Part shown: positions 1 to 64,000 of the stretch, one piece after another | How the letters are laid out: each line of letters opens with the position of its first letter | Numbering within the stretch: the first letter of the stretch is position 1 | Assembly: GCF_030409715.1 (NCBI RefSeq) | Contig: NZ_JAUFQI010000001.1 | Location: 851,001 to 915,000, forward strand | Source: Reinekea marina | Lineage (GTDB): Bacteria; Pseudomonadota; Gammaproteobacteria; Pseudomonadales; Natronospirillaceae | Direction of reading: 5' to 3' | Length of the DNA: 64,000 bases | Program-made: the position numbers and the translations under genes | Notes under the pieces: model-generated | What the model saw: the letters and a program-made list of their open reading frames with translations, nothing else | Database searches by the model: none | What the model was told of the DNA's origin: nothing

Positions 1-396
1 TCTTCTGAATATCCATTCGAACCTTTTATAAGCTAATTTTAATCCGGAATTAATTGAGCTCATACTGGCACCCCAATATGAAATTACATTGCTAATTCCA
101 ATTTTTCGAGCAGTAGTTCCAATGATTGAAGGGTAGGGAAGATCGAACGCTAAAACAGTCTCAATAGAATATTCTTTGTGTAGCGATTCAAGTTTTTGTG
201 CGTCCTCGTATGATTGATACTCTAGCTTAAATACACGTTCCTGCGGCTCGTTTAAAGATTTATATGACCAAAGAATATTTTCATTACTATAGCCCGCTAA
301 AAGTGCTGCTTGCTTAAATGTTTCTTCTAGTGGTCCTATTGCGTAACCGGTATTTTGTTCACAGTGAAGCATTATTAGTATTGAGGAATTGGACAT
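1..396 (-). CDS. Glycosyltransferase, N-terminal part (runs off window start)
   Basis: This frame is open from an ATG at 394-396 (minus strand) to the window edge, giving 132 residues without a stop. The N-terminus reads MSNSSILIMLHCEQNTGYAI, a short hydrophobic beta strand followed by a polar loop with Gly, as in the sugar-acceptor domain of GT-B glycosyltransferases; this is inference from pattern, as the catalytic C-terminal half is missing. It lies directly downstream of another glycosyltransferase on the same strand, so the two are probably part of one polysaccharide operon continuing to the left. No convincing Shine-Dalgarno sequence precedes the ATG and the 69 bases before it are very AT-rich. 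The substrate cannot be told. Confidence 0.6.
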   Translation of the reverse strand, partial: MSNSSILIMLHCEQNTGYAIGPLEETFKQAALLAGYSNENILWSYKSLNEPQERVFKLEYQSYEDAQKLESLHKEYSIETVLAFDLPYPSIIGTTARKIGISNVISYWGASMSSINSGLKLAYKRFEWIFRR

Positions 397-465
397 ATTT
401 TTTTGCCAAAAAGTCGAATGATTAATTAAGATATTTAAATTATAAATTGCTCGTTTATATCTATG

Positions 466-1515
466 TCAGTACAGTGCGAAGGTTCCATTTGCACATCCAA
501 TTGCATTAACATTAATAGGACTGCTAGTTGTATCGCGGCCGGTCGATGTTACTTGACTTATGAGTGATTCATCTTGAATAGGCAAGGATAGTGCTTTGAT
601 CAATGATTTAAGCTGGGTTACTAGTTTAGTACCCAACGCCAACGCCTCCAATGCCACCATAGGCATCCCCTCATGATCCGAACACATCACCACCGCATCT
701 AACGAATTAATATAACTTGGCACATCATCACGGTGGCCATGGAAAGTCACAATATCGTTTATGTCTAATTCTGTTGCATGTTCTTTTAATTGCGCTTCCA
801 ATGGCCCATTACCAACTACATGAAAGTGGTAGTCGGTGTGGTTATCTTTTTTGAATAGGGCGGCGGTTTCTAAGAATATGTCTACACGCTTTACGGGTAC
901 TAAGCGGCCTATTATGCCTATGTGTTTTTTGTTGGGCTCGGCTTTTTTAAACTCGGTAATGCCGGCTTTGGCTTTGAGCTCTTCTACATCTACGCCGTTC
1001 ATCACTACTTTAATTTTATGCTCTGGGAAGGTGCCGATCAGTTTGGTTTTTAAATCATCTGATACCGCTATGATTACATCTTGAAAGTGGTTGCCTACCC
1101 AGTTATCAAATTTGCGTAGTAGCTGGGTTTTGAAGCCGCCGCTGAATTCGGGTGCGCCGTGCACAGTGCGTACGCAACGGGCTTTTACGCTGGTACTGTT
1201 GGCCAGGGCGCCGAGTATGTTTTCTTTTTGGCGGTGGGTGTGAATAACATCGGGCTTGAGCTGTTTTATATGCTTGCGCAGGGATAAAAATATTTGCCAG
1301 CTTGAAAGCTTTTGTTCGCTTAAAACGGTTACAGGAATGTTGTAGCCACGTAGGCGGTTGGCCAGCTCGCCTTCATTGAGAAGCACGGCCGATACATCGC
1401 ACAAGGGCTTTAGGTGTTTAAGTAGTGTGGCGGCTTGAGCTTCGGCGCCGGCCCATAAATCACCTGAAATAACATGAAGCACTCGCTTCTGGTGCGTTGG
1501 GCTAGAAATAGTCAT
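466..1515 (-). CDS. Family 4 glycosyltransferase (GT-B fold), short C-terminus
   Basis: 349 residues. The N-terminal half has the GT-B acceptor fold (VLHVISGDLWAGAEAQ near residues 13-28, and DVIHTHRQKEN further on), and the C-terminal half has the GT4 nucleotide-sugar domain (IGIIGRLVPVKRVD, then the EX7E motif in EGMPMVALEALALG). It should transfer a sugar from a nucleotide donor to a growing surface glycan in the cytoplasm or at the inner membrane. After EX7E only about 58 residues remain, roughly 25-30 fewer than usual, and they lack the normal glycine-rich stretch and final helix. The TGA stop at 466-468 is followed by an in-frame stop-free stretch into the next gene, so a nonsense mutation is possible. 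It is divergent from the GT2 gene at 1623. Confidence 0.85.
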   Translation of the reverse strand: MTISSPTHQKRVLHVISGDLWAGAEAQAATLLKHLKPLCDVSAVLLNEGELANRLRGYNIPVTVLSEQKLSSWQIFLSLRKHIKQLKPDVIHTHRQKENILGALANSTSVKARCVRTVHGAPEFSGGFKTQLLRKFDNWVGNHFQDVIIAVSDDLKTKLIGTFPEHKIKVVMNGVDVEELKAKAGITEFKKAEPNKKHIGIIGRLVPVKRVDIFLETAALFKKDNHTDYHFHVVGNGPLEAQLKEHATELDINDIVTFHGHRDDVPSYINSLDAVVMCSDHEGMPMVALEALALGTKLVTQLKSLIKALSLPIQDESLISQVTSTGRDTTSSPINVNAIGCANGTFALY

Positions 1516-1622
1516 GTAAACAACATCCGTGTTTATATATAATCGGGCTATTATGCCTTATGAAGGGGTCTTATGGGTACCCTTTATCGTTGGTTTTGTT
1601 CAGTAAAATGGAGTTTACTTTT

Positions 1623-2759
1623 ATGGTTATCTTATTTTGGGTGTTGCTTGTTTGCTCGCTCTACAGTTACTTTCTATACCCTCTCGTATTGCATGTTCTC
1701 AGTAAGGCAGTTGCTCAACCTGCTTTGGTTACCGATAGCAACGCACCGCATTTTTACTCTCTCATTGTTACCGTTTATAACGAAAAGCATCGTATACGGC
1801 AAAAGCTCGAAAACCTACTGGCGTTAGAATTTAACGCTGAACAATACGAGCTTATTATTGCCTCCGATTCGAGCGATGACGGTACTGATGAAATTGTAAA
1901 AGAATATGCCGATAAAGGCGTAACGTTGGTGCGCGCCACCGAGCGTTTGGGTAAAGAAAACGCCCAATTAACGGCCATCAAAGCCGCAAAGGGCTCGGTC
2001 TTGGTGTTTTCAGATGTGGCCACCATTATGGAGCCAAATGCTTTAACCAAGCTCGATGCTCATTTCCAAAATGCTGATATTGGCGCTGTTTCTAGTGAAG
2101 ATCGGTTTGTGTCTAAATCGGGCGAGGTAGCCGGTGAAGGCGCATACGTTAAATATGAAATGTGGCTGCGTAATAAAGAAAGCAAGCTGGCTGGGCTTGT
2201 TGGGTTAAGTGGCTCCTTTTTTGCCGCTCGCGCTGAAATTTGTACCGATTGGGATATTCACTCCCCATCCGATTTTAACACCGCCCTTAATTGTGCTCGG
2301 GCAGGTAAGCAAAGCATTTCAGCGCCCGATGTACTGGGCTTTTATGAAGATTTAAAAGACCCCTCTAAAGAATACGCCCGTAAAGTGCGTACCGTATTAC
2401 GCGGCATAACAGGGCTTAGCCGCCATTTAGATGTGTTAAACCCGTTCAAATTTGGGTTGTTCTCCTTGCAGGTGTTTAGCCATAAGCTTATGCGTTGGGG
2501 GGTGCCATGGTTTTTAATGGCGTTGCTCGTGGTTACTTCGCTTGTGGTGCATTTGGGTTGGGTCTACCAACTGGCGCTCATTGGCCAGGTGTTGTTTTAC
2601 GTAACGGCTTTGTTGGCTCACCTTAGCCCTAAATTACAAAGCATCGGGCCTATTAAGTTGGTCTACTTTTTTGTGCAGGTGAACATTGCGTTAATGGAAT
2701 CCATGCTTAAGTTTGCAACCGGCACACGGATGACTACCTGGAAGCCTTCGGCACGATGA
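1623..2759 (+). CDS. Family 2 glycosyltransferase with C-terminal membrane segments
   Basis: 378 residues from the ATG at 1623, chosen because GGAG at 1610-1613 sits 9 bases upstream and the protein then begins with a clean membrane helix (MVILFWVLLVCSL). Earlier in-frame ATGs at 1560 and 1608 lack this. GT2 (GT-A fold) landmarks are LIVTVYNEKHRIRQKL, SDSSDDGTD, the DXD-like FSDV and a Q/RXXRW-like region (RKVRTVLRG). Three to four hydrophobic segments follow near the C-terminus (VPWFLMALLVVTSLV and beyond). This architecture fits a processive or lipid-linked sugar transferase at the inner membrane. Its stop overlaps the start of the aminotransferase gene by four bases, implying translational coupling. 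The product polysaccharide is unknown. Confidence 0.85.
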   Translation: MVILFWVLLVCSLYSYFLYPLVLHVLSKAVAQPALVTDSNAPHFYSLIVTVYNEKHRIRQKLENLLALEFNAEQYELIIASDSSDDGTDEIVKEYADKGVTLVRATERLGKENAQLTAIKAAKGSVLVFSDVATIMEPNALTKLDAHFQNADIGAVSSEDRFVSKSGEVAGEGAYVKYEMWLRNKESKLAGLVGLSGSFFAARAEICTDWDIHSPSDFNTALNCARAGKQSISAPDVLGFYEDLKDPSKEYARKVRTVLRGITGLSRHLDVLNPFKFGLFSLQVFSHKLMRWGVPWFLMALLVVTSLVVHLGWVYQLALIGQVLFYVTALLAHLSPKLQSIGPIKLVYFFVQVNIALMESMLKFATGTRMTTWKPSAR

Positions 2760-3880
2760 TCTTGCAAACGCTACCGCCAGCCGGGAATCCTATTATTACT
2801 CAGTTAAGTTCGGCTGCACCTGAAACCGAGCTCAACTGGCCAGGCTATAATTTACAGTGGTTACAATCGGGTACAGCGGCCTTGGCTTTTGCGTTGCTAC
2901 ATAAAAAGGCCGCGTTTAAACATATAGAGCAGCCAGAAGTGATTGTGCCAGCCTATTGCTGCCCCGATTTACTCTCCGCCGCGCAATTTGCTGGGTATGT
3001 GCCCGTTGTTGTTGATATAAACCCAAACGATCCAAGCTATAACCTAGAAGCCTTAGAGAAAGCGGTAAACGCTAATACCTTGGCGGTGATTGTCATCAAC
3101 TTTATGGGTATTAAAGAGCGTTTAGCCCAGTTAATAGACGTGGTTGCCCCCTTTTCACAAGTTTCGATGATTGAAGATAACGCTCAGTGGTTCCCGGTAA
3201 CACCATCTGAGGCGCAGTTCGAAGGCGATTACGTGTGCTTTTCGTTTGGCCGAGGAAAGGCGGTGAGTTTGTTGGGTGGCGGGCTAGTGGCTTTGAAAGA
3301 AAGCTTGCCTCAACACACCGTTGCGGTAAACAAAGCGCAGGTTAATACTAAAAAGTGGCTGTTAAAGGCAAATATTATTAATCGTCTTTCTAACCCATTC
3401 GTTTATAACTTGCTGACCAAACTTTCATTTTTAAACATTGGGGCTACGCGTTTCCATGAGCTTTTCGAGTTATCGGGCTTTCCCTTTGAGTCTTTGCAGG
3501 TTTTAAACGCAAACCTACATGCCTACCAACAACGTGCTTCTGAAGCCGAACCCATTTTAGATGACGCGTTGGCTCAACTGAATGTGTTGCAGCCTATTAA
3601 CAGTCAACGAAGAGGGCGGTTATTACGCTACCCTGTGCTGTGTGAATCGGCCGAGCAACGCAACGCCCTGTATGAAGCATTGATAAGTTATGGTGCTAGT
3701 AAAATGTACACAACGGCTTTGCCTCAGGTACAAGGCGTGCAGCCAGCAATGTGGCAAGGTGATGGCCATTATGAACATGCGCGGCACTTTGCGCAGTGTT
3801 TTTTAACCTTGCCTGTGCACGCGGGCGTTACAGAAAAACACGCCCGTGCGATGGCAAAAATTATTGCGCAGCATTCATAA
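2756..3880 (+). CDS. DegT/DnrJ/EryC1/StrS-type PLP aminotransferase
   Basis: 374 residues. The fold-type I PLP pattern is visible: WLQSGTAALAFALL at the N-terminus (substrate and phosphate binding), VIVPAYCCPDLLSAAQFAG, VVDINPNDPSYNLEAL, IEDNAQWFP (Asp to the pyridine nitrogen), and CFSFGRGKAVSLLGGGL with the likely Schiff-base lysine. Such enzymes aminate keto-sugars for amino-sugar building blocks of surface glycans. The AYCCPD signature is typical of a subgroup found in exopolysaccharide clusters. The gene overlaps the GT2 gene (ATGA) and faces prsT convergently 13 bases away. Exact sugar substrate not deducible. Confidence 0.85.
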   Translation: MILQTLPPAGNPIITQLSSAAPETELNWPGYNLQWLQSGTAALAFALLHKKAAFKHIEQPEVIVPAYCCPDLLSAAQFAGYVPVVVDINPNDPSYNLEALEKAVNANTLAVIVINFMGIKERLAQLIDVVAPFSQVSMIEDNAQWFPVTPSEAQFEGDYVCFSFGRGKAVSLLGGGLVALKESLPQHTVAVNKAQVNTKKWLLKANIINRLSNPFVYNLLTKLSFLNIGATRFHELFELSGFPFESLQVLNANLHAYQQRASEAEPILDDALAQLNVLQPINSQRRGRLLRYPVLCESAEQRNALYEALISYGASKMYTTALPQVQGVQPAMWQGDGHYEHARHFAQCFLTLPVHAGVTEKHARAMAKIIAQHS

Positions 3881-3884
3881 GCCA

Positions 3885-3904
3885 TAGGCGCCGTTAAGCG
3901 CCTA
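3885..3904. terminator. Stem-loop between convergent aminotransferase gene and prsT
   Basis: A perfect 7-bp inverted repeat TAGGCGC / GCGCCTA with a 6-base loop lies in the 13-base gap and overlaps the prsT stop. It is symmetric, so it could end both transcripts, but the following U-run is short (AAAATTT on the plus strand). Confidence 0.5.
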
Positions 3905-6497
3905 AAATTTGCGCCTTGTGCTGTTGCAGCTCGGTATTGTTTGGGTCTATTTTAATTGCTTTGTTTATGGTTTCTAATGCCTGTTTTTTATCGCCTTTAA
4001 GGTGCAGTATCCACGCTAAAGTATCTAAAACGTTGGGCGAATTCGGCGCTAGCTGTGCCGCTTTATTCGCATAACCAAGTGCACGTTCCACTTTATCTTC
4101 TTTTAAAAGCCAGGCTAAATTATTTAGCGCTGTAACCGATTGCGGGTTGTTTGCCAGTGCTTGTTCATAAGAGGCAATGGCTTCTACATGTTGCCCTTTT
4201 TCTAAGTAGTTGTTGGCAATAAGCACATGCGCTTTATCGTTGTTTGGTTCTACCGATATTAAGCGTTGCAGCTCTTTTTCTACTTCGGTCGGGAGTTCCG
4301 ATTGTAAGAAGTACAAATAGGCATTCAGTAACGCGCCGTTGGGCTGCTCTTGCCAAACGCTGTCTATGTATTCAAACGCTTTGACTTTGCCTTCTAATTT
4401 TTCTATTAGCTGGCTTTTAACGGCAACGGCCGAATAATTGCGGCTGTTAATATCGAGCAGTGCATTAATGCGATTTAAAGCGGCCTCTCCATCACCGGCA
4501 CTAAACTCAAATTGTGTGGCCAGTAGGGTAAGTTGTGTACTGCTTGGAATAATTTTTAACGCGTCATCAATATGCTTCAGGGCGCTTGGCCAATCTTGTT
4601 GTTCTGCCGACGCTAACGCTTGGCCGCGAAGTATATTGGCTTGCATCTCTTTGGCATAAGGGTGATCGGTATTTTTATACAAATTTGCAACGGCGTTGGC
4701 TTGATCCATATTTTTACCGTTTACATAAAGTTCAACCAATACCGAATGCAGCGGTAGGGCAATGTCTTTGTTTTGATTCGCTTGGTCCGACAACCATTTA
4801 GCTAATTCGCCATAAGATTTTTGCCGAGAAGCATTTTGAACTAAAGCTTGTAAATAGTTTGGGTTGCCTGGGTTCACCTGCAATGCTTTTAACCAATAGT
4901 ATGCGGCTAAATCGTACTGCTCGGCTTGCTGGTGCATGCCACCTAATGCGTTTAAGGCGTTTTCGTTTGTCGGTGCAATTTTTACCAGTTCTTTTAAGCG
5001 TGCAATGGCTTCGTTTAGGTTGCCCATTTTGTAGTCGGTCATGGCGACTAACCAAAGGCTAGCTTGGTCTTTTGGGAATTGGTTGTATAGGCTATCACGC
5101 ACACGTACGGCTTCACCTTGTTGTTTACTTTCGAGTAAGGTAGCCAAGTAATACCCAGTGGTAGACCAATCATCGGGTGCTTTCGCAAACGATTGTCTTA
5201 AATGCCCTAAGGCTAAATCGTATTGATCTTGTTCTACGTAATATTGTGCTAGTAATAAATGTAATCGCGTTCGGCTAGGCTCTAACTGCAATGCTTTGCT
5301 AACAGCCGCTAACCCCTGGCGAGCTTCGCCGCTGTTTATCGAAATAATGCCATACAGCGCGAGCAGGGTAGAGTCATCGGGTCTTACTAGTAATGCTCGT
5401 TCTAATACATCGAGCGCTTCTTTAGATTTTCCTTGTTCCGATTGTGCCAGCGCGGTAGCACGTATAATGGAAACCGGTGCGGTTTCGGCATCTAAATTCT
5501 CACTAAGGAGCGATTCACCGGTTGCAATATCGCCTTCTTCAAGGTGAATTAAGCCCAGTAATAATGCGGCTTGCTGGTTGTTTGGGAACTGTGTGAGAAT
5601 ATCTTCAAACGCGTTTTTGGCGGCGGCTAAATCGCCTTGGCTCGCCGCGGCTAAGGCATCTTTATATTGTTGTTTAGCGGCAAAGGCTTCTGGGTTCGCT
5701 TCGCGAATAATCTTCTGGTAAACAAACGCTTCGGTTGAACGGCCCAGTGCGGTTAAGGTAGTAGACAGTAGTTCTAGTACTTGAATTCGCTCTTGCAATA
5801 ATACGTCGGTTTCTGGCAATTGAATTAACGCTTCCGTTAAATAGCTTTCGGCGTTTTCTAATTGGTTGTCTTCATAGGCTAACTTTGCTTTGTAATATAA
5901 GGCTTGGGCATCATTGCTATTTTTAGCCAAACTAAAGTCTACCCATTGTTGGGCTTCGGCAAATTGCTGGTTTTGAATAAGTACGTTAATAAACTCATAC
6001 ATGGCCGCCTTAGGAGCGTTTGGTTTTTTTACAAGGGCGCGTAAATCTTTAAACGCGGCATCTTGCTCGCCCGATAAGTAATCAACCATGGCATTCAAAT
6101 AATCTAATTGCAGTTGTGTATCGGCTTGGTTACCTATTTCATTTAACACCTTGCTTGCCGATACAAATTTGCCTTGCTTTAACAACGCATCGGCGAGCAG
6201 TAAATTTAATGCATGGTTTTTATTGGCCACTTCAGAGAGTAAAGCTTCAGCTTCTAATACACTGCCAATTTTTATCAGCACTTCGGCATAACGCTGAATG
6301 TGCTCTAGATTTTCAGGCTCGGCTTGCATTGCGTTACGAATTTCAATCAGCGTTGCACGGTATTGGCCTTGCTTTTCATAGGCTTCACTGCGCTTAATAA
6401 AGCCATCGGCTTTTTCAGCCGATTGCTCAGAGTTACAGGCGCTTATTACCAAGGTACTGGCAAGGGTGATAGCAAGCGCTAAGTTCCTAAAATACAT
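3894..6497 (-). CDS. prsT: PrsT-like PEP-CTERM system TPR-repeat lipoprotein
   Basis: 867 residues. The N-terminus is a lipoprotein signal (MYFRNLALAITLASTLVISAC, lipobox ISAC, Cys about 21), and the rest is almost wholly TPR helices, for example SVTALNNLAWLLKED and SPNVLDTLAWILHLKGD near the end. Length, lipobox and position next to prsR and prsK match the PEP-CTERM-associated TPR lipoprotein family (TIGR02917). It is probably anchored facing the periplasm and involved in assembly or export of the exosortase-linked exopolysaccharide, by analogy only. AAGGA lies 7 bases before the ATG. It is the last gene of prsK-prsR-prsT, 12 bases after prsR. Confidence 0.88.
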   Translation of the reverse strand: MYFRNLALAITLASTLVISACNSEQSAEKADGFIKRSEAYEKQGQYRATLIEIRNAMQAEPENLEHIQRYAEVLIKIGSVLEAEALLSEVANKNHALNLLLADALLKQGKFVSASKVLNEIGNQADTQLQLDYLNAMVDYLSGEQDAAFKDLRALVKKPNAPKAAMYEFINVLIQNQQFAEAQQWVDFSLAKNSNDAQALYYKAKLAYEDNQLENAESYLTEALIQLPETDVLLQERIQVLELLSTTLTALGRSTEAFVYQKIIREANPEAFAAKQQYKDALAAASQGDLAAAKNAFEDILTQFPNNQQAALLLGLIHLEEGDIATGESLLSENLDAETAPVSIIRATALAQSEQGKSKEALDVLERALLVRPDDSTLLALYGIISINSGEARQGLAAVSKALQLEPSRTRLHLLLAQYYVEQDQYDLALGHLRQSFAKAPDDWSTTGYYLATLLESKQQGEAVRVRDSLYNQFPKDQASLWLVAMTDYKMGNLNEAIARLKELVKIAPTNENALNALGGMHQQAEQYDLAAYYWLKALQVNPGNPNYLQALVQNASRQKSYGELAKWLSDQANQNKDIALPLHSVLVELYVNGKNMDQANAVANLYKNTDHPYAKEMQANILRGQALASAEQQDWPSALKHIDDALKIIPSSTQLTLLATQFEFSAGDGEAALNRINALLDINSRNYSAVAVKSQLIEKLEGKVKAFEYIDSVWQEQPNGALLNAYLYFLQSELPTEVEKELQRLISVEPNNDKAHVLIANNYLEKGQHVEAIASYEQALANNPQSVTALNNLAWLLKEDKVERALGYANKAAQLAPNSPNVLDTLAWILHLKGDKKQALETINKAIKIDPNNTELQQHKAQILGA

Positions 6498-6509
6498 GAA
6501 TCGTTCCTT

Positions 6510-7880
6510 CTAAGTATTATCGATGGTGAAGTTATATTTCTTCATCATGTCGTAAAGGGTGGGGCGGGTAACGCCAAGTAATTTGGCCGCGGCCGTTACA
6601 TTTTGCTGGCTAATTTCTAAGGCTGAAGAAATCGCCGAAACCTCGGCTTGTTTACGGGCTTCTTTTAAATTAATTAAATCTACAGTGGGTGTTTCGCTCT
6701 CTACTGAAAGATCTAGATCGAACGCTGAAATTGATTTTCCATCGCACAACACCAGTGCCCGCTTCACTTTATTTTCGAGCTCACGAATATTACCTGGCCA
6801 ATCGTGTTGGCGAATGGCTTCGAGCGCATCGTCGCTTATTTTAAGAGATTTTTGTGCGTAGTTTCCAGCATGCTTGGTGACTAACTTTTTAGCAATTAAG
6901 CACGCATCGGAACCTCGCTCTCGCAACGGCGGTAGGTTTACTTCTATTTCGCAAATTCGGTAATATAGGTCTTCTCGGAATGTGCCATCTTTTACCATGG
7001 CCTCTAAGTTTTTGTTGGTGGCGCAAATCACTCGTAAATCTACAGCGATCTCTTTACGACCACCCACACGCTCAATGGTGCGTTGTTGTAAAAAACGTAA
7101 CAGCTTGGCTTGCAGTTGTAATGGCATGTCGCCTATTTCATCGAGAAACAGGGTGCCGCCTTGCGCTTGCTCTACTTTACCAATGGTTTGTTTTGCCGCC
7201 CCGGTAAACGCACCTTTTTCATAACCAAATAGCTCGCTTTCCATTAGGTTTTCAGGAACAGCCGCGCAGTTAATGGCAACAAACTCATGTTCACTTTGGC
7301 GGCTATTGGCATGAATAGCTCGTGCGAATACTTCTTTACCTGTTCCACTTTCGCCTAAAATGGTCGCGGTAATGTTAGAGCTGGCAATCTTTAAGGCCAT
7401 TCTGCATATATTGGCCATTTTTGTATCGCTGGTTATAACGCCCTGCAGTGGCTCAATTTCGGGTGAGGTTTGTTGGTTTTCCCACTCCAGTTTGGCAAGT
7501 CGAAACGCCTGACTCACTACGTTATCGAGCATATCGGTGTCGACAGGTTTTAAGTAAAAATCGAACGCGCCCAATTCTATAGAGCGCAGTGCGTTGCTGT
7601 GATCATTTTTGCCGGTTAGTACAATAATTTTAGTGGCCGGCTTAAGGCTTAATATTTCACGTATACACTTAAACCCTTCGGTTACGCCTTCTTCATCGGG
7701 GGGTAAGCCTAAATCTTGTATCACCACACTGGGCTCATATAAACGCACGGCGGCTATGGCTTCGGTTAACGTACTGGCGGTTACGATGGTCGATTCGAAG
7801 TCATCGAAGTGCCATTTTAATTGGCGTTGCAAGCCTTCGTCATCTTCAATAATTAATATTGTTTTATCAAATTCACTCAT
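6510..7880 (-). CDS. prsR: PrsR sigma-54 activator response regulator of the PEP-CTERM system
   Basis: 456 residues in NtrC layout. The receiver domain (about 1-130) starts ILIIEDDEGLQRQL and has the phospho-acceptor Asp in VVIQDLGLP. A central AAA+ domain (about 150-380) has Walker A GESGTGKE and the sigma-54-contacting GAFTGA loop (GYEKGAFTGAAKQ). A C-terminal Fis-type helix-turn-helix is present (NVTAAAKLLGVTRPTLYDMM). Length and context match the PEP-CTERM-box response regulator family (TIGR02915). The GAFTGA motif means it should activate sigma-54 promoters, and two such promoters precede the PEP-CTERM genes at 25887 and 28532. Its ATG overlaps the prsK stop (ATGA), so kinase and regulator are co-translated. 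Confidence 0.93.
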   Translation of the reverse strand: MSEFDKTILIIEDDEGLQRQLKWHFDDFESTIVTASTLTEAIAAVRLYEPSVVIQDLGLPPDEEGVTEGFKCIREILSLKPATKIIVLTGKNDHSNALRSIELGAFDFYLKPVDTDMLDNVVSQAFRLAKLEWENQQTSPEIEPLQGVITSDTKMANICRMALKIASSNITATILGESGTGKEVFARAIHANSRQSEHEFVAINCAAVPENLMESELFGYEKGAFTGAAKQTIGKVEQAQGGTLFLDEIGDMPLQLQAKLLRFLQQRTIERVGGRKEIAVDLRVICATNKNLEAMVKDGTFREDLYYRICEIEVNLPPLRERGSDACLIAKKLVTKHAGNYAQKSLKISDDALEAIRQHDWPGNIRELENKVKRALVLCDGKSISAFDLDLSVESETPTVDLINLKEARKQAEVSAISSALEISQQNVTAAAKLLGVTRPTLYDMMKKYNFTIDNT

Positions 7881-9901
7881 GGTTTTGCTCCTGCAAAGGT
7901 AACGGTAAAGCAGCTGCCTTTGTTTAATTCACTTTGAACATCCAGTGTTGCATTTATGTGTTCTAAATAGCTTTTGGTAAGGTGGGCGCCAATGCCCATG
8001 CCATTTTCACTTTTTGTGGTTTGAAATGGCTTAAATAAAACGTCTTGAATAAATTGTGGGGTCATCCCTTCACCACTGTCGGTAATGGTGATTTTATTTT
8101 GGCTCACTACAACATTAACGGGTTGATCTTCTTGAGAGGCTTCTTGAGCGTTACGCACTAAATTTTTAAGTGACAACGTCAGCTTTTGCTTATCGGCATT
8201 CACTGTACAGTCGGCCTCTATAGTAAGCGTGGGTATGGGTTTTTTATCGGAACAAGATTCAACCACCTCGGTCATTATTTCATTTAAACTGAGTGATTCA
8301 TTGTTAAGTAAGCTGGTAGGATTGAATTTTTGAATTAGATTACGCATACGTATCACAGAGTTATCAACTGTTTTAATCATGTCGCTGATAAAAGCCGGGT
8401 TGTCTCGATGTTTTTCAGCGTTTTTACCGATTAACGCTAACTGAGCAATCACATTGTTTACATCGTGCATAATAAAAGAAGATAAGCGATCGTAAGTTTC
8501 TAGCTGTTTTGCTTCTAAAATTTGGCTTTCTTGTTGGTGCAACAAAATGTGGCTAGAAAGCTGTGTTGAAAGGTTGGTCATTAAATCTCGATCTTCGTAG
8601 GTCACATCTACATTAACGAGCGGCCGCTCAATTATGATGAACCCTATAAGTTTCATTTGAACTATTAAAGGCGTAATGGCCCAAATTTGTTCGCTTTCAA
8701 GGGCCCAATCGGGCAGTAGTGCGTTGTTTTCAGCCATACTAGGCGTGCGAGATTGTGGCACAAAGATCCAATTGTCTTTTAGCATGGCTTTTACAAAGGG
8801 TTCATCTACCGCCACTTCACTAACGGGTAGGTTAAAAGACAAATTGCTAGTTTTTAAAGCGACGGTTTGACCGTTATTGATCCAAATGGCTCCGCGTTTA
8901 GCCTTTAACGCGGAGCATAAAATACGCAGTAGTTTTGAATAGTATTCCTCTGAATCACCAGAGTTGAGTGAGCTCAGCTTACGAATGGCCGATAACCACT
9001 CTAGGCGGTAGTCGTACTTTAAAGAAAAGAAGTTTTTGCTAACAAATACATCAAATTGCTGGCGAAACTGCTTAGAGATGAGCAATGCAAAAATTATTGC
9101 TACGCCCATTACAAGGAATACGGTAAAGATGTAACTGGCTAAAAAGCCTTGTTGTTGAATATAAAAGCTGCCCAAAGACGCCAATATAACTAAAACAACA
9201 GAGGTCAGTGCGGCTGATGAGAAAAACGCCGCCGGGCGAGATACCGTAAATATGGCTCGGTTTGATGTATGTTGTTTGAATATTAGGCTGCCAATACTGA
9301 GTGCAATAGAAGCCACCAAAGCTAAGGCCGCACGCGCTTGCCAAACAAACGCGGGAATAGATCCATTGACCAGTTGGTTGCCATAAACAAACAGATCAAA
9401 CGTAAAAACCATGGTTAAACATAAACCAAGTAGCTTTAAATACCGGTGAGTATTTAGGTTGCGAATGACCTGCTCGGTAAGTACTAACCCTGATATCGCC
9501 AAAAACAAAAAGCACAGCGTAAGTAAGGTGTTGGCATGTGTACCTGGAAACAGTATTTGAAGCGCCGTTAAAATATTCACGACGATAACTGAAACCGCCA
9601 ATACTTTAAGAGGGGTTGGCCACAACCGTAAAACGGCGCGCTTGCGGATAAAAATACCCAGGGTGATAACCCAAAGGGTATAGCGTAGATATTCAGCAAT
9701 GAGTAGTTGAGTAGGGTTTACCGATTCGCTGAGATAGCTGAAGAATAAGGCTGCAGCCCAAATGAGCTGCCCAAAAAGCCCAATTAAAAGGATACCCTTC
9801 CAAAAGTCTTTGATCGCTTGGTACAGCGTTATGCTGCACAGTATTAAGGTTGCTAGGCAAGCAGATAAGAATGCTGATTGGCTAACCGTTAAATAGTCCA
9901 T
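7877..9901 (-). CDS. prsK: PrsK sensor histidine kinase of the PEP-CTERM system
   Basis: 674 residues. About eight or nine hydrophobic segments fill residues 1-285, followed by a GAF-like region (about 320-460, LCSALKAKRGAIWINNG), a dimerisation/phospho-acceptor helix with FIMHDVNNVIAQL (the His) and an HATPase domain (LKNLVRNAQEAS, DSGEGMTP, GMGIGAHLTKSYLE). The order matches the XrtA/PEP-CTERM histidine kinase family (TIGR02916). It should phosphorylate PrsR in response to an unknown membrane or cytoplasmic cue. It is the first gene of the prsK-prsR-prsT operon and overlaps prsR by 4 bases. Confidence 0.93.
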   Translation of the reverse strand: MDYLTVSQSAFLSACLATLILCSITLYQAIKDFWKGILLIGLFGQLIWAAALFFSYLSESVNPTQLLIAEYLRYTLWVITLGIFIRKRAVLRLWPTPLKVLAVSVIVVNILTALQILFPGTHANTLLTLCFLFLAISGLVLTEQVIRNLNTHRYLKLLGLCLTMVFTFDLFVYGNQLVNGSIPAFVWQARAALALVASIALSIGSLIFKQHTSNRAIFTVSRPAAFFSSAALTSVVLVILASLGSFYIQQQGFLASYIFTVFLVMGVAIIFALLISKQFRQQFDVFVSKNFFSLKYDYRLEWLSAIRKLSSLNSGDSEEYYSKLLRILCSALKAKRGAIWINNGQTVALKTSNLSFNLPVSEVAVDEPFVKAMLKDNWIFVPQSRTPSMAENNALLPDWALESEQIWAITPLIVQMKLIGFIIIERPLVNVDVTYEDRDLMTNLSTQLSSHILLHQQESQILEAKQLETYDRLSSFIMHDVNNVIAQLALIGKNAEKHRDNPAFISDMIKTVDNSVIRMRNLIQKFNPTSLLNNESLSLNEIMTEVVESCSDKKPIPTLTIEADCTVNADKQKLTLSLKNLVRNAQEASQEDQPVNVVVSQNKITITDSGEGMTPQFIQDVLFKPFQTTKSENGMGIGAHLTKSYLEHINATLDVQSELNKGSCFTVTFAGAKP

Positions 9902-10044
9902 TGCTACGGTCTCATTACAAAAACGAATAACGTTTAATCCATGTATCAGCCGAGTATAACTTACCTAATGGTTATGATCATCAAGAGTGACGACTTTTTT
10001 TACACTAAGTTATTAGCGGAGGAGAGGGGTGGTACATAGGTGTT

Positions 10045-10386
10045 TTATTTCGCTACTACAAAGTCACTGTATATTCCGTTGGTATCAAATACAGCCACCT
10101 CAAAAACGTATTGATCTGGGTAAGGTACTTCTGGAATCACTAATTGGGTTTGGGAATTGCCTTGAACAACAATGGTGGTGTAACTGGAATCTTTCACGTG
10201 CTTGTAACGAATTTCATAGCCGCCAATTTCGTCGCGGGGCATGGGCTCGCCGTTCGCTCTTTCTATAGGCGCTTGCCAGTACAAGGTGACATCACCCCCA
10301 TTTGCGCCAAATGCCGAAACATCACACCCCGTTAAGGCTGCTGCCAATAGCAATGTAACAAACAGATTAATGAACGAAACTTTCAC
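10045..10386 (-). CDS. Small fibronectin type III lipoprotein (paralogue A)
   Basis: 113 residues from a GTG. The N-terminus MKVSFINLFVTLLLAAALTGC is a lipoprotein signal with lipobox LTGC. The remainder is one fibronectin-III-like beta sandwich: VTLYWQAPIERANG, then IGGYEIRYKHV, then VFEVAVFDTNGIYSDFVV. The same pattern recurs in the neighbour at 10607, so the two are paralogues. FNIII lipoproteins of this size usually stay at the membrane and bind other proteins or glycans; the precise role is unknown. It lies 143 bases upstream of prsK on the same strand, so it might belong to the prs regulon. Its upstream region carries several AGGTAAC half-sites. Confidence 0.8.
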   Translation of the reverse strand: MKVSFINLFVTLLLAAALTGCDVSAFGANGGDVTLYWQAPIERANGEPMPRDEIGGYEIRYKHVKDSSYTTIVVQGNSQTQLVIPEVPYPDQYVFEVAVFDTNGIYSDFVVAK

Positions 10387-10406
10387 TTGATAAAAACCCT
10401 ATGTCG

Positions 10407-10475
10407 CTTACCTAAAAAAGATGAACAGAGGTAACAAAAAAACCAGTTACCCTAGGTAAGTATGCACAGTTACCT
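10407..10475. promoter_or_regulatory. Cluster of five alternating AGGTAAS half-sites (possible operator)
   Basis: Five 7-base elements alternate in orientation: CTTACCT (10407), AGGTAAC (10429), GTTACCC (10446), AGGTAAG (10454) and GTTACCT (10469). They form two inverted repeats with 10- and 8-base gaps. They lie 21-89 bases upstream of the GTG start of the FNIII lipoprotein. A related CTTACCT occurs at 9960 upstream of prsK. No matching known operator is recalled. Confidence 0.4.
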
Positions 10476-10558
10476 TGTAATTACTGTGATAATAAGGGAT
10501 TTAAAGAGGATTGTTGAATTATTTTTCTAAATTGTGACAAGATAAAAACTAAAGATGT

Positions 10559-10587
10559 GATGCACTGCAGGTTTTTCTGAGTGCATC
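10559..10587 (-). terminator. Stem-loop after FNIII lipoprotein gene at 10607
   Basis: Perfect 8-bp inverted repeat GATGCACT / AGTGCATC around a 13-base loop, starting 20 bases past the stop of the upstream lipoprotein gene. There is no strong U-run, so it could equally be an mRNA-end stabilising hairpin. Confidence 0.4.
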
Positions 10588-10606
10588 CTAGAAGGCTTTG
10601 TCCAAA

Positions 10607-11056
10607 TTAGTTGGCCATTGCCACAACAAAATCAGAATAAATGCCATCGGTGTCAAAAACCGCTACTTCAAACTGGTAGTCTTCGGCGTTTTCTAAGTCT
10701 AAAAAGGTGTATTGATCTTCTAATCCATCAATAACCACGTTGGTGTATGTCTCATCGCTTTCTAGCTTATAACGAATCTCGTATCCACCTACTTCTAGCA
10801 TGTCCATAGATTGGCCATTCACACGCTCAACCGGAGCAGACCAGTATAAAGTGACAGTGCCTGTTGTATTGGTCGGTGTTTCTTCATCTACTGGTACAGT
10901 TGGCTCAGTATCTGGAGTGGTATTAGAGGTAGGGTCAGTTACCGCAACCGTTTCATTGTCTGTTGCAGCATTTCCTTGCGCAGTTAATCCTTCAACTTGG
11001 CAGCCTGTTAGTGCAACTGTAAGTAACGTGGCTATTAATGTAAGTTGAGTTTTCAT
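10607..11056 (-). CDS. Fibronectin type III lipoprotein with Thr/Pro linker (paralogue B)
   Basis: 149 residues. The N-terminus MKTQLTLIATLLTVALTGC is a lipoprotein signal (lipobox LTGC). An acidic Thr/Pro/Glu-rich linker (about 24-65, with TDPTSNTTPDTEPTVPVDEE) is followed by one FNIII-like domain: VTLYWSAPVERVNGQSM, VGGYEIRYKLES, FEVAVFDTDGIYSDFVVA. It is clearly paralogous to the 113-residue neighbour, differing mainly by the added linker, which would hold the domain away from the membrane. AGGTAAAGC precedes the ATG and supplies the ribosome site. Function unknown; location beside prsK suggests a surface or biofilm role. Confidence 0.82.
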   Translation of the reverse strand: MKTQLTLIATLLTVALTGCQVEGLTAQGNAATDNETVAVTDPTSNTTPDTEPTVPVDEETPTNTTGTVTLYWSAPVERVNGQSMDMLEVGGYEIRYKLESDETYTNVVIDGLEDQYTFLDLENAEDYQFEVAVFDTDGIYSDFVVAMAN

Positions 11057-11483
11057 AATGCTTTACCTAGTGGTTCTTCGTTTGATTGATAAAGCTATGG
11101 TATGGATTTGTTGCTTTCTAACGTGTGACAGGGTTCAAACCGTACTTTTCATTGCGAATTCACGTCATTTGTCTAAATTTTGACTTTAAATTTAATGGGT
11201 AGTGTTGAAAAAATGGCGAATACGGTGTTCGAAGATGGTCATTTTAGGTAGGAAAATTAGAAGTTTGCTTTTTGACGCGATAAAGAGCGAATTTCCTGCA
11301 AGGTTTTAGGTCATTAAAGTATTTCCAGCAAATAGAGCAGGCCGCTACACTAGGTGTTCTAAAATAAGAGGGTGGATAGTGCTGTCAGTAAAATATTGAC
11401 AAAACCAAGCTTGCACTCACCTAAACTAGCTCTACAATGCTGCAACATCAAAATTTATCGCTGTATCAAGTTAGGAGAATGGA
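11057..11483. other. 427-base divergent intergenic region upstream of glmU
   Basis: No gene was found. Apart from the glmU promoter at 11411-11438 the region is AT-rich with no repeat or conserved RNA that could be recognised. In many gammaproteobacteria glmU follows the atp operon, but no atpC remnant is visible here. Confidence 0.5.
11411..11438 (+). promoter_or_regulatory. Candidate sigma-70 promoter of glmU-glmS
   Basis: TTGCAC, a 16-base spacer and TACAAT end 45 bases before the glmU ATG. The match is good for -10 and moderate for -35. Confidence 0.45.
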
Positions 11484-12848
11484 ATGGACGTCAGTGTCGT
11501 CGTATTAGCCGCAGGACAAGGCTCTCGAATGAAATCTTCATTGCCAAAGGTATTGCATACCTTAGCGGGCAAACCTTTATGTGACCATGTGGTTAACACT
11601 GCGCGTCAATTTTCAAATGACATCAACATAGTAGTTGGCCACGGTGCAAGCCTTGTAGAGAGCTACTTTGCTGAGCAAGATGTCAAATTTTGTACTCAGG
11701 CAGAACAATTAGGTACCGGCCATGCCGTTGCTCAGGCGTTGCCAAATTTACCTAAAACTGGTGTGGTACTTGTATTGTATGGCGATGTTCCGTTGACAAA
11801 AGCCGCCACTTTAAAAGCATTAATGGAGCAGGTTTCCGATAAAAGCATGGGATTGCTATCGGTCATAGTTTCCGACCCAACCGGCTATGGCCGCATTGTG
11901 CGCGATGAAAATGACAAAGTAAGTGCCATTGTAGAGCACAAAGATGCTAACCAAGTTCAGCTTGCTATTAATGAAGTAAACAGCGGCATTATTGCGGTAC
12001 CCGCTTGGACGTTACATGAATGGCTACCAAAATTGAGCAATAACAACGCTCAAGGTGAATACTATTTAACAGACCTTATCGAAATGGCTGTGCAGCAAGG
12101 CATTGAAGTAAAAACCGTACACCCTGATCACGAAGAAGAAACCTTAGGTGTTAATAATCGCATGCAACTGGCCCAGTTAGAACGCTGGCACCAGCAGCAG
12201 CAGGCAGAAGCCTTAATGACCGAAGGTGTAACACTAAGAGACCCTTTGCGGTTGGATATTCGTGGTGTGCTAAATGCTGGGCAAGATTGCATTATAGATG
12301 TGAACTGTGTGTTCGAAGGTAAGGTTACCTTAGGTGCAAACGTTCAAATAGGCCCAAACTGCGTGATTAAAAATGCCACCATTGGTGCGGGTACGGTTAT
12401 TGAAGCCAATACCGTTATAGACGACGCCATTATTGGCGAAAGTGCCAACATTGGTCCGTTTGCGCGTATTCGCCCAGGCACAGAAATGGCCAATGGCACC
12501 AAGGTGGGCAACTTTGTTGAAACCAAAAAAGCAAAAATTGGCGAAGGCAGCAAAGTGAATCACTTAAGCTATATTGGCGATACCGAAATAGGCGAGCACT
12601 CTAACGTCGGCGCCGGCACCATTACCTGCAATTACGATGGTGTGAATAAATTCAAAACCCAGATTGGTTCAAATGCCTTTGTGGGGTCTAACTCAACCTT
12701 AGTTGCGCCTGTTGTCATTGAAAGTGGTGCATTTATTGGTGCGGGTTCTGTAATAACTAAAACGGCCGCGGCCGATCAATTAACAGTAGGGCGTGCGCGT
12801 CAAGTGTCGCTAAGTCATTGGCAGAAGCCAACTAAGCAAGCGAAATAA
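11484..12848 (+). CDS. glmU: Bifunctional GlmU: GlcNAc-1-P uridylyltransferase / GlcN-1-P acetyltransferase
   Basis: 454 residues, the normal length. It makes UDP-GlcNAc from glucosamine-1-phosphate in two steps for peptidoglycan, LPS and surface glycans. The N-terminal pyrophosphorylase domain begins [20 protein letters not shown]. The C-terminal left-handed beta-helix has many hexapeptide repeats ([19 protein letters not shown]), the acetyltransferase signature [14 protein letters not shown] and [24 protein letters not shown] precedes the ATG. Followed 22 bases later by glmS, so both enzymes of amino-sugar synthesis are co-transcribed, a common arrangement. Confidence 0.97.
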
Positions 12849-12870
12849 ATTTAAATAAGGACATAAAAGT

Positions 12871-14700
12871 ATGTGTGGAATTGTTGGCGCTGTTGCGCAA
12901 CGTGATGTAGTAGAGATCTTAGTCGAAGGTCTTCGTCGTTTAGAATATCGTGGCTACGATTCAGCCGGTGTGGCCATTATTGATGGTGATCAGTTAAACC
13001 GTGTTCGCCGCGTAGGTAAAGTTAGTGAGCTTTCCAATGCCATTGCTGAAACACCTGTTCTAGGCGGTACAGGTATTGCGCACACCCGTTGGGCAACGCA
13101 CGGCGAGCCGAATGAAAAAAATGCACACCCGCACGTTTCAGGTGAGAACATTGCGGTAGTGCACAATGGTATTATTGAAAACCACGGTCCATTGCGTAAA
13201 CGATTGCAAGAAGAAGGCTATGTGTTTGCTTCAGATACCGATACCGAAGTGATTGCTCACTTAATTGAATTAGAGCTAAAAACCTCCGATTCATTACTGG
13301 AAGCGGTTCAAAAAACACGTAAACAATTAGAAGGTGCCTACGGTACTGTAGTTATCGATCGTCGTGACCCATCACGCATGGTCGTGGCTCGTTCTGGCTC
13401 GCCATTGGTTGTTGGTTTAGGCATTGGCGAAAACTTTATTGCGTCTGACCAATTAGCGTTGTTGCCCGTGACACAAAACTTTATGTACCTTGAAGAAGGC
13501 GATGTTGCAGAAATTACCCGCCAAACAGTACGCATTGTTGATATCAACGATAAAGAAGTGACCCGTGAAGCTAAAGTCAGTGATGTAACGCACGATGCTG
13601 GCGACAAAGGTCCGTTCAAACATTTCATGATGAAAGAAATTCATGAACAGCCCGAAGCCATTACCAATTCTTTAGAAGGCCGCATTACCGAAACAGGCGT
13701 TGTTACAGAAACCTTCGGCGCTGGTGCTAATGAATTGTTATCGGGTATTGAGCATGTACAAATTGTGGCCTGTGGTACCTCTTATAACTCAGGTATGGTG
13801 GCGCGTTATTGGTTTGAAGAAATTGCCGGTGTTACTTGCCAAGTAGAGATTGCCTCTGAGTACCGTTACCGTACTTCTGTGGTACCCAAAAATGCATTGT
13901 TCATTACTTTGTCTCAATCGGGTGAAACCGCCGATACGTTGGCCGCATTAACTAAAGCTAAAACGCAAGGTTACGCTTCAACATTAAGTATTTGTAACGT
14001 GCCAGGTTCGAGCTTAGTACGTGAATCTGATTTAGCTTTCATGATGCGCGCCGGTGTAGAAATTGGTGTGGCCTCTAGTAAAGCATTCACCGTGCAGCTG
14101 GTGGGTTTAATGTTGTTGGTGTTAAGCATTGCTAAGCACCGTGGCGTAGATGAAGCCATTATTGCCAACATTGTTAAAGGATTGCGTGAATTGCCGGGGC
14201 AAATTCAACAATCGCTATCGCTAGAGCCGGTCATTGAAGCCTTGGCAGAAGACTTTGCCGATAAGCACCACGCATTATTCTTAGGCCGTGGTTCGCAATA
14301 CCCAATCGCAATGGAAGGTGCGTTAAAGCTAAAAGAAATTAGCTACATTCACGCCGAAGCCTACGCCGCAGGTGAACTAAAGCACGGACCGTTAGCACTA
14401 ATAGACAGCGATATGCCGGTTATTGTGGTTGCACCTAATAACGACCTTCTAGAAAAACTCAGCAGCAATATGGAAGAAGTGCGCGCACGCGGTGGCCAGT
14501 TGTATGTATTCGCCGACAAAAACGCTCACTTTGAAGCAGGTGAAGGGCTAAAGCTCATCGAGCTAGATCACATAGACGATGCCTTAGCTCCAATTCTGTA
14601 TACCATACCGTTGCAGTTACTCAGCTACTACGTCGCCATCATTAAAGGCACCGATGTAGATCAGCCGAGAAACTTAGCGAAATCAGTAACGGTGGAGTAA
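12871..14700 (+). CDS. glmS: Glutamine-fructose-6-phosphate aminotransferase GlmS
   Basis: 609 residues, the normal length. It converts fructose-6-P and glutamine to glucosamine-6-P, the entry step to amino sugars. The N-terminal nucleophile Cys2 is in [12 protein letters not shown]. The glutaminase domain contains [18 protein letters not shown], and two SIS domains follow ([35 protein letters not shown]). The C-terminus [13 protein letters not shown] is diagnostic. The 22-base gap after glmU contains a TAAGGA ribosome site. No glmS riboswitch is expected in this group and none was seen in the gap. Confidence 0.98.
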
Positions 14701-14714
14701 GTTAAAAAGCTTTT

Positions 14715-14749
14715 AGCGTCTTCACCCACTTCGCAGTGAAGACGCTTTT
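14715..14749 (+). terminator. Rho-independent terminator of glmUS
   Basis: Perfect 11-bp stem AGCGTCTTCAC / GTGAAGACGCT, 10-base loop, then TTTT. It begins 15 bases after the glmS stop. Confidence 0.85.
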
Positions 14750-14876
14750 CAAACTACGCTAAACCTTCCTTCGTCGCGCAACACCTAACCCTGCTATGCC
14801 TTATGCCAGCAAGCCAAACTTGGGTGGTATTTGATTTGTTTCTGGCTTAACACCCATTCGGTAAAAACAGCGTTAA

Positions 14877-16493
14877 TTAATTTGATTCTTTGTTTGCGTA
14901 CATGTCCTGATCGGCTCGATGGATCACATCAGCTAATCCGTTGTCGGTTTGTTCTAACCAGCCAATACCCATGCTAACACTTAATATAATGGGCTCGACC
15001 TCATTGGTTTGAATGGGGTGGTTTCTGAGCTGCTCTAGCAAGCGGTTCCGAATGGCGTCGGCCACGTCTTCGTTTGCATCTGGCAGTAATAATACAAATT
15101 CATCGCCCCCCAGCCTAGCGGCTAAATCACCTGCGCGAATGCAATCTAATAAAATAGCTGAAAGCGTTCTTAAGCATTGATCGCCAAAGTGGTGGCCATG
15201 CAGGTCATTGATCGGTTTAAACTGATCAACATCAATCATAATTACACCGAGTGATCTTTTGTGTCTTAATGCTTGCTCAACTGATTTTGACCCAACGTCT
15301 TCAAACCAGCGTCTGTTGGCTAAATTAGTCAGTGGGTCTGTTCGGGCTTGCTCAGTCAATAGTATTTCAAGTTCTTTGCGTTTGTTCAGCTCTGCAATAC
15401 GTTGCTGATTTAAATGATAAATTCGAGTGGCGATTACCGTAGAAACAACACTAATGGCTGCCAAGGCAAGCAGTGTGTAGCCCACCCATTTAGGCGCTTG
15501 TTCGGCGGGCTGAAACAGAAAGGGTTTTAAATCTTTGGTCTCATTTACTAGACCTGTTGCAGTGAATAGGGTTGCAATATTATTTAAGCGGCTTTGGCTG
15601 ATATAGCCAATTTCAATCATCTCATCTTCTAATAGGTTATTAATGGTTTGTGCTTCAAATGTAAGCGCGAGCCGAGATTTATCGGTGCTATAGTTTTCTA
15701 GAATATCACTGATGACTTCTTCAGAGTTTGCTGCCGCGTATTGCCAGCCTTTTAGCAAGGCTTGTTTCATGGCCACGACAGTCTCAGGGTTTTCATCTGC
15801 AAAGGCTCGACTGGTAAATAAAGAGTCGCCGTAGTAATCAATGCCATATTCATTGGGCGAAAATATTTGATAATCGAGACCCACTTGAACAGCTAAAAAA
15901 GGCTCGGTCGAGAGATATGAGGTAGAGGCATGAATTTCGGGTGTGCTCCCAGGAATTAAACTGCGAATATTGCCTGTGTGGGGGACTAAATTAATTTTGT
16001 TTATGTCGACGCCCTGCGCTAATAAAAAAGCCATCAACTCGTCGGCGTGAACTTCCCCCATTAAGGTTTTGCCTTCTAGGTCTTTGATGGTATTAATGCC
16101 AGCTTTGTTGCGGGCCAGAATAGCAAAAGGAGTGTGCTGGAAAATAGCGGCCACCATGACAACAGGTTTACCCTCTAAATAGGCAACCAACAGTGAGGAG
16201 TTACCCACACCAAACTCGGCTTGGCCAGCTAAAACCTCGTCTACTGGGTCTAAACTAGGGCCGCCTTCGATTAGGGTAACGTTTAACCCGGCATCTTCAA
16301 AATACCCTTGAGATATAGCGGCATAAAAGCCCGCAAACTGATATTGGTGCAGCCATTTTAATTGCACTCGAACATTGGTCAGTGGATCAGCACTTACAAC
16401 GCCCATTAAAAACAACATACAAAACGATAGTCGTGTTCTTTGCCTCGTAAATAAGCACTGTAAAAATGGGGCGATTAAAAACATTAGCGCCAT
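14877..16493 (-). CDS. Periplasmic NMT1/THI5-like sensor fused to GGDEF diguanylate cyclase
   Basis: About 538 residues. After a signal or anchor region (about 1-35) comes an NMT1/THI5-like solute-binding domain: VQLKWLHQYQFAGFYAAISQ, YFEDAGLNVTLIEGG, LAGQAEFGVGNSSLL. A membrane helix (WVGYTLLALAAISVVSTV, about 345-370) leads to a GGDEF domain with RTDPLTNLANRRWFED, IMIDVDQFKPINDLHGHHFG and an intact LAARLGGDEFVLLL active site. RAGD just before it is an RxxD product-inhibition site. It should make c-di-GMP when the periplasmic domain binds a small ligand, perhaps pyrimidine- or thiamine-related. The longest frame begins at TTG 16508; ATG 16493 with GGAT upstream is preferred, though the start is uncertain. 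Confidence 0.88.
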   Translation of the reverse strand: MALMFLIAPFLQCLFTRQRTRLSFCMLFLMGVVSADPLTNVRVQLKWLHQYQFAGFYAAISQGYFEDAGLNVTLIEGGPSLDPVDEVLAGQAEFGVGNSSLLVAYLEGKPVVMVAAIFQHTPFAILARNKAGINTIKDLEGKTLMGEVHADELMAFLLAQGVDINKINLVPHTGNIRSLIPGSTPEIHASTSYLSTEPFLAVQVGLDYQIFSPNEYGIDYYGDSLFTSRAFADENPETVVAMKQALLKGWQYAAANSEEVISDILENYSTDKSRLALTFEAQTINNLLEDEMIEIGYISQSRLNNIATLFTATGLVNETKDLKPFLFQPAEQAPKWVGYTLLALAAISVVSTVIATRIYHLNQQRIAELNKRKELEILLTEQARTDPLTNLANRRWFEDVGSKSVEQALRHKRSLGVIMIDVDQFKPINDLHGHHFGDQCLRTLSAILLDCIRAGDLAARLGGDEFVLLLPDANEDVADAIRNRLLEQLRNHPIQTNEVEPIILSVSMGIGWLEQTDNGLADVIHRADQDMYANKESN

Positions 16494-16665
16494 AAAATAG
16501 CGATCCAATAAGGTTAAATCGCAGTATAGCGCAAAATTGGTAAGTTATGATGGGCACAGGGTAGCCAAGGTCTTCATTTTAACAGTGGTCCAATATACAT
16601 GTACCTAAAATGGTATACAAAATGGTCTAAGCTCTTAAGTATGGGCAGACTAGGGACCGCGCAGC

Positions 16666-19299
16666 ATGGACTTCTTAAGTACAAATTTTATGCCTCATGG
16701 GCAATGTTATTTTTGGCAACCAACCTTGTTGTTGTCTCACGTAATGGCCGATTTAGTCATCTCAGCTTCATACTTCTCGATTCCGATCGCTATTTGGATC
16801 TTCATTAAAAAGAGACCCGATATTGAGTTTCGGCGAGTGCTGTCTTTGTTTGCAGCTTTTATTTTGTTGTGTGGCATTACGCACCTTTATAACGTTTATG
16901 TTGTATGGGTAGGGAGCTATGGTGTTCAAGCCATTTTAAAATCGATGACGGCATTGGTCTCTTTCACGACGGCAATATATATATTTAAACTATTGCCAAA
17001 TGCCATAGCGTTACCTACGCGAGATGAGTGGGAAGCCATGAAGGTATCGGCAATAGAAAAGCGTTATAAAGACGAATCCGAATCGTTCTTTTCTGTTATT
17101 GCCGATAGCCTGCACGATGGCATCGTCGTCTGTGATCGGAAGCTCAAGGTGGTTATGGCAAACGCTGCGGCGAACCGAATTTTCTTAAATGGCCAGGGCA
17201 GTTTAGTCGGTCACGAAGTAGCTGAGTTAATTCCCGATTCAGTGCATCATCATGATGCGTTTGCTGAGCAGTTCTTTTCAATGCCACATGAATATCAGCA
17301 CCCTATGGCTCATGGCCGAACGATTAAAGCAAAATCTTTTGGTGGTGATGAAATTGATATAAGAGTAAAGCTCTCACAGTTTGAGTATTTTGATGAATCA
17401 ATGGTGGCCGTTTCTGTAGAGCAAAATGAACAGAATGAGTCGAGTGAGCAGAATGAAAAATATCAACGCACGATGCGAGCACTGGCCTCAGTGAGTGATG
17501 GTGCTTGGGAATGGAATATAAAGACGGATGAAGTATGGTGGAATGCTAAGCATGCTGAGTTAATTGGGGTTGATGTTAACGCAAAGCCCAGTGTTGAGTT
17601 ATGGCTCAACCATATCCACATGGAGGATCGTAAACGTGTACTCGAATACATAAATGATTCAATTAAGCGCAGTGGGGACTATCAAATTGAATATTTAGGG
17701 TTAACGCCGGAAGGTAATTACAATTGGTTTAGAAGCCGAGGAAAAGTGTACCAATTTAATAATGAGTCGGTGTTTATGTCGGGTATGTTGTCTAACATTC
17801 AGCATACGCATCAGCTTCAGGCCGAGTTAGACAATAAAACCGAGTTTTTAAATAGAGTGATCGATTCTACGGTAGCCAATCTGTTTGTATTTAACGTGAA
17901 TGCCAACAGAATTACCTATGTAAATAAAACGCTGAGTAAAACGCTGGGTTATATTGTTGAAATGCTTGCCCATATTAAAAACCCATTTGAGCTTATTCAT
18001 CCGCAAGATAGACAACCCCTGAAAATCCATGTTCAAAACGTTTTAAGAAAGCCAGAAGTTAGCCACGAAATAGTGGTAAGAGTACGCCATAAAAATGGCC
18101 AATGGGTTTGGTGTTATTGTGAAAATAAAGTCAATGATGTTGATACAACGGGGCGGCCTAATTCATTTTTAGGTGCTTTTATTGATATCAGTGATTTAAA
18201 AGAGAAAGAGCAGGCTATTCAAGCGTGGGCCGCCGATTTTTATTCTATTTTTAACCAAGCGGCCGTTGGCATTGCATTAGTGTCGTTAGAGGGAACTTTT
18301 AAACGGGTTAATGAAAAGTTATGCGAAATGTGGGGTTATCCTGAAGCGGTTTTGTTGAAAAAGTCGTTTTTAGAAATTACTTACCCAGACGATCTAGAAA
18401 CAGACTTAAAGCACGTGAATGCCTTGTTAGCCGGTGAATACGATTCTTACACGTTAGAGAAGCGCTACATCTCGGCAGATGGTGCCATCTTTTGGGCATT
18501 GCTTACAGTGAAACTAGTGAGAGACAGCGAAGGCAAGGCCTCTCATTTTATATCGGTTATAGAAGATATTGATTCAATGAAAGAAACAGAGCGAGCCCTC
18601 AGTGAATCGAATAAAGCTCTAGAGATTTTTGCTTTTACCGCATCACACGATTTACAAGAGCCCTTGAGGAAAATCAAAACCTTTTCAGGTCTGCTCCAGG
18701 AGCGACTAAAGGGTAAGTTAGACGAACCCGAGGCCCAGTTTGAGCTAGGGCGTTTATCTGGCGCGGCAAATAGGATGAGTAAACTTATTACCAGTATTCT
18801 AGAGCTCTCTAGAGCCTCACAAGTTCAACTCGATATTCAGGAAACGAGCCTTAGCGAGTTATTTTTGTTGGTTGAGAATCAACTCGACTTGTCTTCTGAA
18901 GACTTAGACTATAGTTACACAGTAGAAGGCGATATTGGCTTTTATGCCGATGCCATACAAATGGCGCGCGTATTTCAGAATTTAATGGTGAATGCCATTA
19001 AATATAAGTACGAGAGTCGTCCAGTTAACATAAAGGTTCATGGGCGTTTAGAAAACAATAGGGCCATAATTTTGTTCTCGGATGATGGGCCGGGCGTACC
19101 TGAAGATGCCTTGATACATATATTTTCACCCTTTAAACGGCTTGTGGGTAAAGAAAAAGAAGGTTCAGGCATGGGGCTCGCTATTTGTCGCCAAATTGTT
19201 CAAAAGCACCAAGGGTCTATCCATGCATTATCCGGCCAAGGCCCAGGCTTGACGATTGAAATTAGCCTACCGGCCAAACCGCGAGGGTTAAACGGATGA
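16666..19299 (+). CDS. Ethylene-receptor-like multi-PAS sensor histidine kinase
   Basis: 877 residues. Residues 1-120 form three membrane helices closely resembling the ethylene-binding domain of plant ETR1 (FMPHGQCYFWQP, then DLVISASYFSIP, then FILLCGITHLY). Asp29, Tyr36, Ile39, Pro40, Ile66, Cys69 and His73 correspond, at a constant offset of four, to the ETR1 ethylene and copper residues D25, Y32, I35, P36, I62, C65 and H69. Then come about four PAS/PAC domains (130-640), a HisKA domain with the phospho-acceptor in FTASHDLQEPLRKI and an HATPase domain (LMVNAIKYKYES, SDDGPGVPEDAL, GSGMGLAICRQIVQKH). AGGGA lies 9 bases before the ATG. Its stop overlaps the next gene (ATGA). Known family fact: ETR-type domains bind ethylene through Cu(I); binding here is inferred. 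Confidence 0.92.
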   Translation: MDFLSTNFMPHGQCYFWQPTLLLSHVMADLVISASYFSIPIAIWIFIKKRPDIEFRRVLSLFAAFILLCGITHLYNVYVVWVGSYGVQAILKSMTALVSFTTAIYIFKLLPNAIALPTRDEWEAMKVSAIEKRYKDESESFFSVIADSLHDGIVVCDRKLKVVMANAAANRIFLNGQGSLVGHEVAELIPDSVHHHDAFAEQFFSMPHEYQHPMAHGRTIKAKSFGGDEIDIRVKLSQFEYFDESMVAVSVEQNEQNESSEQNEKYQRTMRALASVSDGAWEWNIKTDEVWWNAKHAELIGVDVNAKPSVELWLNHIHMEDRKRVLEYINDSIKRSGDYQIEYLGLTPEGNYNWFRSRGKVYQFNNESVFMSGMLSNIQHTHQLQAELDNKTEFLNRVIDSTVANLFVFNVNANRITYVNKTLSKTLGYIVEMLAHIKNPFELIHPQDRQPLKIHVQNVLRKPEVSHEIVVRVRHKNGQWVWCYCENKVNDVDTTGRPNSFLGAFIDISDLKEKEQAIQAWAADFYSIFNQAAVGIALVSLEGTFKRVNEKLCEMWGYPEAVLLKKSFLEITYPDDLETDLKHVNALLAGEYDSYTLEKRYISADGAIFWALLTVKLVRDSEGKASHFISVIEDIDSMKETERALSESNKALEIFAFTASHDLQEPLRKIKTFSGLLQERLKGKLDEPEAQFELGRLSGAANRMSKLITSILELSRASQVQLDIQETSLSELFLLVENQLDLSSEDLDYSYTVEGDIGFYADAIQMARVFQNLMVNAIKYKYESRPVNIKVHGRLENNRAIILFSDDGPGVPEDALIHIFSPFKRLVGKEKEGSGMGLAICRQIVQKHQGSIHALSGQGPGLTIEISLPAKPRGLNG

Positions 19300-19721
19300 G
19301 TAATGATTTAATAGTGATCGTTGTTGTAGAAGATGATCCGGATGACCAATACCTGATCCAAAAAGCATTATCGAGCGTAGAATTGGACTTGGATATTCGA
19401 TTTATTGGCAATGGGCTCGAAGCCGTGCAATTTTTTGAAAGCTCAATAGCCAAGGCAGACGTAGCCAACAGCCTTGTTCTACTCGATTTAAATTTACCCG
19501 GGGCTTCAGGTTTAGAGGTGCTTAAGTCAATAAAGTCAGATCCAGAATACCAGCCGTTGCCAGTCGTCATTTTAACCACGTCTGAATTCGATGCCGAAAA
19601 ACAATCCGCTAAAGCGCTAGGCGCTAGTGATTACATTGTAAAGCCTGATGACATAAATCGTTTCAAAGAAGTGTTGAGTCACGTTATTAAGGCCTATGTA
19701 AAAAACGGGGAAACTGAATGA
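19296..19721 (+). CDS. Stand-alone response regulator receiver (Rcp1-like)
   Basis: 141 residues, one receiver domain and no output domain. The acidic pocket is VVVEDDPDDQYLIQKAL, the phospho-acceptor Asp is in VLLDLNLPGASGLEV, the Thr is in VVILTTSE and the Lys in DYIVKPDD. The EDDPDD opening and short length are typical of Rcp1-type receivers that serve PAS or phytochrome kinases. It is coupled by ATGA overlaps both to the preceding kinase and to the following REC-GGDEF gene, so it is probably a phosphate intermediary or sink for the ethylene-receptor-like kinase. Confidence 0.92.
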   Translation: MSNDLIVIVVVEDDPDDQYLIQKALSSVELDLDIRFIGNGLEAVQFFESSIAKADVANSLVLLDLNLPGASGLEVLKSIKSDPEYQPLPVVILTTSEFDAEKQSAKALGASDYIVKPDDINRFKEVLSHVIKAYVKNGETE

Positions 19722-20608
19722 TCAATAATATTAAGTTATTGAGTGTCGAAGATGATCCTGATGATGTATACATCTTACAATCTATGTTAGAAAAAGATAA
19801 ACATACGGTATTTAACTTTACTCATGTAAAAACCATGCACGCCGCGAGCAAAGCGCTCATTAGCGAAAAATTTGATGCAGCCTTGTTAGATTTAGGCTTA
19901 CCCGACAGCCATGGACCAGAGTCTATTCGTCTCCTTGCGCAGCAGTTCCCTGAGCTCCCTATTATTGTGGTGACCGACCACGATTCGGTAGAGCTGGAAG
20001 AAAAGCTAATAGACTTAGGCGCCGAAGACTTCATTTCGAAACGAGATTTAACGAATGGTCTGTTATCACGCGTCATTCGACTTTCAATAGAGCGTAAGCA
20101 GCTTCAACTACGAATCGAAAGAAGTGCTCTGATCGATGATTTAACGGGTTTATACAATCGGCAAAGTTTTTATCAGCACTTAAGTGCGGGTATAGCGCAA
20201 GCGAATCGCAGCGAGTTTAAAATTGCAGTCTTTTTTATTGATTTAGATAAATTCAAACACATTAATGATGAATATGGCCACCGTGTAGGTGATCAAGCGC
20301 TTAAGCAATTCAGTGATTTTATCAAATTGAACTCAAGGGAATCGGATATCGCAGCACGTATAGGTGGAGATGAATTTGCCATTGCGATTTTTAATTATGA
20401 ATCAACAGAAGATTTAGAGCGTTACTTTGACCGATTGTTTTCTGAGCAGCCTATTGAAATATCTGCACAAAAGAATGACAAAGACTTTAAATTTGATCTG
20501 AATTTTTCAACCGGTATATGCGAGTGGACACCCGGTGATTCTGTTGATAAGTTAATAGAATCAGCCGATACCGATATGTATCGGACCAAACGACATAAAT
20601 CAGAATAG
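19718..20608 (+). CDS. REC-GGDEF response regulator diguanylate cyclase
   Basis: 296 residues. A receiver domain (about 1-125: LLSVEDDPDDVYILQSML, phospho-Asp in ALLDLGLPDSHG) is joined to a GGDEF domain (about 135-296: LIDDLTGLYNRQSFYQHL, FFIDLDKFKHINDEYGHRVG, AARIGGDEFAIAIF). RESD upstream of GGDEF is a good RxxD inhibitory site. It should make c-di-GMP when phosphorylated, by inference from the kinase encoded in the same coupled set. Start ATG overlaps the previous stop. No obvious terminator follows. Confidence 0.94.
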   Translation: MINNIKLLSVEDDPDDVYILQSMLEKDKHTVFNFTHVKTMHAASKALISEKFDAALLDLGLPDSHGPESIRLLAQQFPELPIIVVTDHDSVELEEKLIDLGAEDFISKRDLTNGLLSRVIRLSIERKQLQLRIERSALIDDLTGLYNRQSFYQHLSAGIAQANRSEFKIAVFFIDLDKFKHINDEYGHRVGDQALKQFSDFIKLNSRESDIAARIGGDEFAIAIFNYESTEDLERYFDRLFSEQPIEISAQKNDKDFKFDLNFSTGICEWTPGDSVDKLIESADTDMYRTKRHKSE

Positions 20609-20671
20609 TACTTCGCTGTCTACTTCTGTGGCTCACTTGTTGGGCTAATAACCGGTTAGAGATTGATTAAG

Positions 20672-21904
20672 ATGACACGAGAATATGACCTCATATTAAT
20701 GGGGGCGACCAGCTTTGTAGGTCAAATAACCTATAGACGATTAGCTGAGTATATCCACCAAAAAGATCCAACCTTAACTTTTGCGATAGCGGGCCGCTCC
20801 ACTGAAAAACTAGCTTCAGTGCAACGAGATGTGTCGCAACGGCTCAATCTGAAGCTCGATACCCCAATGATAACGGTTAACTCGATGAACGCAGCCGATA
20901 TGAAGCGGGTTGCTCAGTCTGCGAAAGTTGTTATTTCTACCGTGGGGCCATTCGATCAATATGGTGAACAGTTAGTAAAAGCCTGTGCCGAAAATGGCAC
21001 TCATTACTGCGATTTAACCGGTGAGCCTAACTTCATTGCTGATATGTTAGAGAGGTATGAAGCTACTGCCCAAAACAGTGGAGCCTGTATTGTTCATTGT
21101 TGTGGCTTTGACTCACTGCCTTCCGATTTAGGGGCTTATTATTTGCAGCAACAAGCAAAAGCACTCTTTGGTGAGCCGTGCCAAGAAATTGATATGCGGG
21201 TTAATCGCATGGCGGGCACGCTTTCTGGCGGCACCATGGCGAGTATGATTAATATCGTGAAAAAAGCCAAAGACGATAAAGCGCTGCGAAAAACGTTAAT
21301 GAACCCATATGCATTGGCACCTGACCTGAAAAAAGTTAAGCAAAAGTTTTTTAACAAGGTTGTACAAGATAAGGTTAAACCGGGTTGGCTTGCTCCGTTT
21401 ATGATGGCCAGCATTAACACCAAAATAGTGTTAAGAACCGCGATGCAACGCCCAGATTTATTTCCAGAAAATTTCCTATACAGCGAGGCCATGCACATGG
21501 GTGACGGGCCTGGTGGTAAAAAGCGAGCAAAACGGATGGCGCTAGGCTTAGGGGTCGTAGCCATAGGTGCCGCCATTGCGCCAGCGCGATGGGTACTAGA
21601 AAAGTTTGTACTGCCGAAGCCAGGCACCGGCCCTTCTGAACAAGCGCAGATTGATGGCTTTTTTACCATTGTGCATTACGGCACAACCGCCAAGGGTGAA
21701 AAAATTGCAGTAGAAGTACATGGTGATCAAGATCCTGGTTATGGATCTACCGCAAAAATGCTTACGCAAGCCGCGGTGGTGTTAGCCAAAGAATTGCCCA
21801 GTGACCAAGCCGGTGGTTTTTGGACACCGGCCGCTATTATGGCCGAGTCGCTTATTCCACGGCTAAGTACACACGCTGGCGTATCGATAAAAACCATCGA
21901 TTAG
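20672..21904 (+). CDS. Saccharopine dehydrogenase-like / trans-acting enoyl reductase family protein
   Basis: 410 residues from ATG 20672; the frame can be extended to TTG 20663, which has no better ribosome site. The N-terminus is a Rossmann NAD(P) site (YDLILMGATSFVGQITYRRL), with VVISTVGPFDQYGEQLVKAC and YCDLTGEPNF, typical of the saccharopine dehydrogenase-like oxidoreductase family (homologues of mycobacterial Rv2953-type enoyl reductases). A hydrophobic segment (LGLGVVAIGAAIAPARWVL) suggests a peripheral membrane association. The substrate is unknown, perhaps a lipid. It stands alone after the signalling genes. Confidence 0.85.
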   Translation: MTREYDLILMGATSFVGQITYRRLAEYIHQKDPTLTFAIAGRSTEKLASVQRDVSQRLNLKLDTPMITVNSMNAADMKRVAQSAKVVISTVGPFDQYGEQLVKACAENGTHYCDLTGEPNFIADMLERYEATAQNSGACIVHCCGFDSLPSDLGAYYLQQQAKALFGEPCQEIDMRVNRMAGTLSGGTMASMINIVKKAKDDKALRKTLMNPYALAPDLKKVKQKFFNKVVQDKVKPGWLAPFMMASINTKIVLRTAMQRPDLFPENFLYSEAMHMGDGPGGKKRAKRMALGLGVVAIGAAIAPARWVLEKFVLPKPGTGPSEQAQIDGFFTIVHYGTTAKGEKIAVEVHGDQDPGYGSTAKMLTQAAVVLAKELPSDQAGGFWTPAAIMAESLIPRLSTHAGVSIKTID

Positions 21905-21944
21905 GCGGGTTTGTCTAGCGACTCTTGTTCTGCATTCGAATTTG

Positions 21945-21979
21945 CACACACCGGCCTCATCATCAAAGCCGGCTGTGTG
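21945..21979. terminator. Stem-loop between convergent genes (possible bidirectional terminator)
   Basis: CACACACCGGC pairs with GCCGG-C-TGTGTG (one bulged C) around a 12-base loop, midway between the oxidoreductase stop and the stop of the ABC ATPase gene on the other strand. There is no clear U-run. Confidence 0.4.
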
Positions 21980-22076
21980 AGCTGCATTTATAGTTGAGCT
22001 GCTTTCAGATGCGACCCATTGGCAGCAGTGGCAGGGAAAAATGCCCGTTCTTTATAATCATGAATCCTTGCATTAA

Positions 22077-22835
22077 TTATTTAAAATACAGGCACACTGG
22101 TACACCCTCAACTTGAGCAATTTCAATGGGCATGTCATACAGTGTTGATAGACAATCGCTGTTGATCACTTGTGCTGGTGAACCTGCTTTAAAGAGCTCG
22201 CCTTGCTTCAAGGCAATAATGTGGTCGCTGTAATAACTGGCGAAATTGATATCGTGCAATACCACGACGATACTTTTATCGAGCGCGTAGCACGCTTGCT
22301 TAAGGTGCTTCATAATGCTGCCACTGTGCTTCATATCGAGATTATTAAGTGGCTCGTCAAGGAAAAGGTAGGGCGTGTCTTGTGCCCATACCATGGCAAT
22401 AAAGGCTCGTTGTCGTTGACCACCCGACAATTGATCGAGGTATCGGTCTTGAATGTCTGATAGCTGAAAATAGTGAATCGTTTCATTGATGACAACCCAA
22501 TCTTCAGGCGAAGGGCGACCTCGGTGATAGGGAAAGCGACCAAAGCAGACTAAGTCCTTCACTGAAATTCGCGCGCCAATTTGGTTGTCTTGTTTTAGGT
22601 ATGCCAACTGCTTGGCAAGCGTCTCCCTTGGTAAAGATTCTAACGATTGCCCATTAAAGCTGACCACGCCATTGGTTGCCTTTATTTGCGCGCTGGCCAC
22701 TGATAATAATGACGATTTGCCAGCACCATTAGGACCAATGATTGAAGTGATGCCTTTATTGGGTATGTCGGTTGATAGTTTCGACAATACTTGAGTATCG
22801 CCATAGCGCAGTGAAATGTTGTCCAATCTAATCAT
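22077..22835 (-). CDS. Siderophore ABC importer, ATPase (FepC/FecE type)
   Basis: 252 residues. Walker A GPNGAGKSSLLSV, signature LSGGQRQRAFIAMVWAQ, Walker B YLFLDEPLNNLDMKH and switch His in VVLHDINFA are all intact. It would power uptake of an Fe(III)-siderophore or similar chelate through the two permeases encoded just upstream. Its ATG overlaps the preceding permease stop. Last gene of the four-gene minus-strand operon. By gene order it resembles Vibrio vctPDGC / Campylobacter ceuBCDE type catecholate importers, but the ligand is inferred only. Confidence 0.93.
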   Translation of the reverse strand: MIRLDNISLRYGDTQVLSKLSTDIPNKGITSIIGPNGAGKSSLLSVASAQIKATNGVVSFNGQSLESLPRETLAKQLAYLKQDNQIGARISVKDLVCFGRFPYHRGRPSPEDWVVINETIHYFQLSDIQDRYLDQLSGGQRQRAFIAMVWAQDTPYLFLDEPLNNLDMKHSGSIMKHLKQACYALDKSIVVVLHDINFASYYSDHIIALKQGELFKAGSPAQVINSDCLSTLYDMPIEIAQVEGVPVCLYFK

Positions 22836-23815
22836 GTTTTTTCTCTATACATTATCAGCGCCAAAAAGCATAAGCCGCCGAACAGTTCGATAATAATGCT
22901 TAATTGCATGCTAAAGTCGAAAACGTGTTGCAGTAAAAAATCGCCCACTACGAGAATGGCGATACCCAGTAAAGCCGCCATGGGTAAAAGCCAGCGGTGG
23001 TGGTAGCAAGGTGTTAATCGATAAGCCAAATGCGCCACGAGAAGTCCAAAGAATGTAATCGGCCCGACAAGAGCAGTGGATACGCTGATTAATACCGTGA
23101 CAATCATGAGAATTTCTTTCGTCATTCTTGGAATGTTAATGCCCAAGTTGGTTGCACAATGGCGGCCGAGTAGCATCACATCCAACGTGGCGTGTTTTCG
23201 CCAAATATAAATTGAGCTGAATGTAATGACGCAAATGGAGATCACCAGCATAGTTGAGTCGATGCGACTAAAGCTTGCAAACAAATTGTCTTGTAACACC
23301 GTAAATTCCGTTGGGTCGAGCATCCGGAAAATTAAGCCGCTGGCGCTGCCAAATAGAATACCCAAGACGATACCGGCCAGTAATAAAAACTGTAGAGACT
23401 GCTGATTGCCTTTGAAAAATATTCGATAAAGTAGCGCCGTACACGCCACCATAGCACTGGTTTCTAGTAGCCATTTTAGGTAAGGGTTAAGCGTGTTGAA
23501 GCCAATCACGCCTAAGCTGACAACCAACAAAGCTTGAATGAGCCCGTACAATGAATCGAAACCCATGATGCCAGGCGTTAAGATTCGGTTTTCCGTCATG
23601 GTTTGAAACAGCACCGTAGAAATAGAAATCGCCGCACCCACTATAACCAGTGTGATGAGTTTTTTACTGCGATACTTAAGGGTGAATTCTAGGCTGGCTT
23701 TCATATCCCAGGTTAAGTAGAGAGCAAATGCGATGGCAAGTAATGCCAGCAGAATAGAAACCCTGACCACAGGCGATTGAAGCATCGAGCGGTTTGTTTG
23801 AAGTGTGTTATGCAT
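22832..23815 (-). CDS. Siderophore ABC importer, permease 2 (FecCD family)
   Basis: 327 residues with about nine to ten membrane helices. Family features include ENRILTPGIMGFDSLYGL (the ILTPxxxG region of FecCD permeases) and GPITFFGLLVAHLAYRLTP, the cytoplasmic coupling loop that contacts the ATPase. It overlaps permease 1 by 8 bases and the ATPase by 4. It forms the inner-membrane channel as a heterodimer with permease 1. Nothing unusual was seen. Confidence 0.92.
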   Translation of the reverse strand: MHNTLQTNRSMLQSPVVRVSILLALLAIAFALYLTWDMKASLEFTLKYRSKKLITLVIVGAAISISTVLFQTMTENRILTPGIMGFDSLYGLIQALLVVSLGVIGFNTLNPYLKWLLETSAMVACTALLYRIFFKGNQQSLQFLLLAGIVLGILFGSASGLIFRMLDPTEFTVLQDNLFASFSRIDSTMLVISICVITFSSIYIWRKHATLDVMLLGRHCATNLGINIPRMTKEILMIVTVLISVSTALVGPITFFGLLVAHLAYRLTPCYHHRWLLPMAALLGIAILVVGDFLLQHVFDFSMQLSIIIELFGGLCFLALIMYREKT

Positions 23816-24746
23816 TTTTTCGATTAGCTTTTATAAGAATGGTAAGGAAAATATTGCTTCCCACGACACCCATGATGACGCCGACAGGCATTTCATAAGG
23901 GAATCTAATTAAACGAGCAGTGATATCGCAGACCAGCACCAGACCAGCGCCCAATAAGGCAATCCACGGCAGCGATTTTTTAAGATTGTCGCCTATGATT
24001 GCACTGATTAGGTTAGGAATGACCAAGCCTAAAAACGGAATAACGCCGGCAATAACAACGGTGATGCCTGAGATTAATGAGACTATGAGAACGCCCCAGC
24101 TTAGATACCACTTATAATTGAGGCCTAGGTTTTGTGAATAACTTTTGCCGAGACCAACCAATGTGAATTGATTAGCCGTGATGTAGGCGAGTAGGCAAAG
24201 CCCAGCACTGATCCAAAGCAATTCGTAACGACCTTTAAGGATCATCGAAAAGTCACCTTGCACCCATGTCCATATGGCTTGAACCAGATCGTGTTGAAAG
24301 GCAATGAACATCACCACGGATGAAATGATGCCCCCATAAATGATGCCAACTAATGGAACAATAACATTTGAGCGTAGCTTGATGCGACTCAGCAAAAACA
24401 AAAAACTTGCAGAGCCAAACACGGAGAATAAGGAAGCAACGATCAGTTTTAAGGTCACACTGGTTTGAGGAGCAAAAATGATAAGCAGTAAAACACCTAG
24501 TGTCGCCCATTCAACGGTTCCTGTCGTGGTTGGCTCTACAAATTTATTACGCGCTAAGATTTGCATGATAACCCCCGCGACAGCGAGTGACATGCCAGTT
24601 AGAAGTACGGCAATTGTTCTGGGAATGCGCGTCTGAAACAGTAAGCTCCAATTGCTCTCTTGTGCAGTGATATCTATGACGCCGATAAATAAACTGGCTA
24701 CCGCAAGCGCAGCAACCAGTAACAAGGCTAAACCGAATCGAATCAT
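23808..24746 (-). CDS. Siderophore ABC importer, permease 1 (FecCD family)
   Basis: 312 residues, about nine membrane helices. FecCD landmarks: TRIPRTIAVLLTGMSLAVAG near the N-terminus, NKFVEPTTTGTVEWATLG, and GVIPFLGLVIPNLISAIIG (coupling helix). It follows the binding-protein gene by 7 bases and overlaps permease 2. Together they make the membrane part of an iron-chelate importer. Confidence 0.92.
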   Translation of the reverse strand: MIRFGLALLLVAALAVASLFIGVIDITAQESNWSLLFQTRIPRTIAVLLTGMSLAVAGVIMQILARNKFVEPTTTGTVEWATLGVLLLIIFAPQTSVTLKLIVASLFSVFGSASFLFLLSRIKLRSNVIVPLVGIIYGGIISSVVMFIAFQHDLVQAIWTWVQGDFSMILKGRYELLWISAGLCLLAYITANQFTLVGLGKSYSQNLGLNYKWYLSWGVLIVSLISGITVVIAGVIPFLGLVIPNLISAIIGDNLKKSLPWIALLGAGLVLVCDITARLIRFPYEMPVGVIMGVVGSNIFLTILIKANRKNA

Positions 24747-24753
24747 ATGAGGC

Positions 24754-25650
24754 TTAATTCACTATGGCTTTATGTAACTGCGATACTGCTGAATCAACGG
24801 CTGTGAGCCCATAAGCCACCAAGTACCAAGACACGCCATCCACGTAGATAATATTTTGCTGCTTATGAACATCCATCGATTTAATGATGTCATTGTCTAG
24901 CAACGCTTGGGCGCTCCCTTGCGCAGTACCAATGGCGGCATCTCTATCGAGTACGATCAACCAGTCTGGGTCGGCGTCTTTAATGAACTCAAATGAAATG
25001 GGCTCGCCGTGAGTCGCTTCTTCCACATTGTCTACAGCTGGAATTAACCCTAAATCATCGTGAACCCAACCATAGCGAGAGCCAGGACCAAAGGCAGAAA
25101 TTTTACCGCCCGAAGTTAGAACAAACAGTGCCTTCCCTGCATTCGGAGCAGCTTGCTGAATATCACGCACTTTAGCTTTAATAGCATCGAGCTTTACTTT
25201 CGCTTCGGCTTCTTTATCGACCATTTTCGCTAACGATTCGGTCATGCTGTAAAACTGCTGCAAGTAGTTTTCGCCCCAAACAGAAGAGTCAAAGGTGGGA
25301 GCAAACTCTGAAAACTGCTCTTTAAATGCTGCGGTTCTAGGTCCAAGTACAATGACATCGGGTTCAAGTGAGGCCGTCATTTCTACATCGGGTTCAAAAA
25401 AGCTGCCCACATTGGCGTATTGATCGTCTTTAAATTTTGATAAGTAGCCAATGGTATGGGGTTTTGTAACGCCGATAACTTTTACACCTAGGGTATCGAA
25501 GGTATCTAGTGGGGCAAGGCCAAAAGTAACGATTTTCTCAGGTGTTTTGTCCATTTCAAACTTACCTTGAGCGTCCACCAGTGTACCAGCAACGGCATAG
25601 GTCATAAGCGCAAAACAGCCTAAGATTAGGGCTTTCGGGTATTTAAGCAT
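24754..25650 (-). CDS. Siderophore ABC importer, periplasmic binding protein
   Basis: 298 residues. A signal peptide (MLKYPKALILGCFALMTYAVAG) is followed by a class III binding-protein fold: VTFGLAPLDTFDTLGVKVIG, EPDVEMTASLEPDVIVLGPR, and near the end IIYVDGVSWYLVAYGLTAVDS. There is no Cys right after the signal region that would make it a lipoprotein, so it is probably soluble in the periplasm. It resembles the VctP/CeuE/FatB group that binds ferric catecholates. First gene of the operon and preceded by a Fur-like box about 40 bases upstream. No TonB-dependent receptor gene is nearby. Confidence 0.9.
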   Translation of the reverse strand: MLKYPKALILGCFALMTYAVAGTLVDAQGKFEMDKTPEKIVTFGLAPLDTFDTLGVKVIGVTKPHTIGYLSKFKDDQYANVGSFFEPDVEMTASLEPDVIVLGPRTAAFKEQFSEFAPTFDSSVWGENYLQQFYSMTESLAKMVDKEAEAKVKLDAIKAKVRDIQQAAPNAGKALFVLTSGGKISAFGPGSRYGWVHDDLGLIPAVDNVEEATHGEPISFEFIKDADPDWLIVLDRDAAIGTAQGSAQALLDNDIIKSMDVHKQQNIIYVDGVSWYLVAYGLTAVDSAVSQLHKAIVN

Positions 25651-25689
25651 GGTAGCTTCCTTTTTGTGAGTTAAGCGGGATGCGTAATA

Positions 25690-25708
25690 TATGAGAATGA
25701 TTCTTGTT
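25690..25708 (-). promoter_or_regulatory. Fur-like operator upstream of siderophore importer
   Basis: The palindrome AGAAT-G-ATTCT (25694-25704) within TGAGAATGATTCTTG matches the Fur consensus in most positions and lies about 40 bases before the binding-protein ATG. Iron repression is inferred. Confidence 0.65.
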
Positions 25709-25747
25709 TGTAAATAAGAATTTATATTGTTTGATGAGTGGTTTGAG

Positions 25748-25764
25748 TGTCGGTTTTATTTACA
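25748..25764 (+). promoter_or_regulatory. PEP-CTERM box A: putative PrsR enhancer site
   Basis: TGTCGGTTTTATTTACA differs by one base from the element at 28394. It ends 64 bases before the GG of the sigma-54 promoter of the first PEP-CTERM gene, a usual distance for an activator of the NtrC class. Confidence 0.65.
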
Positions 25765-25826
25765 ATTAAGGTGTTAAAAAATGTTAAGGCGGTCACAGAA
25801 CGCCTAGTTTTCGCAGGTTCAAGACA

Positions 25827-25843
25827 TTGGCCTAGTTATTGCT
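25827..25843 (+). promoter_or_regulatory. Sigma-54 (-24/-12) promoter of PEP-CTERM gene 1
   Basis: TTGGCCT-AGTTA-TTGCT has GG (25829-25830) and GC (25841-25842) separated by exactly 10 bases, as sigma-54 requires. Predicted transcription start about 25854, giving a 33-base leader before the ATG at 25887. Confidence 0.75.
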
Positions 25844-25886
25844 GTGTTAAAGAGAAATGACCGAATTTAATTAAAAGGATGTAACC

Positions 25887-26315
25887 ATGAAACTAAAGCT
25901 CTTCATAAGCGCCTTCTCTATGTTTCTTTTAATCGTAGGCTCTGCTCAGGCAAATCTTATGAAAGGAGAGGGTGGCACAAGTAAATCACTTGTATCGGTT
26001 TCTCAGAGCAAGAGTGATTCTGCTAAAGATATCTTAAGCTTACAGTCTAGTTCAGAGAGCAAGACGAATAAGCCTAGTATCTCTAAGGAGTCAGGCAGCA
26101 ACCAAGGCGTTCTATTTTTTATGAACAGCCAAGTGAACGAAGGCGGTAAAATTCCTGAATTGCCTATCCAGCAAATTCAGTTCAATGATGACTTGGTTAT
26201 TATTCCAGAGCCACAAGATGACATTGTTGCTGAAGTACCAGAGCCAGCTACTTTCGGGTTACTTGCTTTAGGCTTAACAGGTTTAGTGGCTTCGCGTCGT
26301 AAGCGTAGCGCTTAA
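25887..26315 (+). CDS. PEP-CTERM sorting-domain protein 1 (Ser-rich)
   Basis: 142 residues. A signal peptide (MKLKLFISAFSMFLLIVGSAQA) is followed by a short Ser/Lys-rich low-complexity stretch (about 30-75) and a C-terminal sorting signal: VPEPATFGLLALGLTGLVA then RRKR, the classic Pro-Glu-Pro, hydrophobic helix and Arg tail recognised by exosortase XrtA. It should be exported, cut near PEP and delivered to the surface or matrix. AAGGA lies 7 bases before the ATG. It has its own sigma-54 promoter and a strong terminator, so it is a single-gene unit. The mature part is only about 90 residues with no known domain. Confidence 0.95.
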   Translation: MKLKLFISAFSMFLLIVGSAQANLMKGEGGTSKSLVSVSQSKSDSAKDILSLQSSSESKTNKPSISKESGSNQGVLFFMNSQVNEGGKIPELPIQQIQFNDDLVIIPEPQDDIVAEVPEPATFGLLALGLTGLVASRRKRSA

Positions 26316-26331
26316 TCGCGTACCAAATTTT

Positions 26332-26361
26332 AAAAAAGGGCTCCCTAGAGCCCTTTTTTTT
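26332..26361 (+). terminator. Rho-independent terminator after PEP-CTERM gene 1
   Basis: GGGCTC / GAGCCC stem with a 4-base loop, extended by A6 and T8 on either side. It starts 16 bases after the stop and can work in both directions. Confidence 0.9.
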
Positions 26362-26453
26362 GCCTTTAAAAAAATAGACAAATACACTATTTAATTAAAA
26401 GATTCATTCGTTCTTGAATTGTTAAGCCCCTTTAGAATCAGTGTATTTTGCCG

Positions 26454-26482
26454 TTGACGAACTCATTCTGAGCGCCTAGTGT
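26454..26482 (+). promoter_or_regulatory. Candidate sigma-70 promoter before the outer-membrane-like gene
   Basis: TTGACG, 17-base spacer, TAGTGT, ending 38 bases before the ATG at 26521. A decent -35 with a weak -10; no sigma-54 pattern is present here. Confidence 0.35.
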
Positions 26483-26520
26483 TACCGGGCTAATTTGTTT
26501 AAGGGACGCATCTTTATTTT

Positions 26521-27081
26521 ATGAGAGCATTATCGTTGTCATTCGCAATGGCTTTTGTATGTTTGCAAATGCTTTCAATCGCTGGCGCAGATGAATCTGG
26601 ACCAAGTTATACTTTTGGTGTGGGCATTGCGCCCATTTATGTAGAAGAGCGCGTTAAAAGTGATTACTTAATAGGTGGTCTTACGGTGCTTCCTATTCAT
26701 ACTCAAATATCAACGGGCTACACCCTCAATTCAGAGTATAGGATTGCACTGAAACTATCGAATGATTGGTATCTCGATGAGCAATCTAGGTTGGTTTCAA
26801 GCGGGTTATTGGCGGCAACGGTTCGCTATTCTCCAAATGACTTTCATAGTGTTTATATGCAGGCTGGCGCTGGTTTAGCGCTTAAAAATAGACTATCGAC
26901 AGCAGAGATGAATCAAGGGTTTGGATTTCTATTGGGTGCAGGTAAGCTTTTAACTGGTAAAATTTCATTAGAGCTAACTATGCGACACCTTTCTTTTAAT
27001 GAGCTGCAAGTTGATCCTAGCCCAGGAGTATCTGAAGATATTTCTTCATTACAGCTTAGTTTAGTGATGCTGACTTTTTAA
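26521..27081 (+). CDS. Putative small outer-membrane beta-barrel protein
   Basis: 186 residues, no family recognised. A signal peptide (MRALSLSFAMAFVCLQMLSIAGA, cut near ADE) is followed by alternating polar and hydrophobic stretches typical of beta strands (SYTFGVGIAPIYVEERV, VYMQAGAGLALKNRL, GFGFLLGAGKLLTGKISLEL) and a C-terminal Phe (LSLVMLTF), the Bam recognition pattern. An OmpW/PagP-like 8-strand barrel is the best guess. It lies between two PEP-CTERM genes and 14 bases before a lipoprotein gene, so it may help secrete or anchor surface material. Ribosome site weak: AAGGGA is about 14 bases before the ATG. Confidence 0.7.
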   Translation: MRALSLSFAMAFVCLQMLSIAGADESGPSYTFGVGIAPIYVEERVKSDYLIGGLTVLPIHTQISTGYTLNSEYRIALKLSNDWYLDEQSRLVSSGLLAATVRYSPNDFHSVYMQAGAGLALKNRLSTAEMNQGFGFLLGAGKLLTGKISLELTMRHLSFNELQVDPSPGVSEDISSLQLSLVMLTF

Positions 27082-27095
27082 GGAGCTTTTAAACA

Positions 27096-28343
27096 TTGGA
27101 TGTAAACTGCAAGCTGAGAATGGTTCGCCCACTTTGTTTATTATTAATCCTTTTTTCTTTTTACAGTTGCGCTTCACTTGGGTCAAAATCTAACAGTGAC
27201 AAAGTAGCAAAACTGTCGGGTGAAGACTTCGTTTTGTCTTTAGCATCAGAATCTGTAGATTTTGTTCAGTTAAAGCAATCAAATGAAGCAGGTACATTAA
27301 TGGCGCTCGTGCCATCGGCCGATAAAGCGATGATTACTAAATTGCATCAAGGGAATCGGAGCTTAACTCAGGTTTTGCAGGTGACAGACCCCAGTCGATC
27401 CATTGCTACCAGTTTGGCTAAGCATTACCAAAAAAACTATAATTTGCGGTTTGTTGCCAAAGGGACCATCAAAAATATTGACCCTGACTTTCTTCAGCGC
27501 GCCCTTAAAAAAGGGCGGTATGTTTTAGATATTAGGGTTATTGCGCTGAAGTTACTGCCAGATACTAGCCGCACTAGGTTTTACCCTATGGCGGCTTTAC
27601 AGCTTTCTATTATTGATTCGCAAAAAGCCAAAATAATTGTAGAAGACACTTGTTCGTTCTCAGATCCTAATAGTCTTCAGCGTTTATCGGCTTTCTCAGC
27701 CGCCAATGGCAAACTGCTCAGCAGTTTTTTATTAAAGCATGCTAACGACTGTTTAAATTATTTCGCGATTGGCAAACCTATGCCAAACCAAACGTCGTTG
27801 CCTTCATCTTCAAAACCCACTAATACTGTAGCCTTTCAAAACAGGTCAAAAGGCGGGCTGTTCGATAGCCAAACTACTACCGCGACTTATCAATTAGGGG
27901 CATCTTACAAGTTGGCAAAAGATGCTTTTGATCAAGACTTAAATCTACAAGGGTATAATGTGAGTGGGCAGTGGGTTAAGCCCATGTCAGCCGATGCAGG
28001 GCTACTGTTTAAAATAGGAGTCGCTGCTTATCAACAGGAGTCATGGCCAAAATGGTCTAATGCCATTTATGTAGCCGATCTTGGTTTAGGTGCCTCATTT
28101 GAATCTAGAAAATTTAATAATGTGCATTATAGCTTGCTAGGCATAATGAAAATCGGTCAGTTTCGGCAAAAGCTCATTTCCATAAGCACCAACAGTTTAG
28201 GCATTGAAGGGCAAGTGGCGAAAGTCTTCTTTGATTCGATAGTGCTCTCAGCTCAATATGGCTTAGATAAGCATTTTGGACAAACCAAAGCCTCTAATGC
28301 ATGGGGGCATACATTCGGCGTGTCGGCAGGCTTTAAGCATTGA
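27096..28343 (+). CDS. Unrecognised lipoprotein with C-terminal beta-rich domain
   Basis: About 415 residues. AGGAG (27081-27085) is 10 bases before TTG 27096; ATG 27120 (MVRPLCLLLILFSFYSC) is an alternative that would give a cleaner lipoprotein signal (lipobox FYSC). The N-terminal domain (about 50-230) has alpha/beta character (VQLKQSNEAGTLMALVPS, ALKKGRYVLDIRVIALKLL). The C-terminal 160 residues are beta strands ending in VSAGFKH (TYQLGASYKLAKDAF, YSLLGIMKIGQF), like a barrel or sandwich. It probably forms an operon with the upstream barrel-like gene. No known family; an exopolysaccharide or matrix assembly role is conceivable from location only. Confidence 0.75.
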   Translation: MDVNCKLRMVRPLCLLLILFSFYSCASLGSKSNSDKVAKLSGEDFVLSLASESVDFVQLKQSNEAGTLMALVPSADKAMITKLHQGNRSLTQVLQVTDPSRSIATSLAKHYQKNYNLRFVAKGTIKNIDPDFLQRALKKGRYVLDIRVIALKLLPDTSRTRFYPMAALQLSIIDSQKAKIIVEDTCSFSDPNSLQRLSAFSAANGKLLSSFLLKHANDCLNYFAIGKPMPNQTSLPSSSKPTNTVAFQNRSKGGLFDSQTTTATYQLGASYKLAKDAFDQDLNLQGYNVSGQWVKPMSADAGLLFKIGVAAYQQESWPKWSNAIYVADLGLGASFESRKFNNVHYSLLGIMKIGQFRQKLISISTNSLGIEGQVAKVFFDSIVLSAQYGLDKHFGQTKASNAWGHTFGVSAGFKH

Positions 28344-28393
28344 GCTTTTTGTTAAAACCTATAGCGAATTGGTTTTAATCGCTCCCAATATCA

Positions 28394-28410
28394 TGTCGAT
28401 TTTATTTACA
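28394..28410 (+). promoter_or_regulatory. PEP-CTERM box B: putative PrsR enhancer site
   Basis: TGTCGATTTTATTTACA is 16/17 identical to the element at 25748. It ends 65 bases before the GG of the sigma-54 promoter of PEP-CTERM gene 2, almost the same spacing as in box A (64). Confidence 0.65.
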
Positions 28411-28474
28411 CATCCGAGAGTCTATAACGCTGAAGTCCACCGCAGATGGGCAGTATTAAAGGGATTTCACTTGA

Positions 28475-28490
28475 TGGCATATATTTTGCT
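28475..28490 (+). promoter_or_regulatory. Sigma-54 (-24/-12) promoter of PEP-CTERM gene 2
   Basis: TGGCAT-ATATT-TTGCT with GG (28476-28477) and GC (28488-28489) 10 bases apart. Start of transcription about 28501, which rules out the upstream GTG at 28493 as a start codon and leaves a 31-base leader before GTG 28532. Confidence 0.8.
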
Positions 28491-28531
28491 TTGTGTGTGC
28501 AATTGACATATTAATATTTAGGGAACACAAA

Positions 28532-29071
28532 GTGAAATTGCTACCTGGCATTATAGCTCTACCATTATTTTCATTGTTTGTCGGTTCGGCGCACGCCTAT
28601 TTAATTAGTGATGGGTCTGAAGTCGGTCAATTAGATACTTTTTTAGGTTCTGGGTTAACCAAAAATTCAAATCCAGAGACTGAAATAGCTGAGTTTGATA
28701 GTTTAGGACTGTCCTTAGAATATCAAGGGAATAAGACTGAGTCTGTTGAGCTTCATGCAGTTGTCGATGATGCCTTAGGTGAAGACTTTTGGGCGTTTTC
28801 ACTTAGTTCTGGACCGGGGTATTACATAATTAAGAATGCCAATGGTAAAAAAACCGGTAAGAACGTGTTGTTGTTTGAAAATAACTCATCATACGATTGG
28901 GCTGTGGTTCGCTGGAGCGATCTTGAAGAAATTCAGGTAGGTGACGATTTAGTAGTTAGCCATGTCACAGAATTTAACAGTATTATTGAAGTGCCTGAAC
29001 CAGCTACCTTTGGAATGTTAGCGTTAGGAGTAGCAGGGTTGTTAGGTGCACGTCGTAAACGAACTGCGTAA
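28532..29071 (+). CDS. PEP-CTERM sorting-domain protein 2
   Basis: 179 residues from GTG 28532, chosen because TTAGGGA lies about 10 bases upstream, the sigma-54 start maps downstream of the longer-frame GTG, and the protein then begins with a proper signal peptide (MKLLPGIIALPLFSLFVGSAHA). The middle (about 25-150) is a soluble beta-rich domain (LSLEYQGNKTESVELHAVVD, FWAFSLSSGPGYYIIKNAN, VVRWSDLEEIQVGDDLVVSH) of the type often seen in PEP-CTERM proteins. The end is VPEPATFGMLALGVAGLLGA then RRKR, an exosortase signal nearly identical to that of protein 1. It should be processed by XrtA and placed on the surface or in the matrix. Confidence 0.93.
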   Translation: MKLLPGIIALPLFSLFVGSAHAYLISDGSEVGQLDTFLGSGLTKNSNPETEIAEFDSLGLSLEYQGNKTESVELHAVVDDALGEDFWAFSLSSGPGYYIIKNANGKKTGKNVLLFENNSSYDWAVVRWSDLEEIQVGDDLVVSHVTEFNSIIEVPEPATFGMLALGVAGLLGARRKRTA

Positions 29072-29084
29072 TATTACAAGTTGC

Positions 29085-29114
29085 AAAAAGGGGCTCTAGA
29101 TGAGCCCCTTTTTT
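29085..29114 (+). terminator. Rho-independent terminator after PEP-CTERM gene 2
   Basis: GGGGCTC / GAGCCCC stem with a 5-base loop flanked by A5 and T6, beginning 14 bases after the stop. Very similar to the terminator after PEP-CTERM gene 1. Confidence 0.9.
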
Positions 29115-29172
29115 ATGCCAGTTTGAATGACAATACTATAAGCAACTTAGCGTATATTAATCGCACTTGGCT

Positions 29173-29571
29173 TTAAACATTGAGCTTTGCAACTAGATCT
29201 TTAGGAACACTTGGTCGGCCTCTTTCGTTTACGCCAGTACCTAATATTACAGCCTCTAAACACAGTGCATTGTCTCGCTTTCGGTATATCGATTGATTAA
29301 ACTGAAACCGCACTCTGTCTTTCATCGAAAAGTTAATGCCTACATAGAACTCATCACCACTGGTGAGAGATTGTTTGTAATCTAACTCGGCTCGCACAAC
29401 CACTAAGTTAAGCCCTTTTTTAGATAACTCTATAAAGTCTACTCCCTTTGATAATAAGAACTCATGGCGGGCATGCTCAAGATACTGTTGATATACCGCA
29501 TTATTTACAATGCCTTGCGCATCGCATTCGTAATCGCGTACTTTAAAATGTTCTTGAAATTGAAAAGTCAT
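29173..29571 (-). CDS. Acyl-CoA thioesterase, YbgC/4HBT hot-dog family
   Basis: 132 residues, normal for the family. The active-site helix is visible as VRDYECDAQGIVNNAVYQQY LEHAR (catalytic Asp near residue 17), followed by the hot-dog beta strands (VVVRAELDYKQSLTSGDEFY). It hydrolyses acyl-CoA thioesters in the cytoplasm; chain preference unknown. Its ATG overlaps the recD stop by four bases, making it the last gene of recC-recB-recD-thioesterase. That coupling is odd, because no functional link to DNA repair is known to me. Confidence 0.88.
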   Translation of the reverse strand: MTFQFQEHFKVRDYECDAQGIVNNAVYQQYLEHARHEFLLSKGVDFIELSKKGLNLVVVRAELDYKQSLTSGDEFYVGINFSMKDRVRFQFNQSIYRKRDNALCLEAVILGTGVNERGRPSVPKDLVAKLNV

Positions 29572-31367
29572 AACTTGCTTCCTTTTTCTGAGCCTTCTTC
29601 TAAATCGTTTTGATTAAGTCGACTCGATAAACCTGCCCAGCGGTGAACTTGGTTGGTAATACCTTGCTTCCAAACCGCTGAACTGGCAACAAGCGTGAAA
29701 GCATTTTTGGCTCGTGTTAATCCTGTGTAAATTAGCTCTCGTGTTACAATAGCCGAAGCTGCATCGGGTAACACCATGGCGACGTGAGAGAATTCAGAGC
29801 CTTGTGTCTTGTGAATAGTCATGGCAAAAACTGTTTCGTGGCTTGGCAGTCGTCCTGGGGCTACCGCTCGATACCCTTCAAGTGACTCAAACCATACCAT
29901 CAGTTGGCCACTTTCGTTCGGCCATACTAAGCCAATATCACCGTTGAATAATTTTAAACCATAGTGGTTTTGCGTCACCATAATCGGTTGCCCTTTGTAG
30001 AACGGTTGGCGATTGATATTCAATTGTTTGCTAATTGTTTCGTTGATTGCTTCAACGCCTTGTTCGCCTTCTCTGTGTGCACATAAAATTCTAAACTGCT
30101 TGAGTTGCAAGAAAGCATCGCTAAGGCTCCTTTGGCTTGGCAAGTCTCGGTAATATTCTGCGGTCCACTGTTTAAGGGCTTTATCAAGTGGTGTGCTTAG
30201 CCATTCTAAGTCGGTCTGTGTTTCAAATAACGTGATACCTGGTTGCGGTTGACCATTTAAAATGGCTTTCGCCAATTTACCAATGCCACTGCCGCCGTCG
30301 AATCGGCGGCTTCGTTTCAATTCGGTAAGATCATCCCTAAAGGTCGATGCTTGAGCGCTAATTTCAGAGGTTTCTATTCCAAACTGAGCTAAAGCTTTGA
30401 CCCGTTCAGGACTATAACCAGGGTGCGGTCTTTCGATTAAATCGGTCAACACACTGCCCGCTGCCACCGAAGGGAGTTGATCGGCATCGCCTAAGAATAT
30501 GACTTGTGTGGAGGGCTTTATCGCGCGCACCAATCGGGCCATCAGCGGCAAGTCAATCATGGATGCTTCGTCGATCAATAAAATATCGGCGTTTATCGGA
30601 TTATTCTCATCATGTTTAAAGTGAATCGAATTAGGGATCACTCCTAATAGCCGGTGAATTGTCGTTGCTTCATCGGGAATGGCCTCACCGACAAACAAAT
30701 CTAGAGACATGCTTTGTTTAGCTTCGCGAATAGATTCAGCTAAGCGTTGTGCTGCTTTCCCAGTGGGGGCGGCAAGCTGTATGAGTGGCATCGAGGGCGA
30801 TATAGCCACCAATGTCGCTAAAATTCGAGTCACTGTATAGGTTTTTCCAGTACCTGGTCCGCCTGTAATTAGGCTCACCTGAGAGAATAAGGCGTTTATT
30901 GCAGCCGCTCGCTGCCAGTCGATCTCGGCTGACGGCGCAAAAAAATCATTGAGGTACTGTCGTGCAGTGGCTGCTTGTTTTGAATCTAAGGTAATGCGTT
31001 GATTGTGGCGCTTAAAGAAATTCAATACCTCCGTTTCAAACTGGAAATATCGACGTAGGTAAAGTCGTTGGTTGTGCAGAATTATAGGCGATTGGCTGTT
31101 TGGATCTAAATTGAATTCCGAAAGAGCGGCCATCCAATCATCGGTGGCTGGAAACGGTTGAAAGCCAAAAGATTCCATTTCATTAAAAGGCGATTCCTGT
31201 AAACAGTCTTTTAGCGACAAGCAGGTATGTCCCTGTTGCAATGCAAAACTGGTCGCTAATACCGATTGCATGAGTAATTGGCTGTTGGTGGCGTTGTGCC
31301 ACTGGCAAACACGTTTGGCTAATGCGATATCAATGGGTTGAAACGGCATCGACTGATTGTTCATCAT
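29568..31367 (-). CDS. recD: Exodeoxyribonuclease V alpha subunit RecD
   Basis: 599 residues, similar to E. coli RecD (608). It is the 5'-3' helicase of RecBCD. Walker A is ITGGPGTGKTYTVTR, the Walker B region is ADILLIDEASMIDLPL, and C-terminal motifs include VFAMTIHKTQGSEFSHVAMV and ELIYTGLTRAKNAFTLVASS. AAGGAG is 7 bases before the first of two adjacent ATGs. The start overlaps the recB stop (ATGA). Nothing is missing from the helicase motifs. Confidence 0.96.
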   Translation of the reverse strand: MMNNQSMPFQPIDIALAKRVCQWHNATNSQLLMQSVLATSFALQQGHTCLSLKDCLQESPFNEMESFGFQPFPATDDWMAALSEFNLDPNSQSPIILHNQRLYLRRYFQFETEVLNFFKRHNQRITLDSKQAATARQYLNDFFAPSAEIDWQRAAAINALFSQVSLITGGPGTGKTYTVTRILATLVAISPSMPLIQLAAPTGKAAQRLAESIREAKQSMSLDLFVGEAIPDEATTIHRLLGVIPNSIHFKHDENNPINADILLIDEASMIDLPLMARLVRAIKPSTQVIFLGDADQLPSVAAGSVLTDLIERPHPGYSPERVKALAQFGIETSEISAQASTFRDDLTELKRSRRFDGGSGIGKLAKAILNGQPQPGITLFETQTDLEWLSTPLDKALKQWTAEYYRDLPSQRSLSDAFLQLKQFRILCAHREGEQGVEAINETISKQLNINRQPFYKGQPIMVTQNHYGLKLFNGDIGLVWPNESGQLMVWFESLEGYRAVAPGRLPSHETVFAMTIHKTQGSEFSHVAMVLPDAASAIVTRELIYTGLTRAKNAFTLVASSAVWKQGITNQVHRWAGLSSRLNQNDLEEGSEKGSKL

Positions 31368-34300
31368 GATGCGGCTCCTTCGTGATTTTTTTGCTCAAAC
31401 ACGTCATCCAGCTGTTTTAAAGTAGCAAAAGACAATGGATCGAAATAAACACCTGTATTGCCTTGAGGGCTCATACCTCGTAAATACAAGTAGTAAACGC
31501 CACCAAAGTGTTGTTCAAAATTGTAATTTGGTAAACGCAACGCTAAATAACGGTGCAACGCTAAGGAGTAGAGTAAGTACTGAACATCGTAAAATGCATT
31601 TTGTACATTTTCTTTCATGGCATCATGAGAGTAGTCAGTTAGAGCGTCTCCTAAATGCGTTGACTTATAATCGGCGACATAGAATTTTCCTTGATGTTCA
31701 AAAATCAAATCAATAAATCCGTGCATCATTCCTTTGAGTTTATGGCGATCAGGCAGAGTTACTGGGTAACCACGACAAGCTGAAACAATGTTTGCGAGCT
31801 GTTGTACAGGCGCGCCGTGCATTGGAAAATAAAACTCACTTTCTCGCAACGTTTTATTTTTGGGCAGCTCGGCCAGAGACCCTCCTTGTGTTAGGGGAGT
31901 CTGAAGCATTTCTCGAAACCATCGTTCAAATTCGTCTTGGCTAAAAGTGTCAGCCAAACTGCTGTAGCGTTCCTTAGCTTGAATATAGAGAGCTTCTATA
32001 TTGGGGTTTACAAAATCGGCATGTTCAAAGGCATCGTGTAGTAAATTGCCGGCTTCTGCGCCCTTGGTAAGTCGAAATCGTAGCGGTAAATCTTCTGGTC
32101 GCGTTTCAATCTTTTCAAGATCGTCTCTATCGGGGGTGCTATGCCCGCTGTGATTAACATGACGGGTCAGGGCAGAGAAAGAACTTAACCACCAGTCTCT
32201 TTCAATGCGGCCAAAGAATTCGCTTGCTGTAACGATAGGCGGTTGATCAATCTCGTTAATGTTGGCTGTTTCAATTTCTGATTCGCGAATCGTTAACATA
32301 CTAGAATGCGGCTCAAGACACGCTTTTTGTTTTATTTCTTCTGGGTTAAATTCAGCGCATCGCAATGTATGCGCTATTGGTGAATCGGTAAAAGATTTGA
32401 ATGGCGCCGTGCAAATGTAAAGCCGATTTATTGCGCGAGTGGCCGCAACGTAAAATAGACGAATTTGTTCGGCCTGTTCTTCCTCTTGAGCTAAGACTTT
32501 CTCATTATCGCTAGGATTGGCCGTTAAAATGGTCTTTAGTGAGTTTCTATCGTGCAGTCTTGATAGCGCCGGTGGGGTATTTCGCTTGCCAAAATAGCTG
32601 GCAAATGGAATAAATACAATCGGGTACTCGAGCCCTTTTGAGCCATGCATGGTGACAATTTTAATAAGGTTGTCATCACTTTCTAGGCGCAACTGCTGTT
32701 CAAATGCTGCGCTTTCTTGGTCTCTGGCCTGCTTAAACCAATGTAACAATGCATCGGGCGTTTTGTATTGGCTACTTTCTTTTTGCAGTAGCTCTGCCAA
32801 ATGAATCATGTTTGTTAACTGTCTATCGGTATTGCTATTACTGGCTTTGAAATGGCTTTGTAGAATTGACAGCAACATGCTCATTAGCCCACGATGCTGC
32901 CAATCTTCACGCCATTGTTCAAATTTCAACTGCCATAGCGCCCATTGGTGCTCATTGTGCTGTATGTTATCCAGCTCTTTGGTGGATAACGCAATCCAGT
33001 GGCTCGCCAATGCTCGAATAAATAACCGGTCGTTTTCAAACTGCCAAATGCCAGACAGTAAATGAAATAAAGCCGTGGATTCAGCTGTGTGTAAAACATT
33101 GGTGCGAGCGCTGAGATAAACCGAAGTTAAGCCAGCGGCTTGTAATTTTTGTTGTAATAATTCCGCTTCAGAATAGCCACGAACGAGCAATGCGATGTCG
33201 CCTGGAAGCACATTTTTGTTGGCAATGTGAGTGCCTTGGATGAGGTTTACGATTTCGTTGACACACCAGTCGGCGATCACTTTTTGAAAGTCTTTAGGGA
33301 CGCTCTTATTATTACTGGGTTCGATATTAACCCATTGAACTGGGCTGCGTGACGCACTGTCACTGGCTTCGGGTAACGCTTTCCCTTCTGGGGCGCGAAC
33401 CTCGCGATATTCAATTCCAAATCCAAATGTTTGATCGGGCATCTCAGGTATGTCAGACAGAAAAATTTGATTACATCCGGCAATAACTGAAGGGCTGGAT
33501 CGATAGTTTGTGTTCATTGTCCATCGGTGGTCTACCTGTTTACCCGCTTGTAAATAAGCGAATACGTCTCCGCCGCGAAAACCGTAAATAGCTTGCTTAG
33601 GATCGCCGATCATACAAATAAACGCGTCAGGGCTGTTCTTGTAAATTTGCTGCAATAAGGTGTACTGATCGGGGTCGGTATCTTGGAATTCATCTATCAA
33701 TGCGGCAGGGAATTGCTCCTTAAGTGCTAACGATAAAGCTTCACCGTTTTCACCCAGTAGTCCTTGTTTCAACTGAATAATAAGGTCATTGAAATCGAGC
33801 TGGTCGAGTCTTACTTTATTTTTGTTGATGTGATCCTTTATGTAGTCGACACCCGATAGCGCTATAAGCAGTTGCTCAACTTTTTCATTGGTTTGCAGTG
33901 CGGTGACTAATGCAAGTGAATGAGGCAGAGCGGCGAGTTTCTTTTTAGCTTTAAAGCAGCGCAAGAACGTGTCTTTGGCAAAGTGAGCCTGCGCAGGGTC
34001 CAAGGCTTGCTCCGCTATGGCATTAAGCTGGGTAAAATCTTCAAGGTTTTGAGTTTTGGTTTCGGCTTTCGCCGTGCTTTTAGTAATGTTTAGAGTTTCG
34101 AAGGCCTGTTGCTCTTCAGGCCAGGCCTTTTTAAATGCATCTAATAATGGTTTTAACTCAACACGGTTGGGTTTAGGGATTTGATCTGTCGCGTTTATGG
34201 CGTTTTGCCAATATTTTATAAAACTCTCAGGGGTGGGCCATTGCTCATAGAGCGTTTCAAAGCGTGTATCTGCTTGGAATTCTCTGTAAAAATCTTGTGT

Positions 34301-34744
34301 GGCGGCTATGGTCAGTTCGCTTGAATCGGCTTCCATATTTGCGTTGAAACTGATACCGCTAAAAAAAGCGTGTTGAGTCAAAGCGCGTTTGCAAAAACCA
34401 TGAATAGTATATATCGCGGCTTCATCGAGTTGTAAGATGGCCGTTTCTAATTTTAATTTGGCTTGGTGTTCTGACACCTTGGCACTTAATGCCCGTATGT
34501 CTTTATCGTCGCTGGTGGTCCAAGTGCTGTGGGTAAGCCTTAGAAAATGATTAAGACGATTACGCAGCTCGGCCGTGGCCGCTTTGGTAAAGGTCATTAC
34601 CAGTATTTGATCAACGTTGAGATCTTTTTCGATTAATAAGCGAAGGTAAATGCGTAAGATGTTATGTGTTTTACCTGTACCGGCACTGGCCTCTATAAGG
34701 TGAGAGCCCTGTAATGGAATACAGGTGCTGTCTAATGTTTGCAT
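31364..34744 (-). CDS. recB: Exodeoxyribonuclease V beta subunit RecB
   Basis: 1126 residues (E. coli 1180). UvrD-type 3'-5' helicase with Walker A IEASAGTGKTHNILRIY, Walker B AALIDEFQDTDPDQY, motif III GDPKQAIYGFRGGDVFAYL and motif VI QIRLFYVAATRAINRLYIC. The C-terminal nuclease domain has HGFIDLIFEHQGKFYVADYK, with the Asp-Asp-Lys catalytic set. It unwinds and degrades DNA ends until Chi. Start codon shares one base with the recC stop (TAATG). Complete and ordinary. Confidence 0.96.
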   Translation of the reverse strand: MQTLDSTCIPLQGSHLIEASAGTGKTHNILRIYLRLLIEKDLNVDQILVMTFTKAATAELRNRLNHFLRLTHSTWTTSDDKDIRALSAKVSEHQAKLKLETAILQLDEAAIYTIHGFCKRALTQHAFFSGISFNANMEADSSELTIAATQDFYREFQADTRFETLYEQWPTPESFIKYWQNAINATDQIPKPNRVELKPLLDAFKKAWPEEQQAFETLNITKSTAKAETKTQNLEDFTQLNAIAEQALDPAQAHFAKDTFLRCFKAKKKLAALPHSLALVTALQTNEKVEQLLIALSGVDYIKDHINKNKVRLDQLDFNDLIIQLKQGLLGENGEALSLALKEQFPAALIDEFQDTDPDQYTLLQQIYKNSPDAFICMIGDPKQAIYGFRGGDVFAYLQAGKQVDHRWTMNTNYRSSPSVIAGCNQIFLSDIPEMPDQTFGFGIEYREVRAPEGKALPEASDSASRSPVQWVNIEPSNNKSVPKDFQKVIADWCVNEIVNLIQGTHIANKNVLPGDIALLVRGYSEAELLQQKLQAAGLTSVYLSARTNVLHTAESTALFHLLSGIWQFENDRLFIRALASHWIALSTKELDNIQHNEHQWALWQLKFEQWREDWQHRGLMSMLLSILQSHFKASNSNTDRQLTNMIHLAELLQKESSQYKTPDALLHWFKQARDQESAAFEQQLRLESDDNLIKIVTMHGSKGLEYPIVFIPFASYFGKRNTPPALSRLHDRNSLKTILTANPSDNEKVLAQEEEQAEQIRLFYVAATRAINRLYICTAPFKSFTDSPIAHTLRCAEFNPEEIKQKACLEPHSSMLTIRESEIETANINEIDQPPIVTASEFFGRIERDWWLSSFSALTRHVNHSGHSTPDRDDLEKIETRPEDLPLRFRLTKGAEAGNLLHDAFEHADFVNPNIEALYIQAKERYSSLADTFSQDEFERWFREMLQTPLTQGGSLAELPKNKTLRESEFYFPMHGAPVQQLANIVSACRGYPVTLPDRHKLKGMMHGFIDLIFEHQGKFYVADYKSTHLGDALTDYSHDAMKENVQNAFYDVQYLLYSLALHRYLALRLPNYNFEQHFGGVYYLYLRGMSPQGNTGVYFDPLSFATLKQLDDVFEQKNHEGAAS

Positions 34745-37700
34745 TATAGCTCCTCACTTGTTGTAGGTTCGGCGGATTCTAGGTTCATACTGGTGATTTT
34801 AATGAGCTCACTATAAACATCATTTAGCTGTTGTTCGGTATCTTGGAAGTTAGGACATTCTTTCCAAAAGTGCGCAATGTAAGGGTCAAAGGCAAATCCT
34901 TGATCGTTGAAACTATGTTGCCAGCTGTCTTTGTAACTCTTTTCATTGAATTTATCACGGCACAGCATTAGCGCTAGATCGGCGTTGATAAACAAAGCTT
35001 GTTGTTGCCCTAGCTTAATGAATTCAAATAAAGCAGCTAACAGCGCTTTAGGAGGGTTTGGCAGTGCCGCGCATTCTATGACTTCATAGGTTTCTTTCGG
35101 TCCGCGGTAAACGCCGGTGCTGGTAGTGGGCGTTATGCAATTGGCGAGTAAGTGATGTAGCCACAATGTTGCAATATCTTTGCCTTTGCAGTTAGCTAAG
35201 CGCCAAAACAACAGTTGTTTATCTTCAGTTATAGGTAAACTCGCGCTTACCGTGATATTGCCTAATTCCATTGTGATAAAAGTTTCTTCAACGGTATGGG
35301 CTTTTAAATTTTGAAGCCGCTGTGCAAACGTAATTGCCTGCGCTTGCCAGTGCTCAATTTCTTGAGGCACTAAGGAGTGAGTAGGCAATTCACTCGACGC
35401 CAGTTTAACTTGATAAATGCTTGGTGATTCGTCGTCACTGCCTTTTATCGCTTTCGCAATGGTGTGTGCTTGTATCGAATATCGATCGAGGTGCGTTAAA
35501 CTAAACGGCTCATTATCTTCTAAGGCATCATTGTTGTATTGCTGCAAATATAACCCTAAGCGTTGTTCACAGAAATACTTCGCTGGATGCGTGAAAAACC
35601 GGATCCATTCGCTTAGCTCCCATTCCTTTTTAAGATCGGCTTCAGGCAGTGGCGTATTGTCGTTGTGACTTTGAGATTGGTTGACGAGTGCAATCCAATT
35701 AGGATCGAACGATGCGAACCTGCCTTGGTAGTTGCGCCAGTGATAGGGCTGTAAGGGTAATTGGTGAATGTTTGAAGGTTGAAATTCATAACCTTTTTGC
35801 AGGTAGTCAAGTAACTCATCAAGCACTAGTGATGGCGGTAAAGGCTCGTTCTTATTGATATCAAACCCTTGATAACTTAAATAAAGCGATTGCCGTGCAG
35901 ATAATAGGGCTTCTAAAAATAAATAACGATCGTCGCCTCGTCTTGAGCGATCGCCCAGCCGCGGTGGCGTTTGTGCCATGAGATCGAACCCCATTGGCGG
36001 ACGCGTTCTTGGAAATTCTCCATCGTTTAAACCGAGTATCGCCACTACTTTAAAAGGAATTGAGCGCATGGGCACCATTGAACAAACGGTGATTTGCCCG
36101 GTCATAAATTGGCTGCCTGTTTGTTCTGCACTTGCGAAGGCGTTCTCTAGCACATTGCGTACGACACTTAATGGAATGAGCTCTTGGTCAAGATTAGCTT
36201 TGTTGGCAAACTCGGTAAAATCGTTGACGGCGCTGAGTATGTAGTAGTTACTGCGCGCGAAAGCATCATCACTGGAGAGTAATGCAATTTGAAGTTGCTC
36301 AAGTAAATAGTGTTGCCATTGAGAAGGGGTTCTGGCCTTTACGAGCTCGCTACGGGCGCTTTGCAGTTGCTCAATTATATGAACTAATCTCCCCAGCAGT
36401 AAGGCTTGCTCACCTTCGACATGAGGGAGCAAAACTGTGTCATTTACGTAGGTTATTTCATCGGCGTAAGCAAAACCTAGCAGCAGTCTGTCTAAACCTT
36501 GCTTCCAGGTAAAATGGTCAGTTTGGTCTCCGTTGACCCACTGCTCTTTATGCTCAGCATTAAGTCCCCAATGAATGTGCGCGTGCTCTAACCACTGTTG
36601 AATAATGGTGATATCGTTTGGGTTGAGCTCAAATTTATCGGCGATTGCGGGCACCCTTAACCAGCTCATCAGCTGATTAACTTCAAAGCGGGCATCGGGC
36701 AGCTGTAAAAGCTGCAAAAAGGCCGCGACGGTAGGGTCGGCATCTTTTAAATTTCGGTCGGCGATTGAGCAAGGTAGCGGAGGCACGGAGTCATCTAAAT
36801 GAGCAAAGCTACGAGCAAATACGGCCTGAACAAAAGGTGCATAGTCTTCCACGTTGGGGCACATGACTAACACATCTTTTGGGGTAAGCTCCGGATCATT
36901 GTTAAACTGATGTAATAGCCAATCGTGTAATCCTTGCACCTCACGCAGTGCGCTGTGGCCGCTGGCAATGGTAATGCTGTCATCAACACATTCAGGCTTA
37001 GGCGCATTCCGTGCGTCTTCTAATGTTAAGATATCTCGCTGTAAATGGCCGAGAAAATTTTCGCAGGTGGGTTCACTAAAGGCAGGTACATCGATTTGTG
37101 CTTTTTCTGACAGCATGCGGACAAAGGTTTGGCCTTGGCGACCCAAGCTCGACAGCAATGGGTTGCCCACTTCACTATGTTGAGGTGCTTCAGTAGTCGA
37201 TTCAGTATTAATCCATTTAGCACGTGCCTTAGCTTGTTGTTTTTCAGATACCAGTCCATCCCAGTAATCGTCGCTTGGGTTTAAATAGAGTAGGTGAATA
37301 TCGACCTTGGCTTTGTCGGCGATGTCGGTTAAAAACTCTAACCAAATTGGCGCGAGCGCATTAATGCCAAACAAGTAAAAGTGGCTGGGCAGTGACCCTA
37401 CGGGTTGCTCTATTTTTGCACTGGCGGCTTTCATGAGTCTCAATGGGTGATTGGGGTTTTGCGCAACAAGCTGCTGCCAAAGATACGCTTGCCAGTGGGG
37501 AGTTTCACCTGCTTCCCATTGCTCTATCCAATCGGGGCGGAACATTAGGTACTGTTCGAATACATCGGCTATCTGTTCGCTGAGCTGAAAGCGGCGATTG
37601 TCTTGTGCACTGAAGTGTTGTTTTTGCCAGTATCGAGTAGGCTCGCTCATCATGGGCTCATTGATGGTGAGGTCGCTGCCGAGTAATTTATAAATGCGCC

Positions 37701-37986
37701 AAGCTAAAATTTCACGGCTATATACGGAGCGGTCAGGTACCACATCTGGCCCGAGAATAGTTCGTATTAAATCCCAAAAATATCTAACGGGCAGTGGGTA
37801 TTCGGCATTCATACACAGTTGTCGCTCGGGCAAGTTGGCGAGTGACATGCTTAACCAATGTTGCATACCAGGGTGCTGCACTAAAATGGTATCGGGTTGC
37901 AAGGTGTGTTCATGAGGTACTTTCAATAGCTGATCGAGCACCAACACAAGGTTTTCGAGCTTATTGGAAGGATAGGTATAAAGCAT
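34744..37986 (-). CDS. recC: Exodeoxyribonuclease V gamma subunit RecC
   Basis: 1080 residues from ATG 37984-37986 (MLYTYPSNKLENLVLVLD), which matches where RecC proteins usually begin. The frame extends to 38046, but the extra residues run into repeat copy 1 and look unreal. Landmarks: LVQHPGMQHWLSMSLA, REVQGLHDWLLHQF, and FKVVAILGLNDGEFPR (inactive helicase motif region). RecC recognises Chi and holds RecB and RecD together. First gene of recC-recB-recD; the ptrA gene that separates recC and recB in E. coli is absent here. GGGTG precedes the ATG by 6 bases. Confidence 0.95.
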   Translation of the reverse strand: MLYTYPSNKLENLVLVLDQLLKVPHEHTLQPDTILVQHPGMQHWLSMSLANLPERQLCMNAEYPLPVRYFWDLIRTILGPDVVPDRSVYSREILAWRIYKLLGSDLTINEPMMSEPTRYWQKQHFSAQDNRRFQLSEQIADVFEQYLMFRPDWIEQWEAGETPHWQAYLWQQLVAQNPNHPLRLMKAASAKIEQPVGSLPSHFYLFGINALAPIWLEFLTDIADKAKVDIHLLYLNPSDDYWDGLVSEKQQAKARAKWINTESTTEAPQHSEVGNPLLSSLGRQGQTFVRMLSEKAQIDVPAFSEPTCENFLGHLQRDILTLEDARNAPKPECVDDSITIASGHSALREVQGLHDWLLHQFNNDPELTPKDVLVMCPNVEDYAPFVQAVFARSFAHLDDSVPPLPCSIADRNLKDADPTVAAFLQLLQLPDARFEVNQLMSWLRVPAIADKFELNPNDITIIQQWLEHAHIHWGLNAEHKEQWVNGDQTDHFTWKQGLDRLLLGFAYADEITYVNDTVLLPHVEGEQALLLGRLVHIIEQLQSARSELVKARTPSQWQHYLLEQLQIALLSSDDAFARSNYYILSAVNDFTEFANKANLDQELIPLSVVRNVLENAFASAEQTGSQFMTGQITVCSMVPMRSIPFKVVAILGLNDGEFPRTRPPMGFDLMAQTPPRLGDRSRRGDDRYLFLEALLSARQSLYLSYQGFDINKNEPLPPSLVLDELLDYLQKGYEFQPSNIHQLPLQPYHWRNYQGRFASFDPNWIALVNQSQSHNDNTPLPEADLKKEWELSEWIRFFTHPAKYFCEQRLGLYLQQYNNDALEDNEPFSLTHLDRYSIQAHTIAKAIKGSDDESPSIYQVKLASSELPTHSLVPQEIEHWQAQAITFAQRLQNLKAHTVEETFITMELGNITVSASLPITEDKQLLFWRLANCKGKDIATLWLHHLLANCITPTTSTGVYRGPKETYEVIECAALPNPPKALLAALFEFIKLGQQQALFINADLALMLCRDKFNEKSYKDSWQHSFNDQGFAFDPYIAHFWKECPNFQDTEQQLNDVYSELIKITSMNLESAEPTTSEEL

Positions 37987-38040
37987 TTTGACACCCGCAA
38001 CGTAAAACCAAAAGTGTACCATACGAGCAGAGCGTGTCAC

Positions 38041-38257
38041 CGCCACAAAAGCGAGCCCACCTCCAAACTAAAAAAGTAGGAGCGTTCGAAGCAAAGCGAA
38101 GACGCGAATGTTTTAAGGTTTTACCCGCAGCCCAAAACACGCAGCCCGCATTCAACTATCGCTTCCGCAACGATTCATCCTTGAGCGGTCGCTGTTCGTG
38201 CATCCATGCACCGCTAAACTTCGCCTTCCTGGCTCAGATTCCCACTCAATGATAAAT
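38041..38257. repeat. Long direct repeat, copy 1 (217 bp)
   Basis: Starts CGCCACAAAAGCGAGCCC and ends ..CAATGATAAAT. Internal landmarks are an imperfect hairpin around GCGTTC..GAAGACGC, a heptad GCAGCCC region, and the palindrome GTGCAT-CC-ATGCAC next to AGCGGT/ACCGCT. It has one GCAGCCC heptad fewer than copy 2. Confidence 0.9.
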
Positions 38258-38480
38258 CGCCACGAAAACGAGCGCACCACCAAACCAAAAAGTAGGATCG
38301 TTCAAAGCAAAGCGAAGACGCGAATGTTTTAAGGTTTTACCCGCAGCCCAAAACACGCAGCCCGCAGCCCGCATTCATCTATCGCTTCCGCAACGATTCA
38401 TCCTTGAGCGGTCGCTGTTCGTGCATCCATGCACCGCTAAACTTCGCCTTCCTGGCTCAGATTCCCACTCAATGATAAAT
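38258..38480. repeat. Long direct repeat, copy 2 (223 bp)
   Basis: Head-to-tail with copy 1 and more than 90% identical by eye. It contains the heptad run GCAGCCC, AAAACAC, GCAGCCC, GCAGCCC. Open frames read through it (for example products containing TLKHSRLRFA) but these are chance frames in a repeat. Confidence 0.9.
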
Positions 38481-38593
38481 CGCCACAAAAGCGAGCCCAC
38501 CCCCAAACTAAAAAAGTAGGAGCGTTCAAAGCAAAGCGAAGACGCGAATGTTTTAAGGTTTTACCCGCAGCCAAAAACACGCAGCCCGCAGCC
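38481..38593. repeat. Long direct repeat, copy 3, first half
   Basis: First about 113 bases of the unit, broken immediately after the heptad run ACACGCAGCCCGCAGCC. The missing second half appears at 39205-39333, so a unit has been split by the small-gene module at 38594-39204. Confidence 0.85.
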
Positions 38594-38661
38594 TTTTATT
38601 TTCTAAAAATAACCCTTCGTTTTTTGTTGCCAAATAATCTCAACTTGTTATTCTAAACATC

Positions 38662-38682
38662 GTTAGCTATTGCTAACTTTTT
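38662..38682 (+). terminator. Terminator-like hairpin upstream of small-gene module
   Basis: Perfect GTTAGC-TATT-GCTAAC stem-loop followed by T5. It lies 34 bases before the first small gene, so it may be an attenuator or shield the module from read-through. Confidence 0.55.
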
Positions 38683-38716
38683 AACCAAACTTGTTTCGCG
38701 TTTATGGAGCGTCCAC

Positions 38717-38821
38717 ATGAAAAATATGCATCGGAATTTTAATGCATTGTGGCTGACCACTGAAAATGGTCAGGGCTCTGTATCGACTGAAAATAATTCA
38801 GCGAATACGCGATTCATTTAG
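38717..38821 (+). CDS. Possible 34-residue peptide (leader?)
   Basis: ATG at 38717 is preceded by TATGGAGCG (GGAG, 7-base spacing) and the frame runs 34 codons to TAG. It begins MKNMHRNFNALWLTT and is polar with many Asn. No family recognised. Two perfect hairpins (38753-38773 and 38787-38801) lie inside it, so it may be a regulatory leader peptide rather than a protein with its own job. Confidence 0.4.
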   Translation: MKNMHRNFNALWLTTENGQGSVSTENNSANTRFI

Positions 38822-38860
38822 CTGCCACGCTAAACCGAACCGCGAATAAAAGCGGTTTGG
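38753..38860 (+). other. Three successive hairpins in the small-gene module
   Basis: CTGACCA/TGGTCAG (38753-38773, 7-base loop GAAAA-type), CTGAA/TTCAG (38787-38801) and CCGAACCGC/GCGGTTTGG (38835-38860, one G-U). All precede the 66-residue gene and suggest a structured 5' leader or small RNA. Confidence 0.45.
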
Positions 38861-38943
38861 TGTCTAAGTTTTCCTACAAAACATTCGAAATACAAATCAC
38901 TTTTATTTAGCGGTTCATTATTAATCTCAATTGGAGAAATAAA

Positions 38944-39144
38944 ATGAACTTACTATTAGCTTTTGCACGAATAAAAGGTGTTTTCAATATTGTTCAACGC
39001 CCTCAAAAAAACATAGGCGATTTTAATGCGCATATGAGAAAAGATTTGGGGCTTTGCAATGTTCATCAAGAAACACAATCTCAAACCAATGCAACTACCC
39101 ATTTGGAACTAGTTGGACACGGCATTCTTACGAGAGGACCCTAA
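38944..39144 (+). CDS. Small 66-residue protein, DUF1127-like pattern
   Basis: 66 residues from ATG 38944 with a GGAGA site 7-8 bases upstream, and closely followed by a strong terminator, so it is probably a real gene. The central stretch DFNAHMRKDLGLCNVHQE resembles the (R/K)DIGL core of DUF1127/YjiS-type small basic proteins; the N-terminal MNLLLAFARIKGVFNIV is amphipathic. The resemblance is by eye and short. It sits inside a split copy of the long repeat, so it may have arrived with it. Confidence 0.55.
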   Translation: MNLLLAFARIKGVFNIVQRPQKNIGDFNAHMRKDLGLCNVHQETQSQTNATTHLELVGHGILTRGP

Positions 39145-39158
39145 GTCATAATAAATAT

Positions 39159-39197
39159 AAGGTGGCCGCCACAAAAAAAAGGCCGCCACCTTTTTTA
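39159..39197 (+). terminator. Rho-independent terminator of small-gene module
   Basis: AAGGTGGC / GCCACCTT stem (8 bp perfect) with an A-rich loop followed by T6, 15 bases after the small-gene stop. Confidence 0.9.
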
Positions 39198-39204
39198 AAG
39201 GTTT

Positions 39205-39333
39205 AACACGCAGCCCGCAGCTCGCATTCATCTATCGCTTCCGCAACGATTCATCGTTGAGCGGTCGCTGTTCGTGCATCCATGCACCGATAAACTTCGC
39301 CTTTCTGGCTCAGGTTCCCAATTAATGATGAAT
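39205..39333. repeat. Long direct repeat, second half of the split copy
   Basis: Begins AACACGCAGCCCGCAGC, the same 17 bases that end the first half at 38576-38592, and continues with the second half of the unit (GCATTCATCTATCGCTTCCG..). Slightly diverged from copies 1 and 2. Confidence 0.85.
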
Positions 39334-39445
39334 CGCCACAAAAGCGAGCCCACCCCCAAACTAAAAAAGTAGGAGCGTTCAAAGCAAAGCGAAGACGCGA
39401 ATGTTTTAAGGTTTTACCCGCAGCCCCAAACCCGCAGCCCGCAGC
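39334..39445. repeat. Long direct repeat, copy 4, first half only
   Basis: Follows the previous half directly and again stops at the heptad run (..CCCGCAGCCCGCAGC), the same breakpoint as copy 3. No second half follows. Confidence 0.85.
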
Positions 39446-39508
39446 AATCTTTACCCCCAAACACCGTCCCTCCATTGCATTCCAAAAACTCAACCACCTA
39501 CAATCTTG

Positions 39509-39576
39509 GCTTGCAGCTTGCAGCTTGCAGCTTGCAGCTTGCAGCTTGCAGCTTGCAGCTTGCAGCTTGCAGCTTG
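39509..39576. repeat. Heptanucleotide tandem array (GCTTGCA)9.7
   Basis: Nine perfect units of GCTTGCA plus GCTTG. On phase shift the unit is GCAGCTT, differing by two transitions from the GCAGCCC heptad in the long repeats. It lies 162 bases upstream of the amylase ATG and could vary in length by slippage. Confidence 0.97.
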
Positions 39577-39737
39577 AAACTCGCATTTTCCACTACCCCC
39601 CCTTTTCAACCCTCGCTCAACCATCGGTTTGTTTAGGGGTTCTTTATACTGTTTTGGCTGGGCTAGGTTGAATCGAAGAAACGCTGTCTCGCATTGAAGC
39701 CATGCTCCACTAATAAAAATAACGATGGAGTGACAAT

Positions 39738-42700
39738 ATGAAATTATCTTTCCGCAGGCTGGCATTGGTTTGTTCGATGTCGGTCACCTTGGCCTTTACG
39801 GGCTGTTTTCCTGAGGACCATTACTTAGATCGTGATGTCCGTGACGATGTCTTTTATTTTGTGATGCCTGATCGCTTTGAAAATGGTGATTTAAGTAACG
39901 ATTTAGGCGGCCTGAGTGGCGATAAAATGATCCATGGCTTTGATCTGTTTGATAAAGGTATGTATCACGGTGGTGATATGGCGGGGCTTGAGGCGCGCCT
40001 CGATTACCTTAAAGATTTAGGCATAACGGCCATTTGGATGACGCCAATTCTTAAAAACCAAGCTATGCAGGGCGATAGTGCGGCTTATCATGGCTATTGG
40101 ACGCTTGATTTCACTCAAATTGATCCACACTTGGGCTCTAACGAAGATCTTCAGTCGCTCATCGATGCGGCACACGATCGTAATATGAAGGTGTTTTTTG
40201 ACATCATTACCAACCATACGGCCGATGTTATTAAGTACGAAGAATGTCATAACCCGGATGGTACTAGTAATGGTGAACCCTGCAGTTACGTGTCACTTGA
40301 AGAAAAGGCGGCAGGCAATGGCTTAACGCCGTTTATTCCTGCGGGAATGGAAGATGCTAAAGTTCCTGCCTGGTTAAATGACCCGAAGTACTATAACAAC
40401 CAAGGTGATTCTACTTTCTCGGGTGAGAACTCAGAGTATGGTGATTTCAGCGGTTTGGATGATATTGATACGCGTCAGCCAGAAGTAGTGGCGGGTATGA
40501 TCGATATTTTCAAAAACATTGTTTCAGATTTTAAGCCGGACGGCTTTCGCATTGATACCGTTAAACACGTGAATCTTGAATTTTGGCAGGAATTTTCACC
40601 CGCAATTTTAGAGCATGCTCACAGTGAAGGGATTCCTAACTTCTTTATGTTTGGCGAAGTTTATGATGGCAACCCACAGTACTTAAGTACGTTTACGACG
40701 GTCGGTAAATTGCAATCGGTGTTGGATTTCGGCATTCAAGGTGCGGCCAGTTCTGTGTTTGCAGGTAATGGTGGCTCTCAAGCGCTTGCTGATTTATTTG
40801 CGCAAGACGATGTGTACACCGATGCCGATTCTGATGCGTCGCTTTTGATGAATTTTGGTGGCAATCACGATATGGGTCGCATTGGTATGTTTATTCAAAA
40901 CAGCCAGCCTAATGCCAGCGAGGAAGAAAAGTTAGCTCGAGCTAAGTTATTTAATGCATTTATGTTTTTCGCGCGCGGTATTCCAGTGATTTACTATGGC
41001 GATGAACAAGGCTTTACCGGTGATGGTGGCGATAAAGATGCTCGGGAAGATATGTTCCCTTCTAGTGTTGCTTCTTACAATGACAATAATCTAATTGGTA
41101 CTTCGGCCAGCGTGGCGGATGATAACTTCGACCCGTCTCATCCACTCTACGAATCAATCGCAAGTTATGCGGATATCTATAAGCAACATGACGGCCTGCG
41201 CTATGGCTCACATGTCAATCGCTATGCTGAAAGCGATGGCGGCTTGTATGCATTTTCTAGAATTGACGATCGAAGCAGAGAATACTTGGTTATTTTTAAC
41301 GCGAGCAATACAGATCGCCTGCTTACACTTCAGGCCAGTGCTGCTAAGTATTTTCCAGTGGTCGGATCTGAGAAGTTAAAACGAGATAAAGCCGGAAACA
41401 TTGAAGTTCATATAGGTGCGTTCGATTTCGCCATATACAAAGCCAATCAGGCTGCAAAAACATCACCTCGTTCTGAGTTTGACATTGTAGGTGCGGAGCC
41501 TGGTTCTGCAGTGGCTGGACGCGTTGATATTGCCTTAAGTTTGGCGCAGCCACTGTCTGTTCTGCCAACTTATGAAGCGAACTTTGAAGTGTCTTACGAT
41601 CAAGGTCAAACCTTTCATCATTTAGCGACGGACAAAACAGCGCCATACCAACTGATGTGGCCAACGCAAGACCTAGCGGATGGCACTCAAGTGGTGTTGA
41701 AAGCGAGTTTAGATAATGGGCGGGGTAAGGTCACAACCAATGAAATATCTCTAGTCATTGATTCTCGAGTGCCCGAAACGGTAACGGTTGATTATGAAAA
41801 TGGGAATGAACGCAGCCGCTTGTATGTTGCGAATCAACAAGGCACTTTGCAGGGTCCTATTGTTAATTCTGGCAATGGCTTTTCTTTTGCTTGGGATGAA
41901 AGCAGTGACCAAAATTTGCTGTATTTTGTTGATAAGTCGGGAGATCAATTTGAAATTGATGCGCCGATTTTAATTGACCGTGCAACCATTGTCAGATTGT
42001 CCACTGAAAATTCTGAAGGGCAGTTAGATGCGTCTATTTTCGTGAATAACCAAGGCGAGTTAAGTCAGTCCGATAATGATGTGGGTGGTGTTGCTGCTGA
42101 ATTAAAACTGATCAGCGATGCTCCTGCGCCTTACGGCAGCGATCTAAACGTTCGAGGTGGCTTGAATAGCTGGGGAGCCGATGCGATGGCTTATGTGGGT
42201 AACCAAACCTATAAACTAACCCGTTTCGTAGAAAAAGGTGATGTTGAGTTTAAATTTGCCGACAGTAATTGGTCGCCTGTGAATATTGGCGGACCGGTCA
42301 GCCAAAATGGATTATTGCTTGGATCAAACCCTGGTAACCTTGTTCATCACTTTGATGAAGCGACGGCATATAGCTTCTATCTTGTCTCAACTGAGTACCA
42401 AGGCAGCCCAGTTATTTTGCACTTTATCGAAAAGGAGATCGGACCTGTCGGTGAAACCATTTTCATCAAAGGCGATATGAATGGCTGGAGTAACGAAAAC
42501 CCATTTACCTATCTTGGTGGCGATCAATACCAAGCCAGTATGACGCTTGCGCCAGGGCAGTATGGCTTTAAATTGGCGAATGAAAGCTGGTCATGGGAGC
42601 GAGTCATTGCTGATGGTATTGTTGATTTGGATGTGGCTGAACCTGTTCAACCCACGGGAGCTAACATTAGCCTCACGTTAGATCAGCTTGCCGATGTCAC

Positions 42701-43040
42701 CTTCACGTATGTGTTTGATGAGTCTTTGACGGTTACCGCTAAAATTGCTGGCGATTTAGAGCCAAGCTTTTCTGTTTATTTCCAAAAGCCCGCCCATTGG
42801 GGGGAGACTATTAACTTGTACCATTGGAATTCATCGCCAGCACCGGCCACTCAATGGCCAGGCGAGCCTATGATTTCTCTTGGTGATAGCTGGTATCAAT
42901 ACACCTTTGCCGATGGTGTTACTTCGGCCAACCTCATTTTTAATGATGGCTCGGGTAACCAAACGGCAGACTTGATGCGTGAAGCAGAAGGTTGCTATAG
43001 CCTTGATACCGGTTGGGTAGATTCTTGCAATCACCCTTAG
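39738..43040 (+). CDS. Secreted GH13 alpha-amylase with C-terminal starch-binding regions
   Basis: 1100 residues. The N-terminal signal has a possible lipobox (AFTGC, Cys23). The GH13 catalytic barrel (about 35-560) has DVFYFVMPDRFENGD, DIITNHTAD, nucleophile Asp273 in DGFRIDTVKHV, acid/base Glu307 in MFGEVYDG and transition-state Asp378 in NFGGNHDMGR. Bacterial Ig-like stretches follow (about 580-690), then two pullulanase-like binding modules (LNVRGGLNSWGADAMAYVG; IFIKGDMNGWSNENPF) and a CBM25/26-like end (TINLYHWNSSPAPATQWPG, SANLIFNDGSGNQT). It should break down alpha-glucans outside the cell. GGAGTGA lies 6 bases before the ATG, and a terminator follows the stop. No other starch genes are adjacent. 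Confidence 0.93.
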   Translation: MKLSFRRLALVCSMSVTLAFTGCFPEDHYLDRDVRDDVFYFVMPDRFENGDLSNDLGGLSGDKMIHGFDLFDKGMYHGGDMAGLEARLDYLKDLGITAIWMTPILKNQAMQGDSAAYHGYWTLDFTQIDPHLGSNEDLQSLIDAAHDRNMKVFFDIITNHTADVIKYEECHNPDGTSNGEPCSYVSLEEKAAGNGLTPFIPAGMEDAKVPAWLNDPKYYNNQGDSTFSGENSEYGDFSGLDDIDTRQPEVVAGMIDIFKNIVSDFKPDGFRIDTVKHVNLEFWQEFSPAILEHAHSEGIPNFFMFGEVYDGNPQYLSTFTTVGKLQSVLDFGIQGAASSVFAGNGGSQALADLFAQDDVYTDADSDASLLMNFGGNHDMGRIGMFIQNSQPNASEEEKLARAKLFNAFMFFARGIPVIYYGDEQGFTGDGGDKDAREDMFPSSVASYNDNNLIGTSASVADDNFDPSHPLYESIASYADIYKQHDGLRYGSHVNRYAESDGGLYAFSRIDDRSREYLVIFNASNTDRLLTLQASAAKYFPVVGSEKLKRDKAGNIEVHIGAFDFAIYKANQAAKTSPRSEFDIVGAEPGSAVAGRVDIALSLAQPLSVLPTYEANFEVSYDQGQTFHHLATDKTAPYQLMWPTQDLADGTQVVLKASLDNGRGKVTTNEISLVIDSRVPETVTVDYENGNERSRLYVANQQGTLQGPIVNSGNGFSFAWDESSDQNLLYFVDKSGDQFEIDAPILIDRATIVRLSTENSEGQLDASIFVNNQGELSQSDNDVGGVAAELKLISDAPAPYGSDLNVRGGLNSWGADAMAYVGNQTYKLTRFVEKGDVEFKFADSNWSPVNIGGPVSQNGLLLGSNPGNLVHHFDEATAYSFYLVSTEYQGSPVILHFIEKEIGPVGETIFIKGDMNGWSNENPFTYLGGDQYQASMTLAPGQYGFKLANESWSWERVIADGIVDLDVAEPVQPTGANISLTLDQLADVTFTYVFDESLTVTAKIAGDLEPSFSVYFQKPAHWGETINLYHWNSSPAPATQWPGEPMISLGDSWYQYTFADGVTSANLIFNDGSGNQTADLMREAEGCYSLDTGWVDSCNHP

Positions 43041-43076
43041 TTGAATGTTCTAGCGCTGTATGATTTTTGAACGACA

Positions 43077-43098
43077 AGCCCGCTGAGCGGGCTTTTTT
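43077..43098 (+). terminator. Rho-independent terminator of amylase gene
   Basis: AGCCCGC-TGA-GCGGGCT stem-loop followed by T6, 37 bases after the stop. Confidence 0.92.
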
Positions 43099-43172
43099 AT
43101 TGCTGCTCTTATCAAAAATATCAGCTAGAATGATGGGACACTTTAATGAATTAAGTGCTTGTGGATACAAAT

Positions 43173-44252
43173 ATGACGAAGCAGTCGCAATGGCTGTTAC
43201 AAAATAAAGTAACTTTTTTACTGTCAAATGGCTATTTTTCGGTAATCAGCAGTATTGTCTTAGTACTGGCGTTTAGCTATGCCAAATGGGACATGGTAGT
43301 TCAAAGCACGGCCTTGAAAGCTTGGTTGGTGCTTGGTTTAATTTTAGCTGCAACTCGGTTAACTCACTTGAGAGTATTTAAAGCTCAAAAAGGTGATGTG
43401 AATTACCTGTTTTGGTTGCGAAGCTATCGGGTGTTAACCTTCTTATCAAGCTTACTTTATGTTGCTTTAGTCTATCTTTTCTTCGGAGCTGTTTCGCCAA
43501 CGTTCCAAGTGGTGATCATGTTTATCGTCGTGGGTGTTACATCTGCTGCGGTTGCTACGCATGGCGTCGATCGAATGACATTCCGTTTGTTTTCTCACAC
43601 CATATTGTTAAGCACAATGGTCATTTTACTTATTCAGCCCGAGCGCGACTTCAACATTATGTCTGGGTTAATGATTCTATTTGTACTGGTCGTCGAGCGT
43701 GCTTCTCAGCAAACGGCCGATACTATGTATAAGAATTTTGAATTAACCTATTCGATGAAGTATCGAGCAACGCACGACCCTTTGGTTGGCCTTTACAATC
43801 GCAGCGAGTTAGAGCATCAGTTTGAGCAGCAATTTATAACAAGCCCTCATGGCATCGCGTTATTATTTATCGATTTAGATAATTTTAAATCTCTGAACGA
43901 TACCCTCGGCCATGCGGCAGGAGACGAAGCGTTAAAAACAGTCGCCAATGCCATTCGTACTCAGATACGCAGCGATGATGTTGCGGCTCGTTTAGGTGGG
44001 GATGAGTATGTCGTGTTGTTAGCGTTAGATGATGTTTCTATAGCCGAGCGTATAGCCAGTGCCATTTGTAAAGATATTGAGCAATCGTGTGATTACGATA
44101 ACCGAATAAATAAAGTCACTAGCAGCATTGGACTGGCCTTTAAAGCCGATTCGGCTATTGGCTTTTCGCGTTTATTGCGCGAAGCGGATATTGCATGCTA
44201 TGAAAGTAAATCACTCGGAAAAAACCGCGTCACTACACGAATTATTGAATAA
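43173..44252 (+). CDS. Membrane diguanylate cyclase (GGDEF)
   Basis: 359 residues from ATG 43173 (GTGGAT upstream); the frame can be extended to GTG 43155. About six hydrophobic helices (residues 15-185, SNGYFSVISSIVLVLAFSY onward) form a MASE-like sensor of unassigned type. The GGDEF domain follows: ATHDPLVGLYNRSELEHQF, LLFIDLDNFKSLNDTLGHAA, and AARLGGDEYVVLL. RSDD forms an RxxD inhibitory site. Active-site GGDEY is a functional variant. It should make c-di-GMP at the inner membrane. Stand-alone gene convergent with astB. Confidence 0.92.
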   Translation: MTKQSQWLLQNKVTFLLSNGYFSVISSIVLVLAFSYAKWDMVVQSTALKAWLVLGLILAATRLTHLRVFKAQKGDVNYLFWLRSYRVLTFLSSLLYVALVYLFFGAVSPTFQVVIMFIVVGVTSAAVATHGVDRMTFRLFSHTILLSTMVILLIQPERDFNIMSGLMILFVLVVERASQQTADTMYKNFELTYSMKYRATHDPLVGLYNRSELEHQFEQQFITSPHGIALLFIDLDNFKSLNDTLGHAAGDEALKTVANAIRTQIRSDDVAARLGGDEYVVLLALDDVSIAERIASAICKDIEQSCDYDNRINKVTSSIGLAFKADSAIGFSRLLREADIACYESKSLGKNRVTTRIIE

Positions 44253-44292
44253 ATGGATCAGGCTTAGTAAACGTTGTTGCCTGATCCATTTT
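44251..44292. terminator. Bidirectional terminator between diguanylate cyclase gene and astB
   Basis: AAATGGATCAGGC / GCCTGATCCATTT, a perfect 13-bp stem with a 15-base loop lying between the two stops. T-runs on each side are short but the stem is symmetric. Confidence 0.75.
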
Positions 44293-44296
44293 GCAT

Positions 44297-48149
<3,853 letters not shown>

Positions 48150-48161
48150 AGTGTTAACTCC

Positions 48162-49175
48162 TTACAACGGTGAATAAGAAATAGAATCGCCTTCTTGCAC
48201 ATTAAGTGCTTCGGCAATTTCTAATGGAATGCGAATGGTTTCACCAATGCCATCGACCAGCGTGCCAATGGTGCAACGGAAATCACTCGCTGACTGGTTG
48301 CTGATTAAGTATTTTAGACCGCCGATCACGTTGGACGGCTTTGCTTTTTTACTTTTTAAGGTACGCATGGTGTATGACTGGTGTAGGTTACCCGTTAGCA
48401 CTGGGCCGCCATCAAATGGATCAATGAATTTTGATTGGCTAAACCCTTCACGGTACAACAATTGGCAAGTTCGATTTGCGGCTTCGTGATTCTTAGCAAT
48501 GTTGGCGCGTGCTTCGTCTGGTAATAACGGCACGTAAACCGGGTGCTGCGGAATTAGCTCAGACATAAACGTTTTAGATTTAACCGAGCAGTAGTAATCT
48601 GCTGTTAAAAAGTCTAAATCGAAAAACTTACGACCCACGGCATCCCAAAAAGCGCAGTCGCCTTTCTCATTAAATATACCCTGAATCTCAACAATGACTT
48701 CAGAATTAAATCGCTCTTGCTGAGCCGCAATATAAAGTAGCCGCGCCCGTGACAGCAGTTCGAATGCATCGGTATCTTTTAACGAAGGCGTTATCGTAAA
48801 CGATTGCAGTAGTGTTTTACCGGTCAGTTCATGCGATAAAAATAAAATTGGCACACGTGAACTGATGTCTAAATGGTGAGAGGCATGCACTACTTCATCT
48901 AATCGATAGTTAAAAAATGGGTATCCACTGCCTGCGTGGGTATCAATGCCACAAGTGCCGTGCAACTCATTTGTTTCGGTATCTTCAAGTGCAAAAAGAA
49001 ATGAAGCGGGTTTATCAGGGTCACCGCTGCCGCCAAACGCATCGTCTGATCGGCTGATTTTTTCTGACAGCTTATCGCGGTCTTTCGGTAAGGTTGTTAC
49101 CCGGGCATCGGTTTCATTTAATAACCGCTCTATGCTAGGTAGATCGACAAAGGTCGATGGGCGAACAACTAACAT
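48162..49175 (-). CDS. aruF: Arginine N-succinyltransferase, alpha-like subunit (AruF type)
   Basis: 337 residues from ATG 49173-49175 (MLVVRPSTFVDLPSIERLL) with AGAGGA 6 bases upstream; a TTG 15 bases earlier is unlikely. AstA family: FNSEVIVEIQGIFNEKGD, FMSELIPQHPVYVPLLP and FIDPFDGGPVLTG. It is more diverged from consensus than its neighbour, as AruF is from AruG. It starts the transferase pair 78 bases downstream of astC. Confidence 0.92.
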   Translation of the reverse strand: MLVVRPSTFVDLPSIERLLNETDARVTTLPKDRDKLSEKISRSDDAFGGSGDPDKPASFLFALEDTETNELHGTCGIDTHAGSGYPFFNYRLDEVVHASHHLDISSRVPILFLSHELTGKTLLQSFTITPSLKDTDAFELLSRARLLYIAAQQERFNSEVIVEIQGIFNEKGDCAFWDAVGRKFFDLDFLTADYYCSVKSKTFMSELIPQHPVYVPLLPDEARANIAKNHEAANRTCQLLYREGFSQSKFIDPFDGGPVLTGNLHQSYTMRTLKSKKAKPSNVIGGLKYLISNQSASDFRCTIGTLVDGIGETIRIPLEIAEALNVQEGDSISYSPL

Positions 49176-49268
49176 AACCTGTCCTCTCAATGGTCGCTAG
49201 TGAAAACAAAGGCCGCTGAATCAGTGTGACACTCATTCGCGACCCCTTTTATAAGCTAGCTTTTCGGT

Positions 49269-50477
49269 TTATTGGTTAACAATTTTCTCAACAGCTTTTT
49301 CGAAGCGCGCTAAGCCTTCCTCGATATCCGCATCTGGGATGATCAAGCTTGGCGTGAATCGAATCACGTTAGGGCCTGCCACCAACATCATTAAGCCTTC
49401 TTCAAGCGCCGCGTTGACGAAATCTTTCGCTTTACCCGCTAGATCGTCGTTCAGTTCGGCACCGATCAGTAAACCCATGCCACGAATATCTTTGAAGACA
49501 CCGTGCTTTTCATTAATGCCCGCTAAAGCACTTTTAATTTTTTCAGCTTTGGCTGTCACTTGGTCTAGCACGCCATCGGCTAAAACAACATCTAATACCG
49601 CTAAAGACACTGAACAAGCTAAGGGGTTGCCACCGTAAGTAGAACCGTGAGTACCAAAAGCTAAGCTGCCGGCTACTTTATCGGTACAAATCATTGCGCC
49701 AATTGGGAAGCCGCCACCTAAGGCTTTAGCCGTAGTCAGTACATCTGGCACTACGCCATAGGCTTGGTATGCGTACAGGTGACCGGTACGGCCAACACCT
49801 GTTTGAACTTCATCAAAGATCAACAAAGCGTCGTGTTCATCACACAAGGCTCTTAATCCTTCGAGGTATTCTTGAGTGGCTGGTGTAATGCCACCTTCAC
49901 CTTGGATAGGCTCTACAATTACCGCGGCCGTCTTATCTGAAATTTGAGCCTTCATGGCGGCTAAGTCATTGTAAGGAACGTGACTGATACCACCTGGAGT
50001 TGGCTCGAAACCTTCTTTGTATTTCGCTTGGCCGCCAGCAGACACGGTAAACAAGGTACGCCCATGGAAAGAATTAAGCGTAGAGATAATTTCGTGCTTT
50101 TCAGGACCTGACTTTAAGAACGCATGGCGACGGCCCAGCTTTAGCGCCGCTTCATTGGCTTCTGCGCCAGAGTTGCAGAAAAATACTTTGTCGGCAAAGG
50201 TGTTATCGGTAATTTTTTGAGCCAGTTCAATAGCGGGCTCGTTCGTCATTACATTCGATAGGTGCCAAAGCTTTTGTCCTTGAGTTGTTAATGCTTCTAC
50301 AAGGGCTGGATGTGCATGTCCGAGAGCACTCACTGCGATACCGCCAGCAAAGTCAACAAATTCACGACCTTCTTGGTCCCAAATGCGAGAGCCTTCGCCT
50401 TTTACTGGAATTACTTTACCGGGTACGTAGTTAGGTACCATTACGTCATCAAATTGCGCGCGAGTTACTTTAGTCAT
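49269..50477 (-). CDS. astC: Succinylornithine/acetylornithine aminotransferase AstC/AruC
   Basis: 402 residues, normal. Class III PLP aminotransferase with [53 protein letters not shown] and the Schiff-base Lys in [17 protein letters not shown]. It converts succinylornithine to succinylglutamate semialdehyde; such enzymes often also serve as ArgD. First gene of the operon, with a ribosome site AAGAGA 7 bases before the ATG. Confidence 0.95.
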
Positions 50478-50504
50478 GATCGGTTCTCTTGCTGTTGTGT
50501 TTTT

Positions 50505-50532
50505 GAGGCATTCTTTTAAATGCTGATGCCTC
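50505..50532. promoter_or_regulatory. Inverted repeat in the astC leader
   Basis: GAGGCAT / ATGCCTC (7 bp perfect, 14-base gap) 28-55 bases before the astC ATG. It could be an operator or leader hairpin; no known ArgR motif was matched. Confidence 0.35.
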
Positions 50533-50628
50533 TATTCTAAGAAAAAGTGCTGATTTAGCATTACGGTATGGCGACAGAACCTTATAGGCTAATGCCGCAA
50601 ATGTGCGCGAATGTGCAAAGATTGGTCG

Positions 50629-51588
50629 CTATTTTTCAATTTGCATCTTTTGGTTCAGGCTACGATCTTCTGACGGCGTCAACCCATATTGATTACGATA
50701 AGCGGTTGAGAAGTGTGCGCCAGAGGAAAATCCACAGCTTAGACCTATGTCGGCAATACTTTCTGCACAGCTAAATAGGCGTTTTCGTGCACGTTCTAAA
50801 CGAATTTGTAGATAATAGCGACTAGGTACGGCATTTAAGTGCTTTTTGAAGAGTCGCTCTAGCTGTCGCCGACTGATCTTAACGTGGTAGGCGATGTCAT
50901 CGGTGGTCAGGGGTTCTTCGATGTTGTTTTCCATCAATTCAAGCGCTTCGCCCAGTTTTGGCTGTTCTGTACGTGTGCGTTCACTCAGAATCTGAGGAAT
51001 GCTGTCTGTTGGCAAGCCTAAGCGTTCATTCACAAAATGTTTAGAAATGGCCTCGGCCGTTTCGGCACTGACTGTTTTTGCAATCCACATCAGCATTAAA
51101 TCTAGACTCGAACTTCCGCCTCGACAGGTTAGGCGGTCACGATCAATGCAATACTGTTCATTAGCGAGCATGATCGATTTATGTTCTTTCAATAATTGCT
51201 CATAAGATATCCAGTGAACGACGCCACGAAATCCGTTCAGTAGCCCTGCTTTTGCTAACGAATAACTGCCCGAAGCCAACCCTCCAATAGCGCTGTTGGC
51301 GGCCTTATCGATTATAAAAGAGTCTAAGCCAGGAGTAGCAGGGTGGCGAGCTGGCGAGGTGCCACACACGATCCATAAATCGGCATTGGGAGCATCGGCG
51401 AGTGAATACAGTGTATCAACTCGGTTACCAAGGCTCGACACAGTTTTATTGTCGTGTAGCGCCACGGTGAATGTCTCAAACGCTGTTTCGCCCATCAGCT
51501 CATTGCACATCAATAAGGGCTCCATGGCAGAGACATAGGTCATTGAGGAATAGCCAGGTAATAAAATAAAACCTATGGATTGAGACAA
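50629..51588 (-). CDS. argR: ArgR-like AraC/GlxA-family transcription regulator
   Basis: 319 residues from TTG 51586-51588, chosen because AAGGAG sits 8 bases before it; the frame can run to TTG 51630 with no ribosome site. The N-terminal DJ-1/PfpI-like domain (GFILLPGYSSMTYVSAMEPL, ADLWIVCGTSPARHP) is followed by a C-terminal AraC helix-turn-helix pair (YHVKISRRQLERLFKKHL, ADIGLSCGFSSGAHFSTAYR). This layout matches Pseudomonas ArgR, the activator of aru genes by arginine. Its position between iadA and astC, same strand, supports that assignment by context. Confidence 0.85.
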   Translation of the reverse strand: MSQSIGFILLPGYSSMTYVSAMEPLLMCNELMGETAFETFTVALHDNKTVSSLGNRVDTLYSLADAPNADLWIVCGTSPARHPATPGLDSFIIDKAANSAIGGLASGSYSLAKAGLLNGFRGVVHWISYEQLLKEHKSIMLANEQYCIDRDRLTCRGGSSSLDLMLMWIAKTVSAETAEAISKHFVNERLGLPTDSIPQILSERTRTEQPKLGEALELMENNIEEPLTTDDIAYHVKISRRQLERLFKKHLNAVPSRYYLQIRLERARKRLFSCAESIADIGLSCGFSSGAHFSTAYRNQYGLTPSEDRSLNQKMQIEK

Positions 51589-51604
51589 AGCGCCAGCTCC
51601 TTGA

Positions 51605-52777
51605 TTATTCGAATGTGCCCTTACGGACAATGGTTTGATTTTTCATAAGCCATTGACCCATGGCCATAACGGAGTTTATTTCAAACGAGTGAGCATCGAG
51701 CAAGAGTAAATCTGCGTCTGCACCAAGCCTTAATTGCCCCTTATGGGGTAACTTTAGCACTTTTGCCGGATTTAGGGTGACCGTTTTAAGGGCGGTCTCC
51801 AGTTCGATGTTTTCAATAAGCACGGCATCTTTCAATTCATCATGCAAAGCCGTCATGGCGCCAACTTTTAAGCTGACAAGTTCACCTTGACTGTTAAATT
51901 CCGGTAAGCTGGCATGGCCGTCGGTACTGAACGTGATTCGATTTTCATCCGCGCCGGATTGCAGCGCTTGCTTTAAAGCATGGGCACACTTAACTTCGCC
52001 GCTGGCGAGAATCTCAGGCGTTGAACTGGCGGTAAAATCAATAACGCCGCCAGCTTTATTAAACCGAATACCTTGATCTAACAAGGCGGCACTGCGATTG
52101 ATATGAGTCGGATAGAACTGTTTAATAGGGATATCCGTGTGCTCGGCTACCTCAAACAGTCGGGCTAGATGATCTTCTCCAGGGCCGACATGTACTAACA
52201 CGATGCCTGCTTTGTTAGAACACATGCCACCAACCCGTGCTTGCGAAGCGACACTGGCCAGCTCACGCCAAGTAATTTGGCTACCACGATGATCAGCGAT
52301 GGCAATTTCACCAATGCCAATGCATTCATCAATAAGCATAATGTCTTTCTGAACAGACCCAGTGAGGGTTTTAACAGGGAAATGGTAGTTGCCCGTATAA
52401 AAGTAAGCGCTTAAACCTTCTTCTTTTAGGCTTTTTACTTTAGCGACCAGTTCTTCATGACTGCGAAAAATAGCATCAGTACCTAATGCACCAGTCACCG
52501 TTGTTACGCCACCCTTGATGGCGTGCGATAAATTCATTTCAGGAGTACGCGATGCAAAACCTCCTTCGCCACCACCACCGGTGATATGAGTGAGGCTGTC
52601 TACAAAACCCGGGCAAACCAGTTGACCCTGTGCATCAAGGGTTTCTATGGGTAGGTTGGTGTCAAGCTCTATGGCTTCGGCAATAGCACTTATGCGACCA
52701 TGACTGATCAGGATATCTTGCACTCCTAATGGCTCGGGTGCATATAGGTTGGCATTACGAATCAAAATAAAAGACAT
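51605..52777 (-). CDS. iadA: IadA-like beta-aspartyl peptidase (M38) with altered metal residues
   Basis: 390 residues from ATG 52777, equal to E. coli IadA length. Amidohydrolase family: PGFVDSLTHITGGGGEGG, EIAIADHRGSQITW, VLVHVGPGED, FYPTHINR and TFSTDGHAS. His64, His196, His225 and Asp286 keep metal-ligand positions. By my memory of E. coli IadA, its first ligand His68 is Leu62 here, and the bridging carboxylated Lys162 is Glu157. Either this is a variant metal centre, or a related hydrolase of different specificity. Its stop lies 16 bases before the argR-like start, so the two genes are probably co-transcribed. Confidence 0.85.
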   Translation of the reverse strand: MSFILIRNANLYAPEPLGVQDILISHGRISAIAEAIELDTNLPIETLDAQGQLVCPGFVDSLTHITGGGGEGGFASRTPEMNLSHAIKGGVTTVTGALGTDAIFRSHEELVAKVKSLKEEGLSAYFYTGNYHFPVKTLTGSVQKDIMLIDECIGIGEIAIADHRGSQITWRELASVASQARVGGMCSNKAGIVLVHVGPGEDHLARLFEVAEHTDIPIKQFYPTHINRSAALLDQGIRFNKAGGVIDFTASSTPEILASGEVKCAHALKQALQSGADENRITFSTDGHASLPEFNSQGELVSLKVGAMTALHDELKDAVLIENIELETALKTVTLNPAKVLKLPHKGQLRLGADADLLLLDAHSFEINSVMAMGQWLMKNQTIVRKGTFE

Positions 52778-52887
52778 CAAATACAACTTTTCAGGTGAAT
52801 AGCGAAATAATAACAGCCTAACTCGTTCAGCCAAGCCAATTTAACGCCTACGACGCGATTGTATAAAGGCGCAGTGATTGCCTGATA

Positions 52888-53655
52888 TTAGGCTTTCTGT
52901 GTCAATTGATGTTCTTTAACAATTGCTTTCAAGTCATCGGCATTAGCTCGATCACAAAACACGCCCGAAACGCCCCAAGACAACAGCTTATGCAGCGTGA
53001 CGGTGTCATTCACGGTATAGCAATATAATGGCATTGCTTCAGAGAGTGTTAACGCCAGCTCTTGGCTGAGATGACTTTGATCGCAATGCAATGACGCAGC
53101 CTTTAAAGTCGACGTAATTTCAAGGGCATTGCTAGGCACCTTTTCAAATAATACGCCTATGTTAATAACATCGGATAATGAGCGCAGGTGCGAAAGCGCA
53201 GGAATCGAAAAGCTGCTGATTAATATCCGATCGAACATCTCTGTATAGCTCTGCAGTTCTGCCCATATCAAATCGACTTGGCGCTGAGTGTCTAGATCTG
53301 GGTTGATCTTAATTTCTAAATTTAAGCCTACGCCGGTTTTGCGTACTAAAGCGAGCATGTCTTCGCAAAATAGTAAGGGCTCACCCGCGAATTCATCACT
53401 GAACCAGCGGCCAGCATCTATTTTTTTTAGGGCGTCTTTGTTTAATTTGGCCAGCTTAATGTCGGGTTGTTTGAACAGTCGGCAATCGGGATCATGCATC
53501 ATAACCAGCGATTCATCACCCGCCATTGTCACGTCTAGTTCTATCCACTCGATGCCATTGTCGACCGCGCTCTGAATACTAGCTGCGGTGTTTTCTGGGG
53601 CTAACGAGGGTAGCCCGCGATGTCCGATAAGTGCCGGCAGAGGCGCTAAGTTCAT
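52888..53655 (-). CDS. Glycerophosphodiester phosphodiesterase (GDPD/UgpQ-like)
   Basis: 255 residues. TIM-barrel GDPD: LIGHRGLPSLAPENT (first His and Glu), WIELDVTMAGDESLVMMHD (metal Glu, Asp and His), and GLNLEIKINPD. No signal peptide, so probably cytoplasmic, releasing glycerol-3-phosphate from deacylated phospholipids as UgpQ does. The gene is followed (upstream on this strand) by a GNAT gene 13 bases away, suggesting a two-gene operon. Confidence 0.9.
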   Translation of the reverse strand: MNLAPLPALIGHRGLPSLAPENTAASIQSAVDNGIEWIELDVTMAGDESLVMMHDPDCRLFKQPDIKLAKLNKDALKKIDAGRWFSDEFAGEPLLFCEDMLALVRKTGVGLNLEIKINPDLDTQRQVDLIWAELQSYTEMFDRILISSFSIPALSHLRSLSDVINIGVLFEKVPSNALEITSTLKAASLHCDQSHLSQELALTLSEAMPLYCYTVNDTVTLHKLLSWGVSGVFCDRANADDLKAIVKEHQLTQKA

Positions 53656-53668
53656 AGGGTTTCCTTTT

Positions 53669-54214
53669 CTATTTTAACGGAGTCCAGTGGTTGTTAGTCA
53701 GTGACGTTAAGACGTGATCGCACCATACGCCATCAACCATTAAATAATTTTTAGCGATGCCTTCTTTTTCAAAGCCAAGCTTTTCTAAAACACGCGCACT
53801 GGCTAAATTGTGAGGCTGATAATTCGCCATTAAACGATGCAAGTGTAAATGGTTAAATGCGTAATCGATAGTGGCTTTCAATGCTTCGGTCATGAAACCT
53901 TGGCGTTGTAAGTTCTCAGCTAAATTATAACCAATATAAGCGGCTTGAAATGCGCCACGGACAATATTTGAAACGCCAATGGTGCCAATAACCTTGTGTT
54001 GCTGTATGAGCATTAAGCGCAGTTCTGTGCCTTGTAACGTGTTGTGTTTCCAAGAGGCTAACATATCTGAAATTTGCGCGGGCGAGGTTCTAGCCGGACC
54101 GCCACTGTTACGTAAATGCTCGGCTTCGTTCAGGTAGTATTGAATGATCGTTGCTTCATCGACACGATCAAAAGATTCTAACTGTAAGCGTGGCGTCGTT
54201 AAAACAGTAGACAT
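53669..54214 (-). CDS. GNAT N-acetyltransferase (RimJ/RimL type)
   Basis: 181 residues. Typical RimJ-like pattern: TPRLQLESFDRVDEATI, VIGTIGVSNIVRGAFQAAYI, LQRQGFMTEALKATIDYAF (acetyl-CoA pyrophosphate loop), and ARVLEKLGFEKEGIAKNYL. It acetylates a protein N-terminus or a small amine using acetyl-CoA; the substrate is unknown. Divergent from the DUF1761 gene, 71 bases apart. Confidence 0.88.
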   Translation of the reverse strand: MSTVLTTPRLQLESFDRVDEATIIQYYLNEAEHLRNSGGPARTSPAQISDMLASWKHNTLQGTELRLMLIQQHKVIGTIGVSNIVRGAFQAAYIGYNLAENLQRQGFMTEALKATIDYAFNHLHLHRLMANYQPHNLASARVLEKLGFEKEGIAKNYLMVDGVWCDHVLTSLTNNHWTPLK

Positions 54215-54285
54215 TTCAGTAACCTAACCTATAAAGTAAATCCGTTAGTCTACACTGTCTAAAACAATAAAGTGGAGTAAAGAAT

Positions 54286-54708
54286 ATGATCGAGTTAGCA
54301 AATGTCAGTATCTGGGTAATTGTCATTGCCGCCGTCATTCAAATGGCAGGTGGAGCAATGTGGTACGGACCCTTGTTTGGGAAGGCTTGGATGAAAGGCA
54401 TGGGGATTGACCCTAACGACAAAGAGTTAATGGCGGAAATGCAAAAAAGCGCAGGCCCTGCTTATGGCGCGTCTTTAGTATTTGCGATTATTTTTGGTTA
54501 CGCCATCGACTTATTATTTAACCACATACCTATTGCATCACTTACGATTGCAATTTTCTGGACACTGCTTTTATATGTCGCTTTTACCTTTGCTAATACC
54601 ATTAAAGGTGTTTTGTGGGGTGAAATTAGTAAATCCGTTTTCATCATCAATACGGGTTTTGAGGTCGTGTTTTTCCTAATCGTGGGCGTTTGTGCTTACC
54701 TGATGTAA
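54286..54708 (+). CDS. DUF1761 membrane protein
   Basis: 140 residues with four membrane helices (VSIWVIVIAAVIQMAGGAM, GASLVFAIIFGYAIDLLF, LTIAIFWTLLLYVAFTF, TGFEVVFFLIVGVCAYL). MWYGPLFGKAWMKGMG and the GVLWGE loop are typical of DUF1761. Function unknown. GTGGAG lies about 12 bases before the ATG. Confidence 0.85.
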   Translation: MIELANVSIWVIVIAAVIQMAGGAMWYGPLFGKAWMKGMGIDPNDKELMAEMQKSAGPAYGASLVFAIIFGYAIDLLFNHIPIASLTIAIFWTLLLYVAFTFANTIKGVLWGEISKSVFIINTGFEVVFFLIVGVCAYLM

Positions 54709-54817
54709 GAGTCATTACAAGCTATAGTGCAGCGCAATGCTCACTATAGCCGCACGTGATAGGAAAAAGATCTAAAACTGTGGCATGTTAGAGTATTCAA
54801 ACCAAGAGGAATGCGAC

Positions 54818-55300
54818 ATGTGGTGTACTCCGGATTTATGTGATGAAAACCCTAACGATGTATTCGTGTTACCGCCGATGTTTCAATCTTTCGGCGGTAA
54901 AAAGGCGTTTTGCGGCAAGGTGGTTACCGTAAAGTGCTTTGAAGATAATTCCCGAGTAAAAGAGTTAGCAGCAACCGATGGTCAAGGCTGCGTTATGGTC
55001 GTTGATGGCGGCGGGTCGACTCGAGCAGCACTCATAGGTGATTTGATTGCCGAAAATGCCGTTAAGAATGGCTGGCAGGGCATTATTATTAATGGTTGCT
55101 GCCGAGATGTGCACGAGTTAAAAACGATGAATTTTGGGGTGTTTGCAATAGCTACTTTCCCCGTTAAATCAACCCGCAAAGGGGCTGGAGAAATAAACAC
55201 AGACATTGACATAGCTGGCGTCAAAATTAGCAGCTCAATGTGGGTGTATGCTGATGAAACGGGTGTGGTCGTGGCAAATAAGAATTTATTAAACGCTTAA
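54818..55300 (+). CDS. rraA: RraA family protein
   Basis: 160 residues from ATG 54818 with AGAGGA 7 bases upstream; ATG 54785 would add 11 residues without support. RraA hallmarks: TPDLCDENPNDVFVLPPMF, GGKKAFCGKVVTVKC, GGGSTRAALIGDLIAENAV and GIIINGCCRDVHEL. E. coli RraA inhibits RNase E, while many relatives are aldolases (HMG/oxaloacetate type), so the biochemical role is uncertain. It is cytoplasmic, trimeric in the family, and convergent with the EamA gene (no gap). Confidence 0.88.
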   Translation: MWCTPDLCDENPNDVFVLPPMFQSFGGKKAFCGKVVTVKCFEDNSRVKELAATDGQGCVMVVDGGGSTRAALIGDLIAENAVKNGWQGIIINGCCRDVHELKTMNFGVFAIATFPVKSTRKGAGEINTDIDIAGVKISSSMWVYADETGVVVANKNLLNA

Positions 55301-56188
55301 CTATGTTTGGCGTTGCGCTATGACAACGCCGGTTATTATGAACCCTAAGCCCAAAAAGCTTTGTAGTTGAAGCGGTTCCTTCAAAATTGCCGAAATTAAA
55401 AACAAACTGATAAAAGGAGAGATAAATATCAGTGTACCAATGCGCGCACTGTTGTTGGTATGTTTTAATGCCAGCTGCCAAAACACAAACGCTAAACCCA
55501 TTTCAAATAGCCCCACATAGGCGATGGCGGTTAGCCCTTGCCAATGCCATTGCATTTCAATAGTCGGCCAAAACAATATCAGCAAACTGAGAACAGGTAA
55601 GCTGATTAAAAAGTTGTGAAACAAAGCGATGATAGGGTCTTTTTTCGATTTAGTATTCAATAACCAATAGCCAGCCCAAAGCAGAGTAGACAATAATGCT
55701 AAGGCCAAACCAATGGGGTCTAAATGGCCGGTCACGTTTTTGCCTGCCATAGAAATAATCACTACGCCGGCGTATCCTAGCACCAGTCCCAGTAAATCCC
55801 GACGATTCAATCTATGCCCTAAAATGGGCACGCTGAGTAAGGACAGGGTGATCGCCCAAGTATAATTGACAGGCTGGGCAACTTGCGCCGGCAGCCGATC
55901 ATAGGCTTCAAATAAAATTAAGTAGTAGAAAACTGGATTAATGAGCCCTAGTAAAAAGGTATTAAGATTGAGCTGGGCTAATTGCTTTAACGCCAGTGAC
56001 AGTTTGCCCTGACATTGCAAAATAACCGCCAAAACAATCACTGAAACCAGCGCTGCACCGAACAGTAAAATAATGGGTGGAACATAATTTAATGCAATCT
56101 TGAAGGCCGACGCAACGGTGGACCAAAGCAAAACAGCCGTTAACCCGAAGGCAACGGCTTTTGATTCTGACGGTAAATTTTTTAACAT
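55301..56188 (-). CDS. EamA-family (DMT) transporter
   Basis: 295 residues with ten predicted helices in two EamA repeats (LTAVLLWSTVASAFKIALNY at the start of the first, LALALLSTLLWAGYWLLN in the second). Inner-membrane exporter or importer of small metabolites; the substrate cannot be deduced. It follows the unknown 396-residue gene by three bases, so they are co-transcribed. Confidence 0.88.
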   Translation of the reverse strand: MLKNLPSESKAVAFGLTAVLLWSTVASAFKIALNYVPPIILLFGAALVSVIVLAVILQCQGKLSLALKQLAQLNLNTFLLGLINPVFYYLILFEAYDRLPAQVAQPVNYTWAITLSLLSVPILGHRLNRRDLLGLVLGYAGVVIISMAGKNVTGHLDPIGLALALLSTLLWAGYWLLNTKSKKDPIIALFHNFLISLPVLSLLILFWPTIEMQWHWQGLTAIAYVGLFEMGLAFVFWQLALKHTNNSARIGTLIFISPFISLFLISAILKEPLQLQSFLGLGFIITGVVIAQRQT

Positions 56189-56191
56189 TGT

Positions 56192-57382
56192 CTAAAATAA
56201 AACTTCCACAAACCAACCGCCAGAAAGCTTATCGACATTGGCGGTATTGTCCAGCCATTTCCAAGTAAGCATCCAGCCTAAATTTATGCCTTTCGAGTTG
56301 GTTTTTAGGTTCACGGTCGTTTGTACATAATCTTCAGAAGTGAAGGTTCTATCGGTACAGTTGCTGCACTGGTTCGTTAGAGCAGCGGTATAGGGTTGCG
56401 CATCTACATAGTAAATATGATTTTCTAAAGCAAAATCTCCGTGCTTCCATAAACGCACTCCCATGCCGACGCCCGTAGTTTGGTAGCTGAGGCTGCTGTT
56501 TGTCACTTCGCCACTCAGTTTGCCTATGCCGACAGTGTCTTCACCAGAGAAGGCGACAAATCCAAGACGGTTATCGGCCCAAACGCCGATGCCAAAACGC
56601 CCACTGCTGATAGCGGTGGTATCGAAATCGGCGGCATCGTTACCATCCCAAGTATAAGAAAGGCTGACATCAAATTTAGAGTCTGGTTTCTTGGGCGTAT
56701 CTAGTGGCTCTTTTGGGGGGTTGGGCTGTTCGTTTGAAGTGGGTGGTGCCGAATGGCTCCTTATAACATTGACATCGGAAGTTTGATTGGCTGCAACAAT
56801 ATCAAAATAGAAGTTGCCATCTGCTGTAGTGGTATAGCGACCATCTTGATATTGATCACGTTGACGCCCTTCAAAATCGACATAGATGGCACGTATATCA
56901 GATAAATTGCCATGTGACTGCCCAAGTTGAGACATTAGATCGCGTCGAGCTTGGTCGGCTAGGCGGTTCCAGCAGGTTCGAGCTCGGGCTTCATCGATGC
57001 ATTGTGCGCTGTATTGTGCAGAGATGAATTGCTCGGTACCGATAAGTTGATGAACCGGCGCCACTTCAAGGCTTTGCCAAACTGAGGTGACTTCGCAAAT
57101 GGTCGTATTGGCGTCGCGTTTACGGCGGCTTTGCGTTTGTTCGATCAATTCCAGCTGTAAATTTGGTTGCTCAAAAAAAACCGATTCTTCAAACTGTAAA
57201 TAAGCTTCTTCTCGAGCTTGGTTAAACGCCTGAGCACAAGCCGCGTCCGGCAAGTTTCCTTCGCTGCTGGCTTTTACGGTCGTTGTAAATGTAGAGTCTT
57301 GCGCAAAGAGCGCACCTGACTGACTCGTTAAAAGTACAGTAATAGCCGCATTAATGGATATAAGAGTGAGTCGGTTAACCAT
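56192..57382 (-). CDS. Unrecognised exported protein, C-terminal beta-rich
   Basis: 396 residues. Signal peptide MVNRLTLISINAAITVLLTS..ALFA. N-terminal domain (about 30-195) has four or more Cys (DAACAQAFNQAREEAYLQF, TICEVTSVWQSLE, QCIDEARARTCWNRLADQA) and helical character, suggesting disulfides. A proline/glutamate-rich linker (about 218-235) leads to a C-terminal half of beta strands (FDVSLSYTWDGNDAADFDT, GIGVWADNRLGFVAFSGED) ending WFVEVLF, with the terminal Phe of an outer-membrane barrel. No family was recognised. Probably an outer-membrane protein with a periplasmic N-domain. Confidence 0.7.
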   Translation of the reverse strand: MVNRLTLISINAAITVLLTSQSGALFAQDSTFTTTVKASSEGNLPDAACAQAFNQAREEAYLQFEESVFFEQPNLQLELIEQTQSRRKRDANTTICEVTSVWQSLEVAPVHQLIGTEQFISAQYSAQCIDEARARTCWNRLADQARRDLMSQLGQSHGNLSDIRAIYVDFEGRQRDQYQDGRYTTTADGNFYFDIVAANQTSDVNVIRSHSAPPTSNEQPNPPKEPLDTPKKPDSKFDVSLSYTWDGNDAADFDTTAISSGRFGIGVWADNRLGFVAFSGEDTVGIGKLSGEVTNSSLSYQTTGVGMGVRLWKHGDFALENHIYYVDAQPYTAALTNQCSNCTDRTFTSEDYVQTTVNLKTNSKGINLGWMLTWKWLDNTANVDKLSGGWFVEVLF

Positions 57383-57704
57383 ATTTTCGTCCTAGAAAAG
57401 CGTAATGTCACTAGATTATCAAAGAAACCTGAACCTAAGCTGAGTGCCGAAAGTCCTTTCTTCCCAATAATGGCTCATTATAAGCAAAGATTATCGATTC
57501 TTTCTAAGGTTGATCTAACATTGATGCCTATGATTGTGAGGTAGGTCGCTTTTAGTGGCAAATAAGCACCCGCTGGAGTTTTTAAAAATTGGTCTATACT
57601 CCGAAAAAGCCATCATTTTTTGGCTACTAATAAACTTATGACTCAAGAGTTTTGGCGCGCGAACGATACAGTCATAGCGCCCACCCGAAAAAGGCTTTCG
57701 CAAC
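57383..57704. other. 322-base divergent intergenic region
   Basis: Between the exported-protein gene and the chemoreceptor gene. No gene or clear sigma-28 (flagellar) promoter was found; a TATACT at about 57594 is a weak -10 candidate. No known riboswitch motif was seen. Confidence 0.45.
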
Positions 57705-59147
57705 ATGAATCCAGTTAAATTGTATATCCGATTTTTCACACCCGTTGAGCAGCGTAATAGCGAAGACGGCCATATTGTGAATACATTGCTTTTATTTTAT
57801 TGCTTTTGTGGTTGGATAATTGGCCTATACAGCTTTTTAAAATGGGGCAAAATTGGCGTGTCTGGCTTGGTTGTGACGTCTATTGCAACCTTAATAGGGG
57901 CGTTAGTTGCCAGTGTGATGGTGAAGATGCGAATTAACGCTCAATTCGCGATTCATGCCTTGGTAGGCGGCGTCAGTATTCATGTGTTTAATCTTATATA
58001 CTCTACCGGTGGCCTTAGCTCGCCGCACATATTGTGGCTTGTGACCATAATGGTTGTTATTTACTTAGTCGGAAACTCAAAAAACAGCTTCGGTTGGTCG
58101 AGCCTGAATTTTCTATTTTTATGCTATCTGCAATACGCAGCGCTTAATGGCATTGATTTACACGCCGTGACAATGGAAGAAAAAGCCATGCGTACTGAGA
58201 TTATCAGTGGCTATTTATTGCCTATTATCATTGCTTGGGTGGCGCAAGGCTATAACTTGTTTTTACGGACGCAATCGATTCAAACCGCGAAAGAGGCTCA
58301 ACGTGAAATTGAAGATGCCAGCCATGCACTGGAGGCTAATGCGCAGTCAATGAGTAATATTTTAGAGCGCACGGCACAAAGTGTTCGGCAGCTAACCGCA
58401 GGTGCCTCAAACTTAAAAAAGCTACAGCAAGCGGTTTCAGAGCAATCGAAAATGATCGAAGAAAAGGCGCACCTGTTAGCAAATTCATCGGCTCACATCA
58501 GTGAAGGCATGAGCCAAATGACGGGCTCTCTCGACACTGAGCAAGCCCTAGTGAATACCATTCGTAAAGATTCTTCCTCGGTTAAGCAGCTGACGGAAGA
58601 AAGCGGGCAAACCACGCACGACGTAGTTACCGCCATTGAAGAGATTAAGAAAAATAACGATGCTATTGATGCTGCAACGCGAATGATTAATGATATAGCG
58701 GCTCAAACCAATTTGCTCGCACTCAATGCCGCAATTGAGGCCGCAAGAGCGGGAGAGGCTGGGCGCGGGTTTGCGGTTGTAGCAGATGAAGTTCGAAGCT
58801 TGTCTCATCGCTCAAATATGTCAGCCGACGAAATCCAAGAATTGCTTAAAAAGAGTTCTGCCGGTGTAGACAGAGGCGTGAGTACGTCGGCCAACGCTCG
58901 TGATAAATTAAAATTAGTCAGCGAACAAATCGGCGCGATAGATGATGCCATTCAAGGTCTTTCAGAGCAGGTTACTTTGCAAAACGGAGAAGTGCTGAGC
59001 ATGGCAAGAGCGGCTCACGATTTGGTTGAAATCAGTGACGACCAATCTCGCTTTGCGACTGAGCTGGCCTCGAGTCAATCCTTGTTGTCTGAGCAAGTTC
59101 AAGAGTTGCAATCAATCGCTCAAGAGCTGTCACAGTTGTCTAACTAA
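57705..59147 (+). CDS. Methyl-accepting chemotaxis-type protein with multi-helix N-terminus
   Basis: 480 residues. About six membrane helices (residues 25-190) in place of a periplasmic ligand domain, no HAMP visible, then a coiled-coil signalling domain. The conserved hairpin tip is AAQTNLLALNAAIEAARAGE AGRGFAVVADEVR. It should relay a membrane or internal signal to CheA/CheW; the cue is unknown. AAGG is about 9 bases before the ATG. No che or flagellar genes are adjacent. Confidence 0.92.
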   Translation: MNPVKLYIRFFTPVEQRNSEDGHIVNTLLLFYCFCGWIIGLYSFLKWGKIGVSGLVVTSIATLIGALVASVMVKMRINAQFAIHALVGGVSIHVFNLIYSTGGLSSPHILWLVTIMVVIYLVGNSKNSFGWSSLNFLFLCYLQYAALNGIDLHAVTMEEKAMRTEIISGYLLPIIIAWVAQGYNLFLRTQSIQTAKEAQREIEDASHALEANAQSMSNILERTAQSVRQLTAGASNLKKLQQAVSEQSKMIEEKAHLLANSSAHISEGMSQMTGSLDTEQALVNTIRKDSSSVKQLTEESGQTTHDVVTAIEEIKKNNDAIDAATRMINDIAAQTNLLALNAAIEAARAGEAGRGFAVVADEVRSLSHRSNMSADEIQELLKKSSAGVDRGVSTSANARDKLKLVSEQIGAIDDAIQGLSEQVTLQNGEVLSMARAAHDLVEISDDQSRFATELASSQSLLSEQVQELQSIAQELSQLSN

Positions 59148-59169
59148 GTTAAACGCATTACCAACCCGC

Positions 59170-60492
59170 TCAGCTCGGTGCAGATATTTGCCGAGCTAAG
59201 TAGCTCGCGTAATTATCCGTCATCCCTGCGATGGTATCGACCATGCGCTGATAAATTTCGTATTGGCTCATGTTATCTGTTGGGGCTTCCCCCCCCATTA
59301 AATCAAAGACGCGCTTAGTTCGGTAAGTTAAAGCCGAGCGGTCTCGTTTTTGATGGAACTCAAATCCTGCCCCAATATAAGTTTCTAGCAAGGTTGATAA
59401 AACCGCGTAGGCACCAATTTCGGTTTCGGTTTTTTGAACATCCATAAACACTTTATTGATGGCTAAGTTCTTCGCTCTTTTGATGCCCTCTCTAATAGTG
59501 TCGGGGCAGGCTGAAATTAAATCGCCCTTAAAAGTACCACTTAAGATTTCATCCATATGTTTAACAAAGGTTTCCACGACCGCATCCACAATGCAGCCAA
59601 TAGTAGCGCTTCTTAAAGCGGACAATTGGCGTCCTGAAGATACGTTGAGGCTGTCTTCAAAATTAAGCGATTGAGTACCTTGGATCGCTTGAAAAATATC
59701 ACGTACTTCGGCAAATTCGATAATTTGCAATTCAACGGCGTCTTCTAAATCTATTAATGCGTAGCAAATATCGTCGGAAGCCTCCATTAAATAACTTAAC
59801 GGATGTCGAGCGAATTTATTTCCTTCTAACGCGACCAATCCTAATTTATTGGCTAATTCTTGCAGAATGCGATGTTCGCTTTGAAAACAACTGAACTTGC
59901 CTTTTTTGCCCGACTCGCTAGCAGGCCAAGGATACTTTAACGAAGCGCCCAAGGTTGGGTAAGTGAGCCTTAGCCCGCCATTGTTTAAATGATATTCCAC
60001 CTGACTTAAAATTCTAAAGCCTTGGGCGTTGCCTTCGAATTGCTGTAAATCGAGCTTTTGCAGATCGGTTAGACCCGATAAATAGGCGCTGTTGTCAGGC
60101 CTTTTAAACCAATCTTGAATGGCGTATTCGCCTGCATGGCCAAAGGGTGGGTTGCCAATGTCATGCGCTAAGCAAGCGGCCTGAACTATTATGCCAAGAT
60201 CATCTGGCGCAATCCATTCGGGCAGATCGTTCTTTATTTCTTCGGCCACCCGAATGCCTAAACTGCGGCCTACACTGCCTACTTCCATAGAGTGGATTAA
60301 ACGGTTATGAATATGGTCGTATTTTGCCAAAGGGTGCACCTGGGTTTTGCCGCCCAGCTTGCGAAAGGCACCTGAAAATACAATGCGATCGTGATCTTTA
60401 TGGAAGTGGCTGCGACCAAACTCATCTTTCGACAATGCTTTATGCCCATGGCGTTCAGTTGTAAGTAGTTTGTGCCATTCCATTTTAGTCAT
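59170..60492 (-). CDS. dgt: Deoxyguanosinetriphosphate triphosphohydrolase-like protein (dGTPase)
   Basis: 440 residues from ATG 60492 (MTKMEWHKLLTTERHGHK); the frame extends to GTG 60543, but relatives begin near M-W-H-x-L-L. HD-domain motifs: NRLIHSMEVGSVGRSLG, AACLAHDIGNPPFGHAGE (His-Asp pair) and FEGNAQGFRILSQVE. It hydrolyses dGTP to deoxyguanosine and triphosphate. The C-terminal codons overlap an inverted repeat AGCTCGG/CCGAGCT (59172-59197) that could act as a terminator. Confidence 0.93.
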   Translation of the reverse strand: MTKMEWHKLLTTERHGHKALSKDEFGRSHFHKDHDRIVFSGAFRKLGGKTQVHPLAKYDHIHNRLIHSMEVGSVGRSLGIRVAEEIKNDLPEWIAPDDLGIIVQAACLAHDIGNPPFGHAGEYAIQDWFKRPDNSAYLSGLTDLQKLDLQQFEGNAQGFRILSQVEYHLNNGGLRLTYPTLGASLKYPWPASESGKKGKFSCFQSEHRILQELANKLGLVALEGNKFARHPLSYLMEASDDICYALIDLEDAVELQIIEFAEVRDIFQAIQGTQSLNFEDSLNVSSGRQLSALRSATIGCIVDAVVETFVKHMDEILSGTFKGDLISACPDTIREGIKRAKNLAINKVFMDVQKTETEIGAYAVLSTLLETYIGAGFEFHQKRDRSALTYRTKRVFDLMGGEAPTDNMSQYEIYQRMVDTIAGMTDNYASYLARQISAPS

Positions 60493-60685
60493 CGTATAAA
60501 CCCATTCATCGAGAGGTGTTAGATCATAAAAGGTTAAAGGCACTAGGTAAAATCTAATGTGGCTGGTGGGCGGTTATTTTAGCTAACTCACGAGCTTTGC
60601 AGATTCAAGCGGTTGTAGTTAACTTGTTTTCTGTATGAATAACCAGTATAAATGCCTGAAAACATGACAGGTCGATGAAGCTAAC

Positions 60686-62071
60686 GTGGCAAAAGTAAAA
60701 ACTCAATTTGTATGTACAGAATGCGGGGCCGATTCCAGTAAATGGCAAGGTCAATGTGGCGAATGTAAGGCATGGAACACGCTAAAAGAATTTCGCGAGT
60801 CTAAAACACCTGCCGGCCGTCCTAATTTCAATCAAGATGAGCGTTTCCAAGGCTATGCGGGGGCGAAATCAAACATTCAGACCTTGTCTGAAGTGAGCTT
60901 AGATGAGCAATCGCGCATTGTTACCGGTTTTGGGGAGTTTGATCGCGTTTTAGGCGGTGGCTTGGTAAATGGCAGTGCGGTTCTCATTGGTGGGCACCCA
61001 GGCGCGGGTAAAAGTACGTTGTTGTTGCAAACTTTGTGTCACTTAGCGAAGCAGTTGCCAGTGCTGTATGTCACTGGCGAAGAGTCGGCCCAGCAAATCG
61101 CCTTACGTGCGCAGCGGCTTAATTTACCGCGCGATGACATAAAAATTCTGTCAGAAACTAACGTCGAAAATATAACCGAAACCGCCAAATCTATCGGACC
61201 TAAGATATTAGTCATTGATTCCATCCAGGTAATGCATGCCCCTGGCGTTGAATCGGCACCAGGAAGTGTGTCTCAAGTGCGTGAATCTGCGGCCTGGCTT
61301 ACTCGTTTTGCGAAGCAAACGGGAACCATATTAATTTTGGTCGGGCATGTGACTAAAGATGGTTCTTTAGCGGGTCCGAAGGTATTGGAGCATATGATTG
61401 ATGCATCGGTGATGCTAGAAAGCTCTGGCGATTCACGTTTTCGCACATTGAGAGCCATAAAAAACCGTTTTGGCGCAGTAAATGAGTTGGGCGTATTTGC
61501 CATGCTCGATGTCGGGCTGAAAGAGGTGAAAAACCCCAGCTCGATTTTTTTGAATCGAAGTGATGAAGCCTCGAGTGGCAGCATTGTAACCGTAGTTTGG
61601 GAAGGCACAAGACCCATGCTGATTGAGTTTCAAGCGCTAGTCGATGGTACGAGTATGGGGCACCCGCGCCGAGTTGCCGTGGGTTTAGACGCAAATAGGT
61701 TGAACATGATGTTGGCGATTTTAAATCGTCATGGTGGAGTCTTTACGGGCGACCAAGACGTTTTTATCAATGTGGTCGGGGGAGTTCGAGTGAATGAAAC
61801 GGCCGCCGATTTAGCCAGTATCTTATCAATTCTTTCCAGTTTGAAAGATCGGCCATTGCCTAATGATTGGGTCGTTTTCGGTGAGTTAGGATTAAATGGA
61901 GAAGTGCGGCCGGTTCCAAATGGTCAAGAGCGTATCGTTGAGGCCGCGAAACACGGATTTAATCGAGCGATCGTTCCAATTGGGAATAAGCCGAAAAAAG
62001 CCATCGAAAATATTGAAGTGATTGGCGTTAAGACGCTTGATGAAGCCTTACAACTTTTAAGAGATGCCTGA
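60686..62071 (+). CDS. radA: DNA repair protein RadA/Sms
   Basis: 461 residues from GTG, normal length. Zn finger FVCTECGADSSKWQGQCGEC, Walker A LIGGHPGAGKSTLLL, Walker B ILVIDSIQVMH, the RadA motif KNRFGAVNELGVFAM, and a Lon-like C-terminal domain (VFGELGLNGEVRPVPNGQ). It is a branched-DNA helicase in recombination. The GTG start is the only suitable codon near the zinc finger. Nothing unusual. Confidence 0.97.
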   Translation: MAKVKTQFVCTECGADSSKWQGQCGECKAWNTLKEFRESKTPAGRPNFNQDERFQGYAGAKSNIQTLSEVSLDEQSRIVTGFGEFDRVLGGGLVNGSAVLIGGHPGAGKSTLLLQTLCHLAKQLPVLYVTGEESAQQIALRAQRLNLPRDDIKILSETNVENITETAKSIGPKILVIDSIQVMHAPGVESAPGSVSQVRESAAWLTRFAKQTGTILILVGHVTKDGSLAGPKVLEHMIDASVMLESSGDSRFRTLRAIKNRFGAVNELGVFAMLDVGLKEVKNPSSIFLNRSDEASSGSIVTVVWEGTRPMLIEFQALVDGTSMGHPRRVAVGLDANRLNMMLAILNRHGGVFTGDQDVFINVVGGVRVNETAADLASILSILSSLKDRPLPNDWVVFGELGLNGEVRPVPNGQERIVEAAKHGFNRAIVPIGNKPKKAIENIEVIGVKTLDEALQLLRDA

Positions 62072-62077
62072 ATAAGC

Positions 62078-62102
62078 CCGCCAGCCTATCTAAGGTTGGC
62101 GG
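62078..62102. terminator. Stem-loop between radA and PA4642-like gene
   Basis: CCGCCAGCC / GGTTGGCGG (9 bp, one G-U) with a 7-base loop, 7 bases after the radA stop. No U-run, so termination is uncertain. Confidence 0.5.
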
Positions 62103-62115
62103 AAGCCTGATTCGA

Positions 62116-62394
62116 TCAGTGCGTTAAAGCCTGTAGGTACGGCGCCCCTTTTTTATGATCAGCAATAATGTCAGCCAGCGATTGCCCTTGCTTGTTTTGA
62201 GCATTCACATTTCGGCCTGCTTCAATAAAGCGATCCACAAAGACCTCAAATACGTCGGCATTCATTCGGGTGTAAGCGCGATATAAGCATTGAAAATCCA
62301 CGTCAGTGTCATCCAACGGCTGAAAATTTAGGTAATCCTGAAGCTGCTCTTCGCTCCATTGTTCGTCTTCTATGCGCTTTTTATCTTTTTTCAT
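62116..62394 (-). CDS. PA4642-family small protein
   Basis: 92 residues. Acidic and helical: DEQWSEEQLQDYLNFQPL, VDFQCLYRAYTRMNADVFE and VFVDRFIEAGRNVNAQNKQG match the uncharacterised PA4642 family of Pseudomonas-type bacteria, an ankyrin-like short fold. Convergent with radA, divergent from the tamA-like gene. Function unknown. Confidence 0.82.
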   Translation of the reverse strand: MKKDKKRIEDEQWSEEQLQDYLNFQPLDDTDVDFQCLYRAYTRMNADVFEVFVDRFIEAGRNVNAQNKQGQSLADIIADHKKGAPYLQALTH

Positions 62395-62464
62395 GAAATA
62401 ATCCAGTAAATTCCTTATAAAACAGGCATATACTAGTGCTCCAGTGCTTTAGTGTGAAATGAAC

Positions 62465-62483
62465 AAATGGCATAGTGCCATTT
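62465..62483. promoter_or_regulatory. Perfect palindrome in the divergent tamA / PA4642 region
   Basis: AAATGGCA-TAG-TGCCATTT, 8-bp arms. Near the expected promoter of both divergent genes, so an operator is possible. No known regulator motif matched. Confidence 0.35.
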
Positions 62484-62545
62484 ACAATGAGTATAAGCGT
62501 TTGGTTCAGTTTGCATTCAGCGCTTGATGTTAACAATTAGGGTTT

Positions 62546-64000
62546 ATGAAGCATCCATTTTTTATTATTATTTTTTTGAGTCTCATGCTAGCCCAAACAG
62601 CGGTCGGCGAAAGTGTGCCTAAAGCCTCCATATGGGATGTCAGCGTTTCTCCATTTAACTGGTCGTTACAAAACGAGTTGCGAACCACCGTTAATGGCTA
62701 TCGAGAAACACTCAAAGGCACGGGCTTAGAGTTAGGCTATTCGCGCATTATTGCAGCTGAAAAAAAACGCATGCAACAAATGTTAAATAGCCGCGGTTAC
62801 TACCACGCTGTCATAACTGAATATCGACCCAAAGATGCGCGAAAGCCAACCTACTCGATTGAATTAGGTCGCCGTTATGTTATTCAGAAAATAGCCGTAC
62901 GAGGTAATTTTCAGCCCTTTAATGATCAATGGAGAATACTAAAGGTTGGAGATGAGTTAGATGCCGTCAGCGTAATGCAACAACAGGCCGCACTGCAAAA
63001 ACTGATTAAACGTTCGTTTTGTTATTACAATGTTTCCGTAGGCCATCGGGTGGTTCTAAATGAAGAGAACTTCACGGCCACACTGGTGTTTACGACGAAA
63101 GTATCTGAGCCTGAGATATTTTCACAAGTAAGCTTTGTCGGCTCTGAGCAAGTCGACGTAGAGTTTTTAAGACGATCCTCAGGTATTCGTCGCGGGCAAT
63201 GCTTTCAACAAAAAACGGTCGATCAATCGGTGATAGCCTTGTTTGATACTGGCTTATTTAACCAGGTTAAACCTAATGTTACGCAAGTTGATAACGGCGT
63301 TGCGGTGCAATATGAGCTATCGCCTAGAGAACCGAGAACGCTAAAGGCTTCGATTGGTTATCGAAGTGACGACGGCTTTGGTGTGACAGGTCTTTGGCAA
63401 CACCGAAATATAATGGGTGCAGGTCAAGGCTTTACGGCCGATGCTGTGATTCAATCGGCTCGGCAAACGGTAGGTGCGACGATCACCATTCCAAGCTTTT
63501 TTGATTTCCGAAATAAATTTACGTGGCGAAATGAAGTTCAGCATTTACTCGAAGACGAAGTTGAATCTCTTCGTTATTCGAGCACGGCGACGCTTAAACG
63601 CAAAGCTTCTTTAGTCGACACCTTTGAATACGGTGTGGGCTACAGTGAGTTAACTGAGCAAGCAGAAGATGAGCGCTTGTTTCGTCAAATTCGGTTGCCG
63701 ACGAGTTATCGTTACGATGATGTCGCCAACCCATTCTCACCCAAAAAGGGGAAGCGCTGGAACGTTTCCTTAGAACCCGTGTTAGAAGTAACAGACAATT
63801 ACGCAGCGTTTCTTAAAACAGGATTAGGTGGGCAAACCTTTTTTTCAGCGACGCCCCGTTTAGTATTAGCGAACCGGCTACGCTGGGATGCTCTATGGAC
63901 AGGCGGTGTGCTCGAAACAACGTTCAATGATGTGCCTTTTACTGAGCGGTTGACCGCCGGTGGCGGATCCTCATTACGGGGTTATCGATACCAGTCAATC
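62546..64000 (+). CDS. tamA: TamA-like Omp85 outer-membrane assembly protein (runs off window end)
   Basis: ATG 62546, open for 485 codons to the window edge (TamA is usually about 580). Signal peptide MKHPFFIIIFLSLMLAQTAVG. N-terminal POTRA domains (about 25-265) include LNSRGYYHAVITEYRPKDAR and a Cys pair (RSFCYYNVSV; RRGQCFQQKTV). Barrel start is IGYRSDDGFGVTGLWQHRNI, and the RGY motif lies in GGSSLRGYRYQ at the edge. It inserts autotransporter-type or other proteins into the outer membrane with TamB, whose gene is likely just beyond the window. Could alternatively be another Omp85 member. Confidence 0.88.
   Translation, partial: MKHPFFIIIFLSLMLAQTAVGESVPKASIWDVSVSPFNWSLQNELRTTVNGYRETLKGTGLELGYSRIIAAEKKRMQQMLNSRGYYHAVITEYRPKDARKPTYSIELGRRYVIQKIAVRGNFQPFNDQWRILKVGDELDAVSVMQQQAALQKLIKRSFCYYNVSVGHRVVLNEENFTATLVFTTKVSEPEIFSQVSFVGSEQVDVEFLRRSSGIRRGQCFQQKTVDQSVIALFDTGLFNQVKPNVTQVDNGVAVQYELSPREPRTLKASIGYRSDDGFGVTGLWQHRNIMGAGQGFTADAVIQSARQTVGATITIPSFFDFRNKFTWRNEVQHLLEDEVESLRYSSTATLKRKASLVDTFEYGVGYSELTEQAEDERLFRQIRLPTSYRYDDVANPFSPKKGKRWNVSLEPVLEVTDNYAAFLKTGLGGQTFFSATPRLVLANRLRWDALWTGGVLETTFNDVPFTERLTAGGGSSLRGYRYQSI

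What the first reader, a model, noticed from the sequence alone, without database searches (positions are those of the whole stretch)
16666..20608. Ethylene-receptor-type sensor kinase coupled to a diguanylate cyclase
All seven residues known to be important for ethylene binding in ETR1 (D25, Y32, I35, P36, I62, C65, H69) are present at a constant offset of +4 (D29, Y36, I39, P40, I66, C69, H73). The kinase, a bare receiver and a REC-GGDEF protein are joined by ATGA overlaps. That predicts a plant-hormone or gas signal read directly into c-di-GMP. Bacterial ETR-like domains are known (cyanobacteria, Azospirillum); a tightly coupled GGDEF output in a marine-type gammaproteobacterium looks notable.
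Basis: partly seen in the sequence, partly recalled or inferred. Interest (0 to 1): 0.8.

Follow-up and report, generated by a model that had tools for sequence, protein, structure and literature searches.

The report
Ethylene-receptor kinase wired to c-di-GMP
A marine bacterium carries a three-gene switch in which a membrane protein with the plant ethylene receptor's gas-binding part appears to control an enzyme that makes a signal for surface attachment, and the same switch recurs in many related sea bacteria.

Summary
In detail: window 16666-20608 encodes an ETR1_N-PAS-histidine kinase, a bare receiver and a REC-GGDEF protein joined by two ATGA overlaps, in Reinekea forsetii or a genome very near it. 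The seven ethylene residues are nearly invariant in the family, so they only restate membership.

New here: the wiring is a conserved operon. Of 80 related loci, 27 have a REC-GGDEF(-EAL) gene downstream, 3 are direct fusions, 38 show neither, 12 could not be judged. The window's cyclase lies in a 24-member group, all beside ETR1_N kinases; one origin of all 35 such outputs tested is rejected. The genome has a second ETR1_N kinase operon, ending in REC-GGDEF-EAL.

Best reading: a copper-ethylene receptor kinase that drives a diguanylate cyclase and is switched off by ethylene. In Azospirillum ethylene lowers c-di-GMP by an unknown route (PMC11819568). Ethylene binding and phosphotransfer are untested here; two of 39 linked domains have lost the copper cysteine. 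New variant of a known kind.

The parts
16666..19299 (+). Ethylene-receptor-like sensor histidine kinase (877 aa): ETR1_N, PAS domains, HisKA, HATPase_c; H661 phospho-acceptor, N776, D807, G-box at 833
16726..17013 (+). ETR1_N (ethylene-binding-type) domain, residues 21-116, with D29, Y36, I39, P40, I66, C69, H73, K92
16870..16884 (+). Predicted Cu(I) ligands C69 (16870-16872) and H73 (16882-16884)
   Evidence: role by homology to ETR1 C65/H69 (PMC11819568 passages)
19296..19721 (+). Stand-alone receiver, 141 aa, D64 acceptor, K116
   Evidence: ATGA overlap
19718..20608 (+). REC-GGDEF protein (predicted diguanylate cyclase), 296 aa: D58, K108, RESD (RxxD) at 207, GGDEF at 216
   Evidence: ATGA overlap
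14877..16508 (-). Divergent neighbour, 157 bases away: NMT1-type binding domain plus GGDEF (543 aa). A divergent GGDEF gene (538 aa) also stands beside the operon in L165. Not counted as part of the module

Best explanation
The three genes form one signalling unit. The kinase sits in the inner membrane as a dimer and holds a Cu(I) between C69 and H73 that binds ethylene. Without ethylene the kinase is active: H661 is phosphorylated and passes phosphate to D58 of the REC-GGDEF protein, which dimerises and makes c-di-GMP (limited by product binding at its RxxD site), favouring attachment. The bare receiver takes phosphate from the same histidine and acts as a competing sink or a second output. 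Ethylene switches the kinase off, c-di-GMP falls and attachment is reduced. Shown here: the genes, intact motifs, operon structure, its conservation and co-inheritance, and repeated pairing of this sensor with c-di-GMP enzymes. Inferred: ethylene as ligand, kinase-to-receiver specificity, the sign of the response, the role of the bare receiver.
For: ETR1_N E 1.1e-30 with all seven residues plus K92; 42% identity over 116 aa to the A. brasilense plasmid homologue, and AzoEtr1 binds ethylene directly (PMC11819568 abstract and passages). Conserved operon: 27 linked plus 3 fused of 80 loci. Receiver D and K intact in 38 of 38 bare and 41 of 41 output receivers; GG(D/E)EF and RxxD intact in 27 of 27 outputs scanned; both counts include two places fetched twice or one of each pair. 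Output group of 24, all ETR1_N-linked, SH-aLRT 95, with the 6 other own-genome REC-GGDEF proteins outside. More than one output lineage: single origin of 35 outputs rejected, p 2.8e-5. A second ETR1_N operon in the same genome ends in REC-GGDEF-EAL. Sign: ethylene lowers c-di-GMP and biofilm in A. brasilense, and an inverse-agonist model is argued for bacterial receptors (PMC11819568, Discussion part 1).
Against: No binding, copper or phosphotransfer data. Two of 39 linked domains lack the copper Cys (L163 W, L226 A); of 10 fused proteins one lacks it and only 5 keep K92. Of 80 related loci 38 showed no c-di-GMP enzyme within reach, and 20 of 40 in the order sample, 12 of those 20 in one starred clade. 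The cassette also serves kinases without ETR1_N. PAS domains could be the dominant sensors. In Synechocystis ethylene raises biofilm formation (PMC11819568), so the sign is not universal. I found no statement on ethylene in seawater.
Confidence: 0.66

Rival explanations
1. Same wiring, other ligand: the copper site reads another small molecule (carbon monoxide, another olefin) or copper/redox state, not ethylene as such.
For: Nothing found here shows an ethylene source for this marine host. L163 and L226 lose the copper Cys but keep the output genes, so at least those do not use the canonical site.
Against: 37 of 39 linked domains keep C69, and 39 of 39 keep D29, H73 and K92; AzoEtr1 and SynEtr1 bind ethylene (PMC11819568 passages).
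Confidence: 0.17
2. The PAS domains are the working sensors and the ETR1_N domain is mainly a membrane anchor with a residual or modulating role.
For: PAS domains lie between ETR1_N and the kinase; L163 and L226 keep operons without the copper Cys.
Against: The paralogue in L012 has ETR1_N and HisKA with no PAS match and still leads a receiver and REC-GGDEF-EAL operon; the site residues stay conserved across distant members.
Confidence: 0.1
3. The bare receiver is the true partner and the REC-GGDEF protein answers to another kinase; the genes are merely neighbours.
For: Kinase plus bare receiver without a cyclase is also common (A. brasilense AzoRR per PMC11819568; many loci).
Against: The 24-member output group holds only proteins next to ETR1_N kinases among the 52 sampled; both joints lie within 50 bases in 26 of 38 operons with a bare receiver (my count), with ATGA at both joints here; direct ETR1_N-GGDEF fusions exist.
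Confidence: 0.07

Closest known systems
AzoEtr1 / AzoRR-etr1 of Azospirillum brasilense (PMC11819568: abstract, passages, Discussion part 1)
   Same: Ethylene-binding domain, PAS, histidine kinase; bare receiver gene overlapping downstream; ethylene reduces biofilm and c-di-GMP
   Different: The receiver has no other output motif and no cyclase gene is described in the operon; the authors state that the pathway from receptor to responses is unknown
SynEtr1 (Slr1212/UirS) of Synechocystis (PMC6508509, PMC5812497: passages)
   Same: Ethylene-binding domain on a histidine kinase
   Different: Also a photoreceptor; signals to the response regulator Slr1213 and a small RNA
GeiEtr2 of Geitlerinema (PMC6682694: one passage)
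   Same: Putative ethylene receptor grouped with a gene predicted to encode a diguanylate cyclase domain
   Different: One observation in the passage seen; cyanobacterial
H-NOX with its kinase, HnoB and HnoD (PMC8738867, PMC8846402: passages)
   Same: Gas sensing feeds a histidine kinase and response regulators that set c-di-GMP; the gas-bound sensor inhibits the kinase
   Different: Separate heme NO sensor; output a phosphodiesterase and its inhibitor
PcrK/PcrR of Xanthomonas (PMC7700396: figure legend)
   Same: Plant-hormone sensor kinase controls c-di-GMP through a response regulator
   Different: Cytokinin, CHASE domain, phosphodiesterase output
PleD/WspR-type REC-GGDEF cyclases and Cph1-Rcp1-type kinase-receiver pairs (recalled, not from a call)
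   Same: Output and receiver types
   Different: Other sensors

Membership tests
Ethylene-receptor N-terminal domain (Pfam PF25487 ETR1_N) | Curated profile match | tested here: met
   106.2 bits against cut-off 27
Ethylene-receptor N-terminal domain (Pfam PF25487 ETR1_N) | Seven residues needed for ethylene binding in ETR1, plus K91 equivalent | tested here: met
   D29 Y36 I39 P40 I66 C69 H73 K92
Ethylene-receptor N-terminal domain (Pfam PF25487 ETR1_N) | Three transmembrane helices | tested here: inconclusive
   Hydropathy flags two stretches at the threshold used; structure prediction did not run
Ethylene receptor (functional) | Saturable, copper-dependent ethylene binding | not testable with these tools
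   needs a radioligand assay
Two-component histidine kinase | HisKA with H box, N and G boxes | tested here: met
   HisKA and HATPase_c; H661, N776, D807, G833
REC-GGDEF diguanylate cyclase | Receiver with D and K, GGDEF active site, RxxD inhibitory site | tested here: met
REC-GGDEF diguanylate cyclase | Phosphorylation-stimulated c-di-GMP synthesis | not testable with these tools
   needs an enzyme assay
ETR1_N kinase, receiver, REC-GGDEF operon family (proposed here) | Gene order and output conserved across species and co-inherited | tested here: met
   ETR1_N tree support only 82

The most novel reading that the evidence does not exclude
Ethylene-to-c-di-GMP signalling is a widespread, repeatedly built system in marine Gammaproteobacteria. 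Reinekea forsetii carries two receptors of opposite effect, one driving a cyclase and one a GGDEF-EAL enzyme, forming a push-pull gauge of ethylene that sets attachment, and a link of the same kind lies behind the unexplained c-di-GMP drop in ethylene-treated Azospirillum.
Probability: 0.28. Interest if true: 0.82.

Novelty: new variant of a known kind. Interest (0 to 1): 0.62.

Why it matters
In the papers seen here no bacterial ethylene receptor has been connected gene by gene to a second messenger. The 2022 census of c-di-GMP stimuli, PMC8846402, has 0 occurrences of 'ethylene' in its main text, while the Azospirillum work saw c-di-GMP fall with ethylene and called the pathway unknown. This operon supplies a direct, testable route in genera with named strains (Reinekea, Pseudoalteromonas, Thalassotalea, Alteromonas) and would make ethylene a cue for attachment in the sea, away from land plants.

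Tried and rejected
Chance match: rejected. One-off coupling: rejected. Common descent of the two ETR1_N domains in this genome: undecided; the 117-column tree separates them, but with 19 long or near-identical rows dropped (111 kept) the AU test does not reject them as one clade, and the constrained tree scored higher (p 0.655). Sister outputs for the two operons: not rejected (p 0.112), though the free tree scores 21 log units better. Fused receivers as kin of the bare receiver: mean identity 0.17-0.25 to bare and 0.17-0.21 to output receivers, not decisive. My motif patterns for kinase boxes over 41 linked genes were too narrow to be a fair test (H box 35, G boxes 15, N box 19 of 41), so only the window's own boxes are claimed. 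One receiver-column count hit a wrong place and was redone. No solved structure matches the domain profile (0 hits up to E 1). The promoter scan gave 4 sites against a shuffled mean of 11.3 and is not used. Literature: no paper describing an ethylene-binding-domain/GGDEF operon was seen in searches; some searches listed 20 of 26, 24 and 66 papers; the library lacks most subscription papers, and Lacey and Binder 2016 was not held. A search for ethylene in seawater listed two papers; passages of one gave no such statement.
Full report
WHAT IS THERE. The window belongs to Reinekea forsetii or a genome very near it: the closest named locus is R. forsetii G2M07, 98% identical in the domain, and genome G038, called 'same species' by the tool, carries the same operon on a contig of that record's length, 264093. 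The three genes are as described, with ATGA overlaps at both joints. Pfam gives ETR1_N, PAS, HisKA and HATPase_c in the first; a receiver in the second; receiver plus GGDEF in the third. Key residues are intact: H661, N776, D807 and G833 in the kinase; D64 and K116 in the bare receiver; D58, K108, RxxD at 207 and GGDEF at 216 in the third.

THE SEVEN RESIDUES. They are present, with K92 as likely K91 equivalent. But in the 120 listed of 306 homologues six of the seven are invariant and D29 is kept in 113. They restate family membership. The A. brasilense homologue fetched is 42% identical over 116 residues; AzoEtr1 binds ethylene in yeast and in Sp7 cells (PMC11819568 passages).

HOW COMMON. 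ETR1_N over the cut-off occurs in 9 of 22 family genomes, 36 of 293 order genomes and 12 of 369 class genomes, and in 0 of 14 control genomes: a patchy trait.

THE WIRING IS CONSERVED. In the order sample I read all 40 places over the cut-off (4 weaker ones were left out): 6 REC-GGDEF, 7 REC-GGDEF-EAL, 4 fused, 20 none, 3 undetermined. Twelve of those 20 form one starred clade. In the class sample I read the 13 places over the cut-off outside the own genome (4 weaker left out; L173 is also in the order sample): 1 linked, 2 fused, 9 none, 1 undetermined. Two further family places, L156 and L162, were fused and none. 'None' can be an undercount: G277 has a REC-GGDEF gene divergent from its ETR1_N gene. 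Named genera with the linked form include Pseudoalteromonas, Thalassotalea, Psychrosphaera, Alteromonas, Catenovulum, Planctobacterium, Teredinibacter and Oleiphilus. Of 41 linked ETR1_N genes (one, L023, split into two frames) 38 have a bare receiver gene; in the other three (L031, L054, L174) receiver domains are fused to the kinase, so each of the 41 has a receiver besides the one on the output. Two pairs among the 41 are one place fetched twice (L015/L165, L060/L159), leaving 39.

CO-INHERITANCE AND REPEATED PAIRING. In a quick tree of 130 ETR1_N domains (L015 and L060 left out as repeats, L036 without frame, the weak L178 left out) the window lies in a 26-row group, 24 linked and 2 undetermined, support 82, not starred. 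In a quick tree of 52 REC-GGDEF regions (35 of the 41 linked outputs, 1 divergent beside ETR1_N, 16 others), 24 outputs including the window's form a group of ETR1_N-linked proteins only, SH-aLRT 95. The six other REC-GGDEF proteins of the same genome fall outside. With 49 rows (L152, L154 and L242 left out) a single origin for all 35 linked outputs is rejected, p 2.8e-5; leaving out L031, L054 and L174, a choice made after seeing the tree, it is not, p 0.218. So the output was recruited or exchanged more than once, and other lineages fuse ETR1_N directly to GGDEF or GGDEF-EAL. These are short alignments and quick trees.

CONTROLS. The genome has 51 GGDEF hits (two pairs look like overlapping contig ends) and 48 HATPase hits, which include non-kinases. 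All 51 GGDEF places were read in stretches (and the window); the 55 rows hold repeats. Four REC-GGDEF genes have a kinase and receiver just upstream: the window, the paralogue L012, L130, and L133 with a hybrid kinase. Looser kinase neighbours stand at L112, L115, L148 and L154. L130 has a different N-terminal region with PAS and HisKA, then a receiver and REC-GGDEF: the cassette is general and ETR1_N is one of its sensors. Searching from the cyclase side: in the order, 4 of 56 genomes matched at 1e-40 and 3 of the 4 are ETR1_N operons. In the class, 11 of 274 matched, the own genome plus 10; of the 10, one stands divergently beside an ETR1_N gene, five follow a kinase and receiver whose N-termini were not read, and four showed no kinase in the piece. 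At most 42 and 8 candidates per genome were scored.

SECOND RECEPTOR. On contig 1 near 2914200 a 383-aa ETR1_N kinase without a PAS match is followed by a 147-aa receiver and a 572-aa REC-GGDEF-EAL protein; G038 has the same operon. Its I62 equivalent is V. One genome thus holds two such receptors, one on a predicted cyclase and one on a GGDEF-EAL protein whose direction is unknown. In the same family G008, G015, G017 and G018 carry ETR1_N kinase, receiver and REC-GGDEF-EAL; G018 matches the contig length of Saccharospirillum salsuginis. Same-genus genome G001 has a 326-aa ETR1_N-GGDEF fusion.

RESULTS AGAINST. Among 39 linked domains C69 is lost in two (L163 W, L226 A), which keep their output genes; among 10 fused proteins C69 is kept in 9 and K92 in 5. 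Many ETR1_N kinases have no c-di-GMP gene within reach. Nothing here tests binding or phosphotransfer, no structure was computed, and hydropathy showed only two clear helices.

MECHANISM. The kinase is proposed to be on without ethylene and off with it: the inverse-agonist model argued for plants, Synechocystis and Azospirillum (PMC11819568, Discussion part 1). The same text reports that ethylene lowers cyclic di-GMP in A. brasilense and that the pathway from AzoEtr1 is unknown. A kinase driving a REC-GGDEF cyclase predicts that sign. Transfer from one receiver to another is not expected without an HPt step (general knowledge), so the bare receiver most likely competes as a sink or has its own target.

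PRIOR ART. A diguanylate-cyclase-domain gene grouped with GeiEtr2 is noted in PMC6682694 (passage); [quoted passage not shown] The c-di-GMP census PMC8846402 has no occurrence of 'ethylene'. Searches showed no description of this operon family, within a library that lacks most subscription papers.

Noticed in passing
window 14877-16508 (-): Divergent gene with an NMT1-type binding domain fused to GGDEF, 157 bases from the kinase start; a divergent GGDEF gene also stands beside the operon in L165.
   Followed up: partly
L163 (G037) and L226 (G624): Operons of the same type whose ETR1_N domain has W or A in place of the copper cysteine: natural variants predicted not to bind ethylene.
   Followed up: partly
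L156 (G001 contig 5), 3147-4127 (-): A same-genus genome has a 326-aa direct fusion of ETR1_N to GGDEF, a one-protein version of the pathway.
   Followed up: partly
G000 contig 1, near 6944/3466906 and 36219/3496191: GGDEF hits with equal scores repeat at both contig ends about 3.46 Mb apart, as if the contig ends overlap; GGDEF counts are slightly inflated.
   Followed up: no
L130 and L133: Two other kinase and REC-GGDEF cassettes in the genome without ETR1_N.
   Followed up: partly
L230 (A. brasilense MTCC4038 plasmid p1), 4977-6553: The AzoEtr1-type reading frame is split in this record; not mended.
   Followed up: no
L231 (Blastomonas sp. RAC04 plasmid, algal phycosphere): An ETR1_N kinase on a plasmid typed as mobilizable, near an integrase gene and convergent with two receiver genes.
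   Followed up: no
window 43155-44252 (+): A further GGDEF gene (365 aa) after a 1100-aa reading frame.
   Followed up: no
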